From Pseudobdellovibrionaceae bacterium (GTDB lineage Bacteria; Bdellovibrionota; Bdellovibrionia; Bdellovibrionales; UBA1609), in NCBI GenBank assembly GCA_030591685.1, contig JAUVAX010000023.1:1-37587 (forward strand): DNA of 37,587 nucleotides, given 5' to 3'. The notes beneath the pieces were generated by a model. That model was not told where the DNA came from and made no database searches. It was given only the letters and a program-made list of their open reading frames with translations. The position numbers and the translations under genes were made by a program. Of the stretch, positions 1-37,587 are shown in pieces (positions within the stretch are counted from its first letter, which is position 1; each line of letters starts with the position of its first letter).

Positions 1-525
1 CACACAAATATAAGCGCACTTGCCGCACCCAACACATTGAGTTAAATCAATCTGCGGGACCCCTTCCTTGTCTTTTGAAAGGGCGTTCACTCCGGCGGGG
101 CAGCTTTTAAAGCAGTAGTCACAGCGTTGGCCCTGAGTGATGAGGCAGTGCTCTTTTTTAACATGTGCAGTGGCAAATTTTAGCCGCTCAGGGCCCTCTG
201 AGAGTTTGAGCGCCTGGGGCTCGCAGGCCGTTATACACGGCATGTCTTCGCAGTACTCACAGGGCTTGTGATAAGGGTCAATAAAGGGAGTTTTAATGTT
301 TATACCAGCAGAGACAGCGTCGACCAGGTGAATTGCCTCATGGGGGCAGGCTGTTTTGCAATCTCCACAACGCGTACAGGAGATTAAAAACTGATCCTCA
401 GGGATGGCCCCCGGGGGTCGAATGAAGTGTCGTTTAAACTTCATCTTTAGGCCCACTTTAGCCGCATCTATGGCTACTTTTTTGCCTTTTTTAAGCCCAA
501 GTTTAAAAAAATTTCTACGGTCCAA
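1..525 (-). CDS. NapG-like periplasmic ferredoxin, second copy, cut by left edge
   Basis: The 175 visible codons are the N-terminal part; the gene runs off the left edge. Translation starts at TTG (525) after AGGAG with a 5-base spacer, and that ribosome site overlaps the stop of the upstream gene, so the two are probably coupled. The N-terminus MDRRNFFKLG resembles a twin-arginine signal. Cysteine groups follow in the NapG order: CTRCGDCKTACP, CEYCEDMPCITACEP, CLITQGQRCDYCFKSCP, and the start of a fourth, CVGCGKCAYIC. This predicts four [4Fe-4S] clusters. In the NapG family such proteins relay electrons between NapH and periplasmic acceptors. It is the second NapG-like protein of the operon (the other is at 3719-4291). 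Family is confident; which reductase it serves is unknown. Confidence 0.85.
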   Translation of the reverse strand, partial: MDRRNFFKLGLKKGKKVAIDAAKVGLKMKFKRHFIRPPGAIPEDQFLISCTRCGDCKTACPHEAIHLVDAVSAGINIKTPFIDPYHKPCEYCEDMPCITACEPQALKLSEGPERLKFATAHVKKEHCLITQGQRCDYCFKSCPAGVNALSKDKEGVPQIDLTQCVGCGKCAYICV

Positions 526-533
526 AAGAACTC

Positions 534-2156
534 CTAGTAACTGCTGCGCATAACCATGGGTTGAATTACAAACCAAAGGCTAAGCATTCCAATTAAAAAT
601 AATAACACGTAGTGAGTGGTAAATAAAATACGTGTCTGCCCAAGGGTTCCATTAATGTTTTGTATCACCGCGCCCGTGCGCTCTTTAAGTACCTTAACTG
701 AATAGTAAAACCCAAGAGAGATCATAAAAAGCTGAATCCATCTCACTGCAGAGTGGGCTAAAAGGGGGGCTGGCTCAAAGCCCTTAAGTCCAAAAAGGTC
801 CCAGCCGTATCCAAAGGGGTCATTAATGAGGGGGACAAGGTTCGAACCCTCGCCTAAAAAATGCATGGTGTTGTGCCCCACATGGTAGCCAAGAATTAAG
901 GGTATAAAGGCATAAATAAGTTTAGCGCTAATATTTGGTGATTTTAACCGACCATCAACAAAGGCGCAAAACCCTTTATAGAGCGCAAAGGCAAGAGTTA
1001 AAATTAAAATCATAAGTAATGTAAAGGCCGAGAAGTAATTTAAACCCATATAACCCTCTAAAAAGCCGGTCCATTTAAACCAGAGAGGGATCATGGTTAT
1101 CCCATGAAAGTAAGTGAGCACAACGATAACAAAAGCCATCAAGGTCTCATCTTTTCTAAAGCGATTGACCTGTGCTAACCCCGTAGCAGGAGGGCGTAAC
1201 TTTAGAGTTAGGTTATTAGAGTTACAAGAGCGCACACACTCGGTGCAAAGAGTGCAATAGGTGTCCTCTTTTAACTTAAAGGGCACAAGGCTCGTCGGGC
1301 AGGGTGTCGAGTACGGTCCCCCTGTAACACACTCCTTTGTGGTACAAGAATTACAAACATCATCACTTTTTGTTCTTAACTCGAGGGGCGAAAACTGGGC
1401 ATAGACCCCGCTAATGCTCCCCACCGGGCAAACATAGCGACAAAAGGCTCTTTTTTTAAAAACAAGGGCAAAAACAATAGTACTGCCCACAACAAAAAGC
1501 CCCAGTAGGGCCGTTAAGTAAGAGTTATAAGCCACCTCGGCGCCTAACTCTAACCAAGTTAGGACTATAAATAAAACGATGGCAGGGTAAATATTCGAAA
1601 GCGCTCGGGGCCATTTAATATTTAAACTCTGTACTTTGCCCTGAATTCGATGAACCCAACCAAACTGAAAGAGATTTGCAAAAAAGTCCCACGGGCAAGC
1701 AGCACAAAAAAACTTTCCGCCAAAGGCGACAAAAAACACAAGCAGTGTCCACCAAAAAAGCCATGTAAAGGGGGCGGCAAAGTTTGCGCGCGTTCGTCCA
1801 AAAAGACCTGTAGCAATGACTAAAATAAATAACAAGGCAGGGATAACCCTAATAGCAAATGAAAAATAGCGTGACTTTATAGCGCGCTCAACCCCAATAA
1901 TATTAAATAGGTCATATCTTTTTGAGCTTTTAGCGCTCGCCCTTTTTCGAACAAAAAGACCGGCTAAAACAAAAAACACAAGAACTAACGAAAGTCCGAG
2001 GTAATCATTAACCCCTAAACTATGACTCATTATATGCCCTTGATGGGTTTCGGCGCTACTTTGATGGTTCATTTCACTATGGTCGTGGGGGGCTTCGTCG
2101 ATGCTTTGATGGTTCATTTCACTATGGTCGTGGGGGGGGGCGGTATTGTTTTTCAA
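534..2156 (-). CDS. NapH-like membrane polyferredoxin with His/Met-rich N-terminus
   Basis: Predicted integral membrane iron-sulphur protein of 540 residues, about twice the usual NapH length. It begins at TTG (2156), which overlaps the previous stop as TTGA, with AAGGGG upstream. Residues 1-42 are hydrophilic and contain HDHSEMNHQS twice, then HQGH, a pattern typical of copper- or metal-binding segments. Several membrane segments follow, with CAACPWD and CRYVCPVG motifs as in NapH, NosR and CcoG, then further cysteine groups (CNSC, CVTGG, CPTS, CTLCTECVRSC). The C-terminal half has membrane segments with histidines (YHVGHNTMHF) that could bind haem or metal. I infer a quinol dehydrogenase or electron-transfer role. 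Met14 and Met43 are alternative starts that would remove much or all of the His-rich part, but neither has a clear ribosome site. Confidence 0.8.
   Translation of the reverse strand: MKNNTAPPHDHSEMNHQSIDEAPHDHSEMNHQSSAETHQGHIMSHSLGVNDYLGLSLVLVFFVLAGLFVRKRASAKSSKRYDLFNIIGVERAIKSRYFSFAIRVIPALLFILVIATGLFGRTRANFAAPFTWLFWWTLLVFFVAFGGKFFCAACPWDFFANLFQFGWVHRIQGKVQSLNIKWPRALSNIYPAIVLFIVLTWLELGAEVAYNSYLTALLGLFVVGSTIVFALVFKKRAFCRYVCPVGSISGVYAQFSPLELRTKSDDVCNSCTTKECVTGGPYSTPCPTSLVPFKLKEDTYCTLCTECVRSCNSNNLTLKLRPPATGLAQVNRFRKDETLMAFVIVVLTYFHGITMIPLWFKWTGFLEGYMGLNYFSAFTLLMILILTLAFALYKGFCAFVDGRLKSPNISAKLIYAFIPLILGYHVGHNTMHFLGEGSNLVPLINDPFGYGWDLFGLKGFEPAPLLAHSAVRWIQLFMISLGFYYSVKVLKERTGAVIQNINGTLGQTRILFTTHYVLLFLIGMLSLWFVIQPMVMRSSY
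2059..2137. repeat. in-frame 45-bp tandem duplication encoding the metal-binding motif
   Basis: A 34-bp sequence at 2059-2092 recurs without mismatch at 2104-2137. The copies are offset by 45 bp, exactly 15 codons. It lies in the 5' end of the NapH-like gene and doubles the encoded motif PHDHSEMNHQS. Perfect identity at synonymous positions suggests a recent duplication. Confidence 0.95.
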
Positions 2157-2737
2157 CTGGGGACCCCTTTATTTTTATCACTAACATCATTGCGACCCGT
2201 AATGAGCTTTAGTGCGATCACAAACAAGAAAAACAAAGCAATAACAATGTAGAGGCCAAACTTTTGAAAAAACGTTTTTGTAATTTGAAAGGGGATCGTT
2301 ATCTCTACAGATTTTCCATTAGGGTCTTTAAAGCTTGCGGTGAGCACAAGGTCATCTTGTTTTGATATTTCTTTTTGAATGACAAAAATGTTTTCTTGCT
2401 CAGGCGGGGCCAACTCAGTGGCATGAACTAAACTATTGTGCGAAAAGATTTTAAAGCTCGCTGGGTTTTTATAAACTTTATCAGCCTTTATGTCGTAGAT
2501 ATAAAGGTATATGCGAACACTATCAGGGGCCTCGACTTGCTCTAAATTTAGGCCTTGAAAATTATAAACGGTGACATAGACCTCGTAATCGGGAGTTTCT
2601 TTTATAAATTCTAAATAAGGGATCTGAGGGTAGTTTTCAAAATAACTAAAATGGGGGAGCCCTTTATAGTGGTGCGAAAAAACAAGTAGGGGGAATAAAA
2701 AAAATATCGTGCCACAGGCCCAATTAAAGAGTTTCAT
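2153..2737 (-). CDS. unrecognised membrane-anchored periplasmic protein of the nap-like operon
   Basis: I do not recognise this 194-residue protein. It starts at ATG 2737 after a strong AGGAGGT site. It overlaps the end of the preceding napH-like gene by 14 bp and abuts the next gene by a TTGA overlap, so it is firmly inside the operon. An N-terminal signal peptide (about residues 1-21) is followed by SHHYKGLPHFSYFENYP, rich in His and aromatic residues. A domain with beta-strand-like alternation follows, then one transmembrane helix near residues 163-182 and a short basic tail. The topology suggests a periplasmic domain anchored at its C-terminus, reminiscent of FixH/YtkA-type assembly proteins. 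That resemblance is only by general shape. A role in cofactor insertion or assembly for the adjacent ferredoxins is inference. Confidence 0.7.
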   Translation of the reverse strand: MKLFNWACGTIFFLFPLLVFSHHYKGLPHFSYFENYPQIPYLEFIKETPDYEVYVTVYNFQGLNLEQVEAPDSVRIYLYIYDIKADKVYKNPASFKIFSHNSLVHATELAPPEQENIFVIQKEISKQDDLVLTASFKDPNGKSVEITIPFQITKTFFQKFGLYIVIALFFLFVIALKLITGRNDVSDKNKGVPS

Positions 2738-3710
2738 GTTCGACCTCCTGATTAGAGTTTAATTTTAGATTAAGTTTTTGATAAATAGGGTTAAGCCCCA
2801 GGTTAATGTGCCCTTTTGGGCAGTTGTCTACACACTTCATGCAAAGATGGCACGAATAGAGCTGACCTTCTTTAGGGAACAAATCCAGAGGGCACACTGT
2901 CTTACACATAGTGCACCGGCTGGGGCAGGCTTTTTTATCAGCCTTTAGTGTGAAGAGGCTAAATTTACCAATATATGAGAGCAAAAACCCTGTGGGGCAA
3001 ACGGATTTGCAGTACTCATCGGGCACAAGCCCTATATCAAGCACCAAAAGGGCTATTAAAAAATAAATCCCAATTGTAAAATTTGAAAATACAATGATAG
3101 AAAATATCTCTTGAGTAAAAGCAATGTAGGGTAAGATAAAATGCCAAACCCAAGCCCCAAAAAATTGAGTGACAATAAGCCCGCCCCAAAAAACAATCAC
3201 TCGCGTTGTGGGCTCAAGTTTAACAGTCATAAGAGGGATTTTCATTTTCAAAAGATAGTGTCTAATTTTACCTGTGATCGCGTACAACACAGTCATCGGG
3301 CAGAGCCAGGCGCAAAACACTCGGCCAAATAAAAAGGCGATTAAAAAGGGCACTAAACCCCCTAAAAAATACTTTACAGGAAAGCTAAAAGAATTGAGCA
3401 AACTAGATATTAAACCTAGGGGGTCTGACATAGGTACGCCGAGCACAGTAAAAGCCCATAGGGAGCCGTTATTAGAGGTGGCGGCTGTAACCGGGTCCTC
3501 CCACGGAGAATAAAGTATATCAAGCCCCGCATAGAGCTTGCCCGCAGCAGGACCGCTGGCTAGCGAAACAACGTGCGAGTGGTTGTGTGCAATTTTATTG
3601 TTAGCATACCAATTACTGACAGGGATAAAAATAAAAAACAAAACAACACTTATAAGAAAAAAATATCTTATATACTGGTACTTTGATTTTTTAAGCCGTC
3701 TTTTTTTCAT
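2724..3710 (-). CDS. napH: NapH-like quinol dehydrogenase, membrane ferredoxin
   Basis: In the NapH family this membrane protein oxidises menaquinol and passes electrons through NapG to the periplasmic nitrate reductase. I chose ATG 3710 (MKKRRLKK) because AAGGA lies just upstream; the longer reading frame would overlap the preceding gene. A basic N-terminus leads into membrane segments. Two CxxxCP motifs follow (CAWLCPM and CKSVCPTG), as expected for NapH. The cytoplasmic C-terminal part has two ferredoxin groups, CPSRCTMCKTVCP and CHLCMKCVDNCP. The length of 328 residues is close to family size. It lies directly after a NapG-like gene, the usual pairing. Confidence in the family is high; the exact electron acceptor is inferred. 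Confidence 0.85.
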   Translation of the reverse strand: MKKRRLKKSKYQYIRYFFLISVVLFFIFIPVSNWYANNKIAHNHSHVVSLASGPAAGKLYAGLDILYSPWEDPVTAATSNNGSLWAFTVLGVPMSDPLGLISSLLNSFSFPVKYFLGGLVPFLIAFLFGRVFCAWLCPMTVLYAITGKIRHYLLKMKIPLMTVKLEPTTRVIVFWGGLIVTQFFGAWVWHFILPYIAFTQEIFSIIVFSNFTIGIYFLIALLVLDIGLVPDEYCKSVCPTGFLLSYIGKFSLFTLKADKKACPSRCTMCKTVCPLDLFPKEGQLYSCHLCMKCVDNCPKGHINLGLNPIYQKLNLKLNSNQEVEHETL

Positions 3711-3718
3711 GAGTCCTT

Positions 3719-4291
3719 CTAAACGGGTTTTACTCTTATGGCCTGGGGCATATGTATACAGGCCTGTTCGCAAAGGCCGCAGCCCACACAAAAATCAGGG
3801 TGTACAGTGGGCTGTTCGTAGAGGCCCACAGTTAAAGCCTTTCCTGGAAAGGGGCAAGCGCGGTAGCAAACGCCACACGTTCTGCCGTGGTACGAAAAAC
3901 AAAGATCTTTATCTACAGAGGCCGTCCCCATTTTTATTTCTTTATTGATGACCTCCATATCTCGAGAAGTTTCAGTGAGGGCCCCAGTGGGGCACACCTC
4001 TGTGCAGCGCATGCATAAGGTACACGCTTTGCTGCGAGCTACAATTGTGGGGGTGTGTACATTTTCAAAACCGTGTTCAAAACCGGCCATCTCGATGCAG
4101 TCATTAGGGCAGGCAGTAGCGCATTTAAAACACCCAATGCATTGTTCTTTAAATTGGCTTTCTTTAAGAGCCCCGGGGGGGCGCAAAAATCGTTTTCTTT
4201 TTCTAAGGTTTCTTTTTGCCGAAATATAAAAAATCGGCAAAAAGAGAACAACAGCACTTAATAGTGCTAAAAGAAAGCGCCTTCTGTTCAT
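3719..4291 (-). CDS. napG: NapG-like four-cluster ferredoxin
   Basis: This protein of 190 residues has a basic start (MNRRRFLLALL) that could be a Tat-type signal or a membrane anchor, followed by a basic stretch and RPPGAL. Four cysteine groups follow in NapG order: CIGCFKCATACP, CTLCMRCTEVCP, CFSYHGRTCGVCYRACP and CVGCGLCEQAC. They should hold four [4Fe-4S] clusters. The start ATG shares one base with the TAA stop of the cytochrome gene (TAATG), indicating translational coupling. It probably sits between NapH and the periplasmic acceptor. NapF is an alternative name, but the four-cluster layout and pairing with napH favour NapG. This is the first of two such genes in the operon. Confidence 0.83.
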   Translation of the reverse strand: MNRRRFLLALLSAVVLFLPIFYISAKRNLRKRKRFLRPPGALKESQFKEQCIGCFKCATACPNDCIEMAGFEHGFENVHTPTIVARSKACTLCMRCTEVCPTGALTETSRDMEVINKEIKMGTASVDKDLCFSYHGRTCGVCYRACPFPGKALTVGLYEQPTVHPDFCVGCGLCEQACIHMPQAIRVKPV

Positions 4292-4977
4292 TACTCACGA
4301 CTTCTCAAGTAAGAAACAATGTTGTTAATTTCTTTAAGGCTTATGTTGGCCATGCCTCGGTTGTGACCAAACCCTCTCATCGCTGTGCCGGCTCGACCTA
4401 CTTCAATAGTTTTTTTAATGTAGTCATCAGAGGCGACTTTTAAAAATCCAGAAAGTCCAATCCCCGGCCCTGAGCCGCCTTCAGCATAACCCGATCCAGT
4501 AGGTCCGTGGCAAGAGGAGCAGTAGGTTTTAAAAGAGGCTTCGCCAGCCTTTGGGTCGCCGCTAATTTTTTTGTTCCAATCGACTTTGTAGTCTCTGAAA
4601 GTAGCGTAGTTATTTTGCCATGACCGAATGTAAGCAACAACGTCGTCGACCTTATTGGCCACATTAGGCATCACTTTGTAGCCCATCATTGAGGTCCCTG
4701 GTCGGCCCTCCAAAATGGTCCTTTTAATAAAGTTGTCATTAGCGAGCCCTAAAAAATCGGGGCTATTTAGTCGCGGGCCGAGGCCGGCCCGGCCGACTCC
4801 GTCAGCTTGGTGACAGGCCGCACACATTTGATTAAAAACGGTTTTGCCGCTTTCAACCTGTGCGGGGTCTAATTTTACCGTGGTTGCGCTTGGCAAAGGG
4901 AGTGCCTCTTGGCGCTCTTTGCTTTTAGTACAACCAACAAGTCCAAGAGCGATGATTATAAAAAATATTTGTTTCAT
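4291..4977 (-). CDS. di-haem cytochrome c lipoprotein
   Basis: Two class-I cytochrome c domains are joined in one 228-residue lipoprotein. I start it at ATG 4977, giving a signal peptide with lipobox LVGC (Cys16); the longer frame adds five residues without a better ribosome site. Haem motifs CAACH (52-56) and CSSCH (153-157) are each followed by methionine-containing segments (GTSMMGY, GTAMRGF) that may supply the sixth ligand. The gene follows the molybdoenzyme by 15 bp and is coupled to napG. No NapB or NapC is visible, so this cytochrome is the likely electron donor to the reductase. That functional replacement is inference. The fold resembles general electron-carrier cytochromes rather than NapB. 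Confidence 0.87.
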   Translation of the reverse strand: MKQIFFIIIALGLVGCTKSKERQEALPLPSATTVKLDPAQVESGKTVFNQMCAACHQADGVGRAGLGPRLNSPDFLGLANDNFIKRTILEGRPGTSMMGYKVMPNVANKVDDVVAYIRSWQNNYATFRDYKVDWNKKISGDPKAGEASFKTYCSSCHGPTGSGYAEGGSGPGIGLSGFLKVASDDYIKKTIEVGRAGTAMRGFGHNRGMANISLKEINNIVSYLRSRE

Positions 4978-4992
4978 TGTTGTGATCCCCAT

Positions 4993-7701
4993 TTATGATA
5001 GTTTTTCAATACGTGCTGCTAATTTTTTAAAATCCACCTGTCCCGAAACCGGGTCAAAGGCCCGACTTGAAACAGCGTTGACTAACCATTTGTTTTTCTT
5101 CGGGTCAGCAGAGTCGGCAACAGATAAGTTCCAGGGGCTAAACATATAACCCTTAGGGACTGTGTTTCTTGCCGGCTTAACTACTGAGTCTAAGCCAATA
5201 GAGACTCGCGCTTGGTACTCCCCACGCCTGGTAATGAGCTTAACCCACTCGCCATCTTTTACGCCCAATTCTTTTGCGTCTTCGGGGTGCATTTCAACGT
5301 ACTGCTCAGGCACAAGTTTACGTGTTGTACCTGATCTAATTGTTTTTGCTGTATGAAAATGCTCATAAACAACACCGAGGCCTAACCAGAAGGGGTACTT
5401 GTCTTTTGGTATCTTATTCCATTTCTTGCCTCGATGTTCGAAGTCAGGCAAGTCAGGGGTGAGGGCCATATCTCTGGCCTTGACCAATAAATCTAAATTA
5501 TCTATGGCAAAAAAGTCTTTTTCTTGACCAAGCTTCATGAGTTCTTTAGTGATCTCTTTTCTCTGAGAGTAATCTTGATCACAAAAATGCATATGTAGCT
5601 TGCCGTCTTTATGTCTAAATGATCCGTAAGGTTTTTTTGACCACTTGCCCTCTTGGCCCATGTAGCGTCTTTTTGTTCCGCCAGCCATTGCAATTTCAGC
5701 TGTTGGGGCCGGCCACTGGATGCCTCTTAAATCTCTAAGCTGATCATAAAGGCCCTTGCCGGTCTTTTTTTCAACCTCTAGCATGCCGGTAATATCTGAA
5801 TCCGTCCCCTTAGAGGCTTTTACAAAATCTCTAAAGACTTCTTCGGGATCGTAAAATCCGTTTTTCTTTCTCTTATAAGGGAATATTTTATCAGGGTTTA
5901 GCCCGAGCTTTTTAGCAATAAGCTTACCCTTGTCGATAACCATGTCCATGTCTGGTCGGGTGCCCTTAATGGGGTTTCCGGTGCCGTCACATACATAAAG
6001 TCGTCGCTCGGATTGTATATAGACCCCTCCGACCCATTCGCCCCAAGTTGCTGCTGGTAAAATAACATCAGCATAAAGGTTGTTAGGGGCGTGTTTGTAA
6101 ATTTCTTGAACAACAGTAAAAGTTTTAGCAAGAGCGGGTCGGACTAAGTTATGGCTGTCTGGTAAGTCTATATGCGTGGCATAGATTAAGAACATGGCGT
6201 TCACTTCGCCTTTAATCGCTCGCTCCATCATACCAATGGCCATCCCGGGGTTTTCTTGTGTGGCAACTTTTGCTAAATTTTTTCGAGGTATTCCCCAAGC
6301 GTCGGCCATCTTGTTTCGGTGAGCTGTGTTTTTTATGCCGATATTAAACGGGAGTCGACCAGTGAGGCCCCCTGTTAGGCGCTCGCCCATAGCGTTGGGT
6401 TGACCTGTTTGTGAATGACCACCACAGCCAGGGCGCCCTATGTTTCCGGTAAGGGCCATAAGGTTAACTAAGCTGACAGTATTGTTTTGCCCATGGAGAT
6501 GTTGGTTGTACCCAATGCCCCAAATAGACAACACGCCGCCCTTACCCTTTTTTCGCCCTTTAACAGAGGCTTCAGCCCAGATCTTAGCAATTTTATAGAT
6601 CTCTTTTGCAGGGACCATTGTCATGTCTTCGACTTTTTTGGGGTTAAATTTAGCTTTCACTTTTGCAATGTAATTTTCCCATCCATCGACATTCTTTTTT
6701 AAGAATTTGTAGTCTACAGCCTCAGGGTGCTTTTCTAAAATGGCATAGGCTATGGCGTTTTGGATAGAGATATCACCGTTGATTGTTTGAAAGTGATAAG
6801 AGTTTTTTGGGTTTATTTCCTCAAGACCCTGAACCGTTCCTGTTCGTCTTGGGTCAACAACTAATGTAGGTATGTTTTTCATTTTTTTATGATCGGCGGC
6901 TCGCCAAAACAAAATGGGGTGGGCCCCTCGGGGGTTGTGCCCCCAAAATATGATCATGTCAGACTCTTCAACGTCATCATAGCAAGTGGCGGGGGTATCT
7001 GACCCGAAGGTTTTAAAATAACCAGTCACTGCAGAAGTCATACACATGCGGGCATTGGCCTCAATAGTGTTTGAGCCCATGATCCCTTTCATAAAAATGT
7101 TCTCTAGGTACTGCCCCTCTAGTGTAAGCTGGCCAGAGCCGTAAAGACCAATAGAGTTTCCTCCGGTTTTTTTAATGATTTTTACTATATGGTCGGCAAC
7201 AAGCTCTTCGGCTTCGTCCCATGTGGCTTCTCTAAAATCACTGAGTTTAAATGAGCCTTTGGTTTTAGACACGTGCCCTTTAAGGGGGTCTGACATGTCC
7301 TTTCTAATAAGGGGTTTTGTTAAGCGATCCACATAGATGGCCTCAGAAGAGGCAAGGCCCTTAATACACTGAAGGCCCTTGTTTGTCGGGTGATCCTTGT
7401 CAGGTATAACGCCAACAATTTTACCCTTTTTTACTTGTAGTATTGTTCCACACCCAACTCCACAATAGGGGCAGGCGGCTAATAGATTGTTTTTAGACTC
7501 TTTATTAGTGAGCTCATACTCCTCTTGCTTTGTGGAAATGGTGCCGTGAGCTTTATTAGAAGTTAGCGCGCCGAGGGCTGTTGCCGCGACACTCGCTCCG
7601 GCAGATGTTTTAAGAAAATTTCGTCGCCCAAAGCTTGTAGGGGTATGATCTTCTGGTATTCTCTCCATGATTTCGTCTTGTTTTTCACTTTTGTTTTTCA
7701 T
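4993..7701 (-). CDS. napA: NapA-type periplasmic molybdenum oxidoreductase (probable nitrate reductase)
   Basis: Catalytic subunit with a bis-MGD molybdenum cofactor, most likely reducing nitrate to nitrite in the periplasm. ATG 7701 is preferred over an upstream frame start because GGGGAG lies 8 bases before it. The Tat motif FGRRNFLKTSAG covers residues 25-35. One [4Fe-4S] cluster is bound by Cys77, Cys80, Cys84 and Cys112, and NARMCMTSAV supplies the Mo-ligand Cys220. The segment GQPNAMGERLTGGLTGRLP resembles the NapA segment near the active site. At 902 residues it is longer than the roughly 830 of E. coli NapA and nearer to epsilonproteobacterial forms. The cluster motif CPYCGVGC is more NasA- or Fdh-like, so another substrate cannot be excluded. 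No NapD maturation gene is visible. Confidence 0.83.
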   Translation of the reverse strand: MKNKSEKQDEIMERIPEDHTPTSFGRRNFLKTSAGASVAATALGALTSNKAHGTISTKQEEYELTNKESKNNLLAACPYCGVGCGTILQVKKGKIVGVIPDKDHPTNKGLQCIKGLASSEAIYVDRLTKPLIRKDMSDPLKGHVSKTKGSFKLSDFREATWDEAEELVADHIVKIIKKTGGNSIGLYGSGQLTLEGQYLENIFMKGIMGSNTIEANARMCMTSAVTGYFKTFGSDTPATCYDDVEESDMIIFWGHNPRGAHPILFWRAADHKKMKNIPTLVVDPRRTGTVQGLEEINPKNSYHFQTINGDISIQNAIAYAILEKHPEAVDYKFLKKNVDGWENYIAKVKAKFNPKKVEDMTMVPAKEIYKIAKIWAEASVKGRKKGKGGVLSIWGIGYNQHLHGQNNTVSLVNLMALTGNIGRPGCGGHSQTGQPNAMGERLTGGLTGRLPFNIGIKNTAHRNKMADAWGIPRKNLAKVATQENPGMAIGMMERAIKGEVNAMFLIYATHIDLPDSHNLVRPALAKTFTVVQEIYKHAPNNLYADVILPAATWGEWVGGVYIQSERRLYVCDGTGNPIKGTRPDMDMVIDKGKLIAKKLGLNPDKIFPYKRKKNGFYDPEEVFRDFVKASKGTDSDITGMLEVEKKTGKGLYDQLRDLRGIQWPAPTAEIAMAGGTKRRYMGQEGKWSKKPYGSFRHKDGKLHMHFCDQDYSQRKEITKELMKLGQEKDFFAIDNLDLLVKARDMALTPDLPDFEHRGKKWNKIPKDKYPFWLGLGVVYEHFHTAKTIRSGTTRKLVPEQYVEMHPEDAKELGVKDGEWVKLITRRGEYQARVSIGLDSVVKPARNTVPKGYMFSPWNLSVADSADPKKNKWLVNAVSSRAFDPVSGQVDFKKLAARIEKLS

Positions 7702-7895
7702 TAAGGCGTCTCCCCTGTGCGAACGTTCTTGAGCCGTTGCCGTTATCATCCTGTATATACTATCTATTGGTATGATACCCGGCGGTCAAGGGTAAGAAAA
7801 GTGGAATTTAACTTGGCCTCAAGCGGAGCAGTTTTTAAAAACAAACCGGCTCGGCATTTAGGAAAAATATTCACAATATTTAACAAAAAAAGATT

Positions 7896-7931
7896 AATAC
7901 TGACTCAAAAACCAACAAATACTGGGTCAAA
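7896..7931. promoter_or_regulatory. direct repeat with 22-bp period, candidate activator sites
   Basis: AATACTGACTCAAA at 7896-7909 recurs as AATACTGGGTCAAA at 7918-7931, matching at 12 of 14 positions. The 22-bp period is about two helical turns, typical for tandem protein binding on one DNA face. The pair lies about 200 bp upstream of napA. Confidence 0.4.
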
Positions 7932-8012
7932 GTTACCCTGAAATAGATATATGGTAATTCTTTGAGTGAAAACACAGTGGGGGGTATTATTTTTTTTGTT
8001 TAAAAAAATGAA

Positions 8013-8048
8013 GCGGCGCTTCAATCATTTTACAAATTGAAGCTCCGC
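8013..8048 (-). terminator. intrinsic terminator of the small secreted-protein gene
   Basis: A 13-bp stem with one mismatch (8013-8025 with 8036-8048) has a 10-base loop. On the minus strand it is followed by TTCATTTTTTT. It sits about 55 bp after the stop of the gene at 8102-8569 and before the nap-like operon, so it should insulate the two. Confidence 0.7.
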
Positions 8049-8101
8049 CATAACCCCAGTCTTCAAAAAAGTGGGGCCGCCTGTGTTTGCATTCACTGAG
8101 A

Positions 8102-8569
8102 TCAACGCTTTCCTAAAGTAATGCTCTTATGAAACATTGAGTTGGAGCTCTTTGAGTATGTAAAGGATTCCGTTCCAATTTTTACAAGACCCACTTCTCT
8201 TTGAAGGTCAAAATCGTATTGACCGGCAAACTGTATTGGGCTCACTTTGAAACGCATAAACTTCTCTAGGCCCATATAATCAGTTTGTGAAACATCTGGC
8301 TCCATCACCATCCCCAGCACAAGTTTATTTTTATCTAAACTAGGTTCATCAAATATTTTCATAAATGATTTGCTGTAGAAAATAGTTCGACCGGTGTCTC
8401 TTGATCTAATCTTAACATCGATGTACTTATAGGAATGATCTCCTGTTGTGTTTTTTTGTGTAATGCAAAGATCAACATTTCGTTCATTCAGTTGATAGCA
8501 GTTTTCGCTGCCCCACACAGTAGCAGAGCTAAGCGTAAGTAATGAAATCATTACGAGTGAGTTTTTCAT
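8102..8569 (-). CDS. small secreted protein of unknown function
   Basis: I do not recognise this 155-residue protein. It starts at ATG 8569 with an excellent GGAGGA site upstream. Residues 1-20 form a signal peptide (MKNSLVMISLLTLSSATVWG). The mature part has two cysteines near its N-terminus (ENCYQLNERNVDLC), which could form a disulphide, and no transmembrane helix. It looks like a small periplasmic or secreted beta-rich domain. A hairpin terminator follows it, so it is probably transcribed alone. It is divergent from the LuxR-type regulator gene, with which it shares a 113-bp control region. Confidence 0.7.
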   Translation of the reverse strand: MKNSLVMISLLTLSSATVWGSENCYQLNERNVDLCITQKNTTGDHSYKYIDVKIRSRDTGRTIFYSKSFMKIFDEPSLDKNKLVLGMVMEPDVSQTDYMGLEKFMRFKVSPIQFAGQYDFDLQREVGLVKIGTESFTYSKSSNSMFHKSITLGKR

Positions 8570-8596
8570 CTTTTCCTCCGTCTGTTTTGTTCTTAC

Positions 8597-8622
8597 AAGG
8601 AAGGCAACTAACGTACTTCCTT
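8597..8622. promoter_or_regulatory. inverted repeat in divergent control region
   Basis: AAGGAAG (8597-8603) and CTTCCTT (8616-8622) are perfect 7-bp arms with a 12-bp spacer. They lie between the divergent secreted-protein and LuxR-type genes. The site is a candidate operator, possibly for autoregulation by the LuxR-type protein. Confidence 0.35.
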
Positions 8623-8682
8623 CTTACCTTTACTTTATCGATTAAATAGGCGAAAATCTAAATAGACCATGGGGGTTGAATT

Positions 8683-9186
8683 TTGAACGATTCTAATTAC
8701 ATTGAAAAAATTACTGACTCAGAAGTAATCGGTATTTGTGTAAAGTCCCCTGATGGAACAGTTCAGTCTCAGAATAAGACCTGTAAAGAAATTTGTGGCG
8801 ACCAAAAATCTAAAATTTGCACAGAGGGCTGCATGGCGCTTTATAAAAAAAACATAGAGGGCACAAGCTGTATTGGCACTCAAACCTTCAGGGCTCAAAA
8901 CACTGGCGACAGCCTCTACGACATTGTGATGTTAAACGATGGCGAGCAGTTAATAACTATACTTTGCTTGCTGAACGAAAAGCACAAAACTGACATTGAG
9001 TACTTTAAGCAGTTTGGGCTTACAGGTAGAGAGTTAGAGATTGTAGGGTTAGTCATACAGGGGAACACAAACAAAGAAGTATCAGAAAAACTTTTTATTT
9101 CAAAATCTACAATCAAGAGTCACCTCAACAGTATTTACCGAAAAATACCAGCACACGCTGTCACGGTGTTACGAAAAAAGCGTTAA
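8683..9186 (+). CDS. LuxR-type transcriptional regulator with Cys-rich sensor domain
   Basis: This 167-residue protein starts at TTG 8683, preceded by GGGGGT at a good distance; no in-frame ATG is available nearby. The C-terminal part (about 107-160, FGLTGRELEIVGLVIQGNTN then SEKLFISKSTIKSHL) is a LuxR/GerE helix-turn-helix. The N-terminal part has seven cysteines: Cys19, 34, 38, 46, 50, 63 and 95. Two of the pairs are CxxxC. Such a pattern could bind an iron-sulphur cluster or another metal, or act as a thiol switch. It has no receiver domain with a phosphorylatable aspartate. Its position next to the nap-like operon suggests respiratory or redox control, but this is inference. Confidence 0.82.
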   Translation: MNDSNYIEKITDSEVIGICVKSPDGTVQSQNKTCKEICGDQKSKICTEGCMALYKKNIEGTSCIGTQTFRAQNTGDSLYDIVMLNDGEQLITILCLLNEKHKTDIEYFKQFGLTGRELEIVGLVIQGNTNKEVSEKLFISKSTIKSHLNSIYRKIPAHAVTVLRKKR

Positions 9187-9264
9187 AACTTTTTTGAGAG
9201 CGCACGGCCGTGTAGTTTTTTAATCACATTTGCGGTGTTCTTTTTTTACGAAAAGAAAAGTTTT

Positions 9265-9290
9265 AGTAGTGCCAACCTCTCGGCACTACT
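9265..9290 (-). terminator. hairpin between convergent luxR-type and protease genes
   Basis: AGTAGTGCC (9265-9273) pairs perfectly with GGCACTACT (9282-9290) around an 8-base loop. On the minus strand it is followed by AAAACTTTTCTTTT, and on the plus strand by a weaker tract. It lies between convergent genes and may end the protease transcript. Confidence 0.45.
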
Positions 9291-9316
9291 CACTAAAAAT
9301 TAAGGGCCATAAAGCT

Positions 9317-10531
9317 TTATTGGTTTAATACGGTCGCCAGTGCATTTATTACCCCAGCCCCTTGGGCAGAGATAGAAACGCCAAGGTCATCAGCAACCAG
9401 TCCTTGGCTTGAACTGGCAATGCGTAGAGCTTCTACTCCGGCCACATGGGGTGCTGCCATTGAGGTGCCGCTAATGGTGTTATAGCCTCCGTTTTTCCAG
9501 GTGGAGTAAATAGAAACTCCAGGGGCCGCATAGTCTTGAGAGGTGAGTCCAAAATTAGACCAAGAGGCAAAGTTATCAGCACTGTCAGTCGCTGAAACAG
9601 CAATCACTGAAGAGTATCCAGCGGGGATATAATTTGCGATATTAGCCCCGCTGTTTCCGGCAGCAACAACAACAGAGAGGCCGGCTGTAACGGCGGCCTC
9701 TATGGCCGTTTTCATTGGAGAACTTGCATCGGGGTCACCAGAGGCGCCAAGGCTCATGTTTATCACTTGCGTGCCAGCGTTAATGCACTCATAAATACCA
9801 TCAGTCACGTCAGATAAGTATCCGGACCCTCTGCGATCAAGAACTTTAACAGCATACAGGCCGGCCTCTGGGGCCACCCCACCGGTACCAATAGAGTTAT
9901 CTAAAGCCGCAATGGTGCCGCCCACATGTGAACCATGCCCATTGTCATCGTTCCATTTAGATGGGGTAACAGCCCCCTTCATCCTAACGTAGTTGCGGCC
10001 GCCAACGATGTTAGCCGCTAAATCGGGGTGATCATCATTTACACCAGTATCAACGACACAAACGGTAACTCCCAGGCCACGGTTTATGCTATTTGCAGCG
10101 GTGGCTTGAATGTGCGAAATCCCCCAAGGGGTTTGTTGAGGAGGTGGTGAGGTGTCTCCGCCGCCACCGCCGTTGCCGGGCTTGTCTGGTTTTTTTGTTG
10201 GTTGAACTAAGCTTAAAACGGTGTCTTCAAACACAGAAATTTCTTGGAATTTATGCTGAAGTCCCTTGAGGGCTTGGCTGGGGACATTGGCCACAAGTCC
10301 ATTTATAAAATCCATTTCTCGAATTACGTGTCCGCCACTTCGAGCAATTTCTTGGGCCACAGGGCCAAAATCTCCATTAAGGATGATAAGGCGAGAGTTC
10401 ATAGCGTTTGCCGTGGCTGGTTTGCTATTTAAGAGGGACTCGGCTTCAGAAAGGCTTTTTTGTTGATCCTTAGTGCAGCCTACGCTGAAGGCTAAAGCGG
10501 CTAGTAGTGATAATGTAGTGACGGCTTTCAT
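9317..10531 (-). CDS. subtilisin-like serine protease lipoprotein (peptidase S8)
   Basis: A secreted serine endopeptidase of 404 residues. The signal peptide ends in a lipobox with Cys19 (SVGC), so it is probably attached to a membrane on the periplasmic side or exposed at the surface. Residues about 46-110 look like an I9-type propeptide, followed by a Gly/Pro-rich linker (112-134). The S8 catalytic triad is intact: Asp161 (VVDTGV), His199 (NGHGSHVGG) and Ser357 (SGTSMAAPHVAG), with oxyanion Asn293 (AAGNSG). The start ATG 10531 has AAGGAG 10 bases upstream. The gene is monocistronic. Likely roles are nutrient or prey protein degradation, or envelope processing; the sequence does not say which. 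Confidence 0.92.
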   Translation of the reverse strand: MKAVTTLSLLAALAFSVGCTKDQQKSLSEAESLLNSKPATANAMNSRLIILNGDFGPVAQEIARSGGHVIREMDFINGLVANVPSQALKGLQHKFQEISVFEDTVLSLVQPTKKPDKPGNGGGGGDTSPPPQQTPWGISHIQATAANSINRGLGVTVCVVDTGVNDDHPDLAANIVGGRNYVRMKGAVTPSKWNDDNGHGSHVGGTIAALDNSIGTGGVAPEAGLYAVKVLDRRGSGYLSDVTDGIYECINAGTQVINMSLGASGDPDASSPMKTAIEAAVTAGLSVVVAAGNSGANIANYIPAGYSSVIAVSATDSADNFASWSNFGLTSQDYAAPGVSIYSTWKNGGYNTISGTSMAAPHVAGVEALRIASSSQGLVADDLGVSISAQGAGVINALATVLNQ

Positions 10532-10980
10532 ATTAAGACTTCTCCTTATGATGATTATGGTAAAAAACAGATACCATCTTACTCAGCAAGGGGTATGCCA
10601 GGGCACCCCCGGGGAGCCCATTGATTATACAAACAAACCTTTAAGTATTTAACGAGCGTTTATTCGTCGAGCGTAAATGAGCATGACAGGTGTCAAAAAA
10701 ATTTACATGCGCGACCGGTTGTGGGGGCTCTTTTTGGGGTGTTTTAGTCTAAAGCCTTTAGCGGGAGAGGGCCGCTTTAGGCTCTAAATTTAAACGACTC
10801 TTCAAGGGCTTTATATAAAAGGGGTTTTAAAAAGCGGGCCCTGATGTGCAAAGGTATAAGGGGCCAACGGGTTTTTTTGTAGGGGTTTCAAATTTCAATT
10901 CTAAGGTTGTGTTTTAGATCAGTTAGGAGCATATAGGTTTCGTAAAACAGGTTAATAAACTAAAGGGTTTACCCGAATAT
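10532..10980. other. non-coding region between divergent protease and exporter genes
   Basis: This gap of about 450 bp contains no supported gene. It includes a quasi-palindrome at 10601-10619 (GGGC, then CCCC/GGGG, then GCCC, with one A-A mismatch) and the dyad TGACAGGTGTCA at about 10684-10695. It should carry promoters for both flanking genes, but I could not assign a convincing -35/-10 pair. Confidence 0.5.
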
Positions 10981-10992
10981 TTGAGATATAAA

Positions 10993-12414
10993 ATGAATAC
11001 AAAAAATCAAGAAACCGAATCATTAACAGAACATGTACAGAACATATCGACCTTTGTGAGGGCTGCTGTTCGGTTGGGCTGTCGGTATTTGGCCGTTGGG
11101 GGCCCGACCTCTCGGCTCGAGGTTCAAATACAAAAGGCGGGCCGAGAGCTGGATTATATTACCGAGGTTTTCACGACTCCTACGGGGGTGTTTGTCTCGG
11201 CCGTTTCGCCAAAAAGCAAAAAAGTAGTGACTTTTGTGGGGCGAGTAAAAGAGGTTTCTTTTAATTTAAATAAGTTGGACGTTATGGAGAGCTTGATACA
11301 GAAGCTCGGAGCGGGCGAAACCACACCCGAAGAGGTTTTAAAATTTATAAAAGACCAAGACCTTAGAACAAAAGGAACAGTTGTTTATATAAAATTTGTG
11401 GGGGCCTTTGTTGTGGGGGCTTTATTTGCGCTTATAAGTTACGGCTCTATTGCCGTTGCGGGGCTGGCCGGCGTGATCACGTTATTTTTACATTTACTCT
11501 CAGGGCCCATCACGATTAAATATAAATTAAACCCGATATTTTCGACCTTTTTAGCCAGCTTTATTGGGTTTGGTGTTGCCGCTCTCTGCTCCCATGCTTT
11601 TAAAGTCCCCATGGAGGCCGTCGCTTTAGGTGGATTAGTTATTTTAGCCCCTGGTTTGGCTATCACCACGGCGATCAGTGAAATTGCAGAGCAAAATTTT
11701 GTTTCAGGCATTGTAAAGCTTGTAAATAGCGCCATTAACTTATGTGGAATGCTTGTGGCCTATTTAATAATACTCGATATCGTTAAATATTTAAATTTAG
11801 AGATACTACCTAGTGACATGGTTCGGTCTGTTGGGTACCAGGGGGCATATTTCTTGCGCCCACTTCTGCATGGCGGGATTCTTTTAGGGGTGTGTATGGT
11901 TTTACAAGTGCCGAAAAGAGCCGTTTTAGGGGTCATGATTACGGGGTTTATTAGCTGGGTAGTGGTACATCAATTCAATGACCCCGGCATGTATGTTACG
12001 GCGACTTTTTTAGCCACTCTGTGTGTAGGGGTTGTGAGTATGATTTTTGGTTCTTACTTTAAACTGCCGTCACAGATATTCTCTGTGCCGGGTATATTAA
12101 CCCTGGTCCCAGGGGTGATGGCAATGACGTCCTTTCAATCTTTAGCGGCTTTGCGCTCAGAGGGTTTAGAGGTGGGGATGAAGGTGATATTAATATCATC
12201 AAGTATAGTTTTTGGACTTTTTATGGCACGGCTACCGTTTACTCTCGGTAGTGACGAGGAATTTGGGCTAGAGCCCATCCCCGATCCGAGCGCCTTTTCA
12301 AAGCTACACCCCCATGGTGTTACAGACAAAGAGCTTTCTGAGGAGTTGTTTGAAAAAACACCTGAGGACACCGTTAGCTCAGGTCCCGCGTATACAATCA
12401 GTGTCATAAATTAA
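10993..12414 (+). CDS. thrE: threonine/serine exporter family protein (ThrE-type)
   Basis: Predicted inner-membrane exporter of threonine and serine, or of a related small metabolite. ATG 10993 is chosen; a TTG four codons earlier (10981) is possible, and neither has a strong ribosome site. The N-terminal cytoplasmic domain (about residues 10-115) carries the family features: VGGPTSRLEVQIQKAG, then TTPTGVFVSA. About ten membrane segments follow in two groups, matching the fused arrangement of the YjjP-like and YjjB-like halves. The second group contains LPSQIFSVPGILTLVPGVMA, typical of the family. A hydrophilic tail of about 50 residues ends the protein. Substrate is inferred from family only. 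It stands alone. Confidence 0.85.
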   Translation: MNTKNQETESLTEHVQNISTFVRAAVRLGCRYLAVGGPTSRLEVQIQKAGRELDYITEVFTTPTGVFVSAVSPKSKKVVTFVGRVKEVSFNLNKLDVMESLIQKLGAGETTPEEVLKFIKDQDLRTKGTVVYIKFVGAFVVGALFALISYGSIAVAGLAGVITLFLHLLSGPITIKYKLNPIFSTFLASFIGFGVAALCSHAFKVPMEAVALGGLVILAPGLAITTAISEIAEQNFVSGIVKLVNSAINLCGMLVAYLIILDIVKYLNLEILPSDMVRSVGYQGAYFLRPLLHGGILLGVCMVLQVPKRAVLGVMITGFISWVVVHQFNDPGMYVTATFLATLCVGVVSMIFGSYFKLPSQIFSVPGILTLVPGVMAMTSFQSLAALRSEGLEVGMKVILISSSIVFGLFMARLPFTLGSDEEFGLEPIPDPSAFSKLHPHGVTDKELSEELFEKTPEDTVSSGPAYTISVIN

Positions 12415-12545
12415 ATTTTTTTGAGCATGAAGAGGGGCTTATAAAAGTTTGCGATGACTGTGTCCTTACAGAGGCGCTAATGAGGTTTACTTTTTAAGAT
12501 CTACTGGGTATTGAGGAAAAGAGTAAACGGGCAGGGCGAGAGGTT

Positions 12546-12575
12546 TTGAGCTTCAAAAAGCTTCAAAGATATAAT
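12546..12575 (+). promoter_or_regulatory. sigma-70-like promoter for the zinc-ribbon protein gene
   Basis: TTGAGC (12546-12551) and a perfect TATAAT (12570-12575) are separated by 18 bp. Transcription would start near 12582, giving a leader of about 64 bases with a GAGGAG ribosome site before the GTG start. The spacer contains AGCTTCAAA-type direct repeats. Confidence 0.6.
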
Positions 12576-12645
12576 ATATTAACAACAGCAGCAAAGAGAG
12601 CCAGAGAGGCTTAAAGAATCAAGGTTTTTACTAGAGGAGTGTTGC

Positions 12646-12990
12646 GTGAGTGAGTTGCCAAATTGCCCCCAGTGTTTATCAGAGTACACCTATGAAGAGA
12701 GAGAAAGGTACCAATGCCCCGAGTGCGGACACGAGTGGTTTGCTCCGTCGGAGTCTGAAGCTGACCAGCCAGAGTCCACGGTTAGCGATGCTTACGGCAG
12801 CCCTCTTCAAGATGGGGACACGGTGACCGTAATTAAGGACCTTAAAATTAAGGGGTCCTCCTTGGTAGTCAAAGTGGGCACAAAGGTCAAAGGCATTCGC
12901 CTTGTTGATGGGGATCACGATATTGATTGTAATATAAAGGGCATAGGGGCTATGCAGTTAAAGTCCCAATTTGTTAAAAAGGTAAAATAG
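12646..12990 (+). CDS. yjdM: YjdM/PhnA-like zinc-ribbon protein
   Basis: A small cytoplasmic protein of 114 residues starting at GTG 12646, seven bases after GAGGAG. The N-terminus holds a zinc ribbon, CPQC and CPEC (residues 8-11 and 25-28), and the C-terminal domain follows the PhnA/YjdM pattern: [20 protein letters not shown], then [20 protein letters not shown]. The name PhnA comes from the phosphonate region in E. coli, but the family is widespread without phosphonate genes, and its biochemical role is not settled. Here there are no phosphonate genes nearby. Slightly acidic linker residues join the two domains. The family call is secure, the function is not. Confidence 0.9.
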
Positions 12991-13008
12991 TTTTTTAAAA
13001 GCCGACGA

Positions 13009-13941
13009 CTAAAGCTCGGGTTCTTGAGAAACACTGGCGGCAACAACAACAACGTTGTCTAAAAGGACACCATCCTCCATTTTTTTGTTTTTATCGTTTG
13101 AGAAATACCCTTCGTCTAATGAAACAGAGAGTCTAAATGAAAAGCTCCCTCCGTCTTCTTTTAGGTGAGGGTAATCATTGAGATTAATTAAAAAGGAAGC
13201 AAATTTCCAGTCAGTGATCGCGTAATTATCGATATTATCATACCTTCGATTAAGGCCAAATCCTTGTTCAAAGCCGGTGAAGACTCCATCGAGGATTTCA
13301 CCAAGCCAGTGCCGCTCCCAGGAATCTCTGTTCGAAACACTATTACACATATCGTTGGTATCATTGCAAACATCAAGACGAATAGTCTCGGGGACTTTTT
13401 CATTTGAAAAGTTGGAGAGTGATATTGAATCCTCAAGGCCTATTGGTAAATAATAAAACTGAACAACAACCCAACTATAGATATTTACATCAATGGGTAA
13501 GGTGGTTGAGGTTAAGTAAATTTCGTGGGTACTTCCGCCGGCTCGACCACTAAAAACCAATGCCCTTTGCTCTTCGTCGTTCGGGGGGCCTGCCATGGAG
13601 CGCATGGGGCCCATTTCGTCTCTTGAGCGAATGATTGTATCTAAATCACTCCCCGTGCCGGAACTGTCGTTAAATAGTTTTGACCATTGAAAGTTATCAT
13701 CATCACTAATGTTATCCCTTTCGAAATCATCCTTAAAAACCAGACAAAGACCTGTTGTGGGCCCAACTATAAAGTCGCTACAGGAAGGCAGAGCATCAGG
13801 GTTTATTGGCTCTATAGCAAGGTCTTCAACCGAGAGGTTTGAAACGCTGGCGGGGCTAAAATCAACATCTGTGCACGCCGTAAGGCCGCCAATTAAAACA
13901 AAACAACTAAATGCCTGAGATACTTTAACTCTTAGATTCAT
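13009..13941 (-). CDS. secreted lipoprotein of unknown function
   Basis: A 310-residue lipoprotein. I chose ATG 13941, which gives a clear signal peptide with lipobox LTAC, and has a G-rich stretch just upstream. The reading frame is open for 68 more codons upstream, but that part lacks a signal and looks non-coding. The mature protein begins with Ser/Asp-rich sequence and then CLVFKDDFERDN, a pattern often seen at the start of secreted jelly-roll or lectin-like domains. The rest is acidic and aromatic, without catalytic motifs I recognise, and two cysteines lie close together (DVCNDTNDMC). It is convergent with the zinc-ribbon gene with only 18 bp between them. Confidence 0.72.
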   Translation of the reverse strand: MNLRVKVSQAFSCFVLIGGLTACTDVDFSPASVSNLSVEDLAIEPINPDALPSCSDFIVGPTTGLCLVFKDDFERDNISDDDNFQWSKLFNDSSGTGSDLDTIIRSRDEMGPMRSMAGPPNDEEQRALVFSGRAGGSTHEIYLTSTTLPIDVNIYSWVVVQFYYLPIGLEDSISLSNFSNEKVPETIRLDVCNDTNDMCNSVSNRDSWERHWLGEILDGVFTGFEQGFGLNRRYDNIDNYAITDWKFASFLINLNDYPHLKEDGGSFSFRLSVSLDEGYFSNDKNKKMEDGVLLDNVVVVAASVSQEPEL

Positions 13942-14373
13942 TATAACCCCCCGCCTGTATATACGTAGTAAAATTGCAATATTGAGACCACGTGTAAGGG
14001 CACTACTGTGGAGATGAGTGTCAACAGACCACTTTGTTGTCAAAATTGTAGGCAAATTTTCAGGTTTAAAGTTTCTTTTTGCGTGGTTTAAGACATGTAG
14101 TTTTTTAGCCAAAGGGCACACAGAAATAGCCTGAGTTGGTCTCAAAAGGAGAGAAGTATGCAGGGTAGAATTATTAAAGTATTTCGCCCATAAGTTTTAG
14201 GTTAATGAGCAAGTTTTTGAACGCTCAAGCGACCCTTGAAAAAGGAGTGCCTCACATCGAGACTGTTTTTTAAAGAAGTTTAACAAAGCTTTAACTGTTA
14301 AACCTAAACTTTGGTCTAGCATGTGCCGATGTGTATTCTGCTGTACTTACTTTAGCTTCCTTAAGGGGGGCAT
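13942..14373. other. 432-bp divergent control region
   Basis: This region separates the divergent lipoprotein and prepilin-like genes. Its left part is an open frame continuing upstream from the lipoprotein, but without a signal peptide or ribosome site. Its right part holds an inverted repeat (14278-14303) just upstream of a possible promoter (14311-14339). No RNA gene was recognised. Confidence 0.5.
14278..14339 (+). promoter_or_regulatory. inverted repeat and promoter before the prepilin-like gene
   Basis: GTTTAACA (14278-14285) and TGTTAAAC (14296-14303) are perfect arms around a 10-bp spacer. Eight bases later come TTGGTC (14311-14316) and TATTCT (14334-14339), 17 bp apart, a modest sigma-70-type promoter. 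The position directly upstream of -35 is typical of an activator site. Start codon is at 14374, after AAGGGGGG. Confidence 0.45.
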
Positions 14374-15081
14374 ATGAACTGTAAACGTTCGTCTAATATA
14401 TTAGATGACAGCTCGGGATTTAGTTTGGTTTCTACCCTAGTAGCAACTGCTATCTTGAGCATTTTGTCCGTATCGTTGATGACTTTAATGTCTCAGCAGG
14501 GTCGGTCTATGAATTACTTAGAAGACAGAATGTCTAGAATAAGTTTTACTAAAAATTTGAGCATGTACCTGTTAGAAAAGGCGGCCTGTGAGCAGAGCCT
14601 TAATGGGGTGGAGGTAGGAGCAGACCCTTCTGTGGTTGAAATAAAAAAAGCTGATGGAACAGTACTATACTCTTCTAGCCCCACGTCATCTAAAAATAAA
14701 TATGATCACCTGGAGATTAAGAAAATAACAATGAAAAACATGACGGTTGGCACCGGCCCGTCCTCAGGAATGGTTGAGGTGAATGTTGTGGTTAAAAGTA
14801 AAAGGAGTACCCTGGGGCTAAGTGGAGAGCTTACTCTTCAGGCCACAACAAGGGTTTTGACCGACGGGTCTTCAAATATAATTGGGTGTGGGTCCGGAGG
14901 AACGGGAACTGTGACACAATATAATAATGGCAGTAATTTGGGCGCGCACGACTTTTGCTCTATGTCACATGTTGGTAATGCAGAAGACAGTCATTTTTGT
15001 CGTATAACAAAACTGAGCGACGGGACCTGGAAAAGGATAAGCCATGGGACCGGCTGTTGGATCTCCTGCATTGATTTTTAA
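14374..15081 (+). CDS. prepilin-like protein (type IV pilin/pseudopilin N-terminus)
   Basis: A 235-residue protein with a class III signal: a short leader ending at Gly15, followed by FSLVSTLVATAILSILSVSL. Prepilin peptidase would cut before Phe16 and the hydrophobic helix would insert into a pilus or pseudopilus. The usual Glu at position +5 is Ser20, which is seen in some minor pilins or pseudopilins placed at the tip. The remaining part is a variable globular domain. Its C-terminus has four cysteines and an aromatic stretch (CSMSH, CRITK, GTGCWISC), possibly disulphide-linked. No other pilin genes are adjacent. Start ATG 14374 has AAGGGGGG upstream. Confidence 0.75.
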   Translation: MNCKRSSNILDDSSGFSLVSTLVATAILSILSVSLMTLMSQQGRSMNYLEDRMSRISFTKNLSMYLLEKAACEQSLNGVEVGADPSVVEIKKADGTVLYSSSPTSSKNKYDHLEIKKITMKNMTVGTGPSSGMVEVNVVVKSKRSTLGLSGELTLQATTRVLTDGSSNIIGCGSGGTGTVTQYNNGSNLGAHDFCSMSHVGNAEDSHFCRITKLSDGTWKRISHGTGCWISCIDF

Positions 15082-15160
15082 GGACATATGTTGATATTTT
15101 AAACCTACTATTAACGATATATAATAAAATTTAAATTGTTATTTATTTCACGCTTTACTT

Positions 15161-15203
15161 GCCTTTCAATGGACCCGAGCAGGCGAGAGGTCCTCGTTAA
15201 GGC
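15161..15203. other. nested inverted repeat, possible structured RNA or terminator
   Basis: GCCTT (15161-15165) and AAGGC (15199-15203) enclose GGACC (15171-15175) and GGTCC (15189-15193). Five unpaired bases lie on each side between the two stems, and the apical loop has 13 bases. It lies in the 245-bp gap between the convergent prepilin-like and hflC genes. On the plus strand an A/T-rich tract follows. Confidence 0.35.
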
Positions 15204-15326
15204 TAAAAATAATTTTAAAGCGCTCTGTTTTATGTGTTGTCTAAAAAAAAGCGATCCCTCAAAACTTATTATGGATACAAAAGAGATGTTCTTTTATATA
15301 AAAGCACTAAGTTTTAAAGGGCTTAC

Positions 15327-16313
15327 TTAATTAGAGGTCCCTCGCTTAAGAACATGCCAAAATTTTGATTTCGATGAGAGTAAAAACTTAGTGCTCTTTG
15401 GGAGCTTGTTTTCGTAGGCCTCAAGAGTCCTCGTAAAACGGTAAAAACTAGGGTCTTGCCTCATAGCCTTGGCATATATATTTATAGCTAGGGCGTCGGC
15501 ATTACCCTTGATGGTTTGAACTTTACGGTAGGCCTTTGACTGTATCATGCGGAGGTCTTTTTGTGTTTTACCTTCAATTTTAGCTTTTTCACCTTTACCG
15601 TAGGAGCGAATGCGCTCGGCAATTCGCTCTCTCTCAGAGATCATTCGCCCGTAAACCTTTTTTTGAACACTGTTCTCGTAAGAGATCCTGCGGAGCTGAA
15701 CATCAATTAATTTTATTCCTAAAAGGAGTAGTTCTGCGCGAGCCTTCTCTACGATGAGTTGGCTGAGCTTTTCACGGCCAATTTTGATCCTCTCAATCTC
15801 TCCGGTGATTTCTTCTCGGTCAAAGTTTTGAGATTCTTCATGGGCTTTTTTAGCCGCCTCTTTGCGTGACTTAACGATGTCTAAAATATTATTACTATTA
15901 CGTACCGTCTCAACAAGGTTGTGGTTTGAGATAACGTCGCGAGTAATGCCGTCTAAAATAGCATCAAGCCTTGTTCGGGCCCCTCTTTCGTTTTGTACGG
16001 TTTGTATGAACTTTAAAGGGTCTACTATTTTCCAGCGGGCGGTGGTATCGACTTCGATGTATTTTTTATCTTTTGTAGGTATTTGGTTAGGTAGCCCGTC
16101 CCAGCTTAAAATCCTAAGGTCAATGCGTCGAACCTCTTGCACAAAAGGGGTTTTAAAATGTAAGCCGGCCGAGTTAACACTTTTAACAGGTTTACCAAAC
16201 TGAGTGATGACGACCTGTCGACCTTCAGGGACAACATAGCTGGCCGAAAAAAGTGAAATTAGCACTGCCGCAGAAACTAAAATAACAATCACATTTAAAT
16301 TATTAAACTTCAT
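15327..16313 (-). CDS. hflC: HflC, subunit of the FtsH-regulating membrane complex
   Basis: HflC and HflK form a large membrane complex that surrounds FtsH and controls its proteolysis. This 328-residue protein has one N-terminal transmembrane helix (about 8-25), then an SPFH/band-7 domain beginning VVPEGRQVVITQFGKPV, with GLHFKTPFVQEVRRIDLRI, and a long charged helix typical of the C-terminal coiled region. Length matches the family. Its start ATG overlaps the end of hflK by four bases (ATGA), so the two are co-translated. The order hflK-hflC is the standard one. The assignment rests on family pattern and pairing. Confidence 0.93.
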   Translation of the reverse strand: MKFNNLNVIVILVSAAVLISLFSASYVVPEGRQVVITQFGKPVKSVNSAGLHFKTPFVQEVRRIDLRILSWDGLPNQIPTKDKKYIEVDTTARWKIVDPLKFIQTVQNERGARTRLDAILDGITRDVISNHNLVETVRNSNNILDIVKSRKEAAKKAHEESQNFDREEITGEIERIKIGREKLSQLIVEKARAELLLLGIKLIDVQLRRISYENSVQKKVYGRMISERERIAERIRSYGKGEKAKIEGKTQKDLRMIQSKAYRKVQTIKGNADALAINIYAKAMRQDPSFYRFTRTLEAYENKLPKSTKFLLSSKSKFWHVLKRGTSN

Positions 16314-17314
16314 TCTTTAAGTCCTTTTGTTTGAGTGCCACCAAAAATGGGGAGAAGGCCTTTTATCTCAGGGTCCACAACGGTAATAGAGTCAAGACGG
16401 GTTAAGATTTTCTCCATAGACTCAATGTACATACGATCTCTAGTGATTTGTGGGGCTTTACGGTAAGACTTTAAAATAGACTTAAACCGGTCAGCGTCAC
16501 CCTTGGCGCGGTTGATTATTGCGGAGGCGTAACCCTCGGCCTCAGAAATTTCTTTTTCAGCCTTTCCCCGAGCCTCAGGGATGATTTTATTGTAATGCCT
16601 CTCGGCCCCGTTGATCACTTGCTCTTGCTCTTGTTTGGCCTCGTTAACTTCGTTAAAAGAGGGTTTAACAGAGTCAGGGGGGTTAACATCTTGGAGTTTG
16701 ATAGAAACAATCCTCACCCCCATGTCGTACTCGTTTAAAACCCCTTGAGTTAGCTGGGCGGCTTCGGCGGCAATTTCGCTCCGGCCAATGGTGAGCACAT
16801 CGTTAACAAGTCGGTCGCCAACAACACGCCTCATGATGGCCTCTGAAATATCACGAATGTTTTGAAGGGGGTTTCTGGTGCTAAATAGAAACTTTTGAGG
16901 TTCAGAGATTTGAAACTGTGTAATCCACTCAACATTGGCGACGTTTAAATCCCCAGTAAGCATCAGTGACTCAGTATCAAACCCTCGGTCACGATAAGAG
17001 GTGCGTTTGCCACGAACGCTGTCGGTCCTAAAGCCAAACTCTTCTTGCAAAATGAGTTTAGTTTTAACTTTAATGGCTCGGTCAATGCCGAGGGGCAATT
17101 TAAAGTGAAGCCCCGGAGAGGCGATGGTTTGAAATTTGCCGAACCTTATGACCACAGCCTCTTCGTCAGGTTGGACGGTGTAGTAAGAGGAGTACGCCAT
17201 CATGATAAGTAAAATAACACCAATCACGCTAAGTATTTTTTTAGGCTCTGAAAATAAGCTGTCAATAATTCGTTGAAGCTCTTCAGAGGGGTCTGGTTGT
17301 CTGTTGTATGCCAT
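16310..17314 (-). CDS. hflK: HflK, subunit of the FtsH-regulating membrane complex
   Basis: This is the first gene of the hflK-hflC pair, starting at ATG 17314 after AAGGGC. It has 334 residues, with a short cytoplasmic N-terminus that lacks the long Gly/Gln-rich part seen in E. coli. One transmembrane helix (about 27-47) is followed by the SPFH domain (YYTVQPDEEAVVIRFGKFQ, SPGLHFKLPLGIDRA) and an alanine/glutamate-rich helical region (EAKQEQEQVINGAERHYNKI). The complex acts at the inner membrane with the domain facing the periplasm. Together with FtsH it contributes to membrane-protein quality control. No FtsH gene is in this window. Confidence 0.93.
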   Translation of the reverse strand: MAYNRQPDPSEELQRIIDSLFSEPKKILSVIGVILLIMMAYSSYYTVQPDEEAVVIRFGKFQTIASPGLHFKLPLGIDRAIKVKTKLILQEEFGFRTDSVRGKRTSYRDRGFDTESLMLTGDLNVANVEWITQFQISEPQKFLFSTRNPLQNIRDISEAIMRRVVGDRLVNDVLTIGRSEIAAEAAQLTQGVLNEYDMGVRIVSIKLQDVNPPDSVKPSFNEVNEAKQEQEQVINGAERHYNKIIPEARGKAEKEISEAEGYASAIINRAKGDADRFKSILKSYRKAPQITRDRMYIESMEKILTRLDSITVVDPEIKGLLPIFGGTQTKGLKE

Positions 17315-17383
17315 AGAAAGCCCTTTTTTAATGGAGTAGTGACCCTATTTCTAACAGGCATAAAGGGCAACGGTTTTGGATCA

Positions 17384-17412
17384 TTGACTTACTGAGCAAA
17401 GCCCTTTATTTA
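17384..17412 (+). promoter_or_regulatory. possible promoter giving a leaderless J-domain mRNA
   Basis: TTGACT (17384-17389) and TATTTA (17407-17412) are 17 bp apart. Transcription would begin near 17419, two bases before the ATG at 17421, and no ribosome-binding site is visible before this start. Confidence 0.4.
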
Positions 17413-17420
17413 AACTAATT

Positions 17421-17756
17421 ATGGCATTTATACTACGAGCTCTAATTATAGGGTACTTGGCTTTTTTGGCAGTACGGTTGTTAAAGGTCCTTATTGCTAA
17501 GATTTCATTAATTCAGCCAGAAGGCCCTTCTGGTGACAGTCGAGGGGCGTCGTCGGGATCTCGTCATAGCGGACTTGATCCGTATCAAGTCTTATCTTTA
17601 AGTCGTCAAGCGAGCCCAGACGAAGTCAAAAAAGCCTACCGACATCTTTTAGCTAAGTATCACCCCGATAAAGTGAGCCACCTGGGTCAAGAGCTTCAAG
17701 AGTTGGCCCATAAAAAAACTCAAGACATTTCATGGGCCTATCGTCAGTTGAGTTAG
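17421..17756 (+). CDS. membrane-anchored J-domain protein
   Basis: A 111-residue protein with an N-terminal transmembrane helix (about residues 3-25), a short Ser/Gly-rich linker, and a C-terminal J domain (about 50-111) starting [20 protein letters not shown]. The signature HPD is present in [12 protein letters not shown] domains stimulate the ATPase of DnaK-type chaperones, so this should recruit a chaperone to the inner membrane, cytoplasmic side. It lacks the Gly/Phe and zinc-binding parts of full DnaJ. The layout resembles small TIM14/DjlA-like co-chaperones. It is divergent from hflK, which is also involved in membrane protein quality control; a link is only suggestive. Confidence 0.87.
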
Positions 17757-17936
17757 TTTTAAAAAACTTAATGGTGATAATTATGGGCATGGCCTTCACC
17801 TTGCGCCCCCGGTTAAGTATGGGGTTATCAGTTGGCGTTCAGCCTTTAGCGGTCTCAGTGTAGAATTCACCGAACGCTTGCCCGTAAAGGTGTGTGTTGC
17901 TAGGCTTATTTTTGGGCGCATTATAACGTTGAATGA

Positions 17937-18302
17937 ATGAGTTCAAAAGAGAGTCAATGTCAGGGGGGTTTTGTGGGTACAATAACGGGCTATCATGCCC
18001 ATGTTTATTTTGACGAAAAAACTATTGAGAAAGCCAGAGCCCTTTGTGAGCTTGTCACCTCTAAGTTTGACCTTGATATGGGTCGCGTTCATGAAAAAAA
18101 CGTAGGCCCTCACCCCATGTGGAGCTGCCAGTTAGCTTTTGATAAAAATAAATTTGGCCGAGTCATCCCCTGGCTGGCCATGAACAGAGACGGGCTCGTA
18201 GTTTTCACTCACCCTATTTCGGGTGATGAGCTTTCAGACCACGTAGAGCATGCTTTGTGGATGGGCGCTATTTTAGAGCTCAACGTAAACATTTTTAAGT
18301 AA
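17937..18302 (+). CDS. DOPA 4,5-dioxygenase family protein
   Basis: A small cytoplasmic protein of 121 residues. The sequence GYHAHVYFDEKTIEKARAL at residues 18-36, GRVHEKNVGPHPMWSCQLAF in the middle, and FTHPISGDELSDH near the end follow the DOPA 4,5-dioxygenase family. Conserved histidines in these segments are the expected metal ligands. In fungi and plants the family includes enzymes that open the ring of DOPA. Bacterial members are mostly uncharacterised and their substrate is unknown. The gene stands alone; the ATG at 17937 has no strong ribosome site but the family pattern starts close behind it. Confidence 0.85.
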   Translation: MSSKESQCQGGFVGTITGYHAHVYFDEKTIEKARALCELVTSKFDLDMGRVHEKNVGPHPMWSCQLAFDKNKFGRVIPWLAMNRDGLVVFTHPISGDELSDHVEHALWMGAILELNVNIFK

Positions 18303-18373
18303 AAATAGTATTATTTAAAATTTAACTTAGAGTAACCCTTAAATAAGGGCTTATGTTTTTAAAGCATCAGAGA

Positions 18374-18428
18374 GGGCTTTTTAAAAAAAAAGCCCCTTGA
18401 GTATTATTTTGTACATTCATGGGGCTTT
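18374..18428. terminator. overlapping terminators between convergent genes
   Basis: On the minus strand, GGGGCTTT/AAAGCCCC (18421-18428 with 18389-18396) forms an 8-bp stem with a 24-base loop followed by six more T, a classical intrinsic terminator for the SWIB gene. The same AAAGCCC arm can instead pair with GGGCTTTTT at 18374-18382 around an AAAA loop, which may serve the plus-strand gene. Confidence 0.75.
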
Positions 18429-18448
18429 AAATATTTTGATAATAAAAA

Positions 18449-18778
18449 TTAAGACTCTATGTTTGCGCCAACAACAGCGGCCATTTGCATCATGTTAATG
18501 GTGTCGCCTAATTTCATGGCCGTGAGGTCCGTTAATTTACCAGATTTGCTTGTAGATTTTGTGTTTTTAAACACAGCAAGTAGGGTTTCATCGGCCACAA
18601 TATATTTACCCGCATTTTCAGGCTTTCCGTTTTCGGTTTTGGTTTGTAGCTCCTTGGATTTAATATATTCCCAAAGTTTTTTTGTTATTTCTGTTCTTGG
18701 TAGCTCAGACTCACCCAACATGGTGGCTAAATCTTGTTTTAACTTAACGGGTTTTTTTAATCCCTTTTCCTCGGCCAT
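18449..18778 (-). CDS. SWIB-domain protein
   Basis: A 109-residue protein with a SWIB/MDM2-like fold: KPVKLKQDLATMLGESELPRTEITKKLWEYIK, then ADETLLAVF. In eukaryotes the domain is part of chromatin-remodelling complexes. In bacteria it is known in chlamydiae, where it is linked to DNA topology, and also occurs as a stand-alone protein elsewhere with unknown role. This copy keeps the N-terminal motif but its C-terminal tail (about 75-109, LTDLTAMKLGDTINMMQMAAVV) is not one I recognise. Start ATG 18778 follows AAAAGGAA. It is transcribed alone, with a good terminator. Function is unassigned. Confidence 0.87.
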   Translation of the reverse strand: MAEEKGLKKPVKLKQDLATMLGESELPRTEITKKLWEYIKSKELQTKTENGKPENAGKYIVADETLLAVFKNTKSTSKSGKLTDLTAMKLGDTINMMQMAAVVGANIES

Positions 18779-18819
18779 TTAAATTCCTTTTGTAAAATTC
18801 ATTGCGTAAAAAACACTAA

Positions 18820-18835
18820 CACCTCTTAAGGGGTG
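18820..18835. promoter_or_regulatory. near-perfect palindrome upstream of the SWIB gene
   Basis: CACCTCTTAAGGGGTG is palindromic except for one base pair. It lies about 42 bp upstream of the SWIB start and could be an operator. Confidence 0.3.
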
Positions 18836-18945
18836 CCGTCATTTATTTTTGTTAACCAAAAATAATAAACTAACCATATGATTTAACTAGACTTTTTAGG
18901 GTCTCATTTTATGGGCCGGCCAATTTAGTTTAAATAATAAGCAGT

Positions 18946-19371
18946 CTATTTAACATAAATCGTAATTTTTTTTGATTTAACGACCGGTGTGTGAGGGATG
19001 TGGTTGTTGTCACCGAGCAAAAGCTGAAGTGTGTGGGGGCCTTTGGGTAAATGCACCATGGCCTCTGTTTGCCCGCCTCCAAAATGAATATGTGTTTTAC
19101 TGCTAGGTATGGGTAGGTTTGTATTAACAAGCTTAGAGTCTATTAATAGGTGATGGTGCCCGGTGTTTGTTTTAACAACCCCCGCCGGAGCAACACCCAT
19201 GTTTTTGAGCCCAAACTGTACTTTAAAGTGTTCATTTACCTTTTGGCCCTCTGTGGGTGAGATAATGTATAAAACAGCCCCGGGGTCAGAGGTTGTTTTT
19301 TTAATATGGGGTTTGCCGGCCATGGCCGGTAGGCAGAAAAGAGCTAAAGTTATAGTTGAGATAAGTTTCAT
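18946..19371 (-). CDS. DUF4399 exported protein
   Basis: A 141-residue exported protein with an N-terminal signal peptide (about 1-18, cut after AMA). The mature part matches DUF4399: ISPTEGQKVNEHFKVQFGLK, NTGHHHLLID, and LPKGPHTLQLLLGDNNHIPH. The histidine-rich HHH and HIHF segments suggest metal binding but no role has been shown. The start ATG 19371 has only a weak G-rich site upstream. It is followed by the SWIB gene on the same strand at 167 bp, so it is probably a separate transcript. The family assignment is strong and the function unknown. Confidence 0.88.
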   Translation of the reverse strand: MKLISTITLALFCLPAMAGKPHIKKTTSDPGAVLYIISPTEGQKVNEHFKVQFGLKNMGVAPAGVVKTNTGHHHLLIDSKLVNTNLPIPSSKTHIHFGGGQTEAMVHLPKGPHTLQLLLGDNNHIPHTPVVKSKKITIYVK

Positions 19372-19624
19372 GGTGGGCCGCCTTTGTTTTGAGTTTTAGG
19401 ATTTAATTATATTTTTTAAGAACGCTTATTTAATCCTATTAAAAAACGGTGAGTCACTAAATCATGTGGCAATGTCATTTTAGGGGGCGCTGCACTACCA
19501 AAAAAGTGACGCTAAGGGGCCTTAAACACACTAGTTTTTGTAGCTCTTACATTAAAAAAAGGAGCGCTAAGTAAGACAAGGGCAAAATAACATGGCATGA
19601 AACTTTCATACCTAAAAAGCTGTT

Positions 19625-20047
19625 ATGAAAACACTTAAAAGACTTTTTTGCCTCAGGCTCGCATTTATATTTTTTATAACCTCGCTCAGTGCGGGGTACA
19701 GTTTTGGTGCGCCACCTGTTGTGGTCGAACTTAAATCGACTCAAGGGCATTTAAAATTCATTATTAAGGGTATTCGCGAGCAAGATCGACAATTTGAGAG
19801 CGCTCAGATAACATATGATCTCTATGTTAAGGACGAAGACCGACGCGTTAAAATCACCTCCGGAATTCTAGACGCCTCAGTAAAGGTCGATGGTATTACA
19901 GTGGACACCCAGTATTTAGTGCCTAAGCTCCTCTCAGAGGTTAGCGGCTCATCAAAAAGGGTTTATATTAAGTATAAACTCTCCCATAGAGACTCCTATG
20001 ATAATATCACTAACTACGACAGGCTTTACTCGGTGCTTGTGGAGTAA
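19625..20047 (+). CDS. small exported protein of unknown function
   Basis: I do not recognise this 140-residue protein. It has a basic N-terminus and signal peptide (MKTLKRLFCLRLAFIFFITSLSA) that ends near residue 28. The mature part looks like an all-beta domain (VVVELKSTQGHLKFIIKG, QITYDLYVKDEDRRVKI). There are no cysteines in it. The ATG has no obvious ribosome site. It stands alone. A small AT-rich hairpin (CGAATTA/TAATTCG, 20088-20104) follows, which could end transcription weakly. Confidence 0.6.
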   Translation: MKTLKRLFCLRLAFIFFITSLSAGYSFGAPPVVVELKSTQGHLKFIIKGIREQDRQFESAQITYDLYVKDEDRRVKITSGILDASVKVDGITVDTQYLVPKLLSEVSGSSKRVYIKYKLSHRDSYDNITNYDRLYSVLVE

Positions 20048-20284
20048 CCTTTTTTAAACATAAGTAGAAATATAAATTTAGGTGAAGCGAATTAAAATAA
20101 TTCGTAGTTTTAAGCTATGTATGCAGCCGGCTCACACGGGGTAGGTGAGGGGGTTAAAGAGGCTGAAGGGGGCAAAAACAGACCGTTTTAAGGGAGCCTA
20201 TCGTTATTTTTTAATAAATCGGCCATTGATCAAAATCTCACCGGCTGCTATGTTGCACAGCTGTACAAGCAGAGGGGAAAGAGC

Positions 20285-21658
20285 ATGTTCATAGAACTCG
20301 CCTTAGGCGCATTAGTTGTTTTATTAGTATTAAGTATGGTTCTTTTTTTGCGATCTCAAAAAGCACTAAGAGTCTTGCGTGAAGCTCAGCATTCGGAGCA
20401 ACTTTTTTTACAAACAGAAAACGCCCGACTCAAGCAAATCGAGCAAAGCCACTTAAGCGAGCTTGAGGTGTTAAATTCAAAGCTCTTGACCTGTGAAGGC
20501 GAGCGTCAGCAGCATCAGCAGGCCCGTATAGAGTTAAGCACTAAACTTGAGGCGGCCGAAAAAGTGATTCAGGCCGAACAGACTCTTCTTGAAAAGGCAC
20601 AGGATACCTTTAAAGCCTTAGCCTCAGAAGTGCTAGAGGGTAATAATAAAAACTTTTTACAATTAGCCGAGACGACTCTTGATAAACAATCGGTCATTCA
20701 AAAAGGGGAGCTTGAAAAACGACACCAAGCCATTGAGGAGCTAGTAAAACCCCTCACGACAAGTTTAAAGGGCTATACCGAGCACATGGGGGACCTTGAA
20801 AAGGCCCGCATTAAAACCCACGCCTACTTAGAGACTGAACTTAAAAAAGTATCAGAAGGCCATGAGGCCCTGTCTCAAACCACAAAGGCCCTTAAAGACG
20901 CTTTAAAAAAACCTCACGTTCGTGGCCGTTGGGGCGAGGTGCAGTTAAAAAACTGTATTGAATTAGCGGGCATGAGTGAGTTTGCCGATGTAAGCTTTCA
21001 AGACTCAAGCACAGTCAGTGATGGCAAGCAGTTGCGCCCTGATATGGTCGTGCGCATGCCGGGGAATAAAAAAGTCATCGTTGATTGTAAAACACCTATT
21101 GAGGCTTTTTTATCTTCGTTAGAGACCGCCACCGAAGAGCATCAGCAAGCGGAGATGGTTCGTCACGGCAAGCACGTTAAAAAGCATATTCAAGACTTGT
21201 CCTCAAAAGATTACGCCGCTGAGGTGAGGGGCTCTGCTGACTTTACCGTGATGTTTTTACCGAACGAGTCTTTTTTGTATGCGGCCCTAGAGACTCAACC
21301 AGATTTAATGGAGTATGCATTACAAAAAAAAATACTTATCGCAACACCGCCCACATTAATTGGTTTATTAAAAGTCATTCGTTACGGCTGGAACGAAGAG
21401 CAGCTGGCTGAAAACGCCCACCGTATTTCAGAGGCCGGCAAAGAGCTACATAAGCGTGTGATAGATTTTATGGAGTCTTTTGTAAATATTGGCAAGCACC
21501 TTAACCGTGCTCAAGAGGAGTACAGTAAGGGGCAAACAAGGCTTGAAAGCCGAGTGTTAGTGCAAACTAAAAAGCTTGAAAAGCTCGGTGCTAAAAGTAA
21601 AAAAGAGATCCCTCAAGAGCTCAGTGCCTCGCCCGAGCCACTGCTGCCTGAGGCCTAA
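20285..21658 (+). CDS. rmuC: RmuC family DNA recombination protein
   Basis: Family members limit inversions at short inverted repeats in E. coli, and the core fold is a restriction-endonuclease-like domain, so DNA cleavage is thought likely. This 457-residue protein starts with a transmembrane helix (about 3-22), then a coiled coil of about 100 residues. The core begins near residue 215 with RGRWGEVQLKNCIELAGM and continues LRPDMVVRMPGNKKVIVDCKTP, where Asp and Lys are the expected catalytic residues, and ADFTVMFLPNESFLYAAL. A charged C-terminal tail follows. The start ATG 20285 has AGAGGGG upstream. Length is typical. Confidence 0.93.
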   Translation: MFIELALGALVVLLVLSMVLFLRSQKALRVLREAQHSEQLFLQTENARLKQIEQSHLSELEVLNSKLLTCEGERQQHQQARIELSTKLEAAEKVIQAEQTLLEKAQDTFKALASEVLEGNNKNFLQLAETTLDKQSVIQKGELEKRHQAIEELVKPLTTSLKGYTEHMGDLEKARIKTHAYLETELKKVSEGHEALSQTTKALKDALKKPHVRGRWGEVQLKNCIELAGMSEFADVSFQDSSTVSDGKQLRPDMVVRMPGNKKVIVDCKTPIEAFLSSLETATEEHQQAEMVRHGKHVKKHIQDLSSKDYAAEVRGSADFTVMFLPNESFLYAALETQPDLMEYALQKKILIATPPTLIGLLKVIRYGWNEEQLAENAHRISEAGKELHKRVIDFMESFVNIGKHLNRAQEEYSKGQTRLESRVLVQTKKLEKLGAKSKKEIPQELSASPEPLLPEA

Positions 21659-21689
21659 CAGCTTGAATTATTTTTAAACTTAATTTTGA

Positions 21690-22655
21690 TTATCGTTTTG
21701 GTTTATAGCCAGGGGGCAAAAAGAGCCCTTCTTTTTTAAGCCCCTTGTAGGCTCGATGCACCATTTTAAAGATGTCATCACTTTTAACCCCGATAGGGTC
21801 GCCGCCCAGAGTTTTTTTAGTCATCCCAATGAGCGAAGCTTTTTTTCTTTTCGACCCTTTGTTTCTAAATTTAGCAAAAGGGTCGTAGCTACCTTTACTC
21901 TTGGCTGATGAATTAGGGGAGTACCCACCACCAGAAGAGTCTAAAGCTATTTTACTCACAGAAACTTTGTTTTTTATTTTACTAGCTAAATCACTAGCAT
22001 AATCTAATGCGGCCTGGGCATCAGCCTCAGACACCCCAAAGGCTTTAGACATCCCCTTGGCAGACCCCATTGAGCTTGCGGATACAGATTTACCACCGGG
22101 TAAACCCATGCTCCCATCGGCAGAGTTATAGGTAAACCCTTTATCTTTAAGGGCTTTAAGATTTGAATTAATATCATCCCTAAGCCCAGAAGCGGTCGTA
22201 GAGTTTGAGCCGCCGCTAAAGGTACCGTCACCTGAAAAATCGGGCATGGATATTGACCGGTCCGCCAAAGGAGCGCCAAGACCGCTGGCAAGGGCATCAT
22301 CTTCATCTGCAGAGTCTAAAGCCACAATGGCCTGTACCATAGAGAGCCCGCCCATGCCATAGAGGATGGCGGACATTACCGGCTGTGTTGTTGAAATGGC
22401 TGAGGCTTGTACAAAAAGCATAGCGCCCATGAGAACAGAACTCCCGGCCGCAACGGCTTTATTGTCACTATTCGACAGGGCTCCGGCCACCATCATCCCC
22501 ATTCCGGCACCGCCCATACCGCCAGCAGGAGGAGGATTTCCAGTAGGAGGATTTCCAGTAGGAGGATTTCCAGTAGCAGTATTTCCAGCAGTACTTATTA
22601 ACAAAGATAAAGTTAAGAGCGCGCCGGTTAAAATACGAGGGTATATTGAAGAAAT
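21690..22655 (-). CDS. exported protein of unknown function, probable ATT start
   Basis: An unrecognised protein of about 321 residues. The first conventional start in frame (TTG 22604) has no ribosome site and would lack a signal peptide. Upstream, AGGAG (22662-22666) lies 6 bases before ATT at 22655, and translation from there gives ISSIYPRILTGALLTLSLL, a convincing signal peptide. An in-frame TAG sits just upstream, and a TATAAT (22688-22693) is placed correctly for a short leader. After the signal come GNPPT repeats, then glycine-rich and hydrophobic stretches (MVAGALSNSDNKAVAAGSS, SVLMGAMLFVQASAI), acidic and Ser/Gly-rich parts, and a basic C-terminal domain ending DDIFKMVHRAYKGLKKEGLF. 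The function is unknown. An ATG-to-ATT mutation or sequencing error is possible. Confidence 0.6.
   Translation of the reverse strand: MSSIYPRILTGALLTLSLLISTAGNTATGNPPTGNPPTGNPPPAGGMGGAGMGMMVAGALSNSDNKAVAAGSSVLMGAMLFVQASAISTTQPVMSAILYGMGGLSMVQAIVALDSADEDDALASGLGAPLADRSISMPDFSGDGTFSGGSNSTTASGLRDDINSNLKALKDKGFTYNSADGSMGLPGGKSVSASSMGSAKGMSKAFGVSEADAQAALDYASDLASKIKNKVSVSKIALDSSGGGYSPNSSAKSKGSYDPFAKFRNKGSKRKKASLIGMTKKTLGGDPIGVKSDDIFKMVHRAYKGLKKEGLFLPPGYKPKR
22531..22590. repeat. 15-bp tandem repeat encoding GNPPT
   Basis: GGAGGATTTCCAGTA occurs three times without change (22531-22575) and once in degenerate form (22576-22590). It lies in the 5' coding part of the exported-protein gene and keeps the reading frame, encoding repeats of Gly-Asn-Pro-Pro-Thr. 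Copy number could vary by slippage. Confidence 0.9.
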
Positions 22656-22687
22656 AATAAACTCCTATTTTGCAGTGTTATTTTTTA

Positions 22688-22693
22688 ATTATA
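22688..22693 (-). promoter_or_regulatory. perfect -10 box upstream of the ATT-start gene
   Basis: On the minus strand this is TATAAT, preceded by TGG. A start of transcription near 22681 would leave a leader of about 25 bases carrying AGGAG, ending at the ATT codon. No good -35 element was found at the expected spacing. Confidence 0.5.
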
Positions 22694-22768
22694 CCAGCAA
22701 AGCACACAAATTGAGACGTAAAAAAAGGGGCAGTATCTCAAAATAAGACGTTGGGCTTTATAGGGCGC

Positions 22769-24481
22769 TTAAATATTATAAAGCCGGGCGTACTCGCCGT
22801 TTTTCTCTAAAAGCTCTTTGTGGCTGCCTTGCTCGTGTATTTGACCGTCTTTCATTACAAGTATACGGTCTGCGGTTTGGATGGTTGAAAGCCTGTGGGC
22901 AATCACAAAAGTCGTTCGCCCCTTCATAAGTTCGCTCAAACCCTTTTGAACCTCTTTTTCACTTTCGTTATCTAGAGCACTTGTAGCTTCGTCGAGTATA
23001 AGTATAGGGGCGTCTTTTAAAATGGCCCGAGCAATACTAATGCGTTGTTTTTCGCCGCCAGAGAGCAGGGCCCCGCGCTCTCCACACAGTGACTCATAAC
23101 CCTCAGGGGTGTTTGATATAAACTCATGGGCATTAGCCAAAGTGGCGGCCTCTTTAACCTGGGGCTTTGATTTTGAAAAGTCACCGGCTTGTATATTATG
23201 CTCTATTGAGTCACTAAATAAAAATACGTCTTGGCTCACAAGGGCCACATGGGCCCGGTATTCAGACAGTGAGAAGTTTTGTATAGGGGTGTTGTCAATT
23301 GTGATTTCTCCAGAGCCCGGCTCAAAAAATCGCCCCAGTAGATTTACAAAAGTCGACTTACCGCCCCCGCTAGAGCCCACAAGAGCCACCACCTCGCCTC
23401 GCTTTATTTCGAGGTTAATATTTTTTAACACCGGTTTGTCTGAAAAAGAGAAGCTTACGTTTTTGTATTTTATAGAGCTCCAGTTTTCAGGATAAGGGGT
23501 GGGTATTGCGGGGTCAGAGACCTCTTGACCTTCAGTTAAAATTTGATCGTACCGGCTCAAGGCCACAAAGGCCTGTTGCAAGTATACAAACCCCACCTGA
23601 ATTTTTTTAACAGAGTCACCAATCATGGCCAGTGCAAATGAAAAAGCTAAAAAATCACCTATAGTGAGTTTGTTGTTAAAAATTTGATTACCTATGTAAA
23701 CAAGTATGATGGCTAAAGAGATAGAGGTAAGGCTTTCAGAAATAGGGCTTGAGATCTCTTCACGTTGAATTATTTTAGAGCGAGTTTTTAAATACGTTTG
23801 GGCCTGTTTATCAAAACGCTCGCGCATAACGCTTTGTAGGTTAAAGGACTGTACAATACGTGTGCCGTCGAGGCTTTCTTTGACGGTTTTTGTGAGGTCC
23901 TCCATGGTCTCCATACTACGGTGCCCGTATTTTCTTAAACTTCGAGCGAGGCTTTTAGTGACGAGCAAAACTACGGGCAAGGTCACGATTAAAAATAAAA
24001 CAAGGGCCCAATCAATATATAAAAGATAGCAAAAAGCAAAAAGAGCGGTAAACGGCTCCCTGATGAGGTCGGCAATTTTTATTACGCCATGGTGTACTGC
24101 TGTGATATCGTTAAGCATACGGCTAATTAACCCGCCTGAGCCACGAACAAAACTATTTAAATAGCTTAAGTTTAGGTTTAGATATTTGTTCATTAAATTT
24201 CGACGCATGTTTACAGAGAGCTCTTCGCCCACATACTTCATCCAATAAAGGTGAAAGTACCTTAATATATTTACAACACACCAAATGGCCCCAATGGCAA
24301 TGGGGATATAAAGTGCAAGCTCTCTATCGTTACTCACCCAGGCCTTCTCAGTGAGTTGCCGCATAAGCTCGGGTATTAGGGCCTTAAGTAAACTAATCAT
24401 AAACCCCAAAGTAATAATAAAACTCAAACGCTTTTTATAGGGTTTCAGTTGGCTTAAGAGTCGTTTAAAATCTTCACTCAT
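22769..24481 (-). CDS. msbA: MsbA-like lipid-exporting ABC transporter
   Basis: A half-transporter of 570 residues with six membrane segments (residues about 20-300) and a C-terminal ATPase. The ATPase shows Walker A GSSGGGKST, signature LSGGEKQR and Walker B ILILDEATSALD, followed by AHRLST. MsbA flips lipid A-core across the inner membrane, and it belongs to a broader class that includes multidrug exporters, so lipid A transport is inferred from close family likeness. It starts 14 bp after the stop of uvrA and probably shares its transcript. No accessory envelope gene is next to it. Confidence 0.88.
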   Translation of the reverse strand: MSEDFKRLLSQLKPYKKRLSFIITLGFMISLLKALIPELMRQLTEKAWVSNDRELALYIPIAIGAIWCVVNILRYFHLYWMKYVGEELSVNMRRNLMNKYLNLNLSYLNSFVRGSGGLISRMLNDITAVHHGVIKIADLIREPFTALFAFCYLLYIDWALVLFLIVTLPVVLLVTKSLARSLRKYGHRSMETMEDLTKTVKESLDGTRIVQSFNLQSVMRERFDKQAQTYLKTRSKIIQREEISSPISESLTSISLAIILVYIGNQIFNNKLTIGDFLAFSFALAMIGDSVKKIQVGFVYLQQAFVALSRYDQILTEGQEVSDPAIPTPYPENWSSIKYKNVSFSFSDKPVLKNINLEIKRGEVVALVGSSGGGKSTFVNLLGRFFEPGSGEITIDNTPIQNFSLSEYRAHVALVSQDVFLFSDSIEHNIQAGDFSKSKPQVKEAATLANAHEFISNTPEGYESLCGERGALLSGGEKQRISIARAILKDAPILILDEATSALDNESEKEVQKGLSELMKGRTTFVIAHRLSTIQTADRILVMKDGQIHEQGSHKELLEKNGEYARLYNI

Positions 24482-24495
24482 AGTGATGTCCTTTT

Positions 24496-27429
24496 TTAGT
24501 TATCAAAACTACTCCCCGAGTAGAGCCCTTCGATATAACGCTTTAAATATAGGCCCGTATGGCCTTTTTTAAAACTTATAAGCTCAGACGGAGGCCCTGC
24601 AAACAATACCTTGCCGCCTTTTTCGCCTGCTTCAGGCCCTATATCAATAACATAGTCTGAGGCTCTGACAATATCCAGGTTGTGCTCGATTAAAATTACA
24701 CTGGCGCCGGTATCAACAAGCTTATGTAAGACCTTTATAAGTAACTCGACCTCTTTAAAGTGCAACCCCGTTGTAGGTTCGTCTAAAATAAACAAAGTCC
24801 CTTTTTGATTTGTAAGGTTAAGCTCACGCGCTAATTTTAAACGCTGTGACTCGCCACCAGAGAGGGTTGAGGCCCTTTGCCCTAGTTGTATATAATCAAG
24901 GCCCACTTCTTTTAATACCGCAAGGGGGCGCCTTATATTTGGGTAGGCCACGAAAAAATCCATGGCCTCGCTCACAGTGAGGTTGAGTATTTCGTAGATA
25001 TTTTTATTGTGGTATTTAACGTCTAAAATTTCATCTCGGTATTTTTTACCATCACAGGTGTCGCAGAGCACTTCAATGTCGTCCATAAACATCATGTCAA
25101 TAACTTCAACCCCTAGCCCGTGGCATACTGGGCACCGGCCACCATCGACGTTTAATGAAAACGTACCTGGTCGGTAACCAATGGCCTTAGACTCTGGCAA
25201 CGAGGCCATGAGCTGCCGGATAGGGTCAAAGACTTTTAAATAAGTAGCCGGGTTAGATCGGGCTGTTTTACCCACCGGTGATTGGTCAATGTATAAAACG
25301 CTCTTTAAATTTTCAACACCCGTTAAGGACTTGTACTCAAGCCCCTCTTTAAAGCCGACTTTGAGTATTCGGGCCACCGCCGGGTAAAGGGTGTCACTAA
25401 TGAGTGATGATTTTCCAGAGCCACTCACCCCCGTAACTGTAACAATTCGGTTGAGCGGTAATTCTACGTTCACATTTTTTAAATTATTACCCGTGCAGCC
25501 TTTAAGGGTGAGTTTATATTTAAAGGCCTCAAGCTCAACGGGGCGACTTATCGTGAGGTCAACGATTTGTTTTTGAGGCCTTAAGTAAGGGGCTGTGACA
25601 GAGCGAGGCTCGTTGTAAAACTCTTTTGTTGGGCCCGAGTAAATCACCTCGCCCCCAAGAGAGCCCGAGCCCGGGCCGATTTCTAAAATATTATTAGAGT
25701 TTTTAATAACGTCATGATCATGCTCAACAACAACCAGGGTATTGCCGAGGTTATTGAGCATTTTGAGTATAGAGATGAGCCGGTCGTTATCTCTAGGGTG
25801 TAAACCAACAGTGGGCTCATCGAGTACATAGAGGCTTTGTGATAACTCCATGCCGAGCTGATTGGCCAGGTTAAGGCGCTGGTACTCGCCGCCAGAGAGA
25901 GTTTTGGTCTCTCTGTTAAGGGTTAAATAATCTAGCCCCACGTCGCTTAAGTACATAAGGCGAGAGTTGATTTGTCGTAAAATCTCTTTACAGGCCTCTT
26001 GTTCGAGAGGGGTAAATTTAACCTTTTTAAAGTGTTTGATTAACTTTTCAAGGGTGAGGCTTGAAAGCTCCGTAATGGCGCAATCATTAACAAGGACTTG
26101 TCGGGCCTCTTTTTTTAACCTTAAACCTTTGCAGTCAGGGCAGGTAAAGGGGCTTTTATGTCGGGCTAAAAAAACACGAACATGCATTTTATACCGTCGA
26201 CCCTCGAGGTATTCAAATAGTCCGAGGACACCGTAAAAGTCCTGAGAGCCCTCCCAGATATTTTTTTGATGTTTTTTTGAAAGCTTCTCCCAAGGGGTGT
26301 GCAAGTCTACCTTTGCATTTTTACAATATTCAAAAAGTTCTTTTTTATCAGACCGAGCACTGGGCATAAAAAAGGGCTTTAAACACCCCTGGGCAATAGT
26401 TTTTGAAGGGTCGGGTATAACTTTTGCCTTATCTATTTTAAGTATGTTGCCAAACCCGTTGCATGTGGGGCAGGCCCCGACAGGGTTATTAAAACTAAAA
26501 AGTCGTGATGAAATTTCGGGGAACAAATAATTGCACACCGAACACGAGAGGCGCTCGTCAAAAATCATTTGCTTGCCAGAGGTCGTAATAACCCGAGCGT
26601 GGCCAGAGAGATAGTTTTTATTTAACTCTCTTGTGGCCTTAAAGGCTTGAGATAGAGAGTCTGCAATTCTTGATTCGTCCTCAGTAGTTAAAACAAAACG
26701 ATCAATAACAATATAAAACTCACCCTTGGGGGCGGTTTTTCGAGGTACGTCGTCAAGGTTTATGACTTTACCTAAGGGGGTTTCAGAGTAAGGAGCCTCA
26801 TCTATTTTTTTAAGTTTATTTGTTTTAACTACTTTTGAGGTGGTTCTTTTTTTTACTTTTTTCTCGGTGGTTGCTTTTGCCTTTGCGGGCATATAAATGC
26901 GAGCGTAGCCCTCTTTTTTAAGTTGGGCCCATAGTTTTTTTCCACTGAGTATGCGGTGGGCTTCGTCGAGGGGGATTAATAAGTAAGCGCGCTCGCCGTT
27001 AAGGTTTGAAACAAGTTTTTTAGCAGCACTGACGGGGTCATCTTTTTCAAGAAGGAGATGGTGCTCGGGGCAGTAGGCTTTGCCGATTTTTTCATACAAA
27101 AGCCTCAGGTAATCAATAACCTCAGTACTTGTGCCCACAGTAGAGCGCGAGTTTTTAACAGAGTTTTTTTGTTCAATGGCAATAGCTGGGGGGATATTTT
27201 TAATGCCCTCGATATTAGGTTTCGGAGCTTTTTTTAAAAACTGTTTCGCATAATTTGAAAGGCTATCAATGTAGCGCCTTTGCCCTTCGGCATAAAGGGT
27301 ATCAAAAGCTAAAGAGCTTTTGCCCGACCCGCTGGGCCCACAAATAACGGTAAAAGACCCTAGGGGGATTTTAACCTCTAAGTCTTTTAAGTTATTTTCT
27401 TGAACCCCCCAAAGGTGGATGTGCTTCAT
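24496..27429 (-). CDS. uvrA: UvrA, excinuclease ABC subunit A
   Basis: UvrA finds bulky DNA lesions and loads UvrB in nucleotide excision repair. This 977-residue protein has two ABC ATPase modules. The first Walker A is GPSGSGKSS (31-39), the second GVSGSGKSS, and each has a LSGGE signature. The UvrB-binding region begins near KAYCPEHH, as in proteobacterial UvrA, and zinc-binding cysteines appear at CSVC...CPTC and CPVC...CDTC. A Lys-rich insertion (about residues 180-210) is unusual. Its start shares ATGA with the stop of the PBP1A gene, so they are translated together. Confidence 0.96.
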   Translation of the reverse strand: MKHIHLWGVQENNLKDLEVKIPLGSFTVICGPSGSGKSSLAFDTLYAEGQRRYIDSLSNYAKQFLKKAPKPNIEGIKNIPPAIAIEQKNSVKNSRSTVGTSTEVIDYLRLLYEKIGKAYCPEHHLLLEKDDPVSAAKKLVSNLNGERAYLLIPLDEAHRILSGKKLWAQLKKEGYARIYMPAKAKATTEKKVKKRTTSKVVKTNKLKKIDEAPYSETPLGKVINLDDVPRKTAPKGEFYIVIDRFVLTTEDESRIADSLSQAFKATRELNKNYLSGHARVITTSGKQMIFDERLSCSVCNYLFPEISSRLFSFNNPVGACPTCNGFGNILKIDKAKVIPDPSKTIAQGCLKPFFMPSARSDKKELFEYCKNAKVDLHTPWEKLSKKHQKNIWEGSQDFYGVLGLFEYLEGRRYKMHVRVFLARHKSPFTCPDCKGLRLKKEARQVLVNDCAITELSSLTLEKLIKHFKKVKFTPLEQEACKEILRQINSRLMYLSDVGLDYLTLNRETKTLSGGEYQRLNLANQLGMELSQSLYVLDEPTVGLHPRDNDRLISILKMLNNLGNTLVVVEHDHDVIKNSNNILEIGPGSGSLGGEVIYSGPTKEFYNEPRSVTAPYLRPQKQIVDLTISRPVELEAFKYKLTLKGCTGNNLKNVNVELPLNRIVTVTGVSGSGKSSLISDTLYPAVARILKVGFKEGLEYKSLTGVENLKSVLYIDQSPVGKTARSNPATYLKVFDPIRQLMASLPESKAIGYRPGTFSLNVDGGRCPVCHGLGVEVIDMMFMDDIEVLCDTCDGKKYRDEILDVKYHNKNIYEILNLTVSEAMDFFVAYPNIRRPLAVLKEVGLDYIQLGQRASTLSGGESQRLKLARELNLTNQKGTLFILDEPTTGLHFKEVELLIKVLHKLVDTGASVILIEHNLDIVRASDYVIDIGPEAGEKGGKVLFAGPPSELISFKKGHTGLYLKRYIEGLYSGSSFDN

Positions 27430-30278
27430 TCAGATAAATCCTGCTTATAAAAATCTTGAATATCATCATTGTCCGACGTGGCATTGGTGTTTGAATTTGT
27501 TGTTGCGCCGGTTGAAAACTGGGGTTCAGTGCCCTCAACAAAAGCTTGCTTAACATAACTGGCGGTTTGCGCAGAGGCGACATCTCCTGTTTCGTTATCA
27601 ATATTTGCAAACACAATTCCCTCCGGTACGGGGAAGTTTCTTTCAGGTAGGCCTTTTTGGGCTGACTTCATGTACTCCAGCCAAATGGGCAGAGCTGTGC
27701 GCCCGCCCCCTTCGCCCACCCCTAAAGAGCGTTCGTCATCATACCCTACCCATACTCCTGAGACGATGTCGGGTGTGTACCCCACAAACCAGGCATCATA
27801 ATAACCACTTGTGGTCCCGGTTTTACCGGCAGCCGGTCGGCCGAGGGCTCTTGCGCGGCGGCCAGTGCCTCCGGGCTCTTCAATAACCCCTTGAAGAATA
27901 CTTGTAATAATAAAAGCCGTTGCGGGGCTCATTAACTGCTCAGGGTCATCATAATAAAGTGGGGGTTGTTTTGAAAAATCTAAATGAAAGTACTTTTCTT
28001 CGTTAGGCGGCTCTGCCGACTCACTTGAACCTGCGACAGTGGTTTGCGTTAAGGCTTGAGGGGGGCTTGCCTCTTTTTGTTTCGCGGGGTCAGACTCGTC
28101 ACCCAGAGAGTCTTTTTTATTTTTACGCCAATTTAAAAAAGCAAGGCGCTTGAGTTTAAAGTCCTCGTTAAGGGCCTCAAGTTCTTCAGAAAAACGTTTA
28201 TCTAAAGCGACAGGGCCTAAAATTTGAACCCCCTCGCGGTCTAAAACTTTATGTAATATGACAGGGGTAATACGCTTGCCTAGGCGGCCAAACTGGGCAA
28301 ACACCTTAGTCATTTCGTATAATGTCACAGCACTCGATCCGAGGGCTAAAGTAAAATCCATATTAAGAGGGCTAAAAACCCCTAGGCGTTTTGCGTACTC
28401 GGCCACCCAGTCCACACTGACCTTTTCAATTATTTTTACAGTGGGTACGTTTAAAGACCTAATAAGGGCGTTTCTAAAAAGTATATCTCCAGTGAACTTA
28501 TGTGAATAGTTGCCGGGCTTCCATTTTTTGATTTCTACATCGTCAGAGTTTTCAATTTTTTTCTCTTCTTCGTAAATCAAAGGCGCATCTATAATTTTAG
28601 TGGCTGGGGTAAAGCCTTTATCTAAGGCGGCGGCATAAACAAGTGTCTTAAACGAAGACCCGGGCTGCCTTAGCGCCTGAAGGGCTCTGTTAAACTGGGA
28701 GGTTTTAAAATCATACCCCCCGACCATGGCCACAACATCGCTTGTTTTTTGATCTAAAGATATTAACGCCGCCTGAGCGAGGGGTTCTTGTTCAAGCTCA
28801 ATTAAAACAAAGGGCTCAAAGGTTTCAGGCAGGCCCTCGGGGCGTAGGTAGTTGTCTTTTTGTTGTTTTTTTAACTCTTTAAGCTCGTCGTTCAATCGGG
28901 TCGAGTAAAACCTTGAGGCCACAACACGCACGCTTATAATGTCCCCCACCTTAAGTGCTTTTGAGGGTTTGTCGATCTCGGCATACTCTTGTCTTAATTT
29001 AGGGTCAGGGGTGCGGGCCCACTTCATGGTCTCAAAATCTATAAGCCCTTGGCTTTCAGCAAAGCGCACGTAAACAAGACCCCATTTGTCGTCAACTTTA
29101 GTTATAATGCCTTCAACTATGGTATCAAGTGGGATGTACTTAGGCAGTGCTTTAACGGGGAGGCCCTCGGTATCTTTACCGGTCAGGTTCAACTCTCCGA
29201 GGCCGTGAAACTGCCCGTCAGGGTGAATCACCTTGGCCGGTGAAAAATCATCAACTAAACTGTCACGGGTTTTTTTTAGCATTTTAGCTATAACCGCAGT
29301 ATCTGTGATATTTTTTTTAGGGCCTCTGTACCCTTGCCTTTTATCTAATTGGCGTAAACCACTGCGGGCTGACCGCTGGGCTTCAATTTGTTTTTGTATG
29401 TCGAGGCTTGTGTGTATTTTAAGCCCCTTATCAAGGACCATTTCTTCGCCGAGCTCTTCGACGAGCATTTGTCGAATGGTCTCAAGGTAAAAGGGTGCGA
29501 ATTTTTTATAGCCCCTTCGTACATATACTGTCAGCGGTGCCTCGGCGTGCTCTGAAGCCTGCTCTTCAGTAACAAAACCCTCTTCAACCATTCGGCTTAA
29601 AACATAACGTTGCCTAGTTTTGGCAGACTGCGGGTTATACACCGGCGAGTACCGGCTGGGCGCCTGGGGCAGGCCGGCTAAAACAGCCGCTTCGCCCAAG
29701 GTGAGATCTTTAACGCTTTTTCTAAAGTAAATCTGTGCAGAGGTTTTAACTCCATACGCCCCATGCCCTAAATATATTTGGTTGAGGTAGAGGTAGAGGA
29801 TTTCATCTTTAGTGAGGTTCTCCTCCATACGTTGGGCTAAAATGATTTCTTTAATTTTTCGGGTGTATGTTTTTTCATTTGTTAAAAGCAGTGATCGGGC
29901 CACCTGTTGGGTGATGGTCGAGGCCCCCTGTACTTTGCGGCCCGCTTTAATATTAGCTATTAATGCCCTCACCATAGCAATATAGTTAACGCCATTGTGT
30001 TCGTAAAACGAAGCGTCCTCAGAGGCCACAAAGGCCTGTAATAAATGCTCGGGCAATTCGTTAACCTCGGCAATCAGGCGACGCTCTCTGAAAAACTCAC
30101 CAATTTTTTGGTTATTGCGGTCAAATACTTCGCTTACAAGTAAGGGGCTATAGTCAGCCACCGTAATGAGCTGCGGCAGGTTAGAGGTGAGTATGATGAT
30201 GTAGGTCGCAAGGGCCGCAATAGATAAAAAGCCAGTCGCCAATATAAGAGTAATAACTTTTTTTAAGTTCATGAGCAT
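27426..30278 (-). CDS. mrcA: penicillin-binding protein 1A, bifunctional peptidoglycan synthase
   Basis: A class A PBP that polymerises glycan chains and cross-links peptides on the outer side of the inner membrane. The 950-residue protein has one N-terminal transmembrane helix, then a glycosyltransferase domain with Glu87 in FVASEDASFYEHNG, STITQQVAR and RKIKEIILAQRME, an OB-like domain (about 340-480), and the transpeptidase with Ser541 in SSFK, SLN and Lys819 in KTGTT. It is longer than E. coli PBP1A; part of the excess is a Lys/Ser/Pro-rich insertion (about residues 700-760). The last part is Asn/Thr-rich. It starts at ATG 30278 after AAGGGG and leads the mrcA-uvrA-msbA set. Confidence 0.95.
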   Translation of the reverse strand: MLMNLKKVITLILATGFLSIAALATYIIILTSNLPQLITVADYSPLLVSEVFDRNNQKIGEFFRERRLIAEVNELPEHLLQAFVASEDASFYEHNGVNYIAMVRALIANIKAGRKVQGASTITQQVARSLLLTNEKTYTRKIKEIILAQRMEENLTKDEILYLYLNQIYLGHGAYGVKTSAQIYFRKSVKDLTLGEAAVLAGLPQAPSRYSPVYNPQSAKTRQRYVLSRMVEEGFVTEEQASEHAEAPLTVYVRRGYKKFAPFYLETIRQMLVEELGEEMVLDKGLKIHTSLDIQKQIEAQRSARSGLRQLDKRQGYRGPKKNITDTAVIAKMLKKTRDSLVDDFSPAKVIHPDGQFHGLGELNLTGKDTEGLPVKALPKYIPLDTIVEGIITKVDDKWGLVYVRFAESQGLIDFETMKWARTPDPKLRQEYAEIDKPSKALKVGDIISVRVVASRFYSTRLNDELKELKKQQKDNYLRPEGLPETFEPFVLIELEQEPLAQAALISLDQKTSDVVAMVGGYDFKTSQFNRALQALRQPGSSFKTLVYAAALDKGFTPATKIIDAPLIYEEEKKIENSDDVEIKKWKPGNYSHKFTGDILFRNALIRSLNVPTVKIIEKVSVDWVAEYAKRLGVFSPLNMDFTLALGSSAVTLYEMTKVFAQFGRLGKRITPVILHKVLDREGVQILGPVALDKRFSEELEALNEDFKLKRLAFLNWRKNKKDSLGDESDPAKQKEASPPQALTQTTVAGSSESAEPPNEEKYFHLDFSKQPPLYYDDPEQLMSPATAFIITSILQGVIEEPGGTGRRARALGRPAAGKTGTTSGYYDAWFVGYTPDIVSGVWVGYDDERSLGVGEGGGRTALPIWLEYMKSAQKGLPERNFPVPEGIVFANIDNETGDVASAQTASYVKQAFVEGTEPQFSTGATTNSNTNATSDNDDIQDFYKQDLSE

Positions 30279-30296
30279 TAAACCCCTTTTTAAGGG

Positions 30297-30313
30297 CTTA
30301 AGGCTACCTTAAG
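30297..30313. promoter_or_regulatory. inverted repeat upstream of mrcA
   Basis: CTTAAGGCTACCTTAAG has perfect 7-bp arms around a 3-base centre. It lies about 20 bp upstream of the PBP1A start and could act as an operator or an RNA hairpin near the ribosome site. Confidence 0.35.
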
Positions 30314-30386
30314 CGAGGGGCAAAATCATTAAATTGCTCGACTTATATTTATGTGATCTTGCGCGGCGCAAAAAAGGGCTGTAGTT

Positions 30387-32081
30387 TTATATACTGCCTC
30401 TGGTGGGGAGGATGCCGCCCCCAATATTAGATTTTTTGGGGCAATAAAAGTTGGCCGCGTTACCGGTGCTGCTTTTGATAAAGGCTTTCGCCGGCCCGCA
30501 TTTTGAGGAGCTTAGGTTAAGACAACACCCGCACGCCTCAACAGCATCCACAGCAAGGCTTAAGGAGTCGTAATAACCATTAATCATTTTGTTGGTACTG
30601 CCCTCATCACGCTTACCGCTGCTGGATTTACTTTTTACCATGTCATAAGCTTGCTTCATGCCTTGGTAGTCTTTTTCAAGCACTAAAACTAAGTTTTGGT
30701 TCATGTATGTACTACGGGTGTAATTTGTTTTTTCTTTTTGCAGCTGCTGCTCCTTGAGGGCTGCGGCTTGAGCGGCTGATTGTGCCGCAAGTATGAGTTT
30801 CTTTTTTTGAGCTAAAATAGATTCAGCGGCCTCAAAAGAGATTTCAGCTTCGTTAACCCTAAGGTCTATGATTTTGCTTTCAAGGCGGGCAATGCGCTGC
30901 TCTATGCGCTTTAGGTTTCTTTTATAGGCGTACTTTGCGATTTGCGATTTAGATTTACGACTGCGATTGTTGATATTTGAAGAGAGGTCCTTCATGCAAG
31001 ACCTTACAAGTTTTTTATATTTAGAGTTAAGGTATTGAACCCTTGATTTACCCGATTGGTTAAAAAATTGATTGACCTTCAGGGTGCGTCGCGACCCGCC
31101 GCTATTTTTGCCAGTGCTTTTAAAATAACCGGCTTGTTGAGCTTTAGAAGATTCATCATTAAAAATTTTCTCTCTCATTTTTTGGGCACACTCACGCATT
31201 TGGTTGCGCTCGTCCTCTTTAATCTCTTCAACTTTTTGAATGTAGGCGCTTTCCACAGCGATAAGTTCATCTTGAAACCCGTCTAAAGCATCAAGAGCGC
31301 CTTGCATTTCTTTTTTAAAGGTACGCTTCATCTCGTTAAAGTTTTTTGAACTGGCAGCGTCAAAAGTCTCTATGGCTTGTCGGGACTCTGAGGCCGCAGT
31401 TTTCGCACCGAGAAGCTCTTCTTCTAGTCGAGCGATGTTGTCTTGCCCGTCTTGGGCTGCCGTCTCAGTATCTTTTTTTAATTGGTCTCTCTTTTCTTCA
31501 ATAGCGTCGTACTTTTCTTTAAAGTCTTCTACGTGCTCTTTGGCAAGGCCTGGGCAGTCGCCGTAGCTTTCTTTTTTATCATCAAAGCCGGCGTCTTCGT
31601 CAGCGAGGTCATCAATAGCCTGGTTGCACTTTTCAACCGTCCTTAGGCCCCCGCTCCCCCCGGCGTTTACATATTCTTTATGGGCGTCTCGAAAATCTTT
31701 TTTAGCTTCGTCACAAGAGTTAGTGCTGTCCCCTGAAGCTCTGGGTAGATTGTCCCTTACTATCTGGCCGTACACCTTTAACAAGTCACTCTTCTTGCTA
31801 CTATTTGAACTGTTGATATCTTTTAGAATAACCCAAGACAGACTACCTTTTCTTCCTCTCTCGCCGACACTGAACCGACATGTGTTGTTGACGTCATGCG
31901 GGATAATATTTGGACTGTAATTAGGGTCAGTATCACCGAGAGCAACAGTAATTCTAGATATGGCATTGCTCGTTCCCTCACATGCATTTTTTTTATCTTC
32001 AGCAGATAAGTGACCAGAAGAGCACAAGATTATTAAAGTATAAACGAGTGTATGAACGTTAGACACTGTAAAGCGTTTCAT
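30387..32081 (-). CDS. large exported coiled-coil protein of unknown function
   Basis: A 564-residue protein with a signal peptide (MKRFTVSNVHTLVYTLIIL, likely cut near residue 27). The N-terminal domain of about 120 residues has scattered cysteines. A long helical region (about 160-480) rich in Glu, Lys, Gln and Ala is predicted to be coiled coil, with conserved-looking segments MRECAQKMREKIF and LVRSCMKDLSS. The C-terminus is cysteine-rich: VEACGCCLN, KCGPAKAF, NFYCPKK. It has no transmembrane anchor beyond the signal. I do not recognise the family. A structural or envelope-associated role is a guess. The gene stands alone; ATG 32081 has AGGGGAG upstream. Confidence 0.72.
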   Translation of the reverse strand: MKRFTVSNVHTLVYTLIILCSSGHLSAEDKKNACEGTSNAISRITVALGDTDPNYSPNIIPHDVNNTCRFSVGERGRKGSLSWVILKDINSSNSSKKSDLLKVYGQIVRDNLPRASGDSTNSCDEAKKDFRDAHKEYVNAGGSGGLRTVEKCNQAIDDLADEDAGFDDKKESYGDCPGLAKEHVEDFKEKYDAIEEKRDQLKKDTETAAQDGQDNIARLEEELLGAKTAASESRQAIETFDAASSKNFNEMKRTFKKEMQGALDALDGFQDELIAVESAYIQKVEEIKEDERNQMRECAQKMREKIFNDESSKAQQAGYFKSTGKNSGGSRRTLKVNQFFNQSGKSRVQYLNSKYKKLVRSCMKDLSSNINNRSRKSKSQIAKYAYKRNLKRIEQRIARLESKIIDLRVNEAEISFEAAESILAQKKKLILAAQSAAQAAALKEQQLQKEKTNYTRSTYMNQNLVLVLEKDYQGMKQAYDMVKSKSSSGKRDEGSTNKMINGYYDSLSLAVDAVEACGCCLNLSSSKCGPAKAFIKSSTGNAANFYCPKKSNIGGGILPTRGSI

Positions 32082-32740
32082 TTGTTTCTCCCCTTGATAG
32101 TAGGTATATGCAGCAATATGGGTGCCAAAACTAGCGGGCCAAGCTTATATTATCGCACAAAGGGGCTGATTTTTAAAAGAAAGAAGGCCATTTTTGCTAC
32201 AGCCCTATGACCTAGGGTGGGCTATGTTCAAAAAAATAGAGGGTTTATTAAAAACAAAACCATACCTTCGGCAGTAGGGTGTGCGTCGTTATTTTTAGGA
32301 GTGTAAAAGGCGAACGAAAAAAAGAAAAAAAAGAGGGGGATGAACCCTAAAGAATGCATTAAACCCGTGTTTCTCAAGGTGGGTGACCATTAATAGTAAC
32401 TTTAGGCTTCTCACACTAACGAAAGCATGCACACCGCTACCAGGGACGGTCCCCAATTTATAACTTGTAGGGTTTAATTAATTCTAGAGTTCAAATTAGA
32501 ACCCCTACTGTTTGTTAATATAACAGAGAGTTTTACCGGGAGCAACAGAGGCAATGTTTATGCCAAAACATAAATATAAGCGAGTACGCTATGGCAGCGA
32601 ATTGATTCGTGTATTTGCGTTATAAGCCCTTCGTCTTGTAATAATATGATGCGGTAATTTTTTTGGTCCCCACTATGTAAGTGTTTAATTCTATTCTTTG
32701 GGCCCGTTATTTTTTTCCTCGAAAATGTCGTTTGATAACT
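32082..32740. other. 659-bp non-coding gap with structured elements
   Basis: No gene was found in this gap. It contains a palindrome GGGAC-G-GTCCC (32443-32453), and an imperfect hairpin with arms at 32467-32479 and 32494-32508 (GTAGGG to CCCTAC). A shorter palindrome CGAAT-TG-ATTCG lies at 32598-32609. A purine-rich stretch occurs at about 32311-32340. These could belong to a small RNA, a REP-like element or promoters of the flanking divergent genes. A short frame at 32341 with a G-rich sequence directly before ATG codes for only 17 residues and was not accepted. Confidence 0.4.
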
Positions 32741-32968
32741 ATGGAACTTTTATTATCCCCGCAGGGCTTAGATCAAATATTCCCCTACTTCGTACTCGCT
32801 TATGGGGTAACGATGACCTTTGTGCTCAACCAACCAAAATTGATTAAACTCAGTCAAAAAGTGCTGCCGCACTACGTGCACACACAAATGAACGGCCACC
32901 GAACCCTCGGCGTTATATGTTTAGTCGTGGGGAGTGTTTGGAGCCTACAAAACCTGTGGGCCTACTAA
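32741..32968 (+). CDS. small membrane protein of unknown function
   Basis: A 75-residue protein starting at ATG 32741 (MELLLSPQGLDQIF), with two predicted membrane helices (about 14-32 and 54-72) and a polar loop containing HTQMNGHR. A GTG-started extension of 20 codons is possible but has no ribosome site. It lies 118 bp upstream of xseA on the same strand. Its even hydrophobicity and compact size look like a real inner-membrane protein, but no family is recognised. Confidence 0.55.
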   Translation: MELLLSPQGLDQIFPYFVLAYGVTMTFVLNQPKLIKLSQKVLPHYVHTQMNGHRTLGVICLVVGSVWSLQNLWAY

Positions 32969-33086
32969 GCCACGAACAAAATTAACGCACATAAGTATTT
33001 TAAACTTAACTTTTAGCTGTGCTGTTGCCGGGCAAAGAGGCCCGAACATTGACCTTTTTTGGTGGCTCTACTAGGGTGCACACTCT

Positions 33087-34493
33087 ATGAGCCAGAAAAA
33101 CTTTGATTTTAACAACATATCCACAGCTTCTTCCACAGTTGCAAAAGGTAACACCTCTGATAACTTAGAGCCCTCAGAGACTCATATTGTCACGGTCAGT
33201 GAACTCAACAAAGAGATCAAGCGCTGCTTAGAGGGGAGTTTTACACATTTTTGGCTTAAAGGTGAGGTTTCAAATTTTACCGCCCACTCGTCAGGGCACT
33301 GGTACTTTACGTTAAAAGATAAAAAATCTCAGATCAGTGCTGTGATGTTTAGGGGTAAAAACTCTAGAGTTAAATTTTTACCAAAAACCGGTATGGAAAT
33401 TATAATTCGTGGGCGAGTGAGCGTTTACGAGCCTCGGGGCAATTACCAAGTTTTTTGCGAGGACATGGAGCCCGCCGGCATCGGCGCCCTGCAACAGGCC
33501 TATGAGCAGCTCAAAGAAAAATTACAAAAAGAGGGCTTGTTTGCGACGAGCCATAAAAAGCCCATCCCTTCGATGCCACAACACATTGCTGTAGTGACCT
33601 CTCCAACGGGCGCGGCAATTAGTGATATTTTAAATGTATTAAAAAGGCGATACCGATTTGCAAAAGTAACGGTGGTCCCCGCTATTGTACAAGGCGACAA
33701 GGCCCCGGCACAAATAGTGAGCGCTATAGAGCTTGTGCAAAAAATTAAACACCTCGATGTTATTATTGTCGGCCGCGGGGGCGGGTCCATGGAAGACTTA
33801 TGGGGGTTTAATGACGAACAAGTGGTGCGTGCCATATACAACTGCCCTGTGCCGATTATTTCTGCCGTGGGGCACGAAATAGATTTTACACTCAGCGATT
33901 TTGCCGCCGACTTAAGGGCCCCAACGCCCTCAGCGGCGGCCGAGCTTGTGGCTAAAAATGCCACCGAGTTACTAGAAAAGCTCACACAAACTCAAAAGCG
34001 ATTAACGCTAATGGTGTTGGCCCGACTAAAGCAATTTAAAGACAGTCTTTTAAGTTTTAATAAAAGGCTTGTTAACCCCCGAAGACGCCTTGAAGATTTA
34101 TCAGTACGCATGGACGAGCTCACGTTAAGGCTTGAAAAGGCTATCGCAAATAACCTGAGAGAAAAAAAATTAAAAGTAAACCTTAAGCGGAGCCAGCTCA
34201 CAAACCCAAAAAACCGACTAGAAAACAGCCTTCAAAAACTAGAGCTCATTAACTCAAGGCTTTTAAACGGTATAAAATTAAAAATGAGCGACAAAAAACA
34301 TAAGCTGATTACATTAAATAAATCTTTAGACAACTTAAGCCCCCTAAGGGTTGTCGACAGGGGGTACTCGATTACAACACGAAACGGTCAGGTGGTTAAA
34401 TCAGTCACTCAACTTAAAACCAAAGAAGAAATAACAGTACGAGTAACTGACGGGCACATAACTGCCACGGTTAATAAAACAGTAAGTCTTTAA
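33087..34493 (+). CDS. xseA: exodeoxyribonuclease VII large subunit
   Basis: XseA and XseB form exonuclease VII, which degrades single-stranded DNA from both ends into oligonucleotides. The 468-residue protein has an N-terminal OB domain (about 32-130; VTVSELNKEIKRCLEG, FTHFWLKGEVSNFTAH, GHWYFTLKD), a catalytic domain with IAVVTSPTGAAISDIL, VGRGGGSMEDLWGFN and SAVGHEIDFTLSDFAADLRAPTPSAAAE, and a long coiled-coil C-terminus that binds XseB. Start ATG 33087 lacks a strong ribosome site, but the first 30 residues are polar and variable as in the family. It is followed by xseB with 19 bp between. Confidence 0.96.
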   Translation: MSQKNFDFNNISTASSTVAKGNTSDNLEPSETHIVTVSELNKEIKRCLEGSFTHFWLKGEVSNFTAHSSGHWYFTLKDKKSQISAVMFRGKNSRVKFLPKTGMEIIIRGRVSVYEPRGNYQVFCEDMEPAGIGALQQAYEQLKEKLQKEGLFATSHKKPIPSMPQHIAVVTSPTGAAISDILNVLKRRYRFAKVTVVPAIVQGDKAPAQIVSAIELVQKIKHLDVIIVGRGGGSMEDLWGFNDEQVVRAIYNCPVPIISAVGHEIDFTLSDFAADLRAPTPSAAAELVAKNATELLEKLTQTQKRLTLMVLARLKQFKDSLLSFNKRLVNPRRRLEDLSVRMDELTLRLEKAIANNLREKKLKVNLKRSQLTNPKNRLENSLQKLELINSRLLNGIKLKMSDKKHKLITLNKSLDNLSPLRVVDRGYSITTRNGQVVKSVTQLKTKEEITVRVTDGHITATVNKTVSL

Positions 34494-34512
34494 TCAAAAG
34501 GAGCAAAAACAA

Positions 34513-34734
34513 ATGGATTTTGAAAAAAAACTAAACGAACTCGAAAAAATAGTAGAGCACATGGAGTCGGGCGAGCAAAGCCTAGATGACTCGTTAAAAA
34601 GTTTCGAGTTAGGGGTTCAGCTCTCAAGACAGTGTCATGAAGAGCTTTCTAAGGCCGAGCTAAAGGTGAAAAAACTTTTAAGCGTCAGTGAGGCCAATGA
34701 GCCTATTGATGAAGACTTCGAGACGGATAAATAA
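34513..34734 (+). CDS. xseB: exodeoxyribonuclease VII small subunit
   Basis: A 73-residue helical protein with the XseB signature: FEKKLNELEKIVEHMESGEQ, then SLDDSLKSFELGVQL, followed by a second helix. Several copies bind one XseA. AAAAGGAG lies just upstream of the start. The stop TAA is directly followed by the start ATG of ispA, so the three genes form one operon with xseA, as in many proteobacteria. Confidence 0.95.
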   Translation: MDFEKKLNELEKIVEHMESGEQSLDDSLKSFELGVQLSRQCHEELSKAELKVKKLLSVSEANEPIDEDFETDK

Positions 34735-35595
34735 ATGAGCCTAAGCCAACGCTTTGAGAGTGAAATAAAATTTATAGACGATCAACTGTTGAGTCACTTT
34801 AGGGGCTCAGAAAAATATGATCATCCAGGGTTTCAGAGCCTTTTTAGATCTATTAATTACTCCCTTGAAAGTGGCGGCAAGCGATTTCGACCACTTTTAA
34901 GTGTTTTAACGGCTAAGGCTTTAAATAAACCCGTTGAGCTTGTGGTGCCTGTTATGCTGGCGGTGGAGTTTATACACACCTACTCGCTCATTCATGATGA
35001 CTTGCCCTGTATGGACAACGATGATGAGCGCCGCGGCCAGCCAACTAACCATAAAGTATACGGCGAGGCCATGGCCCTTTTGGCCGGAGACGCCCTTTTG
35101 ACCGAGAGTTTTTTAGTGCTCTCCGAGGGGTACTCTGAGGCAGCAGCCCCGCTGGGTGAAATTACGGCTTTAATGGCTCGCGCTGCCGGAGCGCAGGGTA
35201 TGATTGGCGGTCAAGCTATGGACGTGGCTCCGCCTCAAGGCGGTCAGTCAGAAAAGCAAATCAACTGGGTCCACCAGTTAAAAACAGGCGCTTTGATCGG
35301 AGTTTCAGTTGAGGCGGCCGCTGTGGCTTGCGCAGCGAGTGCAAACGAGCGACAAATATTAAAACTGTTTGCTAAAGAGCTTGGGTTTGCCTTTCAGTTA
35401 GCTGATGATATTGACGACTATGACCCCTCAACACCTGAGAACACAAGTTTTATAAATGTACATGGTATTGAAGAGACAAAAAACTTACTACACGTAACGA
35501 CTAAAAAAGCCCTTAAAGCCATAGAGGGGTTTGGTGAGGCCTCGCAGCCGTTAAAATATATAACAGAGTTTAATTTAAATCGTGTTCAGCGGTAG
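34735..35595 (+). CDS. ispA: polyprenyl (farnesyl/geranylgeranyl) diphosphate synthase
   Basis: It condenses isopentenyl diphosphate with allylic diphosphates to make C15 or C20 isoprenoid precursors. The 286-residue protein has SGGKRFRPLL, the first Asp-rich motif in IHDDLPCMDNDDERRG, then GAQGMIGGQAMD, KTGALIGVSV and the second Asp-rich motif LADDIDDYD. The C-terminus NLNRVQR is intact. Chain length cannot be read with certainty. The gene follows xseB without a gap. In many proteobacteria dxs is next; here it is absent and 179 bp of non-coding DNA lead to tlyA instead. Confidence 0.93.
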   Translation: MSLSQRFESEIKFIDDQLLSHFRGSEKYDHPGFQSLFRSINYSLESGGKRFRPLLSVLTAKALNKPVELVVPVMLAVEFIHTYSLIHDDLPCMDNDDERRGQPTNHKVYGEAMALLAGDALLTESFLVLSEGYSEAAAPLGEITALMARAAGAQGMIGGQAMDVAPPQGGQSEKQINWVHQLKTGALIGVSVEAAAVACAASANERQILKLFAKELGFAFQLADDIDDYDPSTPENTSFINVHGIEETKNLLHVTTKKALKAIEGFGEASQPLKYITEFNLNRVQR

Positions 35596-35774
35596 TTTGA
35601 AACTCTAAGTCATCGACCCGTGTGTATGTGGGTGGGTTTGTGATCACGCTGAGGCATAAAATTACAAAGAGTATTAAACACAGTTTTTGCATGAGTACGG
35701 GTGTAGTTTGAGTTATAAAAACGTTCAACACTTATTTAAAAAAAGAAATTTTTACACTAAAAAAGGCTCCCTCT

Positions 35775-36533
35775 TTGTTGAGATTAGATAATTACTTAGT
35801 TGCGCATCATTTAATAAAAACGCGCTCTCTAGCAAAGCAGTTAATCCTTTCGGGTGCGATTAAGGTGAAGGCCCAGGGCCAGGACTGGCGTGTTGTAACG
35901 CGGGCGAGCCTGGTTATAAAGCCCGGTGATGAGGTTCAATTAACTGACGACAAGCTACTTAGGTACGTCTCTAGGGGTGGTATAAAGCTTGAGGGGGCCA
36001 TAAAAAAAGTGAGTGCTGTCATAGAGGGGGCTGTTTGTTTAGACATAGGGCAGTCCACAGGGGGCTTTACAGACTGTTTGCTAAAGGGCGGAGCCCGGTT
36101 TGTTTACGGTGTCGACGTAGGCTCAGGCCAGTTGAGTGAGGCTTTAAGGGCTGATGAAAGAGTGTGTTTTTTTGAAAACGTCAACGCAAAATCTCTGGAT
36201 CACTTTGAACCCCTGGTCCCTCAAACAGGTCAAATAGACCTGGCTGTAATGGATGTTTCGTTTATTTCAATGACTAAAATACTCCCTGGCCTTGAGGGGT
36301 ATTTAAAGCCCGGGGGGCACCTGTTGTCTCTTGTAAAACCACAGTTTGAGCTCGACAAGCAAAGTCTAAATAAAAAGGGCATTGTCAAAGACCCGGGGGC
36401 TTATGATAATGTAAAGTCTAAAATTGAGCGAGCGATATTAAGCCTGGGCCTAGAGGTGATAGATTATTTTGAAAGCACCATTTTAGGCGGCGACGGTAAT
36501 AAGGAGTTTTTTGTTTATGCAAAAAAAAATTAA
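35775..36533 (+). CDS. tlyA: TlyA family rRNA 2'-O-methyltransferase
   Basis: TlyA methylates ribose of 16S and/or 23S rRNA at the decoding and subunit interface, and was once called haemolysin A. The 252-residue protein has an N-terminal S4 RNA-binding domain (RLDNYLVAHHLIKTRSLAKQ), linker LRYVSRGGIKLEGA, and a Rossmann methyltransferase domain with SAM motif LDIGQSTGGFTDCLL and VDVGSGQL; VMDVSFISMTKILP and LVKPQFELDK complete the pattern. It begins at one of two consecutive TTG codons (35775 or 35778) after AAGG. Its stop overlaps the start of the patatin-like gene, so the two are probably co-transcribed. Confidence 0.92.
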   Translation: MLRLDNYLVAHHLIKTRSLAKQLILSGAIKVKAQGQDWRVVTRASLVIKPGDEVQLTDDKLLRYVSRGGIKLEGAIKKVSAVIEGAVCLDIGQSTGGFTDCLLKGGARFVYGVDVGSGQLSEALRADERVCFFENVNAKSLDHFEPLVPQTGQIDLAVMDVSFISMTKILPGLEGYLKPGGHLLSLVKPQFELDKQSLNKKGIVKDPGAYDNVKSKIERAILSLGLEVIDYFESTILGGDGNKEFFVYAKKN

Positions 36534-37473
36534 AACTTTAATAGTTATATTATTTTTAGGCCTCACGGCCTGTTCTTCGTTAAAAACAAGAACTCAAATT
36601 AATAAGGGCGGCGAGGCCATGGCTCAGCCCCATTTGACTGACGAGTATGGTGAGGCCTCTGAAGATCAGGCCCTTGAGGCGCAGGCTCTTGAAGCACAGG
36701 CTCCCGAAATTTCTTTAGGGCTTATACTTGGGCCCGGGTCTTTAAAGGCCCTTTCGCACTCTGGTTTTTTACAAGCCTTAGAACAAAGCAAAGTCCCTAT
36801 AAAACACATAATTGGTATTGAGTGGGGGGCCTTAATTGGTGGTTTTTACGCCGCCTCGGGTTCGGCCACAAAAGTGCAGTGGGAGCTTCAAAAATTAAAA
36901 AGCAATCACTTGCCCAGCATAGGTTTTTTATCAAAAAAATATGATGCAAAGTCTGTAAGCTCACTAATTAAAAAAGTAATTCCAGCAAGCTTACTTTTAC
37001 AAAAAGTAAAAGCACTAGATGTTAAATTTTCTTGTCCAGTGACTTCATACTATTTTGGGGCGACAAGTTGGGTCAGTTCTGGTCGACTCTCAGATGTTTT
37101 AGGCCGTTGCGTGCCTTCAAAGCCGTTTTTTAAGTCTTCTGGAGAGTGGTCGGCTGATTTATTTGCTCTAGAAGAGTCAATAAAGCACATGTCAAAACAA
37201 AATCTCACTCATATTATTTTTGTAAACCCCTTGGGGTCAGGGCGATTATTTACCAGAAAAGAGTTTTCTGAGCAACCTGAGCTAGGGGTCTTATGGCACC
37301 AATTAAAAAAGCAAACCCAAACCCTTAGGCAGCTCGAGAGCAAATATGATAGGTTAATTGTTGTTGATGTTAACACCAGCTCACAGGCTCTTTTTAAAAT
37401 GGGCTCAGTAAATATGTTGAGCCTTGCCGGCAAAAGGGCCGCAGCCCAACTGTTAAAAGACCTCGGGCTTTAA
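36517..37473 (+). CDS. patatin-like lipoprotein lacking the catalytic serine
   Basis: A 318-residue lipoprotein starting at ATG 36517 (an in-frame TTG two codons earlier is possible), with AAGGAG upstream and lipobox LTAC in the signal peptide. A short Glu/Ala/Gln repeat (ALEAQALEAQA) is followed by a patatin fold: LGLILGPGSLKALSHSGFLQALEQ and IIGIEWGALIGGFYAASGS. Active patatins have GxSxG here; this protein has Glu102 instead of Ser, and the Gly-rich oxyanion loop is altered. The region that should carry the catalytic Asp reads GEWSADLFAL, without the following Gly. Catalysis is therefore unlikely and it may be a binding or scaffold protein. It overlaps tlyA by 17 bp. Confidence 0.75.
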   Translation: MQKKIKTLIVILFLGLTACSSLKTRTQINKGGEAMAQPHLTDEYGEASEDQALEAQALEAQAPEISLGLILGPGSLKALSHSGFLQALEQSKVPIKHIIGIEWGALIGGFYAASGSATKVQWELQKLKSNHLPSIGFLSKKYDAKSVSSLIKKVIPASLLLQKVKALDVKFSCPVTSYYFGATSWVSSGRLSDVLGRCVPSKPFFKSSGEWSADLFALEESIKHMSKQNLTHIIFVNPLGSGRLFTRKEFSEQPELGVLWHQLKKQTQTLRQLESKYDRLIVVDVNTSSQALFKMGSVNMLSLAGKRAAAQLLKDLGL

Positions 37474-37512
37474 AGAAAGGCTTGATGTTAATATATTAAG
37501 CGAAAATGATTA

Positions 37513-37587
37513 TAGATAAATAGATAAATAGATAAATAGATAAATAGATAAATAGATAAATAGATAAATAGATAAATAGATAAATAG
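37513..37587. repeat. octanucleotide tandem repeat reaching the right edge
   Basis: The unit TAGATAAA is repeated without change at least nine times (9.4 copies visible) from 37513 to the last base. It lies 40 bp downstream of the patatin-like gene. The true length is unknown because the window ends inside it. Confidence 0.97.

Follow-up and report, generated by a model that had tools for sequence, protein, structure and literature searches.

A second NapG/NapH-type module with an Ig-like protein accompanies a NapA-like reductase across uncultured bacterial phyla

Why would one operon for a NapA-type reductase, the kind of enzyme that opens denitrification and ammonification, carry two NapG/NapH-type modules? 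The question is raised by the window analyzed here, which is 37,587 nucleotides long and coextensive with contig G000:C19, one of 98 in a 2.66 Mb assembly. A preliminary description had placed two distinct modules of this type in one tight gene chain, and all four of their open reading frames are present on the minus strand, within a chain that fills the window's leftmost 7.7 kb, its neighboring genes either overlapping (by 1 to 14 bases) or separated by gaps within about 8 bases. The chain includes a gene missing from that earlier list, here called U, between NapH1 and NapH2. Gene identities were assigned by HMM searches (Pfam, NCBIfam) with curated NCBIfam cut-offs, which none of NapG1, NapG2, NapH1 and NapH2 reached. 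In the order of transcription, the operon comprises:

4993-7749, minus strand: NapA-like molybdopterin oxidoreductase of 918 residues with a twin-arginine signal (NCBIfam, tree, homologue L018)
4291-4992, minus strand: diheme cytochrome c, a probable lipoprotein (LVGC) with two Cytochrome_CBB3 domains, at the place expected for NapB
3719-4291, minus strand: NapG1, a periplasmic-type ferredoxin with a Tat-like signal/anchor (NapG HMM, hydrophobic segment after RR, tree clade)
2724-3710, minus strand: NapH1, a NapH-type membrane polyferredoxin (NapH HMM, tree)
2153-2737, minus strand: U, 194 residues with a signal peptide, an Ig-like domain and a C-terminal TM helix (conservation, AF2 model)
534-2156, minus strand: NapH2, a 540-residue polyferredoxin with a TTG start (HMM, invariant residues, topology)
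1-525, minus strand: NapG2, a four-cluster ferredoxin with a TTG start, truncated at its 3' end by the contig edge (NapG HMM, tree clade, hydropathy)

Divergent to the operon side, a LuxR-type regulator, Cys-rich in its N-terminal half, is encoded at 8683-9186 on the plus strand, and it may act as a redox or Fe-S sensor of the operon. Upstream of the NapA-like gene we found no convincing FNR-type box. Elsewhere, a perfect FNR-type palindrome, TTGATCCGTATCAA, lies at 17575-17588, and the window as a whole holds 33 FNR-like sites against 22.8 in shuffles, with 0 of 100 shuffles reaching 33.

The reductase is related to NapA without belonging to its canonical clade. It scores 356 bits against the NCBIfam NapA model (cut-off 904) and 347 bits against Fdh-alpha, is about 30% identical to canonical NapA, and falls in a separate clade of 20 rows (support 99), which the tree does not firmly place relative to Nas and Fdh. 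Its Mo-ligand Cys is followed by Met (ARMCMTSAV, compared with ARHCMASAV in E. coli NapA), a Cys-Met pair shared with the molybdenum site of Nap and Nas, whereas Fdh has Cys-His. Searching the window and the 80 related loci described below by tblastn, we detected neither NapB nor NapD except at L080, where a canonical nap operon adjoins the NapA-like locus. Among relatives, the neighboring genes encode NapC/NirT cytochromes, NarX/NarL and MoaA/MoeA, and at L085 they include nirE-type and cytochrome genes together with one for a cd1 nitrite reductase; this company favors nitrate, a plausible substrate on such genomic grounds, and the enzyme is most likely a nitrate reductase. At L094, an 897-residue cytochrome c with ten heme motifs (7284-9977) replaces the diheme cytochrome upstream of NapA.

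The first pair conforms to expectation. NapG1 matches the NapG/MauM HMM at 1e-40 and carries a hydrophobic segment after the RR motif (KD 3.05), and NapH1 matches the NapH HMM at 4e-27. With an exported NapG and a membrane NapH in one operon with the NapA-like gene, this pair is, judged by its sequence features, a true NapGH.

A scan with the NapA-like protein, one genome per species, yielded 120 loci, of which 80 (57-80% identical) were kept. They come from Bdellovibrionota-type genomes, Verrucomicrobiota, Planctomycetota, Gammaproteobacteria, Myxococcales, Cloacimonadota, Eisenbacteria, Latescibacterota, Gemmatimonadota, Binatota and others, and all 80 are titled as MAGs. The usual layout is NapA, NapG1, NapH1, U, NapH2 and NapG2, and an additional NapG or NapGH pair is frequent. 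Where at least 6.5 kb follows NapA (47 loci), U, NapG1 and NapH1 each occur in 47, NapH2 in 44, the cytochrome in 43 and NapG2 in 42, a recognized NapG2 thus missing in 5 of 47. Within one gammaproteobacterial order of 54 genomes, the NapA subfamily is present in 12, all of which also encode NapH2 (Fisher p 2.7e-10, uncorrected table 12/0/2/40); two further genomes have NapH2 with no NapA seen, both operons being cut at a contig end. Counted by operon, the module is found in 14 of 14 operon genomes versus 0 of 20 genomes in which canonical NapA is the sole NapA, absences being soft because the genomes are mostly MAGs. A contig search with NapH2 alone as query returned no relatives; the NapA alignment query did retrieve loci. 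NapG2, NapH2 and U are an undescribed module that accompanies the NapA-like reductase across many uncultured phyla. In another genome of the same phylum (G139), U and a NapH2-like protein stand alone as a pair, without NapG or a reductase (L019, 6817-8966).

NapG2 resembles NapG (HMM 2e-32) more than NapF (6e-15) and keeps the RRxFF motif and all four cluster motifs, lacking the hydrophobic Tat stretch. Mean hydropathy after RR is 0.57, versus 2.09 in NapG1; reference NapG, MauM and NosG proteins range from about 1.5 to 2.2, cytoplasmic NapF has -0.38, and at L080 a NapF-type protein has 0.35. NapG2 is therefore probably cytoplasmic, although export may still occur, the RR motif being retained. 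With no export signal on NapG2, the second pair looks unlike a NapGH quinol dehydrogenase.

NapH2 is nearly twice as long as NapH, which it resembles only in its middle part (NapH HMM, 3e-12, a weak match), and contains two 4Fe-4S motifs and an additional C-terminal membrane domain. Across 34 sequences, H351, M355, H425, H428, N429, H432, E436 and M534 are invariant. The positive-inside distribution of loop charge predicts a cytoplasmic location for the Fe-S part; facing the periplasm would be the N-tail, H351, the outward half of the long helix spanning residues 409-445, and the QPMxMR motif at the C-terminus. Many members have an N-tail with abundant His and Met (two copies of HDHSEMNH in the window protein; tails such as MDHSKMDHSTM also occur), and at L090 and L093 visual inspection suggests a YHS-type domain there; the His/Met-rich tail appears inessential, since the relative at L022 lacks it. 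No structural match to NapH2 was found in a PDB fold search, nor did the protein match the NCBIfam model of CcoG (TIGR02745). Plasmid matches from Deinococcus, haloarchaea, cyanobacteria and Sulfurovum were set aside as distant, with no reductase nearby in the contexts examined. A homologue on a Variovorax plasmid (L011, 7938-9260) has lost the Fe-S cysteines and kept YHLAHY and DPFGWGWNLFG, a hint that the membrane domain at the C-terminus could be a separate module. The source genome encodes another NapG/NapH-like pair (L007, 7603-9715, on G000:C65), whose NapH-like protein has a C-terminal extension, beside genes for a copper-type P-type ATPase and the cbb3 oxidase genes ccoNO, ccoP and ccoG.

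In U, an invariant HH directly follows the signal peptide and precedes an Ig-like domain, with a helix at the C-terminus; the protein matches no Pfam or NCBIfam family. Its AF2 model (pLDDT 83.5) adopts an Ig-like fold, with weak Foldseek similarity (E about 0.02) to the copper proteins CrdA and PmoD. H22, H23, G26 and P28 are invariant in 29 sequences, and the mature protein is predicted to begin with His-His. An N-terminal His forms one half of a copper histidine brace (PMC10952591); the alignment contains no second invariant His outside the HH pair, hence a brace formed by U on its own lacks support.

Taken as a whole, the chain would be a dedicated respiratory operon for one NapA-type reductase, with the first pair as the quinol-oxidizing NapGH and the second pair plus U as a conduit from cytoplasm to periplasm, a picture whose chances we consider evenly balanced. 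Quinol electrons would pass through NapH1 in the membrane and NapG1 in the periplasm to the cytochrome c and the NapA-like enzyme. Cytoplasmic NapG2 would reduce the 4Fe-4S clusters that NapH2 holds on the cytoplasmic side, and NapH2 would conduct the electrons through the membrane to a His/Met/Glu site in the periplasm, beside the His-His N-terminus of U. The most likely task of this second route would be the periplasmic activation or upkeep of the reductase, of its cytochrome or of a metal site, and not the supply of a second terminal acceptor. Gene content, conservation, co-occurrence, the lack of a hydrophobic signal in NapG2, the topology signal and the invariant residues were computed directly; the nitrate substrate, the electron direction, the maturation role and the occupancy of the His/Met site by a metal or heme are inferred. 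By analogy, NapG2, NapH2 and U would form a CcoG-like electron conduit serving the NapA-like reductase, and copper may plausibly be involved. Maturation, metal redox or an extra supply of electrons may each be the purpose of the second module. A bolder version, which we offer only tentatively and think rather unlikely, would see in these loci a widespread nitrate-respiration system so far seen in uncultured bacteria only, in which NapG2-NapH2-U feeds cytoplasmic electrons to a periplasmic site of copper or another metal that the reductase needs; if true, a molybdenum reductase would be tied to a dedicated periplasmic metal-redox device.

Branched quinol oxidation, in which NapH2 and NapG2 form a second quinol dehydrogenase for the same reductase, perhaps working with another quinone or at another potential, would account for the NapH core and Fe-S motifs retained in NapH2, for the four cluster motifs of NapG2 and for the strict association of the module with one reductase. 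However, NapG2, having no hydrophobic signal region, would probably sit across the membrane from the periplasmic enzyme that it should supply, and U and the extra His/Met domain are left unexplained, making this reading possible at perhaps one chance among several.

Somewhat less probable still is that NapH2, U and NapG2 reduce or move periplasmic copper in the manner of CcoG, with an indirect link to the reductase. The His/Met-rich tails of NapH2, with the YHS-type look at two loci, and the His-His N-terminus of U point in this direction, as do the surroundings of related proteins: the Deinococcus NapH2 homologue is preceded by a His-rich protein and lies about 9 kb from a heavy-metal ATPase, and the other NapGH-like pair of the source genome adjoins a copper-type ATPase and a cbb3 oxidase. 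Yet the operon contains no copper enzyme, the relative at L022 lacks the tail, and the His residues of NapH2 could instead be heme or quinone ligands.

The preliminary description had suggested a second acceptor, such as NosZ, encoded past the left edge. NapG2 is truncated there by the contig end, and since the window is the whole contig, the left flank is unreadable in the source assembly; the first 21 bases and the L022 NapG2 protein identified no joining partner among its other contigs. The flank was therefore read in G117, a genome of the same phylum with a complete syntenic operon on one contig (L018 and L022). Its proteins are 80% (NapA-like), 52% (cytochrome), 75% (NapG1), 59% (NapH1), 47% (U) and 47% (NapH2) identical to those of the window, and NapG2 is about 54-55% identical to its 203-residue homologue (L022). 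In G117, moaA lies divergently upstream of the NapA-like gene, and NapG2 is the last gene, followed by a convergent, unrelated DUF255/thioredoxin-type gene. NosZ was found neither in the source genome nor in G117, and searches of the source genome also detected no NirK or NrfA. Among 50 operon-bearing genomes, 12 encode NosZ and 38 have no match. NosZ is therefore neither adjacent nor required, and the suggested second acceptor is not supported.

A NosGH-type identity for the second pair was examined in trees of both protein families, with the clade II nos operon (NosZ, NosG, NosH) of another member of the same family (L021) as a reference. Joining NapG2 with NosG in one clade (p-AU 0.74) or NapH2 with NosH (p 0.14) was not rejected, and NosZ does occur in those 12 genomes. 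Against this, NosH groups with canonical NapH and MauN (support 99, in a tree with long branches), NosG is exported and NapG2 apparently is not, and the complete sister operon stops at NapG2 with no NosZ in the source genome. We regard this reading as largely refuted and very improbable. In the NapG tree, 24 of 24 NapG2 rows lie on one side of a branch (support 98), apart from NapG1, NapG3, canonical NapG, MauM and NosG. A simple recent duplication of one NapGH pair, which membership of both pairs in the NapG/NapH superfamily within one operon might suggest, is ruled out for practical purposes by these trees, in which G1, G2, H1 and H2 from different phyla cluster by type and not by genome, and by AU rejection of window NapG1 and NapG2 (p-AU 0.0013) and of NapH1 and NapH2 (p-AU 2e-114) as sisters.

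The open-access literature searched contains no account of an operon with U, NapH2 and NapG2. A 2025 NapA phylogeny (PMC12769810) took its sequences exclusively from organisms in pure or defined culture, and a culture-based survey would miss this subfamily, all 80 loci being MAG records. Of the four nap operon types listed in a 2026 review, napEDABC, napDAGHB, napCMADGH and napAGHBFLD (PMC13223375), none matches the present layout. Shared with Nap operons are a Tat-exported Mo enzyme with Cys-Met, one NapGH pair, a c-type cytochrome and, in many relatives, a nearby NapC; they differ in that the NapA-like enzyme here lies outside the NapA clade, no NapB or NapD was found, the cytochrome is of the CBB3 type, and U, NapH2 and NapG2 are extra. 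The role of NapGH itself is disputed between quinol dehydrogenase and reductive maturation of NapA (PMC6195509), and the present operon, in which one NapG-type arm is exported while the other apparently stays in the cytoplasm, is a natural test of it.

Among the individual components, NapF shares with NapG2 a cytoplasmic ferredoxin character, a vestigial RR and the lack of a hydrophobic region, but NapG2 is closer to NapG by HMM and is paired with NapH2. NosG and NosH of clade II nos operons likewise belong to the NapG/NapH superfamily and form an extra pair beside a periplasmic reductase, whereas here NosZ is absent, NosH groups with NapH, NosG is exported and NapH2 is nearly twice as long. 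CcoG, a cupric reductase acting on Cu(II), combines two 4Fe-4S clusters with a periplasmic Ig-like domain (PMC7558416). The second module shares with CcoG/RdxA/FixG proteins a membrane component bearing two 4Fe-4S clusters on the cytoplasmic side, and a periplasmic Ig-like part, which here is a separate protein with a His-His N-terminus; an extra membrane domain and a dedicated ferredoxin are further differences. By this analogy, CcoG would be the nearest working model for NapG2-NapH2-U.
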